Assembly (NCBI RefSeq): GCF_040371545.1
Contig: NZ_AP029048.1
Location: 1 to 64,000, forward strand
Length of the DNA: 64,000 nucleotides
Source: Synechococcus sp. M16CYN
GTDB lineage: Bacteria; Cyanobacteriota; Cyanobacteriia; PCC-6307; Cyanobiaceae
Direction of reading: 5' to 3'
Shown here: positions 1-64,000 of the stretch, in pieces
How positions within the stretch are numbered: the first letter of the stretch is position 1
Layout of the letters: every line of letters starts with the position of its first letter
Program-made: the position numbers and the translations under genes
The notes under the pieces: generated by a model
Told to the model about the DNA's origin: nothing
Database searches by the model: none
Seen by the model: only the letters and a program-made list of their open reading frames with translations

Positions 1-5
1 CGCTT

Positions 6-806
6 TTAGCTCTGAATCAATGCTTCACCCCAGGGCAAAAGTGTGGTTAGTTGTGACCAAGAGCAGGCAGCCAACATTGGGAAACTTGCTTCCGATAAAT
101 CTTGACCTGCGTACAACTGCGATGGGTCAGCACCCAGCCAACGAATTGGGCAATCCAATTCCTCCAATACAAGCCATGCCGCGGCCAGGTCCCAAATTCT
201 AGGAGTTGCTTCAAGGGCACCAACTGTTTGTCCCATCGCGACACTCACTAAATTGAGGCTGGCAACTCCAAGTAAACGAATCTTTCCAGGAAACGGTTGA
301 TCCAGTTTCCTCTGTAGCAGTCGTATTGAGCGACTACAAAGCGAAACACAATTGCTTGTGGTTAGACAGCGCGTCTTTGCCGTCAATACTTCGCCATTTC
401 GAAAAGCGCCCCGACCTTGTAAAGCCACAATTCGCTGACTCAAAGCCGGTACGTCCAAAAACACCTCACTAGGACGACCGTCAACGAATCGAGCTATAGA
501 GATGGCCCAATAAGGGATACCAGCTGCAAAGTTTGTTGTGCCATCCAGCGGATCGACGACCCAGTATGCACGAGATTCGGGAACCTGCTTCGACCCCTCC
601 TCACTGAGGATACCTTCTCCCGGGGCAATCTCCGCTAGACCCCCCACAAAGGTGGCATCACTCCAACGATCACAAGCCGTGATAGGAGTTCCATCCGACT
701 TAAGATCAGACGTAGCATGACCAAAGTCCTGGCGCTGTCGTGCTGAAACACGGTCGAGCAACTGATGGACGGCGCTCAGTTGGTCTGCACTGAGCACCTC
801 AGTCAT
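6..806 (-). CDS. Inositol monophosphatase family protein
   Basis: Mg-dependent sugar/inositol phosphatase family (SuhB/CysQ-like fold), cytoplasmic. The family signature is visible: an EEG stretch (ILSEEGS) followed by WVVDPLDGTTNF, the metal-binding Asp-rich motif, and a C-terminal IWDLAAAWLVLEE, the second metal site. I place the start at the ATG at 806, giving 266 residues, because it overlaps the stop of the upstream tolC-like gene as TGATG; a longer reading frame to 869 would add 21 residues lying inside that gene. It is the last gene of a four-gene minus-strand operon. The true substrate (inositol phosphate, histidinol phosphate or another sugar phosphate) cannot be told from the sequence. 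Confidence 0.88.
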   Translation of the reverse strand: MTEVLSADQLSAVHQLLDRVSARQRQDFGHATSDLKSDGTPITACDRWSDATFVGGLAEIAPGEGILSEEGSKQVPESRAYWVVDPLDGTTNFAAGIPYWAISIARFVDGRPSEVFLDVPALSQRIVALQGRGAFRNGEVLTAKTRCLTTSNCVSLCSRSIRLLQRKLDQPFPGKIRLLGVASLNLVSVAMGQTVGALEATPRIWDLAAAWLVLEELDCPIRWLGADPSQLYAGQDLSEASFPMLAACSWSQLTTLLPWGEALIQS

Positions 807-2596
807 CACAATTCCTGTACAGAGAAGGAAGGAATAGCAAAACCGGAAGAAACCGGAGTGGTGGGACACACAGATCGAAAGGGCATTGGTTCAATGGGAA
901 TTAACGTTTGCATGTCTTCAGGATTGATTGAAGGCAACCCATCAGGCCCACTACAAGGAAGCAATGCATCCAAACCAGTACGGCGGCCTAACTGAACTAG
1001 GCCAGTGTTATAACCACGAATAGCGCTTGCGTAACGCAGCTCAGCATTGGTGAGATCCCTTTGATTATTCACTACTTCTCTTTGAGTGCTCACACCGGCT
1101 TGTACACGAAGCTGAGACAGCAGCAGGGACTCACGGGAGGATAAGACTTCACTGGCCGTGGTTTGAATGTTTTGGATGGACGTACGAAGTCCAAAGAAAC
1201 TTTGTTCCACCTCAAGGCGAATGTCATCCCGCTTTCTTGCGAATTGGTAAGCATTTTGCTTAGCAGCCCGCTTGAAACGGCTGTATTCAGCATGGGAATG
1301 ACCTCCATCAAACAAACGCCACGTCAGCGTTAACGCTGTGGTGTTGCTGAAGGCCCACGCATAATCATCCATATCGATCTCTTTGATAGATCTTCTACCC
1401 ATTTGGCCTTCCCGACGATTAACATTACTCGTGTTGACAAAGCTTAAAATTGGCTGAATTGCTGCGAGAGAAGCATTGGCCTCGCTGTTGCTAATGGATA
1501 TGTCAAGGAGTAGCTGATCTAACTCTTCTCTATAGGCGTAAGCAGCGCTGATACTCTCCTGAAGTGATGCTTTCCAACTCCCTAAAGGCCTTCCCGGGGT
1601 GGCTGCCGTTGGGGTGATGTTTTGAGGCAAGCTAACTTTGGAAGCCAAACTCCGACGCGCTGTATTCTGATCACCCAGCTTGGAGGCCAGGATACTCCTA
1701 TCGCGCGCGAGCTGGGTCTCAGCTTCAAGAACTTCAAGTTTTGTGTTAACGCCAGCGTTAAAGCGAGCGCGAGCGTCTCTTAGGCTGATTAAGGAGGCAC
1801 GAACCGAGGTCTGACCAATTCGAACACCTTCATCAGCTTCTTGAAGATTGAAGTAAGCAATAGAAGTCTCCAATCGGAGATCACGCAGAGAGATCAGATA
1901 CGATCTGCGTGCTCGTTCATAACGGTCACGAGCGGCGGCGATTTGGGGAACGCGCCTCGGGTTAATGATGTCCCAACTAACTTGAAGGCTGGCATTGAGA
2001 CGCCATTCACGCGCATAAGTCTCATTCGTAGGCTCATTTACCGGATTGGCCACTTCTCCGGTCAAGCGATTGGTCGCCGATGCCATGGAGACTTCAGACA
2101 AAAAGTCTGGATTCCGAAATGTGTACGACTTGAAGTAGGCAGGAAGACCACCGGCAGAAAAATCCACAGTGGGATACCAGAACGCAATTTTTGCGCGTAA
2201 AGACAACTTCGCTTGATCAACTTGACTTAATGCAGCTTTTAATTTTGGACTATTGACCTCTGCCAAAAGCAAAGTCTCTTCGAGGGTAAGCGGACGCAAC
2301 TCGTTGATCTGGACTTGTTCTTTTTGATCCGGAAGCGCAAGAGATGGCGGAGCAACCAAAGGCTGAAGCGATAGAGGTACCTCAGTGGCTGCTGGAGATA
2401 TGGCAGATTCGTTCACGTTTACGCGAAGTCGCCCTTCTCTGAACTCAGAAGCAATGGGCAAGGTCGATTTATCGATTAATGCAGAGGTAGAGCCCTCATA
2501 GACAGAATTTTGACTTAGTCCGGGTGAAGTTCCAGCAACCAAAATTTCCGCAACCAACAACGCACTTGCGGAGAATCGGTGCACAATACGAATCAA
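806..2596 (-). CDS. TolC-like outer membrane efflux protein
   Basis: Trimeric outer-membrane channel of the TolC/OEP family, which exports drugs or proteins together with an inner-membrane pump and an adaptor. The N-terminus (about 28 residues: basic, hydrophobic, then a small-residue cleavage region) is a signal peptide. Two OEP repeats follow: long coiled helices rich in Ala/Gln/Arg around residues 100-330 and 350-560, with the typical ARARFNAGVNTKLEVLEAE and LRVQAGVSTQREVVN segments. The start is unclear: TTG at 2596 overlaps the upstream stop as TTGA, and GTG at 2584 is an equally good choice. It sits in the uppP-DUF512-tolC-IMPase operon; no pump or adaptor gene lies nearby, so the cargo is unknown. 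Confidence 0.88.
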   Translation of the reverse strand: MIRIVHRFSASALLVAEILVAGTSPGLSQNSVYEGSTSALIDKSTLPIASEFREGRLRVNVNESAISPAATEVPLSLQPLVAPPSLALPDQKEQVQINELRPLTLEETLLLAEVNSPKLKAALSQVDQAKLSLRAKIAFWYPTVDFSAGGLPAYFKSYTFRNPDFLSEVSMASATNRLTGEVANPVNEPTNETYAREWRLNASLQVSWDIINPRRVPQIAAARDRYERARRSYLISLRDLRLETSIAYFNLQEADEGVRIGQTSVRASLISLRDARARFNAGVNTKLEVLEAETQLARDRSILASKLGDQNTARRSLASKVSLPQNITPTAATPGRPLGSWKASLQESISAAYAYREELDQLLLDISISNSEANASLAAIQPILSFVNTSNVNRREGQMGRRSIKEIDMDDYAWAFSNTTALTLTWRLFDGGHSHAEYSRFKRAAKQNAYQFARKRDDIRLEVEQSFFGLRTSIQNIQTTASEVLSSRESLLLSQLRVQAGVSTQREVVNNQRDLTNAELRYASAIRGYNTGLVQLGRRTGLDALLPCSGPDGLPSINPEDMQTLIPIEPMPFRSVCPTTPVSSGFAIPSFSVQEL

Positions 2597-3993
2597 TCTT
2601 CAACAAGCTTAGAGGTCTTCTTGGCCGAACCCAGCACAGAAGCAACAATATCAGCCGCCCCATAAACGACGCGTATAGGAACAGTGATCTGACGCTGAAC
2701 CGCTTCAAGAGTCATGTCGTCAAGAAACACCTGCTGCCCCCGACGCAACATCACAGAGGGGAGCAAAAGCTCATCTCTTAGATCGCAACCCTTTAATCCA
2801 TCAAGAAGATCTTGGCCTGTTAGCAGTCCCGTAACTACCTGACTTTGGCCCCAGTAGGGGCTTGGTAACCCAAACAGCTTAAGGTTGACCCCTTTTACAG
2901 CATTTAACCGTTGGGTGACTGGTTGGAGAGCAGTCTTGACAATGTTCCCCACCACCCAACTGCATCGCCGGGGCCGAGCCACCTTTTGAGGGAGTACTTT
3001 GGAGGCCTCATCCAGAGCCTCTAGGAAGGCACGAATGCTGCCTACGCCATTTTCTTCTTGGGGGAAATCCTCATAATCCGCTCGTGGTGGCAGCGGTAGT
3101 CTGGCCATTAGGTACCATTCATCGGACAACCAAACGAAGCGCGATCCTACCCGAACTTGAAATTCGGGTTGTAATCTCTCTACCTGGTCAATCACACGGC
3201 GAGCGCAGTCCCGGTCTACTGGCACGAGGCAATCATCTTCTGGCCGAAAGCGTGTTAGACCGACTGGCACTATGGCAGTAGACAAGACAGCTGGCCAGTC
3301 TCCCCTGGCAAAACACGAAAGGTCATTGAGAGTCTGCTGCAATGCAGCGCCATCATTGAGACCGGGGCATACAACTACCTGGGCATGGATCTGTAGATTA
3401 TGCCGGTCAAACCAGGCAAGTTGATCCATCAACAATCCAGCTCGAGGGTTGGCAAGAAGGCGAGAACGCAAAATCGGTTCCGTAGCGTGAACCGATACGA
3501 AGAGTGGTGATAACCGCTGGTCTTTAATTCGCTGCCAATCCGCTTCTTTAAGGTTAGTGAGCGTAACATAAGAACTGTATAAAAAGCTAAGGCGATAGTC
3601 GTCGTCTTTCAAGTAGAGGCTGCTTCGGTGGCCAGGAGGTTGCTGGTCAATAAAACAAAAAGAACAATGATTGTTGCATTGACGCAGCCCATCAAAAAGT
3701 GCTTCAGTAAAGACTAAGCCAAGACCATCATCCGTGTCTTTTTCCAGATTAATGCGGTGAAGCCCACCAGCGGTATCGCGAACTTCCAGGCTGAGGTGTT
3801 CTTCAACGCAAAGATAACGATAATCGATTAAATCTCTAGGACGAATCCCGTTGATACTGAGAAGTTGATCACCAGGTTCAAAGCCAAGCTCGTGTCCAAT
3901 AGAGTCGGGATCAACGGATGCGACTATAGCGGGCTGTAGCTGATGCACAAAAGTGTTGGAATCAAGAGTCGCAACGGCAACTCCGGCAGACAT
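2593..3993 (-). CDS. Radical SAM DUF512 (TIGR03279) cyanobacterial Fe-S protein
   Basis: Cyanobacterial putative Fe-S oxidoreductase of the DUF512 family; the function is unknown in the family. Residues about 20-60 form a PDZ-like segment (GFEPGDQLLSING). A radical-SAM cluster motif CxxxCxxC follows at C106, C110 and C113, then a TIM-barrel-like region and the C-terminal DUF512 part. The frame is open up to 4308, but the ATG at 3993 (466 residues) gives the family's usual length, and the extra upstream part lies inside uppP in another frame. Its stop overlaps the tolC-like start; the preceding uppP ends 35 bases upstream, so all four genes probably form one transcript. Confidence 0.88.
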   Translation of the reverse strand: MSAGVAVATLDSNTFVHQLQPAIVASVDPDSIGHELGFEPGDQLLSINGIRPRDLIDYRYLCVEEHLSLEVRDTAGGLHRINLEKDTDDGLGLVFTEALFDGLRQCNNHCSFCFIDQQPPGHRSSLYLKDDDYRLSFLYSSYVTLTNLKEADWQRIKDQRLSPLFVSVHATEPILRSRLLANPRAGLLMDQLAWFDRHNLQIHAQVVVCPGLNDGAALQQTLNDLSCFARGDWPAVLSTAIVPVGLTRFRPEDDCLVPVDRDCARRVIDQVERLQPEFQVRVGSRFVWLSDEWYLMARLPLPPRADYEDFPQEENGVGSIRAFLEALDEASKVLPQKVARPRRCSWVVGNIVKTALQPVTQRLNAVKGVNLKLFGLPSPYWGQSQVVTGLLTGQDLLDGLKGCDLRDELLLPSVMLRRGQQVFLDDMTLEAVQRQITVPIRVVYGAADIVASVLGSAKKTSKLVED

Positions 3994-4028
3994 CTCATTC
4001 AATGCGAAGTAGCACTCAATCTCTTCAT

Positions 4029-4880
4029 TCAGTGTGCACTGGAAACAACCCACCAAACAAGAAGGGTCGAACCAAATATCAATCGGTAAACAACAAAAAT
4101 CCAGGAGCTGTTTTGTTGTAAAAAGTGTAACAACCAACCAATGGACAACCAGGATACCAAGGTAGCCGAGATAATGCCTACAATGAGAGAAAGGGGATCG
4201 ACGGTCGTACCGACGTCCAAGGCGCTTTTTAATTCTACCAATCCAGCAACAGAAATTGCAGGGATACTTAGCAAGAAGGAAAAACGCGCAGCGTCTGCGC
4301 GTTTCCATCCATCAAACAACGAAGCTGTGAGTGTACTTCCCGAGCGAGAGACGCCAGGGACAACGGCCAAAGCCTGAGCGCAGCCTACAACAAGACCGTC
4401 GCGACTATTAACCGAATCAAGTCGTTTAATTTGTGAACCGACGCATTCAGCGAACGCAAGGAACAGCGCCATCACAATTGAAATAACCGCGATGGAAGGA
4501 ACAGTACGTAATGGGGAGCCGTCATACTCCTGGTGCCAAAACATCTTGATTCCTAGGCCCAACAGGAGAATAGGCATGTTGCCGCTCGCCATGGCAATTC
4601 CCAAACGCGCTTCGGGGTCTTGCCATTGTCCATAGCGAATTGCACGACTGATTCCCCTGAGCACCCGAGATAGATCTTGGTGAAAGTACGACGTTGTAGC
4701 AATGATGCTTCCCAATTGAATAGCTGCGGTAACAGATACTCCTGGGTCATCCCAGCCGAAAAGTGCTGGTACAACCCTGAGGTGAGCGGTGCTGCTTATT
4801 GGTAAAAACTCTGTTATTCCCTGGATGATGCCAAGCACTAAAGCCTCAACAAGACCTAGCGGAACAGCGGTATCGGTCAT
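4029..4880 (-). CDS. uppP: Undecaprenyl-diphosphatase
   Basis: Integral membrane enzyme (BacA/UppP) that dephosphorylates undecaprenyl diphosphate to recycle the lipid carrier of peptidoglycan and O-antigen synthesis. The family motifs are intact: IIQGITEFLPISSTAHL near residues 18-34 and PGVSRSGST near residues 175-183 supply the catalytic Glu, Ser and Arg residues. Several hydrophobic segments follow, as expected, and 283 residues is a normal length. It starts at an ATG and is the first gene of the minus-strand operon leading to the DUF512, TolC-like and IMPase genes; the gene upstream (DUF3120) is divergent. Confidence 0.95.
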   Translation of the reverse strand: MTDTAVPLGLVEALVLGIIQGITEFLPISSTAHLRVVPALFGWDDPGVSVTAAIQLGSIIATTSYFHQDLSRVLRGISRAIRYGQWQDPEARLGIAMASGNMPILLLGLGIKMFWHQEYDGSPLRTVPSIAVISIVMALFLAFAECVGSQIKRLDSVNSRDGLVVGCAQALAVVPGVSRSGSTLTASLFDGWKRADAARFSFLLSIPAISVAGLVELKSALDVGTTVDPLSLIVGIISATLVSWLSIGWLLHFLQQNSSWIFVVYRLIFGSTLLVWWVVSSAH

Positions 4881-4967
4881 CTAAGGATAAATGTCCTAGC
4901 GACCCTATGTCGGACACAAAGACCAAGGATGTCCTCTAGGGTTCTGTAACTTTGGGACCAAAAGAAT

Positions 4968-5684
4968 TTGATCGGTAGCATCTGGCAATCTACGACTTCC
5001 GATCGTGCATGGTTCGTGTCGATACCGAAAGTAGCCACAGCCATGATTGTGCTGCCAGTCTTTTTACAAGCTCCCTGGGTTCGTATTCATCCGTTTTCAG
5101 CGACGCTATTCACCGCCGTGTTGATCGCAGCCGGCATCACTCTAAACCGTAGCGAAAACCAGCACAGCACAGACCTAGGTTCACTGCTAGTTGGTTTTAG
5201 CGGCAGCTGGTTTGCAGGGTGTGTGTTCTGGGGTTGGCTTCGGGCTCATCCAATTTTGCATCTGCCAGTTGAAGCTTTTGCCTTACCAATTGCTTTAGCC
5301 GGCTTAGGAAACCGTTGGCATCTCGCCTCAGCCTTCTATTTGTCATCTTTGCTCGGTACAGCCTTCACCGATCTAATGATTGCCATCACGGGAGTGATGC
5401 GCTTTTGGCCCACCGTAGTCACCGCCTCCCCGAACACAGCGCCCCAACTACTACATAAGGCAGGGCTCCATCTACTTCACCCACTCCAACTCATAGCTCT
5501 TGCAGCGGCTATTGCCATAATTCTATGGATTGCTCGGGAATTATCAAAACTTGAAATAGCCCCTCGCTGTAGTACCGACACACTCTCTATGTCAGCATCG
5601 GTGCTCACAACCACCTTATGGGTGGATGGTCTTTTTCTACTCTTTGCATTGCTCCAACCTAGTCTCAGTGGATTAATCGAGTGA
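4968..5684 (+). CDS. DUF3120 cyanobacterial membrane protein
   Basis: Conserved cyanobacterial integral membrane protein of unknown function. The first 120 residues carry hydrophobic segments (around 23-60, 70-90, 95-120), followed by the conserved TDLMIAITGVMRFWPTVV region and two C-terminal membrane segments. The frame opens with TTG at 4968; no convincing ribosome binding site is seen, and an in-frame GTG at 5016 is an alternative that would shorten it by 16 residues. It is divergent from uppP and followed by a GC-rich hairpin before psbU. Confidence 0.8.
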   Translation: MIGSIWQSTTSDRAWFVSIPKVATAMIVLPVFLQAPWVRIHPFSATLFTAVLIAAGITLNRSENQHSTDLGSLLVGFSGSWFAGCVFWGWLRAHPILHLPVEAFALPIALAGLGNRWHLASAFYLSSLLGTAFTDLMIAITGVMRFWPTVVTASPNTAPQLLHKAGLHLLHPLQLIALAAAIAIILWIARELSKLEIAPRCSTDTLSMSASVLTTTLWVDGLFLLFALLQPSLSGLIE

Positions 5685-5747
5685 AACGAACTGCAAAACC
5701 TCTGCGTTGCCGGGTACTACAACAGCAATTTGACCTGTAGCCTTCTT

Positions 5748-5766
5748 CGGCCGGCTTTGCCGGCCG
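5748..5766 (+). terminator. Hairpin between DUF3120 and psbU, possible terminator
   Basis: A perfect 8-bp GC-rich inverted repeat (CGGCCGGC, three-base loop TTT, GCCGGCCG) lies between the DUF3120 stop and psbU. The T-run after it is weak (TCCTGTTT), so it may be an inefficient terminator or a structure in the psbU leader. Confidence 0.5.
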
Positions 5767-5799
5767 TCCTGTTTCGTCCCCTAATTGAGAGTTGTTGTG

Positions 5800-6207
5800 A
5801 TGAAGTGGCTCCTAAGCTTGTTAACCACCACCCTAGTCGTGGCAGGCTTGATCTCGAGCCTTGTGCTTTCATACGCGGTTTACGCGGAAGAAGACATTCT
5901 CGGAAAATATTCCGGTAGCGAAATCCGTAATGTTGCGGATGACAAAATCGCTGAGCGTGAAGGCAAGGTGGATCTCAATAATTCTTCCGTACGCCGTTTT
6001 CAGCAGTTCCCTGGGATGTATCCCACAATGGCTGGAAAAATTGTTCTTGGCGGGCCATACAACGAAGTTGATGACGTACTGGAACTTGACCTTAGTGAAC
6101 GTCAGAAAGAGCTGTTCGCCAAGTACCGCGATAATTTTACTGTCACGCCTCCATCAATTGCCCTTAACGAAGGTGATGATCGAATTAATGATGGTCAGTA
6201 CCGATGA
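5800..6207 (+). CDS. psbU: Photosystem II 12 kDa extrinsic protein PsbU
   Basis: Lumenal extrinsic subunit that shields the manganese cluster of photosystem II together with PsbO and PsbV. The protein starts with a basic/hydrophobic signal peptide of about 29 residues ending SYAVYA, followed by the mature EEDILGKYSGSEIRNVADDK region and a helix-hairpin-helix-like core (VRRFQQFPGMYPTMAGKIVL) typical of PsbU. I chose the ATG at 5800 (135 residues); a TTG five codons upstream is less likely. A strong intrinsic terminator follows. psbU is missing from many Prochlorococcus, so its presence favours a Synechococcus-like host. Confidence 0.93.
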   Translation: MKWLLSLLTTTLVVAGLISSLVLSYAVYAEEDILGKYSGSEIRNVADDKIAEREGKVDLNNSSVRRFQQFPGMYPTMAGKIVLGGPYNEVDDVLELDLSERQKELFAKYRDNFTVTPPSIALNEGDDRINDGQYR

Positions 6208-6245
6208 GGGAAGCATTCATAATTCACTCGCTGTGATTACCTGAG

Positions 6246-6270
6246 CCGCCAGTATATCTGGCGGTTTTTT
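6246..6270 (+). terminator. Intrinsic terminator downstream of psbU
   Basis: A perfect 7-bp stem (CCGCCAG, loop TATAT, CTGGCGG) is followed at once by TTTTTT at 6265-6270. It ends the psbU transcript just before the nadB start codon at 6277. Confidence 0.9.
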
Positions 6271-6276
6271 GCCTCA

Positions 6277-7938
6277 ATGGACCAGCTTTATTCTCCTGAT
6301 CCAATTCCTCCCGGCCCCTGGGATGTGGCGGTGATTGGCGCCGGGGCAGCCGGTCTAATGACTTGCCTGGACCTCCCCGCCGGCTTAAGCGTGTTGCTGC
6401 TTAATCGGAACACCGGGCGCTGTTCGTCCAGCCGATGGGCGCAGGGAGGGATCGCCGCAGTCACACGGCCAGAGGATAATGCTTACAGCCACGCTGAGGA
6501 CACCATCCATGCCGGAGCTGGACTATGTGACAGGGATGCCGTACAGCTGCTGGTAAACGAAGCGCCCCATTGCGTAGAACGTCTTCAAAAGTTAGGGATG
6601 ACTTTTGACCGTGATGGCCCAAACCTCGCAACTACGCTTGAAGCAGCCCACAGCCACAAACGAGTCCTTCATGTACGAGACCAGACCGGAAAAGCACTAG
6701 TGGATGTGCTACGGGAGCGTGTAGAAGAACGTGTTGGTCTTTTACACCGCCGCGGCGTACGGGTCACGCAGCTTATGGTGGAAAACGGGTGTTGCAGCGG
6801 TCTACAGGTGCTAGACGGCCGCCGCGTTTACACGGTACAAGCCCGAGCCATTGTGCTCGCCAGCGGGGGCGGCGGTCATCTGTTCGCAAATACCACCAAC
6901 CCGACTCAAGCCTGCGGCGAAGGCATAGCACTTGCCTGGCAAGCAGGCGCTGCCGTAGAAGACCTAGAATTCATCCAGTTTCATCCTACGGCGTTACGCC
7001 TCAAAGGCGCCCCTTGCTTTCTCCTCTCAGAGGCGGTACGAGGCGAAGGCGGTGTTTTGCTGGATGACTTCGGTTGTAGCCCCGTAGCTCATTTGCCACA
7101 AGGGGATCTCTCTCCTCGTGATCAAGTGAGTCGCGCTCTTGTTCAGGCCATGCAACGGCAGGGAGTAGGACAAATTTGGCTCGATTTCAGTGCCATTCCC
7201 CGCAAGCGGGCGGAAGCGCGCTTCCCAAATATTCTTGACCGTTGTGGTGAATTTGGCCTCAACCCTCTGGAACACCCAATCCCAGTTGCTCCCGCCGCGC
7301 ACTATTGGATGGGTGGTGTCGCTACCGACCTTCAAGCTGCCACAAATCTTCCTGGGCTTTTCGCAGTTGGCGAAGTGGCTTGCACGGGGCTCCACGGTGC
7401 TAATCGTCTGGCCAGTAACTCCCTGATGGAATGTCTGGTTTTTGCTCATCAGCTAGAGAAAATTAGCCTGGTGCCACAACAAACATGGGGTAAACGATCC
7501 AAACCCACAATCTGTGAGCTTGATCTCAGTCATGGAGAAAGCAGTACCGGCCTGATATCACGCATTGAACAACTCAGGCAGCTGTGCTGGCGCGACGCCG
7601 GTGTGGACCGAGCCGTTCGTAAACTCCGCCGAGCTCTTCATCAAGTTCAAGCTGAGGAAATCTGGCTTGAGCATCAGCCTCTTTTGCGCCTTATGCGAGG
7701 TCTTGGTAATACAGAAGCCTTAGAACTTGGTGACAGCAGTCGCAGAAATCTTAATCTGCTGCTAGATCTTCATCACCGCTTACTAACGAGTCGGTTAATG
7801 CTGCAGGCGGGGTTATTCAGGCGCGAAAGTCGAGGCGGACATTTCCGCATTGATGCGCCGGCGCCACTACCTCAATGGCAATGTCACTCCCGTCAGTCCA
7901 TCAAAGAGGGAATTAGGACCCGGGCCTTGCGTGTATGA
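6277..7938 (+). CDS. nadB: L-aspartate oxidase
   Basis: FAD enzyme that oxidises L-aspartate to iminoaspartate, the first step of de novo NAD synthesis. The N-terminal dinucleotide-binding motif GAGAAG is at residues 21-26, the SRWAQGGIAAV signature at about 51-61, followed by the capping domain, and the conserved substrate region with EFIQFHPTAL and GANRLASNSLMECLVFAHQ. The length of 553 residues matches the family. The start ATG is 7 bases after the psbU terminator, so the leader must be very short or the promoter must overlap the terminator. It converges on the VKOR gene with one base between the stops. Confidence 0.95.
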   Translation: MDQLYSPDPIPPGPWDVAVIGAGAAGLMTCLDLPAGLSVLLLNRNTGRCSSSRWAQGGIAAVTRPEDNAYSHAEDTIHAGAGLCDRDAVQLLVNEAPHCVERLQKLGMTFDRDGPNLATTLEAAHSHKRVLHVRDQTGKALVDVLRERVEERVGLLHRRGVRVTQLMVENGCCSGLQVLDGRRVYTVQARAIVLASGGGGHLFANTTNPTQACGEGIALAWQAGAAVEDLEFIQFHPTALRLKGAPCFLLSEAVRGEGGVLLDDFGCSPVAHLPQGDLSPRDQVSRALVQAMQRQGVGQIWLDFSAIPRKRAEARFPNILDRCGEFGLNPLEHPIPVAPAAHYWMGGVATDLQAATNLPGLFAVGEVACTGLHGANRLASNSLMECLVFAHQLEKISLVPQQTWGKRSKPTICELDLSHGESSTGLISRIEQLRQLCWRDAGVDRAVRKLRRALHQVQAEEIWLEHQPLLRLMRGLGNTEALELGDSSRRNLNLLLDLHHRLLTSRLMLQAGLFRRESRGGHFRIDAPAPLPQWQCHSRQSIKEGIRTRALRV

Positions 7939-7939
7939 C

Positions 7940-8869
7940 TTAGAATTCTCTACTGCCTTGATAGCCACTCAGGTCAGCCAAGATACTGAGGGGTTTAACA
8001 CCGGAATCTATCTCACCATTAATTTCCCAGCTAGGAAAGCCTTCCAACCTCTTACTACGGCAAAGGTCAGCCTGGTTGTTCTGGCCATCAGTTGCACATT
8101 CCACAACAATGAGCTGCTGGCTAGCCTGCTTGCCAAATAACTCCTTTTGTTCATGGCAGTGAGGACACCAATATGCCGAATACATCACAGCACCGCCTAC
8201 TGCAAGATGCTCTGCTAATGCTAGAGCAGCTATCGAACTTTCATTCGTCACAGCTGGAGGAACACCGACCTTCTCACCCACGTTAGCCGAGCGTCCTGAA
8301 TCAACCGCAGAAATCCAAATCAGGCTCCCTAGCAAAACGACAGTGGCTAGAAGCACACCGCGAAAAGCCAGTATACCGGAATCCTCCCAACCACCGCCAA
8401 CTATCGATAGCACCAATAAAAGTATAGATAAGGACGCGGAGAGAACACAAAAGAAGCAGAATGCCTGAATTTTCAGGACAGCTAATCCCAATAGGACGGC
8501 GCTGAATGCAGCCATGCTAGTGGAAAGCGTAAATAATCCCCACCAAGTGCGACGAGACAAATCTGCCTTATTCTCCTGCAGCCCAGGTAACAGAGGCATC
8601 AAAGTCATTAACAGGATAGAGATGTAGGCGATCAACCCAACCAGCGATAGTGGGATACCGTTAATCAAAGTTCCCCAGGAACTATTAAGCACTTTGTCGC
8701 ACCCGTCCGCACCCATCGGACACGTGAGCTCGCCGAGAAACCCCCAACGCTTGAGAGTGATCGAACCTGTATCGATTACGCCAACTGTGGCCAGCACTGC
8801 CATTGCAATGCGTGCCCATTTGGTCCCGGGATCCTGACGCCGGCGACTAACGAGACGGGTAACACCCAC
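7940..8869 (-). CDS. Vitamin K epoxide reductase-thioredoxin fusion
   Basis: Membrane oxidoreductase that drives disulfide formation in the periplasm/lumen, the cyanobacterial counterpart of DsbB/DsbA (related to plant LTO1). The VKOR domain shows the loop cysteines C50 and C57 (TCPMGADGC) and the quinone-side CFFC pair C138/C141, within four or five membrane segments. The C-terminal thioredoxin-like domain (about residue 215 on) carries CPHC at 235-238. Length 309 is normal for the fused form. All redox cysteines are intact. It is followed convergently by nadB and preceded by a long gene-poor gap. Confidence 0.93.
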   Translation of the reverse strand: MGVTRLVSRRRQDPGTKWARIAMAVLATVGVIDTGSITLKRWGFLGELTCPMGADGCDKVLNSSWGTLINGIPLSLVGLIAYISILLMTLMPLLPGLQENKADLSRRTWWGLFTLSTSMAAFSAVLLGLAVLKIQAFCFFCVLSASLSILLLVLSIVGGGWEDSGILAFRGVLLATVVLLGSLIWISAVDSGRSANVGEKVGVPPAVTNESSIAALALAEHLAVGGAVMYSAYWCPHCHEQKELFGKQASQQLIVVECATDGQNNQADLCRSKRLEGFPSWEINGEIDSGVKPLSILADLSGYQGSREF

Positions 8870-9227
8870 CTGATAACCCTACAAGTGACCAAATTCTGCC
8901 AGTCTCTACACAATCCGTCCCAATTAAGCAAGGTGATCGGCGGTTTGCTGGTACAGCAACGTGGCCACAACTGCAAAACTGGTCATTACCTTTATCTATA
9001 CATGGGCCAGGGCAAATAATTGCGTTGACGTCAAAATGTCACAATGAAATCGATTGTCAGGGCGGGAATATGACATCCGCATCAACTAAAGTTAACGCAA
9101 TGGCTGTGGTCGATCAGTCATAACTAAAGGCATCCCAAACCAATCTAGATGATATAGAGGATGCAAGGGCTTATTCATTTTGATCGGTTAAACAATTCAA
9201 TCGACATTGGTATATGGACCGGACCTG

Positions 9228-9372
9228 TGCAAAAACCCTGACTAACACAGCTGTCAGGGAGGTTACGACGGTAAGCGGGTTTCTTCCCTTCACTAGAGTC
9301 ACAGAACCTATGTCCAGGGCTCTTGCCGCAGGTTGAGATACGGAAGTCGCGGTGCTCCACTCTCGATTCTCG
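9228..9372 (-). ncRNA. Candidate small RNA with intrinsic terminator
   Basis: The minus strand has a -10-like TATTAT around 9374-9379, followed by about 140 bases richer in GC than the surroundings, ending in a perfect 7-bp hairpin (CCCTGAC, 10-base loop, GTCAGGG at 9236-9259) and a T5 run (9231-9235). This is the layout of an independent small RNA gene. A 67-codon frame overlaps it, but it has no family resemblance. I could not match it to 6S, SRP, tmRNA, RNase P or Yfr1 by eye. Confidence 0.45.
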
Positions 9373-10105
9373 TCCCATAATACAACACAGCCATCTACAA
9401 GACTCTGCAGATAATTAATCTTGCTCCTGATGGGTTAGGTATAAATAAAAACTTGTTCAAACGTATCCAAGACCAACTAACCGACGCTATTTTACTCACA
9501 ATGTTGATCACGGAACTCCTGAGGAAAATAGAAGAGTGCTTCTCATTATATAGCTCATTTTTTTACGTCAGCAATGTCTCACCCATATGAGAATTTTCAC
9601 ATTGTTCTTTATTTGGAAGACTGCACTATCATTGCAAATTTGTCTAATTAGATAAATTCAAATGTGACTCAAGTTTGGAAGAATGCCTTAACAATTTTAC
9701 AATAAACAACTGCCTTAGAAAACAATCAACGCTAAATAAAAAACAGTAGTTAGTTTTATTGAACACTATATTTACATACGATTAAATAATTATATTATGT
9801 GCCTAATTAACCTCAAATAGATAGTAAATTTACCGTTCAGTTATATATGATTAACAACAGGCTTTACATCGCCAATGTGTAGAAAGTGATCCCAGCATTT
9901 GCAGTGAATCCTGTGGCTATCTTAATCGTTAAAAGCTAATAATATCCTATTAACTAATAGATGACTTTTCGCCATCGTAGAAAGCAAATAGATCTCCAAA
10001 ACTGATATAGCCAGTTACAGACTACTCTCAATTATCAGTGTTTTGTCGTTAACTAGCTCAAATTAGACCTAAGGCAGTACACAACATCAGTAAGCAATAA
10101 TGGCT

Positions 10106-10315
10106 CTATTCAATATTTGGGATCATTGCAGGATAACGCTTCCGATTTAACTCTACTGAATCTCCCATGAGGTGCCAGGTAGAGGAGCTCAGGAATCTTG
10201 CGTATTTACTAGCGCTTCGAATACGAGCAAACAGCACTACTAGTAGAACGGTACTGCAACACAACAGTACAAGATTTAGCAGCAAATCACTCTTAATCTT
10301 AAAAGAGTCGGGAGC
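10106..10315 (-). CDS. Possible small single-span membrane protein
   Basis: An open frame of 69 codons from the ATG at 10315 (MAPDSFKIKSD...), with a well-formed hydrophobic segment of about 18 residues (LLLNLVLLCCSTVLLVVLF) flanked by a basic RIRSASKYAR stretch, as in a small inner-membrane protein with a cytoplasmic tail. An upstream in-frame ATG at 10342 would add nine residues. I do not recognise the family. It lies in a gene-poor region, so it may also be chance or a remnant. Confidence 0.35.
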   Translation of the reverse strand, partial: APDSFKIKSDLLLNLVLLCCSTVLLVVLFARIRSASKYARFLSSSTWHLMGDSVELNRKRYPAMIPNIE

Positions 10316-10656
10316 CATTATATCCATCGCTTTGCAGTCAAACATGTTGTGCGGCTCAGGGGCGGTTTAAATTGGCTACACTCTTTCTTTCCACCAGTGT
10401 TGGCTCAGCGCCTTATCCAGCGGCAATGGTGTTCCACAACCGCTCAAACCAATTTTGATTAAAATGATCGTGGATGGAACAGCCAGGTTTGACCAAGTCG
10501 CTTTTCTGAAAGGCAGAGAATTGAGTGATCTTTTAGTAGCAGCCTTTAGTGGTAATCAATAGTCTCTTGACGGTCTTCAGACTTTGCAGAAGTCCCGATC
10601 TTGTGGTTGCAACATCTTTTGAATTATTATCTAAAGTAAACGAACCCTCACATTAC

Positions 10657-10749
10657 TTAAAGCAGTTTGATTCCCTTTAAGAGCTTAGTAAGTACGAAGG
10701 CAAGCACTAAGCCTGAACCGACTAATCCGAGATAGATACCAATACCCAT
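10657..10749 (-). CDS. petL: Probable cytochrome b6f subunit PetL
   Basis: A 30-codon ORF with ATG start that reads as one transmembrane helix beginning MGIGIYLGLVGSGLVL and ending LTKLLKGIKLL. Length, a single membrane span right after the start and the basic KGIKLL tail fit PetL, the small peripheral helix of the cytochrome b6f complex (about 30-32 residues in cyanobacteria). No clear ribosome binding site is visible. PetL sequences are short and variable, so this assignment rests on pattern rather than on invariant residues. It is the only gene I would call real in the middle of the 3.2 kb gap. Confidence 0.6.
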   Translation of the reverse strand: MGIGIYLGLVGSGLVLAFVLTKLLKGIKLL

Positions 10750-12076
10750 ATGAGAATAAAGAGACGACCACCCATTAGATCAGAAATTGAATAGAAAATG
10801 CCCTGATACTGATAAGGTTTACAAATTGTCGATTATTTGGATTCAGATGGATTCAGATTGGTCGGCTAGTATCTTTCCCCTTTTTAATCTCGACCCCGGG
10901 CAAACGGGTTGTAAAATTCTTCATGAAATTAAATCGTCTCCTTCACACTGGTTTCAGCCTTAAAAAATGTGATGAAGTCGAAAGCTACCCCCATCTTGAA
11001 GGCGAAAGGCCTAACGGAATCTCCATGCCATTTAATTCTCTGTTTTAGCCTACTAAAGTCGACATCAAGAACTCCATAAGTATATGAGTCTCTCGTGGTC
11101 ATCCGCTTGCTTAATTTTAAGTCCTATGATGCGAAGCCATATGCAGAAGCAAACCACTGACAAAGACATTTAAAGGAGCCGACGCCACAGTTCTAAAAAC
11201 CGCACGTGTCGGAAAGGATGTCGCTATTCCTTCAACCCGCGATTAGAGCATCTGTTAAATCAGTCGATGACGATAAAATAATGTTACGAAGCCTAGATTA
11301 AGAACACATTCATTGGTGTCGAAACACCAGAGCAGAAAAGCCTTACAACGATGTTACAAACACAAAGCATTCGCGATTCACAATGAGTGTGGCCGTTATT
11401 GAGTCACTATTACCTGTATCCATGTGTGGCATGTGTGGTAGTAAGCCAAATTCGGCTGCAGAAACAGCCAGGTTGATCAGCTGTAAGATTGTTAAATTTA
11501 TTGCTCGCACAAGAAATCATACGATGACAACAAACACATTAAACGCATTACAATCATCTTAATTGAAGATTATGCTTTGAGTTTGGTTAGAAGAGGAAAA
11601 ACAATTGCAGACTAGGGAGGCCGTAAGAGGAATAAATTAGACGAATAATTTCAGGCTTCGCAGTCAACACAATTGCCGATTTGAAATATCGTTAGCGAAT
11701 ATCTTAAGCATTTTATGATTCTTTACGAAGCTGATAGCTCAGCGTGGAAAGTTTACAGTCACTAATTTACCTATAAATAAGAAATTTATAACGATAAGTA
11801 ACCACCAAATTCTTATACACATCTGAGCTCTAAGCATCATAGTTTAACTTCAAGAAGTTAAGCCCGATACGTTCCGAATACCTTTGGCGCTCCTGGTAAC
11901 AACAATACACTACCAGCACAGTGCTGCTGAAACAATTAACTTCTCATGACATTGGTCCATATGAGCCTCTTCTTGAGTATCGGTCGATTATGTAGCGAGA
12001 GCTCAAGAATAGCTTGAATCCCTTCCTCCTAAAGAACTGAAAAATCCAAGATAATTACAGATGACCTAACAACGAC

Positions 12077-12481
12077 TCAGTCCTGCGAGTACGGAGATCC
12101 ATTCCGAAGGCAGATTTCAGCTTTTTGAAGCTCACGACCTAAGTACATTGCGTGATCAAGGCGGCTTAAAGGATAGGGCCCATCTCCTTCTGTAAGTTGA
12201 ATTCCTACTTGCTTCGCTGTACGACCTCGATACACAGCTAGAGGTTGTCTTGGTTCATTAGCTCTTCGGCAATTAAGTACCTCGCCTGTTTCAGTATCAT
12301 GGGCTAATCCCTTATCATCAATAGTATTCCCATAATGTTCAAGAACAAGCTCCGTCGCCGCATAGTCAACTTTGATTAAGAAATAACCATTAGGGTCAAG
12401 GGCGATAAACCGCCTAGACAAATGGTTATCCAGCTCCTGTAGAGAATCTGTCAAAGATGATGATTCTGGGATTTCAAGCAT
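12077..12481 (-). CDS. DUF4346 domain protein
   Basis: Small protein of 134 residues matching the DUF4346 family, found in cyanobacteria and also next to dihydropteroate-synthase-like domains in archaea. The central LDPNGYFLIKVD and the YRGRTAKQVGIQL segment are typical. The function is unknown. It starts at ATG 12481, 9 bases after the stop of the COG3146 gene, so both are probably cotranscribed, with this gene last. Confidence 0.75.
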   Translation of the reverse strand: MLEIPESSSLTDSLQELDNHLSRRFIALDPNGYFLIKVDYAATELVLEHYGNTIDDKGLAHDTETGEVLNCRRANEPRQPLAVYRGRTAKQVGIQLTEGDGPYPLSRLDHAMYLGRELQKAEICLRNGSPYSQD

Positions 12482-12490
12482 TACTTCAAT

Positions 12491-13666
12491 CTAAAAATCC
12501 AAGGTAGGCGGCTCCACCTTGAATGGAAGTTCGGCATTGATAGCATCGATCTCCTCCAGCATCAAATCATTTGCTTTGGGCAACCAAGCCCTTATCAACG
12601 CGTCCATTTGCGGCTCATACCAACGGTGCAAGCTGACGTGAGGACGGACCATGAACCCTCGGCGCCGTTTGTGACTACCACCAGCTCCAGGATCAAAATT
12701 GCGGATCCCCCTCTCTAAAGCCCACTGAATTGGAGAATAGTAGCAAACCTCAAAATGAAGACATTCAATTTGTTCATTCGTACCCCAATATCGCCCCCAA
12801 AGGTTTGTAGCGTCGTGAACGCAAAGTGACATAGCTACTGGATGACGCGGGTCACCTCTATGGGCTGCAAATAACACAATTTTCCTACGATATTCATCCG
12901 CAAGTGCTTCAAAAAATCCCTGATTTAAGTATTTGCTGCCCCATTGCCCCCACTGAGCACAGTGCTGTTCATAGAAGCCATACATAGTCTGCAGCAAATC
13001 CCGATCTAATTGATCTCCCGTCAGTGACGTGATTGTGATTCCTGCATTGGCTACTGCCTTGCGTTCTCTTTTGATATTGCGGCGCTGGTTAGAGTTGAAA
13101 CCTTGAAGATAATCGTCAAAGGTCTGATCCTCCCCACGGCTCCAAAGACTCTGTTGGTTAAGCCAAGCTGCACAACCTGCAGCTTCAGCGAGGGGACGCC
13201 ATGACGGATCTACATAAAGGAAGTTGCAACTAAGGATTCCGTTCTTCTTGCAAAAGCGATCAATCGTTTGCAGTAAAATCGCGGTAAGCTGAGCTTCATC
13301 TTCTCCTAATAGAATATGAAATCGGTAGCCCAAAACTGGGCTTGCTGGACTCATTCCTAAAAGCTTTGGATAGTAACGAAAGCCAAGATTCGTAGCCAAA
13401 CGAACGAAAGCCTGGTCGAATACAAATTCGCCATAGCTGTGACCCTTCAGATACAAGGGCGCGATCGCGACGGGCTTATTGTCCCGCCATAAAGCCAAGT
13501 GAAAAGGCTGCCAACCTTGGTCAGGAACAGTACTGCCAGAGCCTTCGAGAGCACTTAACCACTCCCATTGATAAAAAGGAGTGGCACCCTCCCCAAGCAA
13601 ATCTCGCCATTGCTGCGTAGGGATCTCATTAATTGAGCGGTGCCAACGCGCGGTGAGCGCGGTCAT
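12491..13666 (-). CDS. COG3146 GNAT-family acyltransferase
   Basis: Protein of the COG3146 (DUF482) family, with a GNAT-like fold related to peptidoglycan FemAB-type transferases. Visible hallmarks are the N-terminal PFYQWEWLSALE segment, the LYLKGHSYGEFVFD motif, the SNQRRNIKRERK basic helix and the C-terminal HFEVCYYSPIQWALERGIRNFDPGAGGSHKRRRGF signature region. Length 391 is normal. The substrate is not established for the family. It lies upstream of the DUF4346 gene by 9 bases. Confidence 0.85.
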   Translation of the reverse strand: MTALTARWHRSINEIPTQQWRDLLGEGATPFYQWEWLSALEGSGSTVPDQGWQPFHLALWRDNKPVAIAPLYLKGHSYGEFVFDQAFVRLATNLGFRYYPKLLGMSPASPVLGYRFHILLGEDEAQLTAILLQTIDRFCKKNGILSCNFLYVDPSWRPLAEAAGCAAWLNQQSLWSRGEDQTFDDYLQGFNSNQRRNIKRERKAVANAGITITSLTGDQLDRDLLQTMYGFYEQHCAQWGQWGSKYLNQGFFEALADEYRRKIVLFAAHRGDPRHPVAMSLCVHDATNLWGRYWGTNEQIECLHFEVCYYSPIQWALERGIRNFDPGAGGSHKRRRGFMVRPHVSLHRWYEPQMDALIRAWLPKANDLMLEEIDAINAELPFKVEPPTLDF

Positions 13667-13813
13667 ATAATTAATCCCGCCATTTGAAGTGGCTTGATAT
13701 TAACGAAAGACAAAGGAGCAGAATACTTTGCTTGATTTACGAAAGCATGATTAACTAAAACGTATCGAAGTGGTTGACGAATCCAATATAACAGGTAATG
13801 AGATCGGTAGCAG

Positions 13814-14524
13814 TTAGGACCCACGCTGCCGTTGATAGCTGACCAATATTTCATCATGTCCTAGGTTTTCTATGACATCACAGTTCCAGGCACTTGCTTC
13901 GCCCATTCGGATCGGTAGCGGACCATGGTCCCACGGGACCCAGGTATTAGGGCCACCGAGTAGTCTTGGTACCAGAGTCAACCGCAGGGTATCAATGCAA
14001 TCTTCTTGAAGAAGTTGGGCTGCCAAGTGAGCACCACCCAACACTACAAGATGTCGAATTCCTGCCGCTCGGATAGCAGCAAGACGATTAGACCATGAGT
14101 GACCTAACGCAATCCAATGATCAAATCCTTTAGAGGGCAACATTGGTGCTACAAGCCATCTCTCAAAGGGTTGCTGAAAGAATCGCCAATGCTGAGGAAA
14201 AACATGGCTATGGCTCACTACCACAGCAACGGGCTGGGCAGAACGACCTTGATCCAGCCTCTGCTGAACAAGTTCAGCGTTCCTGATTAAACAGGTGCAT
14301 TGATGGGCTCGCAATGTTCCAGCACCTATCAAGCAGGCATCTCCCCAAGCCAAAGCTTGCTCGAGTGCGCGTCGGTCACCCTCTCCTCCCAACTGAGCCA
14401 CAATGCTCCTAGACGAGGAAAGGCGACCGTCTAAAGAAATAGCCAAAACCAGTCGGGTTTCAGGCCTCGCAGATGATTGACAATTAGTCTTTTGTGGTAT
14501 CACGAGCTCTTCAGATTGCAACAA
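13814..14524 (-). CDS. RibD C-terminal-like reductase
   Basis: Stand-alone RibD_C/dihydrofolate-reductase-fold protein. Residues near the start read LVLAISLDGRLSS, followed by GGEGDRRALEQALAWGDACLIGAGTLRAH, which matches the pyrimidine reductase domain that converts the deaminated riboflavin intermediate, and the C-terminal GGAHLAAQLLQEDCIDTLRLTLVP. Without an N-terminal deaminase domain its exact substrate is uncertain. No ATG is available: TTG at 14524, which overlaps the end of the upstream QueD-like gene, or GTG at 14503 are the candidate starts. The genes are probably cotranscribed and both belong to pterin/flavin-type chemistry. Confidence 0.82.
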   Translation of the reverse strand: MLQSEELVIPQKTNCQSSARPETRLVLAISLDGRLSSSRSIVAQLGGEGDRRALEQALAWGDACLIGAGTLRAHQCTCLIRNAELVQQRLDQGRSAQPVAVVVSHSHVFPQHWRFFQQPFERWLVAPMLPSKGFDHWIALGHSWSNRLAAIRAAGIRHLVVLGGAHLAAQLLQEDCIDTLRLTLVPRLLGGPNTWVPWDHGPLPIRMGEASAWNCDVIENLGHDEILVSYQRQRGS

Positions 14525-15437
14525 CGGCGTCCACTAGCGCAGCAGGAGAAGCTATTTCTAGTCGTAGAGGTTCTGCGTAGACTTCCGCAGCATTGTTAGG
14601 GCTCTCTTGAAGGCGCACCTTATAAAGGTGGGCGCCGATCGCTGCGATCGGATTGGAAAGACGATCTGCGATATGTAGTGCGATATTTTCTGCCGTGGGA
14701 ACACAATTTGCGAAAAACGGTACATCCTTGTTAAGGAAGGTGTGATCAAACGGCTCAACCACTAAATCATCGACCAAGCGCTGCAGGGCTGATAGGTCGC
14801 AAACCATGCCCGTACGCGAGTCAATGCTACCACGAACAGTTATATCTACTAAGTAATTATGCCCATGACCATGAGGTCGAGCACATTTGCCATAGATGCG
14901 CTCATTTTCTTCTTGGCTCAATTCAGGGCGAGCTAGGCGGTGAGCAGCAGAAAAATGAGTGCGAATGGTGAGGAAAGCATCCATAGGATCTCCGAGATAG
15001 TCGGCCCAGAGGCTCGGTTGTTCGTAAAGGCGTAAAGCTGTAATCGGAAGATGAGAATTGAGGCGCCGCCAAATTGATCGGATAAGAGCCTCAGTAGTTG
15101 GTAAACAGCTATCAGGCTGAGTAATGTCAAATTCTGGCCAAACTTCATTGAGGAAGCGAGAATCGAGCTGACTGGTTATTTGTGAGCTAATGGCCCGCTT
15201 CACCTCAGATAAGTTCAGCACCATGCCGTGAGCATCCAGGTTTCCAGCCATTGAGACAATAAGTTCATAGTTGTGGCCATGACCTGGCGCGAAGCTGCAG
15301 AGACCAAAGAGAGCGGCATTATCGTCTGGGGAAAACTCCGGTAACCAGTAACGATGGCTGGCACTGAAACAAGCCCGTCGAGTAATCACACAAAATCTGC
15401 CATGGCCATGCCGGGTGGTTGATTCAATTTCAATCAT
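14511..15437 (-). CDS. Two-domain 6-pyruvoyl-tetrahydropterin synthase/QueD-like protein
   Basis: Tandem duplication of the 6-PTPS/QueD fold in one 308-residue chain (single-domain members are about 120-150). Both halves keep the zinc ligands and the catalytic region: FSASHR with GLCSFAPGHGHNY in the first and FSAAHR with GKCARPHGHGHNY in the second; the catalytic Cys precedes HGHNY by the same spacing in each. Both also retain a Glu near the end of the domain (LYEQPS; VRLQES). The family makes 6-carboxy- or 6-pyruvoyl-tetrahydropterin from dihydroneopterin triphosphate, towards queuosine or pterins. ATG start; overlaps the RibD-like gene by 14 bases. Confidence 0.88.
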   Translation of the reverse strand: MIEIESTTRHGHGRFCVITRRACFSASHRYWLPEFSPDDNAALFGLCSFAPGHGHNYELIVSMAGNLDAHGMVLNLSEVKRAISSQITSQLDSRFLNEVWPEFDITQPDSCLPTTEALIRSIWRRLNSHLPITALRLYEQPSLWADYLGDPMDAFLTIRTHFSAAHRLARPELSQEENERIYGKCARPHGHGHNYLVDITVRGSIDSRTGMVCDLSALQRLVDDLVVEPFDHTFLNKDVPFFANCVPTAENIALHIADRLSNPIAAIGAHLYKVRLQESPNNAAEVYAEPLRLEIASPAALVDAVVAI

Positions 15438-15488
15438 GTGACGTTCTGGCCGGGGAGCATCCTAATGAGCCAACAGCAATTCTGAGCT

Positions 15489-16079
15489 ATGGCAGATTCC
15501 GCTTTCCCTCTAAAGCAGCGCTTGGGGGGCCGTAGTCTTTATTTGGTGGGGATGATGGGCAGTGGTAAAACAGAAACTGGCCGACCTCTCGCAAAACAAT
15601 TAGGCTACAGCTTTGTTGATGCAGACGCTGTAATCGAACAAGTTGCGGATTGCACTATTCCTGAAATTTTCAAACGAGATGGGGAGACAGGATTCCGCTT
15701 AATCGAGAGTCAAGTTCTTAGTGCAATTAGCAAGCACCATTCACTGGTCGTTGCTACTGGCGGTGGAATTGTGACAAAATCAGAAAACTGGGGTTTATTG
15801 CATAGCGGCATAGTGATCTGGCTAAACGTTGGGCAAGATCGGTTGCTCACACGATTGGAGGCTGATCCCACCACCAGACCGCTGCTGCCGAAAGCAGACC
15901 TTAAATCAAAGTTAAATGAGATTCTAAACCATAGGCGCCGATTTTATTGCGAAGCGGACCTTATAGTCATGGTTGATGGCGAAGCACCCGATGCAGTAGC
16001 CGTCAACATCTTAAAGCTCTTGCCTTCACTTCTAAGAGATCCCATTCCTACTCAACGAAGGGAAATCAACTCGCACTAG
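15489..16079 (+). CDS. aroK: Shikimate kinase
   Basis: Cytoplasmic kinase that phosphorylates shikimate in aromatic amino acid synthesis. The P-loop [11 protein letters not shown] lies at residues 21-31, the substrate-binding VDADAVIE at 43-50, the ATGGGIV glycine motif in the middle and the TTRPLL arginine lid after that. The length of 196 is normal. ATG start at 15489, divergent from the QueD-like gene; its stop overlaps the end of the convergent CRR7-like gene by four bases. Confidence 0.95.
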
Positions 16080-16339
16080 GCCGTTGGAGGCTCTAGCCGG
16101 ACAGCAAACCACTGAATCGTGATTCCGGGACTGAGCTCGAGATCGCAAGCCGTGTCCAGTAACCGCTGCGCGGCAGCATCCACGTTCGGCTGGTTCATTA
16201 AGTCGGCGGGCGGGCTCTCCATCATCTGCAAGCACCGGCTCAGCCATGCCAAAGTATCGGCCGCGCTGAGAAGACGTTCCGGCCTGCCGGGCTCTAGAAC
16301 CACGTAATCGTCACAAGTGTGGATCAAAGAATCAGACAT
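16076..16339 (-). CDS. CRR7-like protein (DUF3571), probable NDH-1 assembly factor
   Basis: An 87-residue protein with the layout of the CRR7/DUF3571 family: an N-terminal YVVLEPG strand, the central [14 protein letters not shown] helix, PPADL, and the C-terminal [20 protein letters not shown]. In chloroplasts CRR7 is needed for accumulation of the NDH complex; that role in cyanobacteria is by homology. I recognised it from pattern, not from a search. Its ATG (16339-16337) shares the palindrome CATG with the start of the divergent DUF6816 gene. Confidence 0.6.
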
Positions 16340-17012
16340 GAGCCGAGATTTACTTGCTTTTGTAATCGGGACCTTAATCTTGATCAGTGGGTCTTCCGCA
16401 TGGGCTTCGCCGCTAGAACAAAGATTGAGCCTCTGGCCTGAATGGACCCTGCCGGCTCCTTTAACTCGCCCCTCCAGTAGAGACGACTTAGTTTATCCGG
16501 AGTGGTTCACAGGTTGCTGGCAGGTGAAAAGTGTCGATCTGGATTTACCCAATCAGCCGCCCGTTATTCACGAAGCTCGTTTTCTCAGGGACTCTAAAAA
16601 TCGGCTGGTTGGGGATCGTGCCTTCAATGCAAGTTCTATAGGTCGAGCCCTACTTGGCGATCAGATTTTGCGTATTGAAGACGACCCCACATCATCGGGA
16701 CGACAGATGACACAGTTGAGAGGAAACCGATACCTGGAAACCACTGTCATTGGTAGACGACAGTTCTCTCCTGATGCTGACATCTTCTTAGCTGATGAGT
16801 TGGTATTGCAGATTTTTCATACTACAGAGCTACCGAGACTAAGCCGAATAGAAACCCTTAGCCGTTACCAACGCTGCGGCGCCGCAATCTGTGCTGAACA
16901 ATGGCAAGCTAGCTACGCTCCTCCTGGACAAAGCTTGCGGGGCCAAGCCATTAGTAACCATCACTACCAACTACAGTTCACACCTCTTCCAATGTCCGCT
17001 CCATCAACTTAA
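16338..17012 (+). CDS. DUF6816 protein, exported
   Basis: Protein of 224 residues from the ATG at 16338, with a signal peptide ([23 protein letters not shown]) and a mature region carrying LVYPEWFTGCWQVKSV, seen in the DUF6816 family of cyanobacteria and plastid lumen proteins. It probably acts in the thylakoid lumen or periplasm; function unknown. A GTG at 16317 would add seven residues before the signal peptide, and I prefer the ATG. Start codons of this gene and of the divergent CRR7-like gene overlap in one CATG. It converges with the GST gene, overlapping by 35 bases. Confidence 0.75.
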   Translation: MSRDLLAFVIGTLILISGSSAWASPLEQRLSLWPEWTLPAPLTRPSSRDDLVYPEWFTGCWQVKSVDLDLPNQPPVIHEARFLRDSKNRLVGDRAFNASSIGRALLGDQILRIEDDPTSSGRQMTQLRGNRYLETTVIGRRQFSPDADIFLADELVLQIFHTTELPRLSRIETLSRYQRCGAAICAEQWQASYAPPGQSLRGQAISNHHYQLQFTPLPMSAPST

Positions 17013-17703
17013 GCTCAAGTTGATCCCGCCATTGAAAGAGAGGTTGAAGTTTGGGATGATCCCTTAAACCAGGCACACCTTTTCCAGCCAAGACAGTGCC
17101 CGCAGAAGACGGAAAACAAAGTAGCGAAAGTTGTGCAGCAACTGACAAATCTGCAAGCGACATGGTTTCTCCCACTAACCATGGGCTCTTTTGTACTAAA
17201 GATGCTAACTGCTCCAAGCTAGCTAGCAGATCAATTCGTTCATTTTGATTTACCAATTCAGCAACATCGCTGATCCATTTACCGGGAAAAGCACCCATCA
17301 TGGTGCGTATAGGATCTGGCACATCGCCGGGTAGTAGTGCGACACGCAATGTAGCGTCTACGGCCACTGCTTGAACTAGAGCAGAACGACATACTGTCGC
17401 TAAGGTGGTATCAGCCCAGTCCTCAATCAAATGCACCTGAGCAGCCTGGCGCGTATCCACAGGGATAAGGATCGGATTTGGCTCTTGTCGTTCAAGATGC
17501 CGGACGATTGCCGAAGAGTCGGCCAGCACGGCATCACCATCTACCAACATGGGAACTTGGCGCTGGCCCGACATTCGAAATACAGCCAACTGACCTACTC
17601 CCGGTGTAACTTCGACAATTCGATAGCTCAGCCCTTTCGCTTGAAGTACCATCCGAACCTTCAAGCAGAAAGCGGAATGGCGAAATTGATACAATTCTAA
17701 CAT
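16978..17703 (-). CDS. Glutathione S-transferase family protein
   Basis: Cytosolic GST fold: an N-terminal thioredoxin-like domain (LELYQFRHSAFCLKVRMVLQAKGLSYRIVEV, then QVPMLVDGDAVLADSSAIVRHLE, with the cis-Pro VP and the glutathione-binding DS pair) and a helical C-terminal domain ending near residue 240. Substrate unknown. Start ATG at 17703; a GTG directly before it is in frame. The 3' end overlaps the convergent DUF6816 gene by 35 bases. It is followed upstream by the 2.3 kb AT-rich desert. Confidence 0.85.
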   Translation of the reverse strand: MLELYQFRHSAFCLKVRMVLQAKGLSYRIVEVTPGVGQLAVFRMSGQRQVPMLVDGDAVLADSSAIVRHLERQEPNPILIPVDTRQAAQVHLIEDWADTTLATVCRSALVQAVAVDATLRVALLPGDVPDPIRTMMGAFPGKWISDVAELVNQNERIDLLASLEQLASLVQKSPWLVGETMSLADLSVAAQLSLLCFPSSAGTVLAGKGVPGLRDHPKLQPLFQWRDQLELKLMERTLEEV

Positions 17704-19972
17704 CACCGAAGGTCCCGAACCACAAGCTCGGCAGAGTAGCCGGTAAACTCGAAATACAGGCTCCCTGTGGAAGTTCTTGACAAACCAAAGACTAAGTTCA
17801 ATGAATCTTGCACCTGCTTGTTATCTAATAATGTTGACTGCTGATATAAATATGCAAAAAATACAGCCTAATTGCGAGGTTGGAGAATTTTTCAATCGAT
17901 TACTCTCAAGATTTACTATGCATTGAAAGCTTAAATTAATATTTGCTATAAATAGCGCAGTAACTCAGAAGTAATAAATTAATAGAGGTCAATAACGAAA
18001 AATCTTTATTAAGATAGAGGCAATTTTTTTCAAAAAGTAATCCGCCTTCATTTAAATTAGCGATAATTAATGATCAAAAGATCGTTTCTTCAACGGTTAA
18101 TATTTGCAAATTAATACTTAGAACAAAACATTAACCAAAGAAAATATAATGCAACTTTTCTATTTAATTACTATAATATACTTATTGTTTATATCAGTCC
18201 TACTTAGGATATTACTTAAGAACAAAAATTCTAATGATACTAGTTTTTTACAAAAAGAAGCAAAATAAGATTGATTAAACTATAGATACAGATTGGTTAA
18301 AAGCTCATTGTCTGAATAAATAGATAATAAATTTTACCATAAAAAATGGGTTAATAAACTTCTTGAAAATAGCACGTAAAAATATTACAATAAAATAAAT
18401 TAAATATGAGTTAATGAAAGAACTAATTCTTCTTTTTTTAAAAAAGACTAGAATCATAAAAAATAATTAAACTTGAAAAATTTTTTGTCTGATTTCAGTG
18501 ATCAAACTTATTCTTAAGTTTAATTACTTAAATCAGTAAGCTACTTTTTGATTAAAAGACAAGAAAAAGAGACGGTTAAATAATAAATAGTAATATAATC
18601 TAGATAATTATTAATTTCATCTTTTTTGTTGCATTTAAATATAAATTCAAAAAATTTTAATAAAATTTAATGTAATTTTGCTGTACACTTTAGATAATTT
18701 TTAATGGCTTTTGATTTATATTAAGTAACTTCTTTCGGACTATCTAATTGTGTTTTTTACTGATACATATATAAACTTTGAATTAAATTAGTTTTATAGG
18801 TACAGCCAGAAATTGTATCATTTAAAAATAAAAGCAATTGCTAAGGAATTTTATTATACAGTAGATTTCCAAGAGGAGAATTATATACATAATTCATAGT
18901 GTGAATAAAATTTCTCTCTTTAATAATTACAACTATAATTATTGCTCAAATATTTTATTGCTGTTAATTCTGCTAAAGCAATTAAGGTCGACTCTAAAAT
19001 ATAAAAAACTTACATTAAAATTAAGGACTATAAAAAATATTTAAAAGCAAAGTAAATAAATGCATTTCATCTATAGTCAAGTAAATTTATTTGCAAAAAT
19101 TAAATTTTACTGAACATAATATCATTTTGTAAACTTCATTTAAATAAAGTTTAATAATTACTAAAAGTCTGCTTATTATTACTCAAAAATTGTGAAAAGT
19201 AAGTATAAAAAGATAGTGTTTCTATTACAAGTAGTTATATCTGTAAATATAAAGTTATAGTTTTATAATGCGTGCATAAGTTTTATAAAAAGTTTATTTT
19301 TATGAGTATTAAATTAATCTTAACTGTTCTCTTAAGTAATTTACTATTAGATGTAGTTATATATATCATATCTATTCTCTAATCAAGCAACTCAATTGAT
19401 ATAGTAACTAAAAAATGAGGCTCAAAGGTAATTTCAAACATATGAATGTAATTATCATACATATTTAGCAACTAATTATCTAATCAAATAATGAATAAGA
19501 TTGAATTTATTCATGATATAAAAACAGTAAAATTTTAATTAACTAAGCAATTTTTTGTGTTTTTAGACTAATTTCTTTAAAAGTAAAATTACTAACATCA
19601 ATAAAATTTGGATTTTTAAATCAAATTAAGTTATTTTAATCAGATTATTTAATCTTTTTAATTATTCTATCTTGAAGAGATCTTCTATTTTAAGTAACTA
19701 TAATTTGTATGTTGAGCACCAAATTATAATCAGAAACCAAATACTTATCTAAAAAGTTGGGTTACATATTTCTTATTAATTAATAAATAAAATTTTATTT
19801 ATAAAATCTTGCAACTTTTGCAAAGCTCTTAGGCACAGTCTCAGTACTTTTAATGTTAACATTAAAACGTAATATATTTTATTTGTATGATTTATTTTGA
19901 GGCTTGAAAAATCCAGATCTCAAACTTGTTTAAACTCCTTATAATCTTTAAAATCAAATACGATAATTAACT
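17704..19972. other. Extremely AT-rich gene desert, 2.3 kb
   Basis: From about 17.8 kb to 19.97 kb the sequence drops to roughly 12-25% G+C in the 60-base lines I counted, against about half in the neighbouring genes. Stops are dense in all frames; the longest ORF with a start I noticed is 39 codons (18149-18268, plus strand), which is expected by chance at this composition. There are homopolymer T and A runs but no long repeat, tRNA or hairpin with a GC stem. The edges, at the GST start and the DUF751 start, are abrupt. Confidence 0.8.
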
Positions 19973-20179
19973 ATGAGACAGTTTTTTCTCAATGTCACTC
20001 GTTATCCGCGTTATTTAGTGACATTCACACTCGGGGTGATGAACTCCGTTGCGAAGCCCCTTATCCAGCGATTTAATAATCCGATCACCGCAGTGGCCCT
20101 GATCGGGGCATTGATCAGCGGTTGTATCAGCCTTTCGTTAGTACTCCGTGCCATGGTGTATGGAGTTCCGATGGCGTGA
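19973..20179 (+). CDS. DUF751 (Ycf33-like) small membrane protein
   Basis: A 68-residue protein of the DUF751 family, related to plastid Ycf33. It shows the basic N-terminus ([21 protein letters not shown]), the [15 protein letters not shown] segment and a C-terminal membrane helix ending RAMVYG. Function unknown. ATG start directly after the AT-rich desert. Its stop overlaps the rbfA start as TGATG, so the two are translationally coupled. Confidence 0.85.
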
Positions 20180-20574
20180 TGGCACAAAAACGTCGGATTA
20201 AGCGGATAGAGGCCCTAATTCGCAAGGAAATCAGCGAACTACTGATCAATTACATTAATGATGAACGAGTGCATAAGGGCATTGTAAGCGTTACATCGGT
20301 TGAGATAACTGGAGATCTACAGCATTGCAAAATATTCGTGAGCATTTTTGGTGAATCAAGCGACCGCAACGAAGTTTTAGGGGGGCTGAAGGCCGCGAGC
20401 GGTTACTTGAGAGGTGAACTCGGACGGCGGCTGCAGATGCGTCGCGCACCGGAAATGAAGTTCCAGCTTGATCGGGGCTTAGAAAAAGGAACTTCCGTAT
20501 TAAGGCTGCTCAACAAACTTGGGGATCAACGTCAAAAACGCGGTGATATCTCTCCTGGAAGTGATGAGCTGTAA
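20179..20574 (+). CDS. rbfA: Ribosome-binding factor A
   Basis: RbfA assists late maturation of the 30S subunit and the 5' end of 16S rRNA, and is needed in the cold. The type-II KH-like fold is recognisable: [18 protein letters not shown], then [25 protein letters not shown] and the [10 protein letters not shown] segment. The ATG at 20179 overlaps the DUF751 stop, giving 131 residues; a frame extension upstream lies inside DUF751 and is rejected. The 3' end overlaps the GH3 gene start by 11 bases. Confidence 0.93.
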
Positions 20575-22168
20575 TCCGGCTAATGGGTTGAGACAGCAGG
20601 TTGCCGAACTAATTCTGGTTCGGGCCAGTGGCTATCTTAACGATCGACAGCGCCGCTATCCCTTGTGGGAGCTAAGCAACGCTGAGTTACAGCGCTGTCT
20701 CTGTCAGGGTGTTGGCGGCGTAATCCTATTGGGAGGAGGTGCTGTAGAACTACAGCAGCGAACTTTAATGCTGAGGCGGTGGAGTAATCGACGACTGTTA
20801 ATCTGTGCTGATGTCGAAGAGGGGGTTGGCCAGCGCTTCGAGGGAGCCAGTTGGTTAGTGCCACCCTTGGCACTTGGACGACTGTACCAAAACCACCCGA
20901 AGCAAGCTTTACTCCTGGCGGAGCGCTACGGCCATTGCATCGGAAGCCAAGCTCACCGCTGCGGCCTGAATTGGGTCCTCGGACCTGTTTGCGATATAAA
21001 TAACAACCCGGCCAACCCAGTGATCAATGTACGGGCTTGGGGAGAGGACTCTGCCAGCGTGAGCGCGCTCGTTACTGCGTTTCAACGTGGCTTATCAACT
21101 ACCGGTGTGCTTAGCTGTGCCAAACATTTTCCCGGCCATGGAGATACTACCAGTGACTCCCATCTAGGCCTACCAGTACTCCCTCACACTAGAGACCGGC
21201 TAAAGGAAGTTGAGCTGCTGCCATTTCGTGAGGCCATTGCTGCAGGGGTCGATAGCGTAATGACTGCACACTTATTACTACCTGAGCTTGATTCGGATCA
21301 TCCCGCCAGCCTCTCAAAAGCAATACTCACTGATTTGCTGAGAGTTGATTTGGATTTTGACGGCTTGATAGTGACCGATGCCTTGGTAATGGAAGCAGTT
21401 GCCATGCGTTATGGCGCCGCTGAGGCTGCAGTATTGGCCTTCGAAGCTGGAGCTGATTTAATTTTAATGCCAGCCGACACCGATGCAGCAATCACCGGCT
21501 TATGCGATGCTTTCCGCAGTGGACGGTTTTCTCAGGCAAGATTGCAGGCTTCCCTTCAGCGACGCCATAGAGCATTAGAGCGGGTAATGAAGCCGCTGCA
21601 AACAATGCCCCCGATCACATCTGATGCAGAGCAAGCACTGGAACAAGAATTGATAACTACTTGTCTCCACATCACACCTAACGCCGGAATTGATATCGCC
21701 CGGGGCATTAACCTGGTCCGCGTGGATAGTGTTTCCCCTTGTTCTCCCTTCTATGGCATAGCACCTGCGTTACGCCTACCGGAGCTTCAGGGATTCCAGA
21801 GCCTAGTCATCCACGGTCAAGGAGTCTCTCCTTGGCAAAGTCAAGATGACTCTCCACTGGCGCTCAATCGCCTCGGAGAGGGTCCCGTACTTCTACAACT
21901 GTTCCTACGAGGCAATCCTTTTCGTGGCCAGCAAGACAGCCGTGAGCCTTGGTCAGCTGCTGTGCGGCAATTGCAGCGGCTGAATCGATTAGCGGGCCTT
22001 GTGATCTATGGCAGTCCTTACATCTGGGATGAGCTGAAAACTGCTTTGAAACCTGGCATTCCTGCGGCTTATAGCCCGGGACAAATGCCTGAAGCTCAAC
22101 AACAAGTATTGATAGCTCTTTTCAACAATGCAAAGACCACAACGGCCTATGCAAATTTCACCAGCTAA
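20564..22168 (+). CDS. Glycoside hydrolase family 3 (beta-N-acetylglucosaminidase-like)
   Basis: GH3 enzyme resembling NagZ, which removes N-acetylglucosamine from cell-wall fragments. The signature [20 protein letters not shown] is present, and [12 protein letters not shown] carries the likely nucleophile Asp. The N-terminal barrel spans about residues 1-340; the remaining 190 residues form a less conserved C-terminal domain, longer than in E. coli NagZ. I take the ATG at 20564 (534 residues), which overlaps the end of rbfA; an upstream in-frame start at 20519 lies deeper in rbfA. Operon: DUF751-rbfA-GH3. Confidence 0.88.
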
Positions 22169-23212
22169 TCCCCCCTGCGCCCCAGTCTCTGCTGATCTAA
22201 GGGTCGCCACCATTAACGATCAGCCTTCTTGTAACTAACTATAAAATAACAGGAAAGTAGGATGGGCCTTTACCCGGTTTCAGGAAAAGGGACTTATTTA
22301 TCAGGTAGTAGTGGGTTGACATCACTTTCACAGAGGCTGGCTTCATCGTCCTTGAGAGCTGATATCCAAATCGAACAATGCAATGGCCAAGGGTATCTTT
22401 TGCTGTAGCTAACGCTCCCCCCTTGCTTCCTGGAGTAAAGGAATGAACACCATAATTTCAATACTCATAAGACAAGTGTGGTCAGCGATTGTGATACCAT
22501 TTTCACATTAGTTTGGTCGAATCTTCTAATTTAGCGATTGAGAAAATGTTCAAACTTTGATGTTTAGCAGCCACAATAGCGCATCGCTAATTGCAACAGA
22601 TATACTCCGCCTTTATGGCGGCTGTAGATCCGTCTAACTGCTTACTGGTGCTGACTAATAAAGACGTATTGCTTGTACCAGACAGCAGAAGACAGGCTTA
22701 CTTTAAGCAAGGCCCAATCACCTATGCGAGTTCTAGATCTGTTGTTAACCAAAATTAAGGAAAAGAGTCTGGAATTATCCGTCGTTTAGGTTAGCGAGTA
22801 CCATGAATTCATTCTTCACCTTACCTCAGTCTAGCCCGACTCTTTTCAAGGTTGACAACCTTAACCTAATTATTTTTCTCATCACGCCCTCGAGATACCC
22901 TTGAGCGCTAACCCCAGCCTTAGAGCATCCCCCTAGACTCACTACTCGATTGGACAGCTTAGTTACAAACTTTAACTAAGCAATCGACCTCACACAGACT
23001 GCCATTTAACAGTTTCTTGAGGTGGTGCCTGTTAAGCTCGAACTGGCATTCCAGGTATACATAAAACTGACTTAGAGTCAGATCAGGGCAAGGTGAGACG
23101 CTACAGCTGTCAGTAGACAGAGCTCAAATTGCAGTGACTGTGCTATTGCATAGTTAAATCAACTCCAGTAAGCCTTCTAGTCCCTCGACAATATCCAAGA
23201 AATTGTGAAGCA
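22169..23212. other. Intergenic region, 1 kb
   Basis: Between the GH3 gene and hemD. Apart from the 47-codon ORF listed at 22615-22758 I see no supported gene, tRNA or terminator with a clear T-run. Confidence 0.6.
22615..22758 (+). CDS. Possible small ORF of 47 codons
   Basis: An ATG-started frame of 47 codons with residues such as VDPSNCLLVLTNKDVLLVPD, polar and hydrophobic alternation that looks like a real beta-rich N-terminus, ending at TAA. A -10-like TATACT lies about 13 bases before the ATG. No family recognised and no ribosome binding site seen; it may be a truncated remnant of a larger gene. Confidence 0.35.
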   Translation: MAAVDPSNCLLVLTNKDVLLVPDSRRQAYFKQGPITYASSRSVVNQN

Positions 23213-24043
23213 TTGTGCGGAGTCGTTGATGTGAACAACCCGGGCTCGAGAAACCACCTCCAAAACTGCACAGTGATCTTGACCCGTGCAGCTAATCAAC
23301 AGGGGGCGACAAAACAACTGTTAGAGCAGCGAGGTGCCAGGGTTCTCGATTTACCAGCTTTGGTGATTGTTCCCCCAGATGACTGGGGGCCGCTGGACGA
23401 AGCCTTAGCTAGCTTGGAGGACTTTCACTGGCTAGTATTTTCGAGTGTCAACGGCGTTCAGGCCGTGGAGTATCGCCTCCAACGGCTGGGAGGCGGCCTG
23501 TGCCGATTGCCATCGAGTTTAAAAATTGCGGCCGTTGGGCGCAGAACAGCTCGACTGCTCAAGGATCTCGGTGCGCCTGCAGATTTCGTGCCACCAAGTT
23601 TTGTTGCTGACAGCTTAATTGACCACTTTCCGGAATCTGGCTGGGGTTTGACCATGCTGCTTCCAAGAGTCCAACACGGTGGCCGAACTTTGTTGGCAGA
23701 GTCTTTCAAAGCAGCGGGGATACGAGTTGTAGAAGTAGCGGCATATGACTCCCGCTGTCCAGAACAGATCGCTGAACCGGCAGCTAAGGCCTTGGTAGAC
23801 GGTTCAGCGGATGCTGTCGCCTTCAGCAGCGGCAAAACCGCACTGCACGCCGCCCAACTATTGCAAGGGCGATTTGGCAATGATTGGAAGCGACACCTGC
23901 GGGGCGTATCAGTGGTGTCGATCGGCCCTCAGACTAGTCGGAGCTGTCGTGAACATTTTGGCCGGGTGGATGCAGAAGCCGATCCTCACGATATGGAAGG
24001 TCTAGCCGAAGCCTGCAATCGAGCAATGCGGAAGAAACTTTGA
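23213..24043 (+). CDS. hemD: Uroporphyrinogen-III synthase
   Basis: Cyclises hydroxymethylbilane to uroporphyrinogen III on the way to chlorophyll, bilins, haem and cobalamin. The protein has the typical two-domain layout: TVILTRAANQQGATKQLLEQRGARV at the start, LVFSSVNGVQAV, then the second domain with VEVAAYDSRCPE and DAVAFSSGKTALHA. No ATG exists near the beginning; TTG at 23213 or GTG at 23231 are possible starts. The 276-residue maximum length is normal. Convergent with the SRPBCC gene. Confidence 0.9.
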   Translation: MCGVVDVNNPGSRNHLQNCTVILTRAANQQGATKQLLEQRGARVLDLPALVIVPPDDWGPLDEALASLEDFHWLVFSSVNGVQAVEYRLQRLGGGLCRLPSSLKIAAVGRRTARLLKDLGAPADFVPPSFVADSLIDHFPESGWGLTMLLPRVQHGGRTLLAESFKAAGIRVVEVAAYDSRCPEQIAEPAAKALVDGSADAVAFSSGKTALHAAQLLQGRFGNDWKRHLRGVSVVSIGPQTSRSCREHFGRVDAEADPHDMEGLAEACNRAMRKKL

Positions 24044-24344
24044 ATTCATCCTATAATCGGGCTGACTTACAGTCAAGACAGCTAAATCATCCTGAAGCTA
24101 GTACTGAGGGTCAAAGGTGTTGACGCGCACTCGATTACCACAGAACCTATGAGATAGATTGGGGGGTCATACGTAATTCGGAGGTCGTAATCTCATATGC
24201 ATCAAGCTGCAAACCAGCCTGGCAGTCTACAGCGCACGGGGTTGCGAAGTAGCTGCAAAATGGTACACGATCGATAGGGTATCTCTGCAGGATGACAACT
24301 CTATCGCGATCAACGTTGAATTAGTAACACAAACTTCTGCTAAT
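24044..24344. other. Intergenic region between convergent genes
   Basis: About 300 bases between the ends of hemD and the SRPBCC gene; no gene or strong terminator hairpin with T-run was identified. Confidence 0.5.
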
Positions 24345-24785
24345 TCAGCCGTTGATTTCTACCAAATCACGAAAACGATCAAGGTTGGCTTGGAGCTCTT
24401 TCGTCACAATTCCCCCTAAGATGCTAGGCTCCATTAGTGGCGCTAGAACCCCTGGCAATTCGTAACTGACGCTGAGCTTCACCATCGTACGCTCTAGCGA
24501 CTGTGGGTAAAAGCGTACAGCGCCCTTTGTAGGAAGGCCGTTCACAGATTCCCAATGAAGCTGTTGCGCTTCGACTCGCTGAGTAATGCGGGCTTTCCAA
24601 GTGAAGCGAAACCCCTGAGCTGCAAGCGTCCAATCTGTAAGATCAGGGTCGTCATCCAGCATTCTCACTGATTCAATCCAACGCATCCATTTCGGCATAG
24701 CTTCAAGATCACTCCAAACAGCCCAAGCCTTGTCGGCATAAGCTTGAACCTCTGTGGTCACCGTGTTTTCTAGCCAGCGTCCCAT
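24345..24785 (-). CDS. SRPBCC family protein
   Basis: A 146-residue START-like/polyketide-cyclase fold protein. The N-terminal VTTEVQAYADKAWAVWSDLEAMPKWMRWIESV is the standard SRPBCC opening, and the C-terminal LEPSILGGIVTKELQANLDRF-type helix caps the hydrophobic cavity. The ligand is unknown. It follows zds after only two bases, and this pairing with zds suggests a link with carotenoid metabolism, which is an inference from position. Confidence 0.82.
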   Translation of the reverse strand: MGRWLENTVTTEVQAYADKAWAVWSDLEAMPKWMRWIESVRMLDDDPDLTDWTLAAQGFRFTWKARITQRVEAQQLHWESVNGLPTKGAVRFYPQSLERTMVKLSVSYELPGVLAPLMEPSILGGIVTKELQANLDRFRDLVEING

Positions 24786-24787
24786 CG

Positions 24788-26254
24788 TTAGGCCACCGCT
24801 GCATTCGTGGCCAGTCTGACGGGCCGGCCGAGTACGGCAGCAGCAGCCAAATGACCACTCATGGTCGCCCCTTCCATTGAATCGATGTAATCCTGTCTGG
24901 TGTAACTACCCGCCAAGAAAAAATTACTAATCGGGGTACGCTGATCAGGGCGATAGGGTTCCATTCCAGGTGCTTCTTTATAAAGCGATTGAGCCAATTT
25001 CACCACATTGCTCCAGGTAAGCGTGAGGTCGTGAGCTGACGGGAAAAGTACTCGCACTTGAAGATCTGTGTGCGTAATGATCTCGGCAACCGACTTCGAT
25101 ATCCAAGGGTCACCAGGAGTCAGAACGCACTGAAGCAAAGACCCTTGTCCATCCTTACGGTAATCCTCGGGACTCGCCAGGGCGAGATCGGCAAAACAGC
25201 TGAAATCCGCATCAGCGGTATACAGCAAGTTATTTAAGCCACTGGGATTAGACAGATTCCGACGTTTGGCTTGCTCGTGACTGAGCTCCGTTACCCAGCC
25301 GTCGTAACGCAGCTGCACCGTGGCAACCGGAACGGTTTCGAGTTTGTGAATTGCTTCAAACTGAGGGAATTTACGCCAAGCTTTCGGCAACAGGCGCTTA
25401 ATACCGGGAACATCACAGGCAGCCAGATAAACATCAGCCTCCACAACAGAGTCTCCCTCAGGCGTTCCTAGCAAAAAACCGGTCACCAAAGACCTACCAA
25501 CCTCACTGAACATCACCTCTTTCACGCGATGACGCAAATGCAACTTAGCGCCACGAGCCTGTATGTAGTCAAGAATCGGGCCTGTGAGCCAGCGGTGGGG
25601 AGATCCCTTGAGTAGATTTAGCTTCGAAGCTTCGGTTTTCGAGGCAAACATCATGAATATCGTGAGCATACAACGCGCAGAAATAGCCTCGCAATCAATG
25701 AAACCCAGCGCGTAAGCGATTGGATTCCACAAGCGACGAACACTCTCGAGGCTACCGCCATGTCTTATAAACCAGTATTGAAAACTCATTGAGTCAAGAG
25801 CGCGAATTGTACGCATCGCCCCCTTGTAATCAATTAGGCCACGAACGATAGGACTTGTCCCTAGCGCCAACGCGTTAAGTAATTTATCGATCCAATTGAG
25901 CTGCGGCGTAGTAAAAAACGCTTTAAGGCCGTTAAACGGAGCACCAATGGGAAAACGAAAGTCAAGCTTACGCAGGTCACCACCTTTATTGACAAATAAA
26001 TGGGTGTGATCTTTTGGAAGTAAGTTTTCAAAAGCTCCTACTTTCCTCATTAGAGCAAAGAGGTTGGCATAATTGAAAAAGAAAACGTGCAAGCCCATTT
26101 CGATGTGATTGCCATCGGGATCTACCCAGCTGCCCACCTTGCCGCCTACAAATGGACGTGCCTCATAAAGATTTACTTCATAGCCTGCATCCACAAGATC
26201 CACTGCGGCAGAAAGGCCAGCGAGACCAGAACCAACAATTGCGACTCGCACCAT
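24788..26254 (-). CDS. zds: Zeta-carotene desaturase
   Basis: Plant-type carotene desaturase (CrtQ) that converts 9,9'-di-cis-zeta-carotene to prolycopene via neurosporene. The N-terminal FAD motif [17 protein letters not shown] starts at residue 3, followed by [26 protein letters not shown], and the C-terminal [22 protein letters not shown] that identifies Zds against the related Pds in this window. Length 488 is normal. ATG start; divergent from the IscA-like gene, with the SRPBCC gene downstream in the same operon. Confidence 0.95.
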
Positions 26255-26321
26255 GAAGTGTGCAACTTAGTCGACTTTATTTATGAGCCTCCGTAAAGTG
26301 AGAGTCGATCACGTAGTGATA

Positions 26322-26714
26322 ATGACCACAACTCCAACCGCAGTGCCAACCCACGCTGCAAAAGACGGTAAAGGTATCTTGATCACCGAACCTGCAATGC
26401 AACAACTTGCTAGGCTATGCGCTGAACAAGAGACCAACCAAGTTCTTCGAGTTGGCGTTCGCTCCGGTGGCTGCAGCGGCATGAGCTACACAATGGATTT
26501 CGTTCCTACTTCCGATACCCTCCCAGATGATGAGATCTATGAATACAAATTATCCAATGGCTTTGGATTCCGAGTGATATGTGATCCCAAAAGTTTACTG
26601 TACATTTACGGCATGAAACTGGATTTCAACACTGCTCTGATCGGAGGTGGATTTAATTTTATAAACCCCAATGCAATACAGACTTGCGGCTGTGGAAGTT
26701 CCTTCGCGGTTTAG
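26322..26714 (+). CDS. IscA/SufA-type iron-sulfur carrier
   Basis: A-type carrier that hands iron-sulfur clusters to apo-proteins. The three conserved cysteines are present: the first in RSGGCSGMSY and the pair in the C-terminal CGCGSSF motif. The ATG at 26322 (130 residues) is preferred over an in-frame ATG at 26283 because the extra 13 residues are not family-like. Divergent from zds. Confidence 0.9.
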   Translation: MTTTPTAVPTHAAKDGKGILITEPAMQQLARLCAEQETNQVLRVGVRSGGCSGMSYTMDFVPTSDTLPDDEIYEYKLSNGFGFRVICDPKSLLYIYGMKLDFNTALIGGGFNFINPNAIQTCGCGSSFAV

Positions 26715-26774
26715 TCTCGCCTAAGAGGTCGTCGCATGGGAATCTAAAGAAGAACACACAACATTTTACCGTCG

Positions 26775-27194
26775 ATGGATACATCTTCAGACAGCCTATT
26801 CAATCAGGCCATGGCTCGCTATCAGGCAGGTGCTTCTGCATCTGATGTGCTGCCCGACTTCCTCCGAATCACTGAGACAGCGCCAGGCCAATCCGCTGGT
26901 TGGATTTGCCTATCCTGGTTGCAGCTGTTGTGTGACCAACCAGAAGACGCCCTCCGGTCAGCTCGGACTGCAGTCAAATTTAGTACTTACGACCCTCAGG
27001 CTAGAATTAATCTCAGCCTGGCGCTTCTTGAAACGCGGTCTAAAGGCGTCCGGGACCACATTCAGGTAGTCCAACGAGTGATCACCTTCGCTCCTGAATC
27101 AACTGGGGACCTTAAAAGTTCTATAGAGGACGGCCTACAACGCAAGCCCGGATGGAAGGCTCTCGAAAAAGTAAAAGCCTGGCTCAATCTCTGA
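26775..27194 (+). CDS. TPR-like repeat protein
   Basis: A 139-residue soluble helical protein with tetratricopeptide-like pairs (AGWICLSWLQLLCDQPEDALRSARTAVKFSTYDPQARINLSLALLE), probably a protein-protein interaction adaptor. ATG start 60 bases after the IscA-like gene, likely cotranscribed. The partner is unknown. Confidence 0.75.
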   Translation: MDTSSDSLFNQAMARYQAGASASDVLPDFLRITETAPGQSAGWICLSWLQLLCDQPEDALRSARTAVKFSTYDPQARINLSLALLETRSKGVRDHIQVVQRVITFAPESTGDLKSSIEDGLQRKPGWKALEKVKAWLNL

Positions 27195-27862
27195 AAATCA
27201 ATTGTCAAAGAAGAACCTCTCTAAATCTCTAGTTAAGAGACGGGTTCCATATTTACAACCATGACGTTGCCGCATTAATCCCGCGGTCAGGCCGAAGGGC
27301 AGCCTCTTAGATCAGCAGAAACATGTAAATCTTGGGGAGTAGCTACGAATTGGAATCGAATATAAACAAAATCGATTATGTCAGCTTACAAGGGGAAGGT
27401 TGAGAAAAATCTATTTGGGCCTGAAACTCTTTGTGTCTGCCCCAATATACTCATTGACGCGGTCTCATTGTTGAAAAGCTGAGTTGCCAATATCCATTAT
27501 ATTCCATGACCTGCTTGTCCTAACTATTGTGGGGTCTTACCTGTACCCACTGCAGCCCTATATGTACCAATCTCACCAAGCGGCACCTCTAGATGTGCTA
27601 TCACATCTTTTAAGGAAGCTCGCAATAAGGTGATCTGATAACTAGCATTTCGTCAGTTTAGTGGGGCAGCTTATCTTCACAATTAAATCAACCCTATGAC
27701 TTTCCGGATTAGGTTCCTCAGTTCGTGGCGTGCTTTGCAGAAGCGACGTGACACCCAAATAGAATTCGCAATATTTTGTGCTTCTACAGAGACTGACAAA
27801 AACTGAAAACCTAGCCGCCATCTCACAACTCGAATCCTCAACCACTGCAGCGAGAGGTTGTA
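27195..27862. other. Intergenic region, 0.67 kb
   Basis: No gene, tRNA or clear terminator identified; the open frames on the minus strand here have no family-like content. Confidence 0.5.
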
Positions 27863-28252
27863 ATGATTCAGAACTGCAACACCCATGCTGAAGCGAACCC
27901 AACGAAAATTAGACAGCGGATGGAAGACTCAGAGGTAGTCTCCTTACCGGTAGCCTTTGCTGCGCTACCGCACACTATGACGAGGCCAAACGTTGAACCC
28001 AGCTGGAAAATCTGGCTAGATCGTCTACTAATGATGAATGTGTTGGTGGTTGTTTTCGGAGCGGGATTCTTGGCTACCGCTGTCTTAGTGCAGAGCCAAG
28101 GGCAAGATAACGTGATGGATCTTTTTCAAAAGCTTTGGCAGCCTCTGTTCACGCCAGCTCTCAGCTTGTTAATCATGTCTGCCTGTTTGAGTGGGACCTT
28201 CCGCTGGTTACAGCAGCGAGTGCTGAAGTCAGGGTCGAGTGGCGGAAGCTGA
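27863..28252 (+). CDS. Small two-span membrane protein, conserved-type hypothetical
   Basis: A 129-residue protein with two hydrophobic helices (about residues 53-72 and 94-112) separated by a QSQGQDNVMDLFQKLWQPLFTP loop, and a short basic C-terminus. The start at ATG 27863 is supported by GAGAGG six bases upstream; an internal ATG at 27977 is a shorter alternative closer to the membrane part. The family is not recognised. Its last 80 bases overlap the convergent TIGR01777 gene. Confidence 0.6.
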   Translation: MIQNCNTHAEANPTKIRQRMEDSEVVSLPVAFAALPHTMTRPNVEPSWKIWLDRLLMMNVLVVVFGAGFLATAVLVQSQGQDNVMDLFQKLWQPLFTPALSLLIMSACLSGTFRWLQQRVLKSGSSGGS

Positions 28253-29129
28253 AACCCAGCTGACCTAACCGCTCTGAAGCTACCCGTTGCCCCTCCAGGA
28301 CGACTTTAGCGCCGTCACCGAGAAGGAATCGCAGTATCAGTCCAGGTACCGGCAAAAAGCTTGGACGGTTAAGGCTAAGGCCCAATTCCTTGGCAAGGAC
28401 TGCCATCGACACGGGCTCAGGTGCTACAGCATTCACCACACCAGACCAAGCTGAATCTTCTATGGCCTTCTGAATGAGAACACATAGATCACTACGATGA
28501 ATCCAGCTCATCCACTGCCGGCCGCTGCCAATCGGTCCACCGAAACCAGCGCTGAACGCCGGCAGCATCTTGCCAAGCGCGCCACCACCGGAAGCTAATA
28601 CGATGCCGATTCGGATGATGACTTGGCGAACGGAGCCAGGGACGGCGGTAGCTGCCGCCTCCCACCGTTGACACAGAGACGCTAGGAAATCATCACCCGC
28701 AGGACTAGATTCGACAAATTTAGTTGTGGTGCTTGTGCCGTAGAATCCAACTGCTGATGCATTAATCAGTACGCCAGGTGGTGACGATGAAATTGCAATT
28801 GCTTCTACTAATAATCGCGTTGTTTCTAAACGACTGTCCTCCAAAATTTTGAGGTGGGACGCATTCCAACGTCTCCCTGTTATTGGTTCACCTACCAAAT
28901 TTATCACACCCTCGGCTTGACTTAGCGCTCTAGTGAGCTGAGGGTTCTGCCACGACGAAGAAATAGCTGGATCAAGCTGCAACCAATCTATCTGTCCGTT
29001 GCTGCGTTCTAATTCATATCCTCGAGCTGATTTACGACTTACCAGTGTAAGTTGGTGGCCAGCCTGCAATAAAATCGGTACCAGTTCATAACCAATAAAA
29101 CCAGTGCAGCCAAGCAACAAAAGATGCAT
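28173..29129 (-). CDS. TIGR01777 family epimerase-like oxidoreductase
   Basis: Short-chain dehydrogenase/epimerase of the TIGR01777 (YfcH/SulA-like) family; substrate unknown. The Rossmann motif LLLGCTGFIGYEL opens the protein and the later VINLVGEPITGRRWN and the SAVGFYG, RIGIVLASGGGALGKMLPAF and WIHRSDL segments are diagnostic. The ATG at 29129 (318 residues) is chosen over a start 27 codons upstream, because the Rossmann fold begins right there. The last 15 residues after the expected end of the domain extend into the convergent gene (80-base overlap). Confidence 0.88.
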   Translation of the reverse strand: MHLLLLGCTGFIGYELVPILLQAGHQLTLVSRKSARGYELERSNGQIDWLQLDPAISSSWQNPQLTRALSQAEGVINLVGEPITGRRWNASHLKILEDSRLETTRLLVEAIAISSSPPGVLINASAVGFYGTSTTTKFVESSPAGDDFLASLCQRWEAAATAVPGSVRQVIIRIGIVLASGGGALGKMLPAFSAGFGGPIGSGRQWMSWIHRSDLCVLIQKAIEDSAWSGVVNAVAPEPVSMAVLAKELGLSLNRPSFLPVPGLILRFLLGDGAKVVLEGQRVASERLGQLGFSFRHSTLTSALAAVTSGRSHSNRQT

Positions 29130-29484
29130 GGGGCGGTAGTTGCGCAAGGTAACAAAGCTAGAACGGGTTGGATCTTTTTTGGCGATTAAACCAGAGCTGG
29201 CCCATGCCACTCCGTAATTTGTCTGAAGAATGAAGTATCCTTAACGATTCTTTAAAGTCTAACTACAACATTAATCTTTGCATTAACCAGCTAAAACTCA
29301 TATAGAAGAAAGTTCATAACAATTGAAACAGCGCAGCCAGATCATTAACAAAAACCACTGCCACTTTCAAAGGTCATGCATCTCAAAAACCGCCAATCGA
29401 ACAGCTGGAGTTTCATTACACGGAGAAATAAACATGTAGTGTCAACCCACTGGCTTTAAACCTCACACCCCTACCAGCCTAATC

Positions 29485-29739
29485 ATGTCTGATATTAACA
29501 CCAGCGCACCCGCCAAGACCAAACCGACAGGCCTGCGTAAAGGTACCTTAGTGAAGGTAAACCGCAAAGCTTATTCCTCTAGCATCGAAGCAGCTGCCAG
29601 TGACCCCATCCCACCAAACTACATCTTTGAAGGTCCAGGTGAGCTTTTAGTTGTTAAAGGCAACTACGGCCAAGTACGCTGGAAACGTCCGGTGCCGGAT
29701 GTGTGGCTTCGCATTGACCAGTTAGAAGTATACGCGTGA
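29485..29739 (+). CDS. ndhO: NAD(P)H-quinone oxidoreductase subunit O
   Basis: Small peripheral subunit of the cyanobacterial NDH-1 complex, involved in cyclic electron flow and CO2 uptake. The family region GTLVKVNRKAYSSSIEA, YIFEGPGELL and the C-terminal VPDVWLRIDQLEVYA are recognisable. Length 84. It stands alone, with a probable own promoter in the 270 bases upstream and a long gap downstream. Confidence 0.92.
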   Translation: MSDINTSAPAKTKPTGLRKGTLVKVNRKAYSSSIEAAASDPIPPNYIFEGPGELLVVKGNYGQVRWKRPVPDVWLRIDQLEVYA

Positions 29740-30876
29740 ATGGTTAGAACCTTCAAACGCTCTTCTCACTAAACATTGTGACCGTGGAAACGCTGTTCAT
29801 AGCCGTGATGGTTTTCCGTGAGGTACTAGACAGTGTATCACTGAGATTATTAGTCAATCTCAATCTGTAAGTACGGCGATACCTAGTACCGCTGTGGGGC
29901 GGTTTCCGCCATGAAAAAGCGGCTACTCAAAATTCACACTCCGCGCAGTCGAGAAAGCCGACGTGGGTTGCAAACCGCAGGTTCAATGGAATAAAGCCTT
30001 GCAACTAGGTTAGCTAAGTCGACAAATCGCCAAAGTCTGTCGGCCTAGCAAGTAGTGCCAGAGCGGGGTTACTAATATTTTAGAGTTCTCCGCAAATGTT
30101 TTATCTCCCGATGACGTAAATGAGGGGGCATTTCAGGCATTAAGTTCTGTCCTTTTGCAAGCGCAACCTAATAGGAGCGAACACGGCCTTGGAGCAGTTC
30201 ATGGTGGCCATCGCCCCCCAATTGATGGCTAAATCTAATATTCGTCACCTCAGAGATCGTCACAGAATACATCAGTATTAGCTAGGACTTTAGTCATTCA
30301 ACATCACAATCAACCTGCAAATGATCCTGAGGAGTTGGCTACAAAGCTCATCGACTGGGGTATTAGATCAAGGACTAACCCCAACGGCAGCGCTCAACGC
30401 CGGTCATATGTCCAAGCTCCAGGATCAGAGTATCGCAAAAGGTTAACAGTGTACTCAACACATAATCAGTCCATAATCTCAACAAAACTAAAACCAGATT
30501 AATAAACTTGGATCTTATAAACGACGACGCCTAGTCTGCAAAAGCAGCCGACAACAGACTGTGCTGTCGGTTGAGATTTCGGGCGGCTTGCCGAAGTCCT
30601 CCCCCATTAACATCCATCAAGTCGCCGTTCACAAAAGAACTTAGTGGAGAAATCTTTGAAGAGAGATTAAGTAAGATTCTCTACTCTCGTCAACCTCTTT
30701 CAGGACACAAACCGAGCGTATAACCATGGTCTAGAGCACTGTTGAAATGATCAACCTGATCTCGGTAGGAAAGATAACCTACAGCTTCTATCAAAGCCGA
30801 TCCAGCACGGCGGGACCAGAGCCAAATCGGAACTTACGCTCCCCAAAAAGCGCTAGTTGTTGCCTCATGGAATCTT
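29740..30876. other. Gene-poor region, 1.1 kb
   Basis: Besides the doubtful 30-codon ORF listed separately, it holds only open stretches without start codons; one plus-strand frame stays open for over 80 codons at about 30.24-30.50 kb, but no start or family could be assigned. It may be the remains of decayed genes. Confidence 0.5.
29778..29870 (+). CDS. Possible 30-codon small ORF downstream of ndhO
   Basis: A GTG-started 30-codon frame 38 bases after ndhO, reading MTVETLFIAVMVFREVLD and then a Leu-rich amphipathic end. It could be a small membrane or regulatory peptide cotranscribed with ndhO, but there is no ribosome binding site and no family match, so it may be chance. Confidence 0.25.
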   Translation: MTVETLFIAVMVFREVLDSVSLRLLVNLNL

Positions 30877-31536
30877 TTAAAACCGTCGACGTTCATCCCA
30901 TAGGCGACGACGACGTTGTTCTGCTTCCCTCAGCATCTCGCGACCGTCGTTGAGATAGTTGTCCACGTATCCTAGAGTGTAACGCTTCAATTCAGCCAGG
31001 GCATCTTCCACTTCAGATAAACAGTGGTAAACACTCAATCCAAAGCCTTGTGCCGAAATAGGAGTTGGCAAAGACTGAAACAATTGCTTCACCCGATCCA
31101 TTTTATGGACACTGATTTGTAAGTAGCCGCAAAAGGCTTCCATCAGTTCATCGTCGTAGGGATCGGCCGATAAGGCCTTGAGTTGACTGGGGAATGGATG
31201 AATCACCTCACCAAGCAGCCGATCGATTGGGGTATAAACCTGACGTAGCCATTTCGCCAAAGCATCGTCATCAGCAATAGCCTGGTCGTAGGATCTTCTG
31301 GTACAGTGAAGATCCTGATCCATTGATACAGTAGAGTTAACGCGATAGTTGCGGTCAAAGTCTCGGCGACGCTCTTGGTCCCCCAGTACTTCCCAGGCAG
31401 CATTCAGCGCTAGCATCCGTTGATCACTGCCACCAGCATCAGGATGATGCCGTTTAACCAAACGCCTGTAAGCCGCTTTAATCTCTGCGGCCGACGCATG
31501 GCTACCGACCCCAAGCACAACATAAGGATTAGTCAT
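30877..31536 (-). CDS. DnaJ-domain protein
   Basis: A J-domain protein of 219 residues: residues 1-65 hold the J domain with the HPD motif (RRLVKRHHPDAGGS), which stimulates Hsp70 ATPase. It lacks the Gly/Phe and zinc regions of true DnaJ; the remainder is a helical domain of unknown role ending in a basic RRRRLWDERRRF tail. The ATG at 31536 has GGAGGG eight bases upstream, which decides the start over an in-frame GTG at 31551. Confidence 0.85.
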   Translation of the reverse strand: MTNPYVVLGVGSHASAAEIKAAYRRLVKRHHPDAGGSDQRMLALNAAWEVLGDQERRRDFDRNYRVNSTVSMDQDLHCTRRSYDQAIADDDALAKWLRQVYTPIDRLLGEVIHPFPSQLKALSADPYDDELMEAFCGYLQISVHKMDRVKQLFQSLPTPISAQGFGLSVYHCLSEVEDALAELKRYTLGYVDNYLNDGREMLREAEQRRRRLWDERRRF

Positions 31537-32298
31537 AACACTACCCTCCACTCATCTCGCCATGTTGATAAAATCAGCCTACGGTTAAACATCAGTGTGA
31601 GAAAGCAACGCTTGCTCTGCTATAACTAGCCAACATCACAATGATCTGTCTAATGACTATCACCCGGAGCCACTGAGCTAATCAAAAGATGGCCACAGTA
31701 GCTGCATCACTATCGATTTTATGTATCAATTCAAGCTGTGACCTATTCCTGTCTCCATAATTTCCTTGTTACTGATGGTGAAAATTGATTGATATAACTG
31801 AGCTGACATCCCAAGAATTTTCGTGGATACGAAAAGTGCTTATCCAGAAATCTTAGAAGACTTTGTGCCCGTTTCACCTTCCACATTTATGATCTAGTAG
31901 ATGGAATTAGTCGATGCCTAAGAATTCAATTGAAGTTCGGCATTGCTCACCCTATGCTCTTATTAGAAATCGGGACATCAAAACCTGCAGTTGGACCAAG
32001 TTACCCTAGCCATCAAGCGTTCACATGTGTCGATCAATTCTATATTCAAGTTATTAAATACGGTAAGAGTCAGTTGATAGACACTAGCGTTACCTAATTA
32101 ACTCCAGCATTGTAATTACCAGAATTTGCCAATGCTAAACGACCGTAATACTGCTGGTTTGGTTCACATTTGCGATTGCAAGTTCCAAGAATGTGTTTTT
32201 CGATTAATGAAAACAAGTCATGGCTCACTAATTGAAGTCATGATATCTGCAGCAGTTGCCATAGAAATAGCCTGTCTAAAAAATAACCATAAAAAACT
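31537..32298. other. Intergenic region, 0.76 kb
   Basis: Between the divergent-upstream side of the DnaJ gene and the porin terminator. No supported gene; a 66-codon frame at 32126-32326 runs through the porin terminator and is rejected. Confidence 0.5.
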
Positions 32299-32333
32299 CC
32301 CCAGATTAGAAAGCCTCAAAATCTAATCTGGGG
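32291..32333 (-). terminator. Intrinsic terminator of the porin gene
   Basis: On the minus strand an 11-bp perfect stem (CCCCAGATTAG and its complement at 32299-32309/32323-32333, 13-base loop) is followed by AG and TTTTTT. It lies 28 bases after the porin stop. Confidence 0.9.
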
Positions 32334-32361
32334 GATGTCAAAATGTCTGTTGGACAGTTAC

Positions 32362-33930
32362 TTAGAATTTAAAGGTGGTTTTAATCAAGCCGCCCATGGC
32401 GCTGAGTTTATTATCATCACGCTGAGTGTCCGCAAAGGGAGCACTTAAATAATGAATAGCAGGGGTGACGGTAATGTTGTCGGTGACCTGGAACTTGTAG
32501 AAGAACTCCCAGGCGTAGCCACCGCCATTTAAGTAATCTTTCTCATTTGTCCCGTCTTCCACATCAATTTCTGTAACGAAAGTAGGCTGACCAACGGCCA
32601 TACCAAAAGAGTTACCCTCCAACAAGACGTCAGACCACTCAAGACCTACATACCAAGACTGGGTGGTAGCGCGCTCTACGCCGGGCATGTTGCTTTCAGA
32701 TATATCCGAAAGGCCCCAACCAGCACTAATGAGAGGAAGCCAACCAGACTCTTCGGGTATCCACCAAGCGCTCAAGCCGTAGGAGTCTGTTCGGTTGTCG
32801 GATAAGGACAGGTCAACAGCACCACGAGTAGCGTTGCCGTTGTAAAGGCCAACACCGTTGATGCCAGAAGCCTTAGTGTAAGCGGCGGCGATACCCCAGC
32901 TTTCAGGTGCATAAGCAATCTGGGTAGTGGCACTGAATCCAGAACCATCAGTACTTATACCTCCCTCATAGGGGTTGCTAAGCTCAGCGTTGCTAGACAA
33001 GTAGCTGGTGGAAATACTAAAGCCATCGTCAGTGTGCCAGTAGATACCAGCACCACCGCCAAGAGCTAGGTTGTAAGCGCCAGGGGCACCTGCATAAGTG
33101 AAGAAATCCATCGTTGCGTCAGATGGATAAAGACTGGGCCACACCGCCAGCATGTCGTCCATACGAAGGCGAGGACCACCTACAACGGTAAACTCATCGC
33201 CGATGGGAAAACTATAAAGAAGGCGATCGATAGTAACAGCATTATCTGTGTCAAATCCATACTCTTGGCTAAATAAGCCAACACCATTACCAACAAAGAT
33301 ATTATTCATATTGCCTGAGCGTAAACGCGTCGTTAGACTATCTTTGCCAGTGAAGCTAGTTTCCAGGCCTAGACGTAGGTCGTAACTAAAAGAGGTGCCG
33401 CCGTTAGCAGCGGTTTGCGCTTGGCTACCTTTGCCTCTGTATTTGGCAGCACCCAATACCCAGTGGGTTGTGCCCCTAAGCTTAGTAGTAGTGGAAAACT
33501 GGGTTGCTTCCAATTCGCCAACGCGAGCTTCAAGGCCATCGGCACGGCCACGAACGATAGCGAGTTCGGTTTCGAATTCATTAAGGAGGCGACGCAGTTC
33601 GTCAGTGACTTCGGTAGTACGGTCGAGGCAGGAGTTCAGCAGTGCTGCGGCCTCGTATCGAGTCATTACCCGGTTACCACGAAAAGCTCCGTTTGGATAA
33701 CCAGCAACGCAGCCATACCGTTCCACTAGGTTATTTAGTGCTTGATAAGCCCAGTCGGTAGGGTAAACGTCAGAGAATTGGGTCACACTAGCGACTTGGT
33801 TAAGACTGTTAGTAGAAGAGTCAGCCGCGTAGTCAGAAACACCGTTGATGTTGATCTCAGCGGCATTGACACCAGAGACCAGAAGGCCAAGAGTGGCGGG
33901 AGCCGCCAGTATTTGCTGGAAAAGCTTCAC
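32362..33930 (-). CDS. SomA-type outer membrane porin with SLH domain
   Basis: Major cyanobacterial outer-membrane porin: after a signal peptide ending near GVNAAE, a single SLH domain (FSDVYPTDWAYQALNNLVERYGCVAGYPNGAFRGNRVMTRYEAAALLNSCLD) binds the peptidoglycan-linked polysaccharide, a coiled-coil (ELRRLLNEFETELAIVRGRADGLEARVGELEATQF) follows, then a beta-barrel ending in KTTFKF with a terminal Phe. The frame is open to 33972, but GTG at 33930 has GAGG nine bases upstream and gives the family's standard VKLFQQ start (522 residues). A promoter with a TTGACA box lies about 130 bases upstream. Expected to carry small solutes and ions. Confidence 0.9.
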   Translation of the reverse strand: MKLFQQILAAPATLGLLVSGVNAAEININGVSDYAADSSTNSLNQVASVTQFSDVYPTDWAYQALNNLVERYGCVAGYPNGAFRGNRVMTRYEAAALLNSCLDRTTEVTDELRRLLNEFETELAIVRGRADGLEARVGELEATQFSTTTKLRGTTHWVLGAAKYRGKGSQAQTAANGGTSFSYDLRLGLETSFTGKDSLTTRLRSGNMNNIFVGNGVGLFSQEYGFDTDNAVTIDRLLYSFPIGDEFTVVGGPRLRMDDMLAVWPSLYPSDATMDFFTYAGAPGAYNLALGGGAGIYWHTDDGFSISTSYLSSNAELSNPYEGGISTDGSGFSATTQIAYAPESWGIAAAYTKASGINGVGLYNGNATRGAVDLSLSDNRTDSYGLSAWWIPEESGWLPLISAGWGLSDISESNMPGVERATTQSWYVGLEWSDVLLEGNSFGMAVGQPTFVTEIDVEDGTNEKDYLNGGGYAWEFFYKFQVTDNITVTPAIHYLSAPFADTQRDDNKLSAMGGLIKTTFKF

Positions 33931-34033
33931 TTGAGAATTCCTCACACAGAACATGGGCGTAACGGCGCCCATCCGACTGATAGTCCCTTAACTGTCGTAG
34001 TTACGACAGAAGGTATGCCACAAAAACACATGT

Positions 34034-34061
34034 CTAGTATTAACGGTAACAAAATTGTCAA
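34034..34061 (-). promoter_or_regulatory. Candidate porin promoter
   Basis: Minus strand: perfect -35 TTGACA (34061-34056), 16-base spacer, and a weak -10 TACTAG (34039-34034). The predicted start near 34027 leaves a leader of about 97 bases to the porin GTG. Confidence 0.5.
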
Positions 34062-35050
34062 TTAATTGTTCATAGTGAACTAATCTGGCTTGAAGAGAAG
34101 CCTATCTAATTCTGTGCATGATCAAACTACATGGAAGAAAGATACTGATGATAAAATGACCGACCTTTGGCAATAAGTGCAGCAAGTTTCTACAGATACT
34201 CGAATCGCTGCCGATTAGTCGACCATTTTCAAGCCATCACCGAATTTATTTAAAAATTACTTTTCTTGAAAGTGTTAGTCAGCCCGATCACAGTGATGGG
34301 TTTTCGTACCACGTCGGCCGATTAGCCATCCACGCCTCCAGACGTGTCGCAAATTAGGCCACTTATGGTTTCTTGAGCTAATTGGTTTTTGTCTATTGCT
34401 TCGACTTCAGTTTTAGATAATACTAAATTTCCTCGCTGGCCAGGCTCAGCCTTAATGGAACTACCCTTAGCTCGCCCGAATAGCTAATAATCGTTTCTGT
34501 CAATACTATTTGCTACGCTCCTCTAATTCAGTTTATCTCCAAATCGAATTTTAGTTTTGTCATTCTGGCTAGCGACCAGCATAAGCCTTGCAAAGGCTTA
34601 TTTGCTCTGATCCCAGACATCATTGACCCGTGGATGTGGGCGTGCAGTGGGCGGGTCAAGTCACCGGCATGGCGAGTTGCAAACTTAATTCAACTGTAAG
34701 CTTCCATTGCCGCCAACACATCACCCCCATTTTCTTTAAGTACTCGACACCTCATACTGATACACCTTCATGATCAGTGTGGGGCAAATACTTGGTTAGG
34801 CAACTACAAGGCGTAAAATTAATTGCTGTAGATCTAAACTTATTGGAACGTTACGAGATTGTTTTATAAAAGTAATTGGAGGTAACTGCAGCAAAAAGCT
34901 ATAGCATTTTGTCAAAAGCAACATTACTGTTGTACAATAAAATGAGTAACTGCAGTTGAAGTCATAATCTAATTCTAACTAAAAAAATCAAAATAAACTT
35001 TGCCTAAGAGATTTTGTGTCAAATTCGTCGTTGCTAAGCAGTTTTAAAAC
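34062..35050. other. Gene-poor region upstream of the porin
   Basis: No supported gene. One plus-strand frame is open for about 70 codons ending near 34700 but has no start codon. A small hairpin AAGCC/GGCTT occurs near 34.58-34.60 kb without a convincing T-run. Confidence 0.5.
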
Positions 35051-35054
35051 GATG

Positions 35055-35080
35055 CCCCCGAGTGGAAAACCGCTCGGGGG
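35055..35080 (-). terminator. Strong hairpin downstream of the 17-codon ORF
   Basis: An 11-bp stem (CCCCCGAGTGG and its complement with one G-T pair, loop AAAA) closes at 35055-35080. On the minus strand it is followed by GCATC and then TTTT, so it may end the micro-ORF transcript; the T-run is displaced by five bases. Confidence 0.55.
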
Positions 35081-35135
35081 CTCTCGCCGGGTCCGCTCTT
35101 GCCACGGAACCGGATGATCAGTCAGAAGCAGCCGT

Positions 35136-35189
35136 TCAGCCGGCATCCTCCGCGATCAGCAGACCCTGCATCAAAGAACTGGAAATCAT
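35136..35189 (-). CDS. Micro-ORF of 17 codons with very strong ribosome binding site
   Basis: ATG at 35189 reads MISSSLMQGLLIAEDAG and stops. Directly upstream is GAGGAGGAGG, the strongest Shine-Dalgarno match in the window, at a good distance, and 55 bases after the stop lies a stable hairpin. This arrangement (short leader, strong initiation, short product, hairpin) is that of an abundant small protein or a leader peptide. No downstream gene on this strand is near, so attenuation of a following gene is unlikely. Family not recognised. Confidence 0.5.
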   Translation of the reverse strand: MISSSLMQGLLIAEDAG

Positions 35190-35319
35190 GGACACCTCCT
35201 CCTCAAGGGATTATTGAGCGCCGGCGATGCATTCGGTGAGATCTGAGACTAAAAAGACCGAAGATGTCACCACATCACTGCGATCGGAACTCCTGAACAT
35301 TAACTGAGATGTTCAGAAG

Positions 35320-36816
35320 ATGGTGCGAATGGAGCAACCCCATCGATGGTTAACGCCATTTCTTCTATGGCTACTCACCCTGATTCTTTGGCTACCGGGA
35401 CTCGGAAATTTACCGCTTCGAGACTGGGATGAAGGACTCGTTGCCAATGTGGCTCGTTCCACTACAGGGTTGCTTCCCATGAAATGGAAGCACTCATACC
35501 TGAACAAGCCTCCAGGGCTTCATTGGCCGATGGGTCAGCTGATCCGAACTCAGGGCAAGCAAGAGAATGTTGTAAGACTGCTGCCGGCATTGATCTCTAG
35601 CCTAGCCATACCTCTAATCTTCTTGCTGAGACGCACCCTGGGAGCGAAAGGTTGCGAGCGATCGGCGTTACTCTCTGGACTTGTGCTGATGACGCTGCTG
35701 CCTATGGCTCGCCATGGGCGACTGGCTATGCTTGATGGAACATTGGTGAGTTGTACCCTTCTGCTTTGGTGGGGTTGGGTTAACTCCCAAACCAATCATG
35801 GCCAAGCATTCGCAGCAGGCCTAGCTTGTAGCGGTATTCTTCTTCTTAAACCACCGGCAATTTTAGGTTTTGGGCTGATTGTCCTTGTCGCCAGCGGACG
35901 CACTCTCCGTCCAACAGGACGTCGATTGTGTGCGCTCGTCTTAGGCCTCTTACCTGGAGTGAGTTGGCACGTTTGGCACTGGATCGTTCGAGGTGATAAA
36001 GCTTTGTTGATGTGGGGAGGACAAGGGTTAGCCCGTATCACCACAAAGGTTGGCGATGGCTTCGGCTGGTGGATACCATGGGTCGAAATATTGGAAGGGG
36101 GATGGCCCTGGCTACTACTATTCCCAAGTGGTATCAGCTGGATCTGGACCCATCGTCAGCAGACCGTTGGACGTTGGCAGCTTAGTCTTTTGCTCGGCAG
36201 CGCCCTAATGGTATTACCCCTACGTACGCAACTTCCCTGGTACAGTCACTTGCTTTGGCCACCAATCTCCCTAGTTTGTGCAGAAGGCCTAAGAGAGTTG
36301 CTGGAACGGGGACAGCCCCGTTGGGTACCTCAGAGCTGGAGAGCGATCGGATGCCTCCTTACCATCCTAGGTTGCGTTGCCATCTTCGACAAAACTCTTA
36401 CAATTCCAAACTTGAGCCTTGTATGTGCAGGGCTGGGACTGTTGGCCGGTGGTCACGGCCTGCAAAACAACGCAAGACGTCACCGAGCTCAAGGACTTGT
36501 AATTCTTTTGATCGGCTGGGGATTGGCTCTATTGACTCTTTGGCAAAGCCGCCTTTGGCTCTGGGAGCTTAACGAAAGCTGGGATCCAAGACCCATCGCT
36601 GCGGAAATAAAAAAATTGCCTGTGAACGCTGAAGTCCTAGTAGAGGGTCCAATTCGTCCATCACTAAGTTGGTACGCCGATAGGGAACTGTCGCGCTTCT
36701 ACCAAAAAAGCTCTCCGGATGACAGACACTGGGTGGTCAGTAACCGTCATATTCCAGACTGTCATCTAGCAAATAGACCTGTTAAGGGTGAATGGCAACT
36801 GTGGCAATGCGATTAG
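35320..36816 (+). CDS. ArnT/PMT-type glycosyltransferase (GT39/GT83-like)
   Basis: Polytopic membrane glycosyltransferase of the dolichyl/undecaprenyl-phosphate-sugar type. The first hydrophobic helix is followed by the LRDWDEGLVANVARS loop carrying the conserved Asp-Glu (acidic catalytic pair of the family), then about ten further hydrophobic segments and a soluble C-terminal domain (RPIAAEIKKLPVNAEVLVEGP...). Length 498 is usual. It transfers a sugar from a lipid carrier to an acceptor outside the membrane; the acceptor (lipid or protein) cannot be told. ATG start at 35320; another ATG lies three codons later. Confidence 0.82.
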   Translation: MVRMEQPHRWLTPFLLWLLTLILWLPGLGNLPLRDWDEGLVANVARSTTGLLPMKWKHSYLNKPPGLHWPMGQLIRTQGKQENVVRLLPALISSLAIPLIFLLRRTLGAKGCERSALLSGLVLMTLLPMARHGRLAMLDGTLVSCTLLLWWGWVNSQTNHGQAFAAGLACSGILLLKPPAILGFGLIVLVASGRTLRPTGRRLCALVLGLLPGVSWHVWHWIVRGDKALLMWGGQGLARITTKVGDGFGWWIPWVEILEGGWPWLLLFPSGISWIWTHRQQTVGRWQLSLLLGSALMVLPLRTQLPWYSHLLWPPISLVCAEGLRELLERGQPRWVPQSWRAIGCLLTILGCVAIFDKTLTIPNLSLVCAGLGLLAGGHGLQNNARRHRAQGLVILLIGWGLALLTLWQSRLWLWELNESWDPRPIAAEIKKLPVNAEVLVEGPIRPSLSWYADRELSRFYQKSSPDDRHWVVSNRHIPDCHLANRPVKGEWQLWQCD

Positions 36817-38490
36817 TCCGATTCTCGGCATAGCAAAAAATTCTGGTTATAGCAGCCAGTCCAGGTCTAACCAATTTATTGAGGTTACTCTACGATTTAT
36901 CACTATCCACCACACAAAGGTGGTTGAGGTTCTAGGTCCTTAGTTTTTTAGTCAAAGAAATTTAGTGAATTTAAATATAGAGATAACTTAGATTCGATAC
37001 CTTTAATAAAATATACATGACTGACCGAGTATACGATTGCTCTATATCGCTGAAAAGAAGCTGTAGCTCAGATTGTCATCTGCTGTGATTTAGTAGCTTG
37101 GATAATAGTTCAACTGATACCGAAAGACTGATAGCTAGCTCATACAAACTGGTGATCACACCCTATCTGATTTTAATATGCTTCATTCGGTGTCTGTTAG
37201 GATCTAAGTCGCACTTGTATGATCGTAACAGCTGGACTCAAGTACCTACCATTTCTTAATCAGTCTCTCTACTTGTTGTCCTTAAAATTTACATAGTAGC
37301 TTTACCTAAGTAATTATTAGTCTAGGTTAATAGTTAGTAATGAAGCTAATATATGACGATAGCCAAACTTGCTCGGTTAGGTCCTGTATTGAGCCAAAGT
37401 GATCTCTTTGTATATGGTTAAAAAATAAAAATGAAACCATAAAATTTATATCTAGCCTTGTCAATAGATAGTTTTAACTATTCTTAGTAAGTTTAAATAT
37501 TTTGCTATTTAAGATGCTAGTTATTCTACACTTTTTATAACATTAATAAAATTATAAAAAACTTAAGTAGCACACTATGAAGATAGCAATAGTAAAAAAT
37601 AAGAACTAAAATCATATAAAATAGTTATCTAAATACTGAAACTTTCTGATAAAAATCAGAAATATTAATCTAATTCTAAATATTATATTTATTAAATTTA
37701 ATAAACTCAAATCTTGATAATCTTGCTTAATTAATAAAATAAACCAATTAATATTTTATATTTCTATAAATTCTAATCTTACAGTGAATGTACTTAACTG
37801 ATTATTTTCTAAAGTAAGAAAATAATTATGAATAAAAGTAAAAAATTTCAGTTAAAAAACTGAAATTTTTCTGAATTTTTATAAGAGCTTTTAAATTTTG
37901 TAGTTAAATTTTTTACATAGAAAAAGACTATACTGAACAAAAAATAACGATACTGATTAATAGATTATAATATTTTACTTGAAAATGATAACAAAAGTTA
38001 TACGGTACTATCTCTTAATCCTAGAAATTAGAAAACACCAAGACATTTTTATTATATTTATGTATAGCCTGAATCCAAGGGTATTTTTATATTGGCAAAT
38101 CTCATTATTACATATTCTCAATTAAAATTTGAAATACAAAATAGTTTATTGATAAAATAGTAACACTAATCTAAATCAGAATATATTTATATGTTTTTGC
38201 CAATGCTAGTTGCTTTCTGTTGTGTGACGTGTCAGAAATAAACACTTATATTCTATCTTCTTAAAAAGGAATATACATCAAGTCTTTGCTTAAATTACTA
38301 ATTTTTCTTGCTTGCAGCCATGATAACGAGGTAAATTAAATAAGTTATTTTATATATTAATGGTTTTTGCCATTTTATTCTTTATCTAGACCTATATTAA
38401 GCTATTAAATAAGGCTCCTCTCCGATCTTAAAAAAAATAATTAAAAATATATGGAAAATAAATTACAAGTTAATCATTTATGTCTCCAAC
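36817..38490. other. Second AT-rich gene desert, 1.7 kb
   Basis: After about 36.95 kb the sequence becomes very AT-rich (7 G/C in one 60-base line counted near 37.7 kb), with stops in all frames and no ORF above 60 codons. No tRNA, repeat array or element end is seen. It ends sharply at the psbD terminator. A 12-base stem-loop-like TTTCAG/CTGAAA repeat occurs near 37.85 kb (a TTTCAGTTAAAAAACTGAAA palindrome), which is followed by TTTTT and could be a terminator on the plus strand. Confidence 0.75.
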
Positions 38491-38513
38491 AAAAAGCCTC
38501 CCCAAAAGGAGGC
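38491..38513 (-). terminator. Intrinsic terminator of psbD
   Basis: Minus strand: GGCCTCC, loop TTTTG, GGGAGGC-type stem of 6-7 bp followed by TTTTTG. It lies 50 bases after the psbD stop and shows that psbD is not followed by psbC here. Confidence 0.88.
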
Positions 38514-38564
38514 CGGATTACTTTGGAAAACAATTAAAGAATTTGCTTTATGTTGATATTTAAA

Positions 38565-39620
38565 TCAAAGGGCGTTTCCACGGGGTAGAACCTCTTCAGG
38601 GAAGACGAAGTTTTCGTGTGGCTGGTCAGCTGGTGCCATCCAGGCACGCAGACCTTCGTTTAAGAGAATGTTTTTAGTGTAGAAGGTCTCAAATTCAGGA
38701 TCCTCAGCAGCACGAATTTCCTGTGACACGAAGTCATAGGCGCGCAAGTTGAGGGCCAAACCGATGATGCCAATAGAGCTGGTCCACAGACCCATCACCG
38801 GAACAAACAGCATGAAGAAGTGTAGCCAACGCTTATTGGAGAAAGCAATACCAAAAATTTGGCTCCAGAAACGGTTGGCGGTGACCATTGAGTAGGTTTC
38901 TTCTTCTTGAGTTGGTTCGAATGCCTTAAAGGTATTCGCCTGCTCACCATCCTCAAACAGGGTATTTTCCACGGTTGCGCCGTGGATGGCGCACAGCAGC
39001 GCGCCGCCGAGGATACCAGCCACACCCATCATGTGGAATGGGTTCAAGGTCCAGTTGTGAAAGCCCTGGAGAAAGAGAAGAAAGCGGAAGATCGCCGCTA
39101 CACCGAAGGAGGGTGCAAAAAACCAGCTACTTTGGCCAAGTGGGTAAATCAGGAAAACACTGACGAACACCGCAATGGGGCCAGAGAAGGCGATGGCGTT
39201 ATAAGGACGGATGCCGACAAGACGTGCGATTTCGAACTGACGCAACATGAAGCCGATCAGTGCAAAAGCGCCATGTAGAGCAGTAAAAGCCCAAAGACCG
39301 CCGAGCTGACACCAGCGGACGAAGTCGCCTTGGGCTTCAGGGCCCCAGAGCAGTAGCAAGCTGTGACCCATCGCGTCAGCAGGAGTCGAAACAGCAGCGG
39401 TGAGGAAATTACAACCTTCTAGGTACGACGACGCGATGCCGTGGGTGTACCAGGAGGTCACAAAGGTAGTACCGGTTAACCATCCACCGATAGCCAGATA
39501 GGCCGTCGGCATAAGAAGCAGACCGGACCAGCCAATGAATACAAAGCGGTCGCGTTTAAGCCAGTCATCGAGGACGTCGAACCATCCTCGCTGAGGCGCG
39601 CGTCCTACAGCAATTGTCAT
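38565..39620 (-). CDS. psbD: Photosystem II D2 protein (monocistronic copy)
   Basis: D2 reaction-centre subunit, which binds chlorophyll, pheophytin and QA. The sequence is a full-length 351-residue D2: [19 protein letters not shown] near the start, [21 protein letters not shown], the iron/quinone-site [35 protein letters not shown], and the C-terminal [15 protein letters not shown]. In most cyanobacteria one psbD overlaps psbC; here psbC is absent and a terminator follows, which is the layout of the second, separately transcribed psbD of marine Synechococcus. The 5' leader holds an inverted repeat described separately. Confidence 0.97.
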
Positions 39621-39640
39621 GAGAGTAGCACTTCATGAAG

Positions 39641-39662
39641 CTTTACATAAGGGAGTGTAAAG
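39641..39662 (-). promoter_or_regulatory. Inverted repeat in psbD leader, HLR1-like
   Basis: A perfect 7-bp inverted repeat CTTTACA-N8-TGTAAAG lies 20-42 bases upstream of the psbD ATG. TTTACA resembles the half-site of the HLR1 element bound by RpaB in light-responsive genes, although HLR1 is normally a direct repeat. A -10-like TATAAG lies further upstream near 39700. The site could be an operator or an mRNA stem. Confidence 0.45.
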
Positions 39663-39789
39663 GGAGGACGTGGAATCAGAGACGAGTTTCTACATCTTAT
39701 ACTGATGGATAAGTCAAAATACTTACAAGCTAGAGCTGTCACAGTCTCGCTCCCTTCGCGAAGATGCACTCACATTGAAACCAAATGCC

Positions 39790-40053
39790 GTGTACGTGAT
39801 TGAACTAACCCTTCGAATGAGCCCGATTCCGGTATCTGTTCAACGCAAAGAACCCAGCGATGCGGAAGCGCTTTATCAACGAATCCGCCAGGCCATTGAC
39901 CATGGACAGCCTCGCCTTCTTGATCTTACCTGCGAGAAGGTAGAGGGAAAAAAGGCGGCGCTCCCAATCAATGAGGTCCTTGCCGTCCAGCTTTACGAGA
40001 AAGCTTCGGCGACAGGTGGCAGCAAACGACCGGGTTTCTCAGTTGATCCCTGA
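39790..40053 (+). CDS. UPF0367 family protein
   Basis: Small conserved cyanobacterial protein of unknown function. The [33 protein letters not shown] start and the C-terminal [18 protein letters not shown] are diagnostic of UPF0367. GTG at 39790 corresponds to the family's initiator (87 residues); a TTG five codons upstream is also in frame. Divergent from psbD; its end overlaps the open frame of the ABC ATPase. Confidence 0.85.
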
Positions 40054-40732
40054 CCCAGTAAACGCTGAGCTTCATGTTGATTCAGTTAGTTACCAGTGGC
40101 CTAATGGCCACCATTCATTGAATCGCTGCAGCCTGACCATCTCCAAACCAGGCCTTTGGATGTTGGTAGGAAGCAATGGCAGTGGAAAAAGCACGCTTTT
40201 TCGCCTGGTCACCGGCCTGCTTCAACCTCAAGTTGGATCTATCTATTGCCAACGGTCATCGGCGCTGGTTTTCCAAAACCCCGATCATCAATTGCTTCTC
40301 CCCAGCTGTGGCAGCGACTTAATGCTTGGGATACGACCCAATCAATCCATGGATCAACGTCGAAAGAAGGTCGAGGCCTTACTCAATCAACTCGGCCTTC
40401 ATGGTTTGGCAAAACGGCCCATACATACCCTTAGTGGTGGACAAAAACAAAGGCTCGCCATTGCCGGTGCTTTGGCGAGTGATGCAAGGCTGCTCTTGCT
40501 TGACGAGCCAACCGCTCTGCTAGATCCACAGGGTCAGCGTACCGTTCTTAATACTGTGCGTGAGCTTTGTCATGATCCAGTAAAACCAATTACTGCTTTC
40601 TGGATTACCCATCGCCTTGACGAACTTAGTCAAGCTGATGGCGCCGCTCAAATGAGTATGGGACGAATAGGGCCTTGGACCTCTGGGCCAGAACTTGGCC
40701 AACGCTTGCAGTTTGGGAGGTTCAGCAAGTAA
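39971..40732 (+). CDS. ABC transporter ATP-binding protein, CbiO/EcfA-like
   Basis: ATPase subunit of an ABC/ECF-type importer. Walker [10 protein letters not shown] (about residue 68), Q-loop in [21 protein letters not shown], signature [15 protein letters not shown], Walker [13 protein letters not shown] and the H-loop ITHRLDEL are all intact. The PDHQLL Q-loop is typical of cobalt/ECF ATPases. No permease or substrate-binding gene is nearby. The only ATG is at 39971, inside UPF0367; a TTG at 40043, just before the [10 protein letters not shown] strand, is a likely real start. Confidence 0.85.
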
Positions 40733-40748
40733 GCTATTTGTGTTTTGT

Positions 40749-40820
40749 TCCTCGGTAGCTCAGCGGTAGAGCGGTCGACTGTTAATCGATTGGTCGCAGG
40801 TTCGAATCCCGCCCGGGGAG
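40749..40820 (+). tRNA. tRNA-Asn (GTT)
   Basis: Full cloverleaf of 72 bases without encoded CCA: acceptor TCCTCGG/CCGGGGA with one G-T pair, D-arm GCTC...GAGC, anticodon GTT at 40781-40783, and T-arm with GGTTCGAATCC. It starts 17 bases after the ABC ATPase stop, so it may be read through from that gene or use a promoter inside it. Confidence 0.95.
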
Positions 40821-40828
40821 TTCTTTGG

Positions 40829-40854
40829 AAAGCCGCAGCCGGAGCTGTGGCTTT
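40829..40854 (+). terminator. Hairpin after tRNA-Asn
   Basis: An 11-bp stem with one G-T pair (AAAGCCGCAGC, loop CGGA, GCTGTGGCTTT), ending in a short T3 within the stem. Probably the terminator of the tRNA transcript. Confidence 0.7.
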
Positions 40855-41108
40855 CTGCTAGCAGAAATAAAGATTTTCGTGACAACGGGTTTCTGGAAGT
40901 GGAAGAGTTCCTGATATAGGTTGATCTCGTAAATTCCTCTTATTTCTCGTCATGCTGTACATAACAGTCATTCTTGTGCTCCAACAAAATATAGTGAGTC
41001 AAATCTGAACTCTCCAAAGGTCAGAAAAGCTTGAGAGAATCTGCGCAGCGTTGCTTACCCGCTCGAATCGCGCTTTCAATTGTTCCAATCGTTACCTATG
41101 CCGAATCG

Positions 41109-41888
41109 ATGAAGCCCTGCATCCTGCTGATCGAAGACGACCAGGACATGCGCGACTTGGTTAGCGGCCATTTGGAGCACAGCGGCTTCGATGTTCAACG
41201 CGCCGATGATGGCATCAAAGGCCAAGCGCTTGCTTTGCAATACACCCCAGATCTGATTCTCCTAGATCTGATGCTTCCCAAAGTGGATGGTCTCACCCTT
41301 TGTCAACGCCTACGTCGTGATGAACGCACGGCTGGAATTCCCATTTTAATGCTCACAGCCCTTGGAGGAACTAAGGACAAGGTGAGCGGTTTTAACTCGG
41401 GTGCTGACGATTACCTTACCAAACCCTTTGATCTGGAAGAGCTCCAGGTGCGTATTAAGGCTCTTCTTCGTCGTAGTGACCGTGCTCTTTTGGGAGCCAG
41501 CAATCACAACGAAATTCTCAGCTATGGCCCCTTAACTCTTGTGCCAGAGAGATTTGAAGCCATTTGGTTCGATAGTCCTGTCCGACTCACTCACCTGGAA
41601 TTCGAGCTGCTTCACTGTTTGCTACAGCGACACGGTCAGACTGTTGCACCGTCGTTGATCTTGAAGGAAGTATGGGGTTATGAGCCCGACGATGATATCG
41701 AAACGATCCGTGTTCACGTTCGGCATCTCCGAACCAAGCTGGAACCCGATCCTCGCAAGCCTCATTTCATCAAAACTGTTTATGGCGCTGGCTATTGCCT
41801 TGAATTGCCCTCAGATTGTCAGTTGAATGACACGGTGCCGATCACGCGCGAGGAGCGTAAACAGCAAGACGATCGTGCCAGTGCTTAA
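41109..41888 (+). CDS. rpaA: Two-component response regulator RpaA
   Basis: OmpR-family response regulator, the main output of the KaiABC clock through SasA and a regulator of phycobilisome association. The receiver domain holds the acidic pocket IEDDQDM and the phosphoacceptor in [13 protein letters not shown], the Thr in LMLTALGG and the Lys in [11 protein letters not shown]. The winged-helix domain follows ([43 protein letters not shown]). ATG at 41109 (259 residues) is chosen; the frame extends upstream to 41031 but with non-homologous residues. RpaA rather than RpaB is inferred from the SG-rich receiver ([29 protein letters not shown]). Confidence 0.85.
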
Positions 41889-41899
41889 AAACCTTCGCT

Positions 41900-42850
41900 C
41901 TAAGTTTGAGCTGTTAACAGAAATATATCCAATAACGCCACTTCCCAAGCAAGGCGTGGTTGCACAAATGACAACAGGTGGTAGCGCAATGTTTCTAACC
42001 GTTTTAAAAACTGAATATTGCTAGTGGAAGCCCACAGAGCTTGTTGCCACCAGTTGATTAACCAAAGTTGCTGTTCGCCATCCAGGGATTCACATATATC
42101 CCGGGCCAAAACCAGCGCTTGCATGGGCTCCGTCGATAACTGCCTAAGCCCAGATACAAGCTCCTGAGGTAAAGTAGACCAATGCTTGCGATGTTCGATC
42201 AAAGCACCAGGGGATCCTGCAGCCATTGCTAAGAGTTCAGGTGGATCATCTTCAACGGCATTCAAACGACGTAAAACCTTATTAACAGCATCAGTGTCCA
42301 GTCTCATAAATCGAATTAACTGGCAACGAGAACGAATTGTGATCAGGAGCCGTTCGGGCGCCGAAGATAATAGAATCAGCAGACCATGACCAGGCTCTTC
42401 AAGAGTCTTGAGCAAAGCATTGGCTGCTGCTTCGGTCATGGTCTCAGCCGCTTCAATTACTACCATTCCTCGAGTTGTTTCCACCGGCTGATGAGCAAGG
42501 GAACGACTTATGTCTCGGATTTGTTCGAGGCGCAATTGCGGTGGTGTACGCCGACTCACCCCAGCCACTGTCGCCTCGCTGCGGGTAAGCAGACAACCCC
42601 GGTATTGCCAGGTGGGTTCTATCCAAATAAGGTCCGGATGGTTACGCTCTTCCAGGCGGCGTCTTGCTCGATGACAACCTTTTCCTTCGCTAAGTACCCC
42701 CTCAAGAAAACGAAGGGCTGCTAGACGTCTACCGACTCCTTCAGGACCAGCGAACACATAGGCCGGGGCTAGGCGCTTGCGCCGCAGGGCTGCCTTTAAG
42801 ATACAAACTGCTAGAGGTTGACCGATCAACTCATCAAACAACGGTGTCAC
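41900..42850 (-). CDS. holB: DNA polymerase III delta-prime subunit
   Basis: Clamp-loader subunit with AAA+ fold. The N-terminal FDELIGQPLAV and AYVFAGPEGVGRRLAALRFLEG show a degenerate P-loop (Arg where the Walker Lys would be), as expected for the non-hydrolysing delta-prime. The AAANALLKTLEEP and SRCQ (sensor 1/arginine region) motifs follow. Length 316. GTG start overlaps the tmk stop as GTGA; order ctaA-like, tmk, holB in one minus-strand operon. Confidence 0.92.
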   Translation of the reverse strand: MTPLFDELIGQPLAVCILKAALRRKRLAPAYVFAGPEGVGRRLAALRFLEGVLSEGKGCHRARRRLEERNHPDLIWIEPTWQYRGCLLTRSEATVAGVSRRTPPQLRLEQIRDISRSLAHQPVETTRGMVVIEAAETMTEAAANALLKTLEEPGHGLLILLSSAPERLLITIRSRCQLIRFMRLDTDAVNKVLRRLNAVEDDPPELLAMAAGSPGALIEHRKHWSTLPQELVSGLRQLSTEPMQALVLARDICESLDGEQQLWLINWWQQALWASTSNIQFLKRLETLRYHLLSFVQPRLAWEVALLDIFLLTAQT

Positions 42851-43476
42851 TGCAGTGTTTGTCGTAACGTCTGTTCCAACTCTTTACTTAGCTGAGCTAT
42901 AGAACTCTGCGCGTTCAGTCGACACCAACTACGTTGATCTGCAAGCGCGGCGAAGCCATCAGCTACTCGATGAAAAAAAGCATTCTCCTCTGACTCGATC
43001 CGGTCATTCTGCTTGCCGCTGCGACGCTGCATACTTACAGCCACAGGCACCATCAACAAGACAGTCAAATCAGGCTCCAAACCAGAGGTAACAATTGACT
43101 CTAGATTTGTAATCAGCTCGCGATCTAAGCCACGGCCATAGCCCTGATAGGCAAGGGTTGACCCAACGAAGCGATCACTAAGTACCCAGTCGCCCCGCCG
43201 AATAGCTGGGCTAATTACTGTGTCGACGTGCTGGGCACGATCAGCCGCATAAAGTAGAAGCTCAGCCTTCGCAGAGGGTATATGGTCAGCCTCATTATGC
43301 AGCAGTAGCTTACGAATAGACCGCCCCAGAAGAGTGCCTCCAGGCTCGCAAGTGCAGACCAATCGAGCCGTAGCAGGCATTAACCCACTATTTGGTAACC
43401 ATTTAGCTAGATGTCGAATCTGAGTAGATTTTCCGCAACCGTCGATTCCGTCGAGGACGATAAAACGGCCACTCAT
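42847..43476 (-). CDS. tmk: Thymidylate kinase
   Basis: Phosphorylates dTMP to dTDP. P-loop VLDGIDGCGKSTQ at residues about 7-19, the catalytic DRFVGSTLAYQGYGRGLD (DR motif) in the middle, and the LID region rich in Arg (QRRSGKQNDRIE). Length 209. The ATG overlaps the copper-ATPase stop, and its own stop overlaps the holB start, so all three are translationally coupled. Confidence 0.95.
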   Translation of the reverse strand: MSGRFIVLDGIDGCGKSTQIRHLAKWLPNSGLMPATARLVCTCEPGGTLLGRSIRKLLLHNEADHIPSAKAELLLYAADRAQHVDTVISPAIRRGDWVLSDRFVGSTLAYQGYGRGLDRELITNLESIVTSGLEPDLTVLLMVPVAVSMQRRSGKQNDRIESEENAFFHRVADGFAALADQRSWCRLNAQSSIAQLSKELEQTLRQTLQ

Positions 43477-45866
43477 ATGCGCAGAGTTAAAGCATTAAGA
43501 ACCACCGTGACTGAGCTAAGTGCCATCAACAGTGCTGCTAACGGTGGTGATAACAACACTCCCTGATTCGGCAGTAGCACACCAGCGGCAATCGGAAGAG
43601 CAATCAAATTGTACCCAAATGCCCAAAAAAGATTTTGGCGTACTTTATTCAAAGTGCGGCGTGCTAACAAAAGAGCCTCCGGAAGATTATCGAGACGATC
43701 GCCGAGCAACACCATGTCGGCAGTGTCTTGGGCGATCTGCGTTCCCGTGCCGACGGCGATTCCAAGATCAGCAGCAGCCAAAGCGGGGACGTCGTTTATG
43801 CCGTCGCCTACCATGGCCACCTTTCCCTTACTACGCAACTGCTCTAAACGTTGCAATTTCTGTTCTGGCAGCATTTGCCACGCTAGGTCATCGTCGGAGA
43901 AACCAAGTCTTTGACCAAGATGACGCACAGCCACTTCACGATCGCCACTAAAGATGGCGAGTTGCAGACCAGAGCAACGGAGTCTCTTAAGGGCTGAGGC
44001 GACATCCGGTCGCTGCTGATCTTCGATTTGAAACAATCCGATTAAACTATCTCCCTGAGACAGGGCAACAATCGATCCAGACCTAACGGTCAACCAGGCC
44101 ATGGCTTGGTCTGGAATTACCAAGCCGTGCCTTTGCAACCAATTGGGACTGCCAACTCGAAGTTCACCGGATACGCCCTGCAGTTCACCAACTAGCCCCT
44201 CCCCCAACATCGTCGACACGCGGATCACATCGAGTAAGGGCAATTGTCGCCGTTGGGCTTCTTGGAGTAGGGCGTAAGCCAATGGATGGCGACTACTCTG
44301 CTCCAGACTTGCCGCCCACTGCAACAGACGGTCAACATCGTCTGAAAAAATATCAGTGACTAAGGGTCGACCCAGTGTAAGCGTACCGGTCTTATCAAAT
44401 ACCACCTGATCCAATGAAGCAGCCATTTCAATGACATCTCCACCTCGAAATAACCAGCCACGCCTGGCCGCAAGACCTGTGGCCACAGTAACTACCGTAG
44501 GAGTAGCTAAGCCTAAGGCACACGGACAAGCCACTACAAGAACAGAGATAGTGAGCTGTAGAGCCAATCCGATAGGTGTGGTGGCGATACTGCTCAAATC
44601 ACTCTGGTGCGGATCTTCATAGGCGGCGCCATGCTCGTGAGGAAAAGGAAGCCCTATCACACTGGTCTGTAAGACCTGCGGCCAATGCACCGCTCCAAAC
44701 AGCCACCAAAATAAAAAGGTGACCAGAGCCAAAGCCATAACGCCATAACAGAATCGTCCCGCTACCCGGTCGGCCAATCCCTGAATAGGAGCTCGTCGCG
44801 CCTGAGCCTGTTCCACCAAGCGTACGATGCGTGCAAGGGATGTATCAGAACCGACTCGGCGTGCTTCGAGTACGAGCGGAGATTCAAGATTCAAACTCCC
44901 TGACACTAACTCAGTGCCAGGCTCAACCCGAAGCGGCATGGGTTCACCAGTTAGGTTGGAGACATCAATCATGGAATGTCCCTCGCGGATGACACCATCT
45001 ACAGGGACTTGATCTCCAGCAAGGAGTTGCACACATTCCCCAGGACGCAAAGCACTGACAAGCACATCGCGAATCGCGCCATCGTCCGATATCAAACGGG
45101 CAGTTTCAGGCTGCAACTGAGAAAATTGTTGAAGTGCTTGACATGTACGACTACGGGCCCGCTCTTCGAGGCAGCGCCCCAAAAGAACAAACCCAAGTAG
45201 CATCACTGGCTCATTAAAAAAACAAGACCAGCCCAAGTTAGGCCGGACCAAGGCTGCCAAACTGGCCAGGTAGGCACTGCCTACTCCCAGACCCACGAGG
45301 GTATCCATGCTTGGTACACCCGCGCGGGCTGCTGCTAATCCACCGATAAGAATCTGACGACCTGGGCCGACCAAAGCCACAGTGGCCAAAATTGCATGAA
45401 ATGGGAGACTGCCAATTATTGGCATCGGCAGGTGTCCGGCTTCACTGAGGTGCCCCATTAGGGCCAGCAGCAACAGCACGAGCGCTACTACTAACTGACG
45501 CCACCAACTCAGCTCGGTTGAGCCATCTGAACCGGAAAGCTTGAGCTTGGGTTCTAGTACCCGTTCTCGGGCTAAGAAACCGCGTGCGGCTAAGGCGGCG
45601 ATCACTGCCTCAATATCACCGTCCGACTCATTCAAATCAAGCCAGGCAGCCCGACTCACTAAATTCACATCGACCCGTTTAACACCTGGTTGTTCGAACA
45701 AGGTACGTTCCACCGCGGAGACACAACCGCCGCACTTCATACCTGCCACATCCAGGACGATAGTCTGAACCGCAGAACTCACAAGCAAGCAATCTTTGTT
45801 GGGTACGCTAGGTGCCGGATCAGGCGGTGACGAACCCGTCAGCATAGAGTTTGTATCAGGTAGCAC
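43473..45866 (-). CDS. Copper-translocating P-type ATPase
   Basis: P1B-type ATPase of the CtaA/PacS/CopA group, supplying copper to plastocyanin and cytochrome oxidase or exporting it. The N-terminal heavy-metal domain has GMKCGGC near residue 43, then membrane helices, the actuator TGEPMP, the ion-path CPCALG, the phosphorylation site DKTGTLT and the hinge [23 protein letters not shown] His/Asp-rich insertion ([15 protein letters not shown]) sits before the CPC helix. Length up to 797. The start may be GTG 45866 or ATG 45845; it is divergent from ycf3 with a gap of only 3 bases. First gene of the operon with tmk and holB. Confidence 0.92.
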
Positions 45867-45869
45867 ACC

Positions 45870-46391
45870 ATGCCCCGTAGCAATCGCAATGACAATTTTA
45901 TCGACAAAAGTTTCACGGTCATGGCAGACCTGATTGTCAAACTGCTACCGGTCAACGCTCGTTCTAAGGAGGCATACGTCTACTATCGCGATGGGTTGTC
46001 CGCTCAAAATGATGGTGACTATGCCGAAGCACTGGAGAACTACGACGAAGCTTTAAAGCTCGAAGATAACCCTACCGATCGGGGCGAAACCCTCAAGAAT
46101 ATGGCGATCATTTATATGTCTAATGGCGAGGAAGAGCGAGCAATCGAGACTTACCGAAAATCACTAAGGGAAAATCCGAAACAACCCTCATGCCTGAAAA
46201 ACATGGGGTTGATTTTTGAAAAATGGGGTCGCATCGCTGAGGAAAGCGGTCGACAAGATGAGGCTGATTACTGGTTTGACCAGACCACGGACATGTGGAC
46301 CCAAGCGGTTCGACTAAACCCGGGTGGCTATCTAGAAATAGAAAACTGGTTGAAGTCTACTAGTCGTAACAAAGTTGATGTTTATTTTTGA
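45870..46391 (+). CDS. ycf3: Photosystem I assembly protein Ycf3
   Basis: TPR protein needed for assembling photosystem I subunits on thylakoid membranes. Three TPR units follow the N-terminal [20 protein letters not shown]: residues about 35-68 ([28 protein letters not shown]), 72-105 ([27 protein letters not shown]) and 112-155. Length 173 matches. It is divergent from the copper ATPase and its end overlaps radA by ten bases in the convergent direction. Confidence 0.95.
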
Positions 46392-47785
46392 TCGACGCGC
46401 ACCTCGTTACCGAAGACCAGGACTAAAGCCTCGGTGATATTGGTGGCCTCGAGTAAAACCAGATTTAAATTCATTTCTACGATTAATTTCGCTAAACCAC
46501 TGCCCGAGGGAACCACGGCCTGTTGGAATCCGAGTCGAGCCGCTTCCTGCAAACGCAGTTCAAGCCGGCTCACTGGCCTGAGTTGTCCACCCAAGCCGAG
46601 TTCACCAATGAGTACGGTGTCTGGCGGCAGGGTTAGGTCTCGGAAACTCGCCACCACGGCGGCAGCCACACCAAGATCAGCGGCTGGCTCTTCGACTTTC
46701 AATCCTCCAGCTACAGCAAGGTAGCAATCAAAACGGGATAAAGGAAGACCCATATGCTTCTCCAACACGGCCAAGATCTGATGCAATCGATTGATTCCAA
46801 TCCCAGTTGCTGTTCGGCGCGGACTGGCATAACTAGTTACATTCACCAATGCCTGAAGATCCACCACCAGAGAACGTGTCCCTTCATAAGTCACGATGGT
46901 GGCCACTCCCGAAGCGCGGGCGCCGCTGAGAAACAGTTCACTGGGATTAACTACTTCCGCCAAACCTTGAGCTTGCATTTCAAATAGGCCTAGCTCATGG
47001 GTAGCACCAAAGCGGTTCTTGGTCGCACGCAAGAGGCGATGGCTGGCAAATTGATCGCCCTCAAATGCAAGCACCACATCCACGAGATGCTCCAGCACTT
47101 TTGGACCTGCAAGCATCCCCTCTTTTGTGACGTGGCCTACAAGTAACAGCGCCGTGTTTTGACGTTTGGCCAATCTCTGAAGGGATGCCGCACATTCTCT
47201 TACCTGTCCAACAGATCCTGGAGCACTAGTGAGGCTGGAATTGTGCAAAGCCTGAATGCTGTCAATTATCGCTACCGCAGGACGCAATGCTTCTAGTTCC
47301 TGTAATACCAAGCCGAAGTCAGTCTCGGTAAGCAAACGGAGATCGGAAGTTTCGCCCGCCAGTCGCTGCCAACGCAACTTTACCTGTTGGGCTGATTCTT
47401 CAGCACTGACGTACAGAACCGAAGTGTATGCCGCCATTGCCGAAGCACTTTGCAAAAGCAAGGTGCTTTTGCCAATCCCTGGATTACCTCCCACCAGCAC
47501 CAAAGAACCCGGCACCAAACCGCTACCCAAAACGCGATCGAATTCAACTAATCCTGTAGCTAATCGTTGCAGCGGTCGATTTTCCAATGACGCCATCGTG
47601 GTGGAACGACGAGGTGCTGGAGAGTGCTCTTGATTCGGAATAGGACGACAGCGATAGCTATTGGTTGTTACCTGAGATTGCTCAACAAGTGAGTTCCAGC
47701 TAAAGCACTCAGGACAACGTCCAAAGAACTGACGAGCCTTGGCACCACAGGCTTGGCAGACAAAAATGATGGTGGGCTTTGACAC
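46382..47785 (-). CDS. radA: DNA repair protein RadA
   Basis: RecA-like ATPase and DnaB-type helicase used in homologous recombination. The N-terminal zinc finger [18 protein letters not shown] is intact, Walker [13 protein letters not shown] is at about residue 98, the RadA-specific KNRFG motif appears as [15 protein letters not shown], and a Lon-like P domain ends the protein ([11 protein letters not shown]). 467 residues; start is a GTG ([13 protein letters not shown] follows). Confidence 0.95.
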
Positions 47786-47873
47786 TGCGAACTGTGAAGA
47801 AAGTTGCTGTTACGTGAACCAGCAGGGGGCGGCCTTTTATTTGTGAACTGACATACAATGCGCCCCAGGCTTC

Positions 47874-48620
47874 ATGACGGCCACGGCTCCCCCTAAGGAA
47901 ACAATTCTCGTGGTCGATGACGAGGCCTCGATAAGAAGGATTTTGGAAACCCGACTTTCGATGATCGGGTACAAGGTTGTTACGGCCTGTGATGGTACGG
48001 AGGCATTGGAGTTGTTCCCCAACTGCATGCCGGATCTAGTGGTGCTCGACGTGATGATGCCCAAGCTGGATGGCTACGGTGTCTGCCAAGAGATCCGTAA
48101 AGAATCAGATGTACCGATCGTGATGCTTACCGCACTCGGAGATGTAGCAGACCGGATCACCGGGCTTGAGCTGGGTGCCGACGACTATGTAGTCAAGCCC
48201 TTTAGCCCTAAGGAGCTCGAAGCGCGAATTCGCTGTGTTTTGCGCAGGGTGGAAAAAGAACAGATCGCAGGCATCCCTAATTCTGGAGTGATCCAGGTTT
48301 CAGACCTGAAAATTGACACCAACAAGCGACAAGTATTCCGCAACGATGAGCGTATCCGGCTCACCGGAATGGAATTTAGTCTGCTTGAACTTTTAGTAAG
48401 CCGTTCCGGAGAACCTTTTAACCGAGGTGAAATTCTCAAAGAAGTATGGGGATATACTCCCGAGCGCCATGTCGATACTCGTGTAGTGGACGTTCATATC
48501 TCTCGCCTTCGTTCCAAACTGGAAGATGATCCCGCTAACCCTGAGCTAATTCTCACAGCTCGCGGTACCGGATACTTATTCCAGCGCATAGTCGACTCCG
48601 TTGTTTCAGAAGAACCCTGA
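47874..48620 (+). CDS. rpaB: Response regulator RpaB
   Basis: OmpR-type response regulator (Ycf27), essential in cyanobacteria, which binds HLR1 elements to repress high-light genes and activate photosystem genes. Receiver: VVDDEASIRR, phosphoacceptor in LVVLDVMMPKLDG, and YVVKPFSPKELEARIRCVLRR. Winged helix: [58 protein letters not shown]. Length 248. The plsX gene follows about 100 bases later. The paralogue RpaA is about 6 kb upstream. Confidence 0.93.
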   Translation: MTATAPPKETILVVDDEASIRRILETRLSMIGYKVVTACDGTEALELFPNCMPDLVVLDVMMPKLDGYGVCQEIRKESDVPIVMLTALGDVADRITGLELGADDYVVKPFSPKELEARIRCVLRRVEKEQIAGIPNSGVIQVSDLKIDTNKRQVFRNDERIRLTGMEFSLLELLVSRSGEPFNRGEILKEVWGYTPERHVDTRVVDVHISRLRSKLEDDPANPELILTARGTGYLFQRIVDSVVSEEP

Positions 48621-48720
48621 TTCCTCCCCAGCCATTGAGCCTCGGAGCCAAGGCAACAGGCCACGGGTAATCCGCCGTCTTCTGATCTGGTACCGACGGA
48701 ATTCCACTGTGACAACAATT

Positions 48721-49896
48721 ATGGGCAGCGTAACCAACCCAGCTTCAACAGCTGGGAACGTTGCAGGGGCCGTCGCCAATAATGTCTTGCAGCCTCTAGT
48801 TTTTAATCCACTTCGACGTCTTCAGGGAGGACGTGACGAACACAATGAAAAGAAAATTCGAGATGAAGATCGTTTGTGGGTCGCTGTGGATGGCATGGGA
48901 GGGGATTACGCCCCAGGCCCCATTCTCGATGGGTGCTTGCAGGCCATTAAGCACCTACCTCTGAAAATACGTTTTGTTGGCGAACAAGACCAGATCCTTG
49001 CGGCAGCTCATGATTTGGAACTCGGACCGAGTCTAGAAGTCGCGCGAGCTGCTGGATATCTGGAATTAGTACCTAGTGGATCTTCTGTTGGCATGGACGA
49101 CGAAGCCACAGTCGTCCGCCGCAAACGCGATGCGAGTATCAACGTAGCTATGGACCTGGTAAAGAAAGGTCAGGCTCTGGCAGTGTATTCAGCTGGCAAC
49201 TCTGGAGCCGTCATGGCATCAGCAATCTTCCGCCTCGGACGTCTCAAGGGAATTGACCGCCCAGCAATTGGTGCATTATTGCCCACCAAAGACCCTGATC
49301 AACCGGTGCTTGTACTTGATGTGGGCGCCAATATGGATTGCAAACCCACCTACCTACATCAATTTGCTCTGCTCGGGAATATCTACAGCCGGGATGTGCT
49401 TCAGGTAATGCAACCTCGCGTTGGTCTACTCAACATTGGCGAAGAGGATTGCAAAGGCAATGAATTGTCCTTAAAAACCTACGAGCTGCTTAAATCAGAG
49501 TCCAGACTCCACTTTGCTGGGAATTGTGAGGGACGTGATGTACTGTCAGGCGAGTTTAACGTGGTGGTCTGTGATGGATTTACGGGAAACGTTCTGCTGA
49601 AGTTTCTCGAATCTGTCGCCAGCGTAATGTTGGAAGTCCTGCGAGCGGAGCTTCCTAGGGGACGTCGAGGTAAAGTAGGTTCCGCGTTTCTATACGGCAA
49701 CCTCCAACGAATCAAAAAACGTTTCGATCACGCTGAACATGGAGGTGCCCTCTTGCTTGGAGTGAACGGTATCACTGTGATTGGTCACGGCAGCAGTAAA
49801 TCTCTTTCGGTTGTGAATGCCTTAAGAATTGCTCATTACGCCGCAAGCCACGGCGTGATGGAGAATTTAGAGGCTCTGCAAAGCGGTTGTAATTGA
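48721..49896 (+). CDS. plsX: Phosphate acyltransferase PlsX
   Basis: Converts acyl-ACP to acyl-phosphate for phospholipid synthesis. VAVDGMGGDYAP begins the catalytic domain at about residue 58, with YSAGNSGAVMASAIF and the LLNIGEEDCKGNEL and CDGFTGNVLLKFLES segments. From the ATG at 48721 it has 391 residues, about 50 more than standard PlsX because of a Ser/Thr/Asn-rich N-terminal stretch; the frame even runs back to 48601. It overlaps fabH by four bases (TTGA) and heads a lipid-synthesis cluster plsX-fabH-fabD-plsC. Confidence 0.92.
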   Translation: MGSVTNPASTAGNVAGAVANNVLQPLVFNPLRRLQGGRDEHNEKKIRDEDRLWVAVDGMGGDYAPGPILDGCLQAIKHLPLKIRFVGEQDQILAAAHDLELGPSLEVARAAGYLELVPSGSSVGMDDEATVVRRKRDASINVAMDLVKKGQALAVYSAGNSGAVMASAIFRLGRLKGIDRPAIGALLPTKDPDQPVLVLDVGANMDCKPTYLHQFALLGNIYSRDVLQVMQPRVGLLNIGEEDCKGNELSLKTYELLKSESRLHFAGNCEGRDVLSGEFNVVVCDGFTGNVLLKFLESVASVMLEVLRAELPRGRRGKVGSAFLYGNLQRIKKRFDHAEHGGALLLGVNGITVIGHGSSKSLSVVNALRIAHYAASHGVMENLEALQSGCN

Positions 49897-50942
49897 CTGA
49901 CGACGCCTTGAATTCCACCGCTTTGGTCAAGCAACTCCAGAGCGCTAGCGGTGTGTTGCTCCGGGGGTGCGGGAGTGCCACGCCAGCTCGATCGATTAGC
50001 AATGACGAGCTAGGGAAGCGAGTAGAAACCAACGATGCATGGATCCGTAGCCGCACGGGAATTTCAGCCCGCCGGGTAGTGGGTTCGGAGGAGTCCCTTG
50101 CAGAACTCAGCGGTCTTGCTGCTGAACGAGCGCTAGCGATGGCGGACTGGCAGGCTGACAGCCTGGATCTAATCGTGCTAGCTACCTCGACACCGGACGA
50201 TCTCTTTGGATCAGCACCACGTCTTCAGGCTCGAATTGGAGCCGTAAATGCTGCAGCTTTTGATCTTACGGCTGCGTGCAGCGGTTTCTTGTTCGGTCTC
50301 GTCACCGCAGCCCAATACATCCGCAGCGGCGCAATGCGTCGAATCTTGGTAGTTGGGGCCGACCAACTCAGCCGCTGGGTAGACTGGGATGATAGGCGTT
50401 CCTGCGTACTATTTGGGGATGCTGCCGGAGCCTTGTTGCTCGAGGCATCTGACAATGGCCAAGATGACCTTGAGGGCTTTTTGCTGCGATCGGATGGCAG
50501 CCGTGGGGAGGTTCTGCAGCTTCCTCAGGTGAACGAAAGACGCGCCCTGATTGGAGGTGCTAGTCATCAATGCGGTGGATTTGAGCCAATCCAAATGAAT
50601 GGTCAAGAGGTTTACAAGTTCGCCGTTCGAGAAGTGCCCGCCATTCTGGATTCCCTTCTCCGCGCCACATCCACAAACACCGATTCCATTGACTGGCTAT
50701 TGTTACATCAGGCCAACCAACGTATCCTCGATGCTGTGGCTGAGCGCTTCAGCATGCCTAACGACAAGGTGCTCAGCAATCTGGCTGCCTATGGCAATAC
50801 GTCAGCTGCCACAATTGCCCTAATGTTGGACGAAGCCGTACGAGATGGCCGTATTCAAACGGGACATCGGATCGCTAGTAGCGGATTCGGAGCAGGACTG
50901 AGTTGGGGAGCTGCTCTTCTGCGTTGGAGCGGCCCCGCCTAA
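49893..50942 (+). CDS. fabH: Beta-ketoacyl-ACP synthase III
   Basis: Condenses acetyl-CoA with malonyl-ACP to begin fatty-acid synthesis. The catalytic triad is visible: Cys129 in LTAACSGF, His272 in LLHQANQRI and Asn302 in AYGNTSAA. The TTG start at 49893 overlaps the plsX stop; the first 20 residues are not part of the core domain, so a GTG at residue 20 is an alternative. Length 349. Confidence 0.94.
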   Translation: MTDDALNSTALVKQLQSASGVLLRGCGSATPARSISNDELGKRVETNDAWIRSRTGISARRVVGSEESLAELSGLAAERALAMADWQADSLDLIVLATSTPDDLFGSAPRLQARIGAVNAAAFDLTAACSGFLFGLVTAAQYIRSGAMRRILVVGADQLSRWVDWDDRRSCVLFGDAAGALLLEASDNGQDDLEGFLLRSDGSRGEVLQLPQVNERRALIGGASHQCGGFEPIQMNGQEVYKFAVREVPAILDSLLRATSTNTDSIDWLLLHQANQRILDAVAERFSMPNDKVLSNLAAYGNTSAATIALMLDEAVRDGRIQTGHRIASSGFGAGLSWGAALLRWSGPA

Positions 50943-50970
50943 AATCTGGCACTGTCCGCATCGGTCAACG

Positions 50971-51867
50971 ATGGCAATCGCCTGGGTGTTCCCTGGTCAG
51001 GGCTCGCAGAAGGTGGGCATGGCGGATCACTTGCTCAGTCTGAGTGGAGCCAGCGAGCGATTCGGTTTGGCATCAGAGCTTCTTGGACGTGATCTCCTCG
51101 CTATATGCCGAGGCGAAAGCGGTCGTGGGGAGGGTCCAAATGACCTCAACGACACCCGAAATACTCAACTCGCGTTATTCGTGGTCGAATCTCTCTTGGC
51201 CGACAGCTTGCTCCAGCAAGGGCGAACAGCCAAACTGGTTGCTGGCCATAGCTTAGGAGAACTAGTCGCTCTTTATGCCGGCGGTGCCTTCGACTTAGAA
51301 ACAGGGATCAAGTTGATGAAAATTCGTTCCGAACTGATGGCCAGCGCAGGTGGTGGTGCGATGACAGCGATAATCGGTTTTGATCGCAGTCAGCTCGAGG
51401 ACCTGGTGGCAACAACAGAAGGAGTTGCCATCGCTAACGATAACAGCGACACGCAAGTGGTAATTTCCGGTCTTCAAAGCGCTGTTGCTGCAGTGAGCAA
51501 TCAACTCACTTGTAAACGTGTTATTCCTCTCGTTGTCTCCGGAGCCTTTCATTCCCCCTTAATGGCAGAGGCTGCTGCGCATTTTTCCGACACACTCAAT
51601 GCCACAGCTTTCGGTGATACTCGTATGCCTGTTCTGAGCAACAGCAATCCTAGAGCAACAAACTCAGGAGACCTTCTAAAAGAGCGACTGAAGCAACAGA
51701 TGACGACGGGAGTGCGCTGGCGAGAAACAATGATAGAAATGACCGTGGAGGGAGTCGATACCCTTGTCGAAATCGGTCCCGGCAATATTCTTAGTGGATT
51801 AGCTAAGCGCAGTATGAAGGGGGTGACCGCAACACAGATCAGCTCAGCGGGCGATCTCGGCCAATGA
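50971..51867 (+). CDS. fabD: Malonyl-CoA:ACP transacylase
   Basis: Loads malonyl groups on ACP. VFPGQGSQKVGM at the start, GHSLGE with the nucleophile Ser94 and the partner His194 in SGAFHSPLM; the ATIG-like IEIGPGNILSGL closes the domain. Length 298. ATG start 28 bases after fabH; its end overlaps plsC as ATGA. Confidence 0.95.
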   Translation: MAIAWVFPGQGSQKVGMADHLLSLSGASERFGLASELLGRDLLAICRGESGRGEGPNDLNDTRNTQLALFVVESLLADSLLQQGRTAKLVAGHSLGELVALYAGGAFDLETGIKLMKIRSELMASAGGGAMTAIIGFDRSQLEDLVATTEGVAIANDNSDTQVVISGLQSAVAAVSNQLTCKRVIPLVVSGAFHSPLMAEAAAHFSDTLNATAFGDTRMPVLSNSNPRATNSGDLLKERLKQQMTTGVRWRETMIEMTVEGVDTLVEIGPGNILSGLAKRSMKGVTATQISSAGDLGQ

Positions 51868-52523
51868 GCGCCGGTAACCTGATTTCACGCAATACCTCGC
51901 GGCCGGGCCTCACCTATCAGCTTGTGAGCAAGTTGTTGGTATTTCCAATTTTTCGCGGGCTCTTCCGCGGATCGACCGAAGGTAAATCCAATGTCCCCCA
52001 GCAGGGCGCTCTGGTTGTGGCTGCGAACCATGGCTCTCACTTAGATCCTCCGATACTGGGGCATGCTTTGGGACGACCCGTAGCATTTATGGCCAAAGCG
52101 GAATTATTCGATGTTCCGCTGCTTGTGCTTCTCATTCGATCGCTCGGAGCCTATCCCGTGCGCCGGGGTGCTAGCGATAGAAATGCGATTCGAACAGCCA
52201 CAGCCACACTGAACGCAGGATGGGCCACAGGGGTGTTTCTGGATGGCACTAGGCAGCCAAATGGCCGCGTGAATGCTCCTCTACCAGGAGCTGCGTTGCT
52301 AGCAGCGCGCAGCGGAGCGCCACTACTTCCGGTAGCCATTCTCAACAGCCACCGCGCTCTGGGAAGCCGTCAGTTTTGGCCTCGTTTAGTGCCAATCCAA
52401 CTGCGTATTGGCACTCCCATCCCGCCGCCAATTAGCCGTCGTCGGGTTGACCTCGACGCTACGACAGCCTTGCTTCAAGAACGCATCAATGCACTGCTCG
52501 ATCAGGGTCTACACCGTACCTAA
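51864..52523 (+). CDS. plsC: 1-acyl-sn-glycerol-3-phosphate acyltransferase
   Basis: Adds the second acyl chain to make phosphatidic acid. The acceptor/catalytic motif NHGSHLD gives His56 and Asp61 (H-x4-D); a FLDGTR motif (usual FPEGTR) and a PLLPVAI strand follow. Length 219. The ATG overlaps the fabD stop; together with plsX, fabH and fabD this makes a complete gene set from acyl start to phosphatidic acid. Confidence 0.9.
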   Translation: MSAGNLISRNTSRPGLTYQLVSKLLVFPIFRGLFRGSTEGKSNVPQQGALVVAANHGSHLDPPILGHALGRPVAFMAKAELFDVPLLVLLIRSLGAYPVRRGASDRNAIRTATATLNAGWATGVFLDGTRQPNGRVNAPLPGAALLAARSGAPLLPVAILNSHRALGSRQFWPRLVPIQLRIGTPIPPPISRRRVDLDATTALLQERINALLDQGLHRT

Positions 52524-52566
52524 GTAGGAACCACAATGGAGATTTAGAGCCAGCAATATTATCCAA

Positions 52567-52800
52567 TATCCAAACCGAAAATTAATAATTTCAGCTAATC
52601 ACTCACCAGCAAAAATAAGCGTAGTTTATGTATCAAGTCTGGTCCTATATATTTCGGATTCGTATATTTAATAAAAATACGGCTATCCAAACCGAAAATT
52701 AATAATTTCAGCTAATCACTCACCAGCAAAAATAAGCGTAGTTTATGTATCAAGTCTGGTCCTATATATTTCGGATTCGTATATTTAATAAAAATACGGC
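52567..52800. repeat. Perfect tandem duplication, 2 x 117 bp
   Basis: The unit beginning TATCCAAACCGAAAATTAAT at 52567 is repeated exactly from 52684, each copy being 117 bases and ending AATACGGC (52683 and 52800). I compared both copies base by base and found no difference; the flanks differ. It lies in the AT-rich gap between plsC and tsaB and covers no supported gene. The identity implies a very recent duplication. Confidence 0.95.
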
Positions 52801-52872
52801 CTGAAAATGTCAGCTTCGATACAAATAAACGGACCAAGAATCGAGCCCTTATTCTTAATGTTACCCTCGCTC

Positions 52873-53496
52873 TCAGCTCGTGCCAACCGGAGAGAAGGGA
52901 TAGATCGGCAGTACACTGGACCAAGTTAGAATCTGACCGCGAGTCTGAGATTGACGTAGAAGCTCTAGCAGACGGAAAACATCTGCCGCCACATCCTCCG
53001 CAGCTTGCACAACAGGACTTATCCTGCGGCCTTCAATCACCAAATGAGGCGCTTCAATCTCTTCAACGTCATCCTCATCAAAAGCGTAGAAACCGGCCAC
53101 CAAGCCACGACGCGATAACTGCCGAGCGATCCAAAACCGCTGGCCTTGCTGGTCAGCAGGTAGGCGGTGGTGCAAACGTGCAGCCATTAACGCAAAACTA
53201 CTTACCCCTAACAAAGGACAATTCAGTTGCTCTGCCAAAGTTCTGGCCATCACAACCGACAAACGAGTCCCTGTGAATCCTCCAGGACCGGTCGCTACGG
53301 CAAGGCCTTTAAGAGCAGACCAACGCTCGCACGGCAATATCGTGTTGACACGAGTGATCAAGGTATTGGACAGACCACGACCGTCATTAAATACCGCCAC
53401 GCGCTGGATGTCGGCCACAGACTCAGGATCTTGCACTGCTACACCAAAATGTTCTGTAGAGCTATGCAGTGCCATCAAGACCGGTGTTTCGCTCAC
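52873..53496 (-). CDS. tsaB: tRNA threonylcarbamoyladenosine biosynthesis protein TsaB
   Basis: Partner of TsaD in making t6A37 in ANN-decoding tRNAs. The ASKHA-fold signature is visible: LMALHSSTEHFGVAV, DGRGLSNTLI and VATGPGGFTGTRLSVVMARTLAEQL. Length 207. GTG start overlaps the ycf34 stop (GTGA), so it is coupled to ycf34. The 117-bp repeat lies just downstream. Confidence 0.9.
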   Translation of the reverse strand: MSETPVLMALHSSTEHFGVAVQDPESVADIQRVAVFNDGRGLSNTLITRVNTILPCERWSALKGLAVATGPGGFTGTRLSVVMARTLAEQLNCPLLGVSSFALMAARLHHRLPADQQGQRFWIARQLSRRGLVAGFYAFDEDDVEEIEAPHLVIEGRRISPVVQAAEDVAADVFRLLELLRQSQTRGQILTWSSVLPIYPFSPVGTS

Positions 53497-53744
53497 GTAG
53501 GCACCGCCTCACCAGGACGTAGACGCTGCCAGCGGCCAGCATCCAACTCGAAGCTTTCACAAGCCCGTACGTCCCACTCTACACCGACCTGGCCACTGGG
53601 TAGATCCATCACAGAGACGTAAATTTTAGGGGCTTTAGGCTCTAGATCTGGATCCACAGAAAGATGGGCGGCTCCATGTTGTCGCTCGACCGCATGATAG
53701 GCCCGACATCGCTCGACCCAGCGACAATTAACGCAGATACACAT
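53493..53744 (-). CDS. ycf34: Ycf34 family protein
   Basis: Small protein conserved in cyanobacteria and some algal plastids, reported to bind an iron-sulfur cluster. The N-terminal cysteines C2, C4, C7 and C13 (MCICVNCRWVERC) are intact, followed by SVDPDLEPKAPKIYVSV and EWDVRACESF. Length 83. Its ATG and the start of the divergent CCA-adding enzyme share one CATG. Confidence 0.9.
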   Translation of the reverse strand: MCICVNCRWVERCRAYHAVERQHGAAHLSVDPDLEPKAPKIYVSVMDLPSGQVGVEWDVRACESFELDAGRWQRLRPGEAVPT

Positions 53745-54960
53745 GCCTTCCGAGACCTTTCAGAAGGACCGCATTCTGATAAATGACTTTACTCCTGACG
53801 AGCAAGTACGTGTTCTGCTGGCACGACTCACACCAGAATGCTGGCCTATCGCATGCGAGTCACTCCCAAGAGGAACAGCCCTCGTGGGAGGCGCAATCCG
53901 TGACGCTCTGCTCGGTCGGCAAAGTAACCATACCGATTTGGACTTTGTAGTACCGGCTGACGCCCTCAGGCACACGCAACATCTTGCGCGAACTTTCGGA
54001 GGCACATGTGTGGTACTGGATGGGGACAGAGACACAGCACGTCTCATCCTTAAGGGATGGACGATCGACTTAGCAAGCCAAGAAGGTATGTCGTTGGAAG
54101 AGGATCTCTGGAGACGGGACTACAGTCTTAACGCCATCGCCTTGGGTATACAACCATTCGGCTCACTGTGCGATCCAACCGGTGGTATTCACGATCTACA
54201 AAAGAGACGTCTCCGCGCTATTTGCGAAAGCAATCTCGTCGATGATCCACTGCGACTCTTACGTGGTCTACGGCTGTTGGCGGAGATTTCTCTGGTATTA
54301 GACACCGATACAGCGCTTTGGATTCAACGGCACCGTCAAGCTCTGGCAAAATCAGCGCCGGAACGAATCTTAAGCGAATTACAACTTCTTGTGAAAGGTG
54401 CTTACGCCGATCAAGTTCTTCAACAACTTGACCAGTTTCAGTTGTTAGAACCATGGGCGGCTACTACACCAAACCCCACCCAAAATCAAGCTGAATGCTT
54501 AAGCGATGGAGAGACAGCAACAGCTCTTCCTTTGGCACGTCTCACAGGTTTGATCAGTGATGATGGGCTTAAACGATTACGCGCCAGTAAGATGCTGCGT
54601 CACCGCTGCGCGCGTTTACGCTACTGGGTTGAGCGAACTGCTGGACAGCCCGATTCCTTAGGAGAGGAAGAACGGTTGCGACTCCATCAAGATCTCGAAA
54701 AAGATTTGGCAGCCCTGATTCTTTGGCTACCACCTCAAATGCAACCACAGTGGCTGAAACGTTGGCGGGATACAAACGATCCACTCTTTCACCCAATCAT
54801 GCCTCTCAATGGAGTCACACTAAAAAGGGAACTGGGGCTTGAACCAGGACCGAAAATGGGGCAGGTTCTGGCCCACCTTTGTCTTGAACGAGCTTTTGGT
54901 CGAATCCATAGTCGTGATGAAGCTCTCCAAACTGCCCGACAGTTTCTACGACAGAATTGA
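53743..54960 (+). CDS. CCA tRNA nucleotidyltransferase family protein
   Basis: Class II nucleotidyltransferase that adds or repairs the CCA end of tRNAs (polyA-polymerase head domain). The RGTALVGGAIRDALLGR motif is followed by HTDLDFVVP (metal-binding Asp pair), ERDYSLN-like RRDYSLNAIALG and DDPLRLLRGLRLLAE of the neck. The 405-residue length fits. The ATG at 53743 overlaps the divergent ycf34 start. tRNA-Asn in this window lacks an encoded CCA, so such an enzyme is needed; whether it adds all of CCA or only part cannot be told. Confidence 0.9.
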   Translation: MPSETFQKDRILINDFTPDEQVRVLLARLTPECWPIACESLPRGTALVGGAIRDALLGRQSNHTDLDFVVPADALRHTQHLARTFGGTCVVLDGDRDTARLILKGWTIDLASQEGMSLEEDLWRRDYSLNAIALGIQPFGSLCDPTGGIHDLQKRRLRAICESNLVDDPLRLLRGLRLLAEISLVLDTDTALWIQRHRQALAKSAPERILSELQLLVKGAYADQVLQQLDQFQLLEPWAATTPNPTQNQAECLSDGETATALPLARLTGLISDDGLKRLRASKMLRHRCARLRYWVERTAGQPDSLGEEERLRLHQDLEKDLAALILWLPPQMQPQWLKRWRDTNDPLFHPIMPLNGVTLKRELGLEPGPKMGQVLAHLCLERAFGRIHSRDEALQTARQFLRQN

Positions 54961-55030
54961 GGCAGTATGTGATTAACTTTACTTGTGTCAGCGATGACAG
55001 TCAGACACCGACAGATCGCCTATTTCTCCT

Positions 55031-55468
55031 ATGAGCATTCGCCTGTACATCGGCAATTTGCCGCAGACCTTCAATGAGGAGGAGCTTACTGCTCTTCTTA
55101 GAGGGATTGGGGAGGGGATCTGGTTTAAGTCGGTACTGGATCGAGATACCGGCGACTGTCGTGGTTTTGGCTTCGCTAATGTCGAGGATCCGAAGGTTGC
55201 CGACGCTGTAATTGAACAACTTAATGGTAAAGATTTCGGTGGCAGCTTTTTACGAGTTGAGCGCTCTGAACGCCGCGATTCAGGTACCAGCAATCGCCGT
55301 AGAGGTAGCTCTGCGCCGATGGGTGCCGGTCAGCCTCAAGTAGCTCGTAAAGCAGCGAATAAGGTGGTGCATAGCGATGCACCAAACGAAAGCGCGCCAG
55401 ACCCACGCTGGGCAGGCGAACTCGCCAGGTTGAAAGATCTGCTGGGAAACCAAAAAACAGCAGTCTGA
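55031..55468 (+). CDS. RRM-type RNA-binding protein
   Basis: Cyanobacterial RNA-recognition-motif protein, typical of cold-regulated Rbp proteins. RNP2 LYIGNL at residues about 5-10 and RNP1 RGFGFANV at about 44-51 are intact. Residues 80-145 form an Arg/Gly/Ser-rich and Ala-rich tail, ending in a short amphipathic helix (RWAGELARLKDLLGN). Length 145. ATG start; followed by a hairpin terminator. Confidence 0.92.
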   Translation: MSIRLYIGNLPQTFNEEELTALLRGIGEGIWFKSVLDRDTGDCRGFGFANVEDPKVADAVIEQLNGKDFGGSFLRVERSERRDSGTSNRRRGSSAPMGAGQPQVARKAANKVVHSDAPNESAPDPRWAGELARLKDLLGNQKTAV

Positions 55469-55500
55469 TTAACCAAGGTCACTTAACCACTAGTCCTCAT

Positions 55501-55530
55501 CTGGCGGAGTAAATAAGCACCGCCAGTCTT
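55501..55530 (+). terminator. Terminator after the RRM gene
   Basis: A perfect 7-bp stem CTGGCGG/CCGCCAG with a 12-base loop, then TCTT. It ends the RRM transcript. Confidence 0.7.
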
Positions 55531-55535
55531 GTTAT

Positions 55536-55566
55536 CAAGTACTTGTTCAGTTTTAGCAAGTACTTG
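55536..55566. repeat. Two copies of palindrome CAAGTACTTG, 21 bp apart
   Basis: The self-complementary 10-mer CAAGTACTTG occurs at 55536-55545 and 55557-55566, start-to-start distance 21 bases (two helical turns), between the convergent RRM and crtB genes. The pair can also fold as one hairpin with 10-bp stem and 11-base loop. Confidence 0.8.
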
Positions 55567-55578
55567 CTAGCCTAATTG

Positions 55579-56487
55579 TTAGCGAGATTGTGCCAGTACA
55601 AGTGAATGGGGCAAATCGAGCAACTTATTGAACCTTCCCACGTAGGCGCGTCTATGAAATACGTCGTAATCGATTCGTTCGATGGCGTCAAGAATACCTC
55701 GGTATAGTCGAAGTGATGTCCAAACTGGCCAACGGGCATCACCTGAAAGCCAACGCACACCAGCTTCGGAACGAGCAAACCACTCCCGTGCCCGTTGCAG
55801 CTGGAAAGCCATCAACTCGCGCCAAGCGTCATTGAGTCGACCCTCCATGAAGTCGGCCTCAGAGTAACCGAAGCGCTCAAAATCCTCTTGGGGGAGGTAA
55901 ATGCGTCCACGGTCGCGATCTTCACCAACATCACGAAGGATGTTGGTGAGTTGATTAGCAATTCCAAGCGCTACAGCCGCATCAGACGTGTCTGGTCTGT
56001 CACTCCAAGGAGCTGATGTATAAGCTTGATCAACACCCATCACGCCTTGGGTCATTAGCCCAACAGTGCCCGCAACGCGATAGCAATAAAGCTTCAAATC
56101 CTCAAATTTCGGATAGCGAGTCCATGTGAGATCCATGCGCTGACCCTCAATCATGTCGAGATAGGGCTGAATGTCCTGGGGGAAGCGCTCCAGCGTGTCT
56201 GCCATGACGGCATCCAGATCATTCGACACACGTCCATTGAATAGGTCACGGGTCTGCTGTTCCCACCGATCCAGACGCTCAGTCAGCTCTTCAATAGAAC
56301 AAGCCTGCGCTTCTGCACCATCCATTAATTCATCGGTACGACGACACCAAACGTAAATTGCCCAAATTGCCCGACGCTTATGAATAGGTAACAACAACGT
56401 ACCCAGATAGAACGTTTTGGCCCACCTGGCTGTCTCACGACGACAAACCTCAAAAGCACCGTCGAGATCTCTGGCTGCGAGAGACAT
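55579..56487 (-). CDS. crtB: Phytoene synthase
   Basis: Condenses two geranylgeranyl-diphosphate molecules to phytoene, the first committed step of carotenoid synthesis. The two Mg-binding Asp motifs are present: RRTDELMDG and NQLTNILRDVGEDRDRGRIYLP. Other marks are TFYLGTLLLPIHKRRAIWAIYVWCR. The ATG at 56487 gives 302 residues (a GTG one codon before is also possible). It follows pds by three bases, so the two form an operon. Downstream are the palindromic repeats and the RRM terminator in the opposite direction. Confidence 0.95.
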   Translation of the reverse strand: MSLAARDLDGAFEVCRRETARWAKTFYLGTLLLPIHKRRAIWAIYVWCRRTDELMDGAEAQACSIEELTERLDRWEQQTRDLFNGRVSNDLDAVMADTLERFPQDIQPYLDMIEGQRMDLTWTRYPKFEDLKLYCYRVAGTVGLMTQGVMGVDQAYTSAPWSDRPDTSDAAVALGIANQLTNILRDVGEDRDRGRIYLPQEDFERFGYSEADFMEGRLNDAWRELMAFQLQRAREWFARSEAGVRWLSGDARWPVWTSLRLYRGILDAIERIDYDVFHRRAYVGRFNKLLDLPHSLVLAQSR

Positions 56488-56490
56488 CAC

Positions 56491-57930
<1,440 letters not shown>

Positions 57931-57993
57931 TCAACCTTAAAAGAGTCTTCTTCTCAATCGCTTCTTAAGCTCAAGAATCGACTCTGATGCAAT

Positions 57994-58341
57994 ATGGCCG
58001 ACACCCTGCTGAAGTGTGCAACCCGACATGTGCGCTTGTTCACCGCCCGAGTGGAACAGGAAGAGCTAATACCAAGTCCAGATCAACTTACGTTGGACCT
58101 TGACCCCGATAATGAGTTCATCTGGAATGAAGGTGCCATCAATCAAGTGCAACAGCATTTCCAGCAACTTGTGGAGACTGCCGCGGGAAGCGAACTCAGC
58201 GATTACGTCTTACGTCGTATTGGTACTGAACTTGAAGGATCTATTCGTCGGCTGCTGCAAAACGGAGAGCTTAGCTACAACCCAGAAGCTCGTGTTCAGA
58301 ACTTTTCTATGGGTCTACCACGTACTCCTGAGTTGCTGTGA
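57994..58341 (+). CDS. ndhM: NAD(P)H-quinone oxidoreductase subunit M
   Basis: Peripheral NDH-1 subunit. The family region [43 protein letters not shown] and the C-terminal [20 protein letters not shown] are diagnostic. Length 115. ATG start. Its end overlaps the DUF3172 GTG start by four bases (GTGA), so they are coupled. Confidence 0.93.
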
Positions 58342-58961
58342 ACCGCTCCCGCTACAACCGCTTACAACGAAGAGGGGGAAGGGGCTACGAACAGAAGGGT
58401 TATTACGATGATCGCCGCAGCTACGATCGGGGTGAGCGCCCGGCCAACTCATCACCGGAGGCCAACGAAACAGAGCTGAAGTTTAATTCCCGCACCGCAG
58501 CAGTCCTGGCCGGCGTTCTGATCGTTGGCATCGGCATCGGGAGTACGGTGACGAGCACAACACAAGGTGACCAAGGAAATATTGCCAGTTCGCAACAGCT
58601 GGATATGGCCGTGCCTGATCCTGAATTTTGCAGGCAGTGGGGTGCCAGTGCTTTTGTGATGGATATTGAGATGTATACAACACTGAACCCATCTAGCAGC
58701 TTCGTGACTCAGCCAACCCTGCAGCCAGGCTGCGTAATCCGTCGAGAAAACTGGTCTGTACTGCGCAGGGAAGGTGCAATCACGGGCGATCAAGAACGAG
58801 AATGCAAACGACGCATGAATACTTTCGCTTACATCGGTTCAGTGCGAGATAAGCCAGTAGTCCGCTGCGTTTATCAAACAGACGTCACTCAAAATCGATT
58901 TATCAACAAAGGAATTGCCAACGACACGTTGGGTATAACACCGGAAGCGAATCAATTCTGA
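58338..58961 (+). CDS. DUF3172 membrane-anchored protein
   Basis: Cyanobacterial protein of unknown function. An Arg/Tyr-rich basic N-terminus (about residues 1-45) precedes one membrane span ([18 protein letters not shown], about 53-70) and a soluble domain with conserved cysteines ([56 protein letters not shown]). The GTG start overlaps the ndhM stop. The soluble domain probably lies in the periplasm or lumen. Confidence 0.85.
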
Positions 58962-59953
58962 AATGGCTGCTCTGCTACGGGAATAAATGCCGATGAATCT
59001 GGTGCTGAAATGTTTTGGCGAATAGGGCTATCAGCACTGGCAAAAACAGGGAGCACGTCCTGGCGGAATGCTGCAGAAGCTCTGGAACAGTACCGGGCAG
59101 GGTGCGTGATCAGCTTCAGCTGCCGTTTTACCTGCAGATCAGCGACCTGGGGCCGGTGAATCGTGCCTGCTGTTAACTCACGATCAATCGACACCACAGG
59201 CACAAATGCGGCGCCAAGACCAGCTTGAACTGCATTTTTGATGGCTTCAAGAGAATTGAGTTCCATCTCGATTTGCAATCGCTGTACATCAAGACCTGAG
59301 CTAGCAAGCAACTGATCCACCATCTTTCGAGTAGTTGATTGGGCGTCCAAACAAACAAAGCTAAGTCGGTAAAGATCTTCCTTGGTTAATTCCGTAAGGC
59401 GAGCAAGCGAGTGCTTGACCGGGAGAACGAGCGCCAGCTCATCATTGGCATACGGCACAACCTGCAACAGCTCGTTTAGCTCTTGCGGTAGCTCTCCGCC
59501 AATGATGGCTAAGTCGATCTGGCCGTTCGCTACACTCCAGCCGGTCCGACGAGTACTGTGGACCTGAAGCTGTACTGACACCTCAGGATATCTCTGCCGA
59601 AACAATCCGATCATCCGAGGCATCAGATACGTACCAGTGGTCTGGCTTGCTCCGACTATCAACGAACCGCCCTTTAAATTATGGAGATCGTCCAGCGCCC
59701 GACAAGCCTCCGTGCATTGGCTAAGAATGCGGTCGCAATAACTGAGTAGCAAATGCCCAGCTTCGGTGAGCTGTGCTTTGCGGCCTCCACGATCAAAGAG
59801 AGACACCTCCAACTGTTTCTCGAGATTCTGAACCTGAAGACTGACGGCCGGCTGCGTGACGTAAAGGCTGTCTGCGGCTTTTTTAAAACTTCCCTCGCTC
59901 ACTATCGCGCGCAGGATGCGCAGTTGATCAAGGGTGAACGGCAGATCAGCCAC
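58952..59953 (-). CDS. rbcR: LysR-type regulator RbcR
   Basis: LysR-family transcription factor (RbcR/Ycf30), known to activate RuBisCO and carbon-concentrating genes and in some species ndhF/D operons. Helix-turn-helix: [48 protein letters not shown] at residues about 8-55; effector domain from about 90 to 300 (PMLP-like [26 protein letters not shown]). GTG start at 59953. It is divergent from NnrU-like and overlaps the DUF3172 end by ten bases. Which effector it senses is not shown by the sequence. Confidence 0.9.
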
Positions 59954-60033
59954 CGCGACGCACCCACTAGAAAGCTGGAATCTAAGCCCAGAATGACAAA
60001 GGGCCAGAATTACGGCCTGATGAATCCTTTCTT

Positions 60034-60765
60034 ATGGCAACCAACCATGACAGCAGCTTGGTGATGCTGGCTCTACTAGTGATCTTCGCGGTGATTCACA
60101 GCGGGGGCGCTGCTCTCCGCAGCCGGGCAGAAGCAATAGTCGGAGCACGGATCTGGCGCTTGATTTTCGCCGCTGTCAGCATCCCATCAGCAATGGTGAT
60201 AATTGGTTGGTTTCTCGCCCATCGCTACGACGGTGTTCGGCTTTGGAATCTTCAGGGTGTACCCGGGACAGTCCTCTTGGTCTGGATTGGCACAGCTATC
60301 AGTTTCCTATTCCTCTATCCAGCCACCTACAACCTTCTGGAAATCCCTGCCGTTTTAAAACCACAAGTTCGCCTGTACGCCACAGGAATCATCAGAATTA
60401 GCCGCCATCCCCAAGCGGTGGGACAAATTCTTTGGTGTATTACCCATGCCCTATGGATTGGTAGCAGCTTCATGCTGGTCACCTGTCTCGGCCTGATTAG
60501 CCACCATCTCTTCGCGGTATGGCATGGTGACCGTCGACTGAAAGCGTACTTTGGGGCAGCCTTCGACGACGTCAGAAAAAACACGTCGATACTTCCCTTC
60601 GTCGCTGTCGTCGATGGTCGCCAAATCCTGGACTGGCGAGAATTTGTGCGTCCTGCACAGTTGGGTATTATTGCTGCCGTTGGCTTATTTTGGTGGGCCC
60701 ATCACTTCATTCCTCAAGCCAGTGAAATGGTGCGCAATTCCGCACTCGAATCTTTACTGGACTAA
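60034..60765 (+). CDS. NnrU/Z-ISO family membrane protein
   Basis: Membrane protein of 243 residues with about six hydrophobic helices. It belongs to the NnrU family, which includes plant 15-cis-zeta-carotene isomerase Z-ISO (a haem b enzyme). The motif ISRHPQAVGQILWCITHALWIGSS and HHLFAVWHGDRRLKAYFG provide conserved histidines, candidates for haem ligands. Since pds, crtB and zds occur in this window, a zeta-carotene isomerase role is reasonable but not proven. ATG start at 60034; ndhF follows after about 35 bases. Confidence 0.8.
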   Translation: MATNHDSSLVMLALLVIFAVIHSGGAALRSRAEAIVGARIWRLIFAAVSIPSAMVIIGWFLAHRYDGVRLWNLQGVPGTVLLVWIGTAISFLFLYPATYNLLEIPAVLKPQVRLYATGIIRISRHPQAVGQILWCITHALWIGSSFMLVTCLGLISHHLFAVWHGDRRLKAYFGAAFDDVRKNTSILPFVAVVDGRQILDWREFVRPAQLGIIAAVGLFWWAHHFIPQASEMVRNSALESLLD

Positions 60766-60799
60766 GTCTTAAACTCAAGTCTCAATCGGTTACTAGCGG

Positions 60800-62809
60800 A
60801 TGCCCTCGGCAGCTGAATTAGCCTGGCTAATCCCCGTTTTGCCCCTAGTGGGGGCCGTCATTACTGGGTTGGGATTGATCAGCTTTAACCGAACCATCAA
60901 TCGCTTACGTAAGCCAGTTGCTCTCCTATTGATCACCTGCGTCGGAATAGCCACAGCTTTGAGTTATGCCACTTTGGCAAATCAACTGGCTGGGTCACCG
61001 ACCGTTGAGCATCTTTTTGTTTGGGCTAGTGCTGGCGACTTCACGTTACCGATGGGTTATGTCATTGATCCGCTAGGAGCGATGATGTTGTCGTTGGTGA
61101 CCACCATCGCTCTCCTGGTGATGGTGTACTCCCATGGATACATGATCCATGACAAGGGTTACGTGCGTTTTTTTACATATCTCGCCCTATTTAGTAGTTC
61201 CATGCTGGGTCTAATCATTAGCCCGAACTTGCTGGAGATTTACGTGTTCTGGGAGTTAGTTGGCATGTGCTCCTACCTTCTCGTGGGATTTTGGTATGAC
61301 CGAGAGGGAGCAGCCCATGCCGCTCAAAAAGCATTTGTGGTAAATCGCGTCGGTGACTTCGGACTTCTTCTCGGTATTCTCGGCTTATTTTGGGCCACTG
61401 GAAGCTTTGATTTTCATGGCATTGCTGATGGGCTGCAAAGGGGCTTAGCCAACGGCAGTGTTGCTCCATGGGCTGCTCTGTTGCTCTGTCTGCTTATCTT
61501 CATGGGGCCGATGGCAAAATCAGCCCAGTTCCCTCTTCATGTTTGGCTGCCCGATGCTATGGAAGGGCCAACACCTATATCTGCCCTAATCCACGCCGCA
61601 ACAATGGTGGCAGCAGGAATCTTTCTCGTAGCTCGACTTGATCCGCTGTACACCCAGTTTCCCACAGTACAAGCCGTTATTGCTGTCATCGGGACTATCA
61701 CTTGCTTCCTGGGGGCTTCTATAGCTCTAACCCAGATGGATCTAAAGAAGGGTCTCGCCTACAGCACGGTATCGCAGCTCGGATACATGATGCTGGCCAT
61801 GGGGTGTGGCGCCCCTATTACTGGCATGTTCCATCTGGTCACGCACGCCTTCTTTAAAGCGATGCTCTTCCTTGGATCTGGCTCGGTCATACATGCTATG
61901 GAAGATGTAGTTGGCCACGAACCAATTCTGGCCCAAGATATGCGCCTGATGGGAGGCCTACGCCAAAAGATGCCGATCACTGCCACCACCTTTTTCATTG
62001 GCTGCATAGCGATCAGTGGTATCCCGCCCTTGGCTGGTTTTTGGAGCAAAGATGAAATTCTTGGCCAAGCCTTTAAAACCTTCCCGGCGCTATGGCTCGT
62101 GGGTTTCCTCACAGCAGGGATGACGGCCTTTTATATGTTTCGGCTTTATTTCCTTACCTTCGAAGGAAAGTTTCGCGGTAACGATAAGGCTATTCGCACC
62201 TATCTCCTTGCCGCTGCTGGCAAGGAAGACAAAGATCATGACGATTGTGTCAACAGCGTGCATGAGTCGGCCTGGCCGATGACGACGCCGCTCATCCTCT
62301 TAGCTGTACCCTCCGTACTGATTGGTTTGCTGGGCACCCCTTGGAATAATCGTTTTGCTGGCCTATTGAACCCGGAAGAAGCTGCAGAGATGGCTAAGTA
62401 CTTCAGCTGGAGTGAGTTTTTGCCCTTAGCGATTGCCTCTATTGTCATTTCTTTAACAGGCATCGGCTTAGCAACTTTTGCTTATGCCATACAGCGAATC
62501 AATCTCGGACAGCTTATTGCTGGGCGGTTCCCAATAATTAACACCTTCCTTGTCAATAAATGGTACTTGGATTGGATTAACGAACAATTATTTGTTCGAG
62601 TTAGTCGCAGGCTCGCTCGCGAGGTTCTAGAGGTGGATGCCAAGGTGGTAGATGGGGTTGTGAACCTCACCGGCTTGCTTACCCTTGGTAGCGGAGAGGG
62701 TCTCAAATATCTGGAGACTGGTCGTGCGCAATTTTATGCGCTGATTGTGTTTGCTGGTGTGATTGCCATGGTTGTTTTGTTTGGAGTGATCGGCAGACCA
62801 ATTAACTGA
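60800..62809 (+). CDS. ndhF: NAD(P)H-quinone oxidoreductase subunit 5 (NdhF)
   Basis: Large proton-pumping membrane subunit of NDH-1 (NuoL/Mrp-related). The core shows YVFWELVGMCSYLLVGFWYDREGAAHAAQKAFVVNRVGDFG, LPDAMEGPTPISALIHAATMVAAGIFLVAR, and KKGLAYSTVSQLGYMMLAMGCGA, with the long lateral helix and the C-terminal membrane segment. Length 669 is normal. ATG start. It forms an operon with the downstream ndhD, separated by 90 bases with a strong hairpin. Confidence 0.95.
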   Translation: MPSAAELAWLIPVLPLVGAVITGLGLISFNRTINRLRKPVALLLITCVGIATALSYATLANQLAGSPTVEHLFVWASAGDFTLPMGYVIDPLGAMMLSLVTTIALLVMVYSHGYMIHDKGYVRFFTYLALFSSSMLGLIISPNLLEIYVFWELVGMCSYLLVGFWYDREGAAHAAQKAFVVNRVGDFGLLLGILGLFWATGSFDFHGIADGLQRGLANGSVAPWAALLLCLLIFMGPMAKSAQFPLHVWLPDAMEGPTPISALIHAATMVAAGIFLVARLDPLYTQFPTVQAVIAVIGTITCFLGASIALTQMDLKKGLAYSTVSQLGYMMLAMGCGAPITGMFHLVTHAFFKAMLFLGSGSVIHAMEDVVGHEPILAQDMRLMGGLRQKMPITATTFFIGCIAISGIPPLAGFWSKDEILGQAFKTFPALWLVGFLTAGMTAFYMFRLYFLTFEGKFRGNDKAIRTYLLAAAGKEDKDHDDCVNSVHESAWPMTTPLILLAVPSVLIGLLGTPWNNRFAGLLNPEEAAEMAKYFSWSEFLPLAIASIVISLTGIGLATFAYAIQRINLGQLIAGRFPIINTFLVNKWYLDWINEQLFVRVSRRLAREVLEVDAKVVDGVVNLTGLLTLGSGEGLKYLETGRAQFYALIVFAGVIAMVVLFGVIGRPIN

Positions 62810-62823
62810 TCCAGACCCTTATG

Positions 62824-62853
62824 TGTGTCATCACCTATCGAGGTGATGACACA
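62824..62853. repeat. 13-bp perfect inverted repeat between ndhF and ndhD
   Basis: TGTGTCATCACCT, loop ATCG, and the exact complement AGGTGATGACACA. It has no following T-run in the plus direction (GCCTCAGCG), so it is probably not a full terminator; processing site, attenuator or operator are possible. Confidence 0.85.
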
Positions 62854-62899
62854 GCCTCAGCGATTTCTACGATCCAACCAGTGAAAACTTAGGTAGTTC

Positions 62900-64000
62900 G
62901 TGATCGATTTTGCTGTCGCTGGTCTGAGCGACCCCGTGCAAACGGCAATACCTTGGCTGAGTCTGTCGATCATCGCGCCGATAATTGGCGCGATGATGGT
63001 TCCCTTCATCCCTGACAATGGAGAGGGTAAGCAAGTGCGTTGGTATGCACTGCTTATCACTTTGGTCACATTTCTAATAACAGTTGCGGGCTATCTCAGA
63101 GGCTATAACCCCAGCCTAAGTGGCCTACAGTTGTCTGAGCGCGTCAGCTGGTTACCTGATCTTGGCCTCACCTGGACCGTTGGGGCTGACGGACTGTCGA
63201 TGCCCTTAATCCTGCTGACTAGTTTTATCACTAGTCTTGCCTGTCTGGCTGCATGGCCGGTGACCTTTAAACCGCGGCTGTTCTATTTCCTATTGCTCAC
63301 GATGGATGGAGGCCAGATTGCTGTTTTTGCGGTGCAAGACATGTTGTTGTTTTTCTTGGTTTGGGAGTTGGAGCTGATTCCCGTTTACCTGTTACTTGCA
63401 ATTTGGGGAGGCAAAAAACGTCAGTATGCTGCTACGAAATTCATCCTTTACACGGCAGGTAGCTCTCTTTTCATCTTGCTGGTGGCTCTCGCTATGGGAT
63501 TTTTTGGAGGGGAGACGCCGAGCTTTGAATACACCAAGTTGGCGGCCAAAGACTTCGGAAGTGGCTTTCAGTTGTTTTGTTACGCAGGGCTGCTCATCGC
63601 CTTCGGAGTAAAATTGCCAATTGTGCCTCTGCACACATGGCTACCGGATGCCCATGGTGAAGCGACAGCACCGGTACATATGTTACTGGCCGGCATATTA
63701 CTAAAAATGGGTGGTTATGCTCTACTGCGCTTCAACTGTGAGCTACTTCCCACAGCGCACGCTCAGTTCGCCCCTTTACTGATCGTGCTTGGCGTTGTGA
63801 ACATAATTTACGCTGCTCTCACTTCCTTTGCCCAGCGTAACCTCAAACGGAAGATTGCTTATAGCTCGATCAGTCATATGGGATTCGTGTTGATAGGTAT
63901 CGGCAGCTTCAGCGTTCTTGGCACAAGCGGTGCCATGCTACAAATGATAAGTCACGGACTGATTGGCGCCAGCTTGTTCTTCCTTGTGGGCGCCACCTAC
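62900..64000 (+). CDS. ndhD: NAD(P)H-quinone oxidoreductase subunit 4 (NdhD), partial
   Basis: NuoM-type membrane subunit of NDH-1, truncated by the window end: 367 codons are visible of roughly 540 expected. GTG at 62900 with AGGTAG upstream begins [14 protein letters not shown]; later segments are [58 protein letters not shown] (conserved NuoM Lys/Glu/His residues) and [22 protein letters not shown]. No in-frame stop occurs up to base 64000. Confidence 0.93.

Follow-up and report, generated by a model that had tools for sequence, protein, structure and literature searches.

An AT-rich desert between intact genes

The window analyzed here is a 64,000-nucleotide stretch of DNA from Synechococcus sp. 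M16CYN, in which a glutathione S-transferase (GST) gene (positions 16978 to 17706, minus strand; Pfam GST_N_3, E = 6e-18; 81% identity in G006) is separated from a DUF751 gene (19973 to 20179, plus strand; Pfam DUF751, E = 1.6e-22) and the adjoining rbfA gene (20179 to 20574, plus strand; Pfam RBFA, E = 6e-31) by 2,266 bp (17707 to 19972) of about 22 to 23% G+C. The initial annotation had described an AT-rich desert between intact genes of ordinary composition, and this description holds: positions 17704 to 19972 have 22.8% G+C, with individual 60-bp lines at 13 to 32% after a fall from about 50%, compared with 48% for the window, and the neighboring genes are intact, with GST, DUF751, RbfA, and GH3 domains found in them. 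The desert had been taken to run all the way from the GST start to DUF751, which is correct for most of this length. However, the first ~75 bp past the GST start (17707 to 17780) have an ordinary composition and are made up of ancestral spacer, so that the true desert, the putative decayed insert of about 22% G+C whose content is unrecognizable, covers about 17780 to 19957.

It had also been stated that no open reading frame (ORF) exceeds 39 codons, which was incorrect. We found ORFs of 50 codons (ATG start, minus strand, 18305 to 18457), 49 codons (TTG start, 17777 to 17926), and 47 codons (GTG start, 18901 to 19044) in the desert, the longest of which lies under the 95th percentile of dinucleotide shuffles (78). 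A 3-base periodicity is absent from the desert (1.06, compared with 8.7 for nagZ), and a tRNA search of the same DNA found none. The initial annotation had named a conserved RNA, recognizable by profile search, as a finding that would speak against its reading; an Rfam search of the desert with a threshold as lax as E ≤ 1 gave no match. The earlier statement that there is no repeat is right in that no strong one was found, but weak repeats are present; terminal repeats are not clear.

The closest among the relatives tested is G006 (2,234,828 bp), which we take to be Synechococcus sp. CC9902. The source assembly, with contigs of 1,940,073 and 17,326 bp, agrees in size and kinship with CregCyn, a cyanobacterium of reduced genome that lives in symbiosis with the dinoflagellate Citharistes regius and has a 1.94-Mbp chromosome, a ~17-kb plasmid, and a protein repertoire one-quarter to one-third below that of its free-living relatives, and Synechococcus sp. 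CC9902 is named among its close relatives (PMC11150560). GC3 is 0.486 in the source genome and 0.607 in G006, and we therefore conclude that the source genome is under AT pressure. Its short intergenic spacers have 46.7% G+C; thus, the deserts are not ordinary spacers. The compact intergenic regions invoked in the initial annotation are a property of the free-living relatives but not of this reduced-genome symbiont.

A gain at a recurrent insertion site

Across the 104 genomes of the family that have both a GST and a DUF751 gene, the spacer between the two is 130 bp or shorter in 88 and exceeds 250 bp in 12. Nearly all congeners in which the genes are adjacent, including the closest ones, G006 and G014, have a spacer of 56 to 60 bp, and therefore the 2,266 bp found here did not arise by decay of an ancestral gene. 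By this comparison of sequences, the desert is a lineage-specific gain. At least 12 other genomes carry 0.3 to 4.1 kb between GST and DUF751, with unrelated cargo, and judged from these genomes the spacer is a recurrent insertion site, one that is new to us. The long spacers measure 4,086 bp in G001, 1,852 bp in G301, 1,662 bp in G022 (L103, 2888 to 4549), 1,660 bp in G321 and G306, 1,468 bp in G273, 1,442 bp in G040 (L124), 1,233 bp in G046, about 640 bp in G117 and, by alignment, also in G076 and G164, and about 560 bp in G198 and G210, with no convincing gene in those of about 640 and 560 bp. Over all inserts, the cargo consists of a ParA-like ATPase, an Mrr-ParA fusion, a 2OG-Fe(II) oxygenase, a metalloprotease-like protein, or uncharacterized proteins; some inserts have no gene that could be called with confidence, and no function is common to all of them. 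A Pfam search of 7 insert proteins found no recombinase, and there is no tRNA at the site. Two congeners, G022 and G040, carry related fusions of an Mrr-like endonuclease and a ParA-like ATPase (457 and 410 amino acids, respectively) at this same GST-DUF751 site.

The left end of the desert region matches the congeners' spacer (nhmmer, E = 1.4e-11), and positions 17707 to 17764 (CATCACCGAAGGTCC..CGGCAGAGTAGC) align with its 56 to 60 bp as retained ancestral GST-DUF751 spacer. Directly after it, at 17765 to 17779 on the plus strand, lies the best match to a DUF751-start matrix, CTGTGGAAGTTCTTG compared with ATGCGGGAGTTTTTC, which we read as a vestige of the original DUF751 start; it sits 24 nt after TAGC, compared with 27 nt in uninserted genomes (shuffle P = 0.0055). 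At the right end, ATACGATAATTAACT (19958 to 19972, plus strand) precedes ATGAGACAG and is, by matrix score, a degraded form of the motif CTGCRATAACTG; its score is reached by 134 of the 37,090 15-mers of other AT islands (top 0.4%). The motif or a near form of it lies 15 nt 5′ of the DUF751 start in 12 long-spacer genomes from three genera, and in nearly all of these DUF751 codon 2 is AAA or AGA, compared with CGG or CGC in uninserted genomes. Codons 2 and 3 of the gene studied here are AGA CAG, where uninserted genomes have CGG/CGC GAG (ATGAGA versus ATGCGG). A good motif is missing in G022, G040, G296, and G072, and thus the genomes with an insert do not form a single uniform class. Left vestiges at the ancestral 27-nt offset are retained in G001 (ATGCGGGAGTTTT) and G198 (CTGCGGGAGGTTGTC), with P = 0.001 for each, and a left DUF751-start vestige is not significant in G046, G301, G321, G311, and G117. 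Both junctions of the desert resemble those of other long-spacer genomes in short, partly degraded matches, and because the matches are short, the desert probably, but not certainly, belongs to that class. With its former upstream region now lying at a distance of 2.2 kb, DUF751 may still have a promoter in the 15 to 60 bp immediately 5′ of it, and GATAAT within ATACGATAATTAACT could be the -10 box of that promoter.

Other deserts and a decay series in the same genome

A long empty stretch, which the initial annotation had considered unusual, is commonplace in this genome. A 464-kb sample of it contains 41 AT islands, 13 of which are at least 1 kb long, at 23 to 34% G+C, whereas in G006, over 400 kb, most AT islands occur in clusters and all have at least 30% G+C. 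When collinear gene pairs were compared, several source-genome deserts were found to occupy the sites of G006 genes. Detectable gene remnants are kept in gaps of 33 to 40% G+C (8870 to 12076, 448022 to 449653, and part of 423017 to 424543), and they are undetectable or marginal in gaps of 25 to 27% G+C (36817 to 38564 and 328144 to 329465), even though the relative has genes there. The AT islands are the end of a decay series that starts from recognizable pseudogenes and is found genome-wide, and 8870 to 12076 is an early stage of it. In that region of the window (40% G+C), two pseudogenes, of genes encoding 466 and 408 amino acids in relatives, were recognized by tblastn and nhmmer. A second desert in the window, at about 36817 to 38564 between intact genes, has 27% G+C with a minimum of 16%; its G006 counterpart is 3,259 bp long with ORFs of 441, 340, and 224 amino acids, none of which is detectable here.

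The dinucleotide signature of the desert between GST and DUF751 is nearest to that of 328144 to 329465, which faces a G006 gene for 421 amino acids. Searches of the desert against all of the other inserts by tblastn and nhmmer gave chance-level matches only, and no residual similarity was found to known cargo, to phage DNA, a comparison proposed in the initial annotation, or to plasmid DNA. The 17-kb plasmid of the same genome (47% G+C) gave no match and was rejected as a source. Because there is no residual similarity to cargo, phage, plasmid, or this plasmid, decayed content cannot be shown, and the former cargo of the desert cannot be recovered. The deserts were also rejected as copies of each other, as blastn matches between them at 57 to 65% identity are compositional and do not indicate homology.

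Among 147 gene pairs with a spacer of less than 150 bp in G006, 5 have a spacer of more than 500 bp in the source genome. One of these lies between the convergent rsgA and ybaB genes, where positions 278470 to 279669 of the chromosome (L042) are 1,200 bp of 19% G+C; in all 29 relatives compared, the two genes are no more than about 35 bp apart, with no insert. Positions 373491 to 374633 (L047), 1,143 bp of 32% G+C, correspond to a 15-bp spacer in G006 and are, on this comparison, a further lineage-specific gain.

Origin of the desert

The reading that we favor, with a probability of about 0.78, is that DNA acquired between GST and DUF751 has decayed to leave the desert, now at an AT-biased neutral composition; this merges two options of the initial annotation, mutational decay and a degraded foreign insert. 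The insert, presumably carrying genes, would have entered in one step at or beside the 5′ end of DUF751, where unrelated inserts of 0.3 to 4 kb are found in many marine picocyanobacteria. On the left, the former spacer would have been kept together with the opening codons of DUF751, and on the right a complete DUF751 would have received a new segment upstream of it. After the shift to host-bound symbiosis, the insert would no longer have been maintained, and AT-biased mutation would have driven it to about 22% G+C, wiping out its content. Its decayed status is suggested by composition and by the sister sites rather than by homology, and equally decayed gene sites of the same genome likewise give no homology to the functional relative. 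Insertion need not depend on the DUF751 site, because the rsgA-ybaB spacer also gained 1,200 bp. The desert is real but mostly ordinary.

Several other origins have to be weighed. A decayed insertion sequence or transposon copy from an early transposition burst in a young symbiont would differ from acquired DNA now in decay solely in the identity of the insert. IS-rich genomes are reported in young symbionts (PMC4285135), and the gain between rsgA and ybaB is a second lineage-specific one, but a genome-wide search for DDE_Tnp_1 and Transposase_mut found no protein of either family, no deserts are credibly copies of one another, and the lack of clear terminal repeats also counts against such an element, though decay could have removed both transposase and repeats; we consider this origin unlikely. 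Still less probable is a tandem duplication of DUF751-rbfA-nagZ whose left copy has wholly decayed, despite a close agreement in size: 2,208 bp separate the left vestige from the real DUF751 start downstream, and the DUF751-to-nagZ block of G006 measures 2,202 bp. With decay-aware scoring in both orientations, the desert scored 101 against this block, compared with a shuffle mean of 87 (standard deviation, 16), nhmmer matched the left end only, and in other genomes with this left vestige the cargo is unrelated.

We see very little room for an ancestral gene that decayed in place between GST and DUF751. Other deserts of the source genome do occupy G006 gene sites, but the 56- to 60-bp spacer in almost all relatives, the closest included, largely refutes this origin here, unless the long spacer were the ancestral state and had disappeared on many occasions. 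A functional AT-rich element, whether a nucleoid-binding region such as the structural element offered by the initial annotation, a replication origin, or an unannotated RNA, is equally improbable, as the desert sequence is wholly missing from relatives, Rfam gave no match at E ≤ 1, dnaN is 236 kb away, and many deserts of like composition occur elsewhere in the genome; a promoter-like scan gave 29 sites, compared with 18 ± 5 in shuffles, a weak excess that has little meaning at such an AT content. An assembly or amplification artifact is barely credible. The DNA behind the genome had been amplified from single host cells, but the hybrid long-read assembly was backed by the recovery of all cyanobacterial sequences from two other host cells (PMC11150560), similar deserts lie at many unrelated places, and both ends of this one have meaningful junctions. 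The initial annotation had tied a short spacer at this locus in close relatives to assembly error; the spacer is indeed short there, but it shows a gain instead.

Tycheposons of Prochlorococcus are small mobile elements that bring varying cargo to fixed chromosomal sites, use tRNA genes, and carry a recombinase. The inserts at DUF751 are like them in their varying cargo at a fixed chromosomal site and unlike them in that neither a tRNA gene nor a recombinase is seen there. The genomic islands of marine picocyanobacteria (PMC7522525), including those of CregCyn (PMC11150560), similarly hold acquired genes of varying content between core genes. In contrast to these islands, the DUF751 site is a single spacer at the 5′ end of one gene that receives one to a few genes, and no tRNA or recombinase was found at it. 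Reduced symbionts such as Serratia symbiotica SCc are known to contain large AT-rich intergenic remnants left by ancient pseudogenes (PMC4285135). The source genome resembles theirs as a symbiont genome in reduction whose long, AT-rich noncoding stretches have no genes that can be detected; however, the decayed DNA described here was gained in this lineage rather than inherited as an ancestral gene, and it lies in a mildly reduced cyanobacterial genome. The AT-rich deserts of symbionts can therefore be fossils of gained DNA, besides dead ancestral genes, and a single genome offers a decay series that begins with a recognizable pseudogene and ends in sequence of about 20% G+C that has no features left.

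More tentatively, and with considerable doubt on our part, the 5′ end of DUF751 might be a specific integration site of undescribed small elements in marine picocyanobacteria of at least three GTDB genera, elements that would rebuild the gene start and supply its upstream segment (CTGCRATAACTG..ATGARAGA), and of which the desert would be a fossil. If this were a true integration site, attachment at a gene start would join the known routes by which genes flow in these organisms.

As a dispersed repeat, CTGCRATAACTG was rejected, since its remaining occurrences sit in unrelated contexts. Around 1500 to 1545 of L140 (G004:C56), there are three tandem copies of the 15-bp unit CTGCGATAACTGGCG; the 12-mer of the right-end motif at DUF751 also occurs within this unit, which is probably a coincidence.
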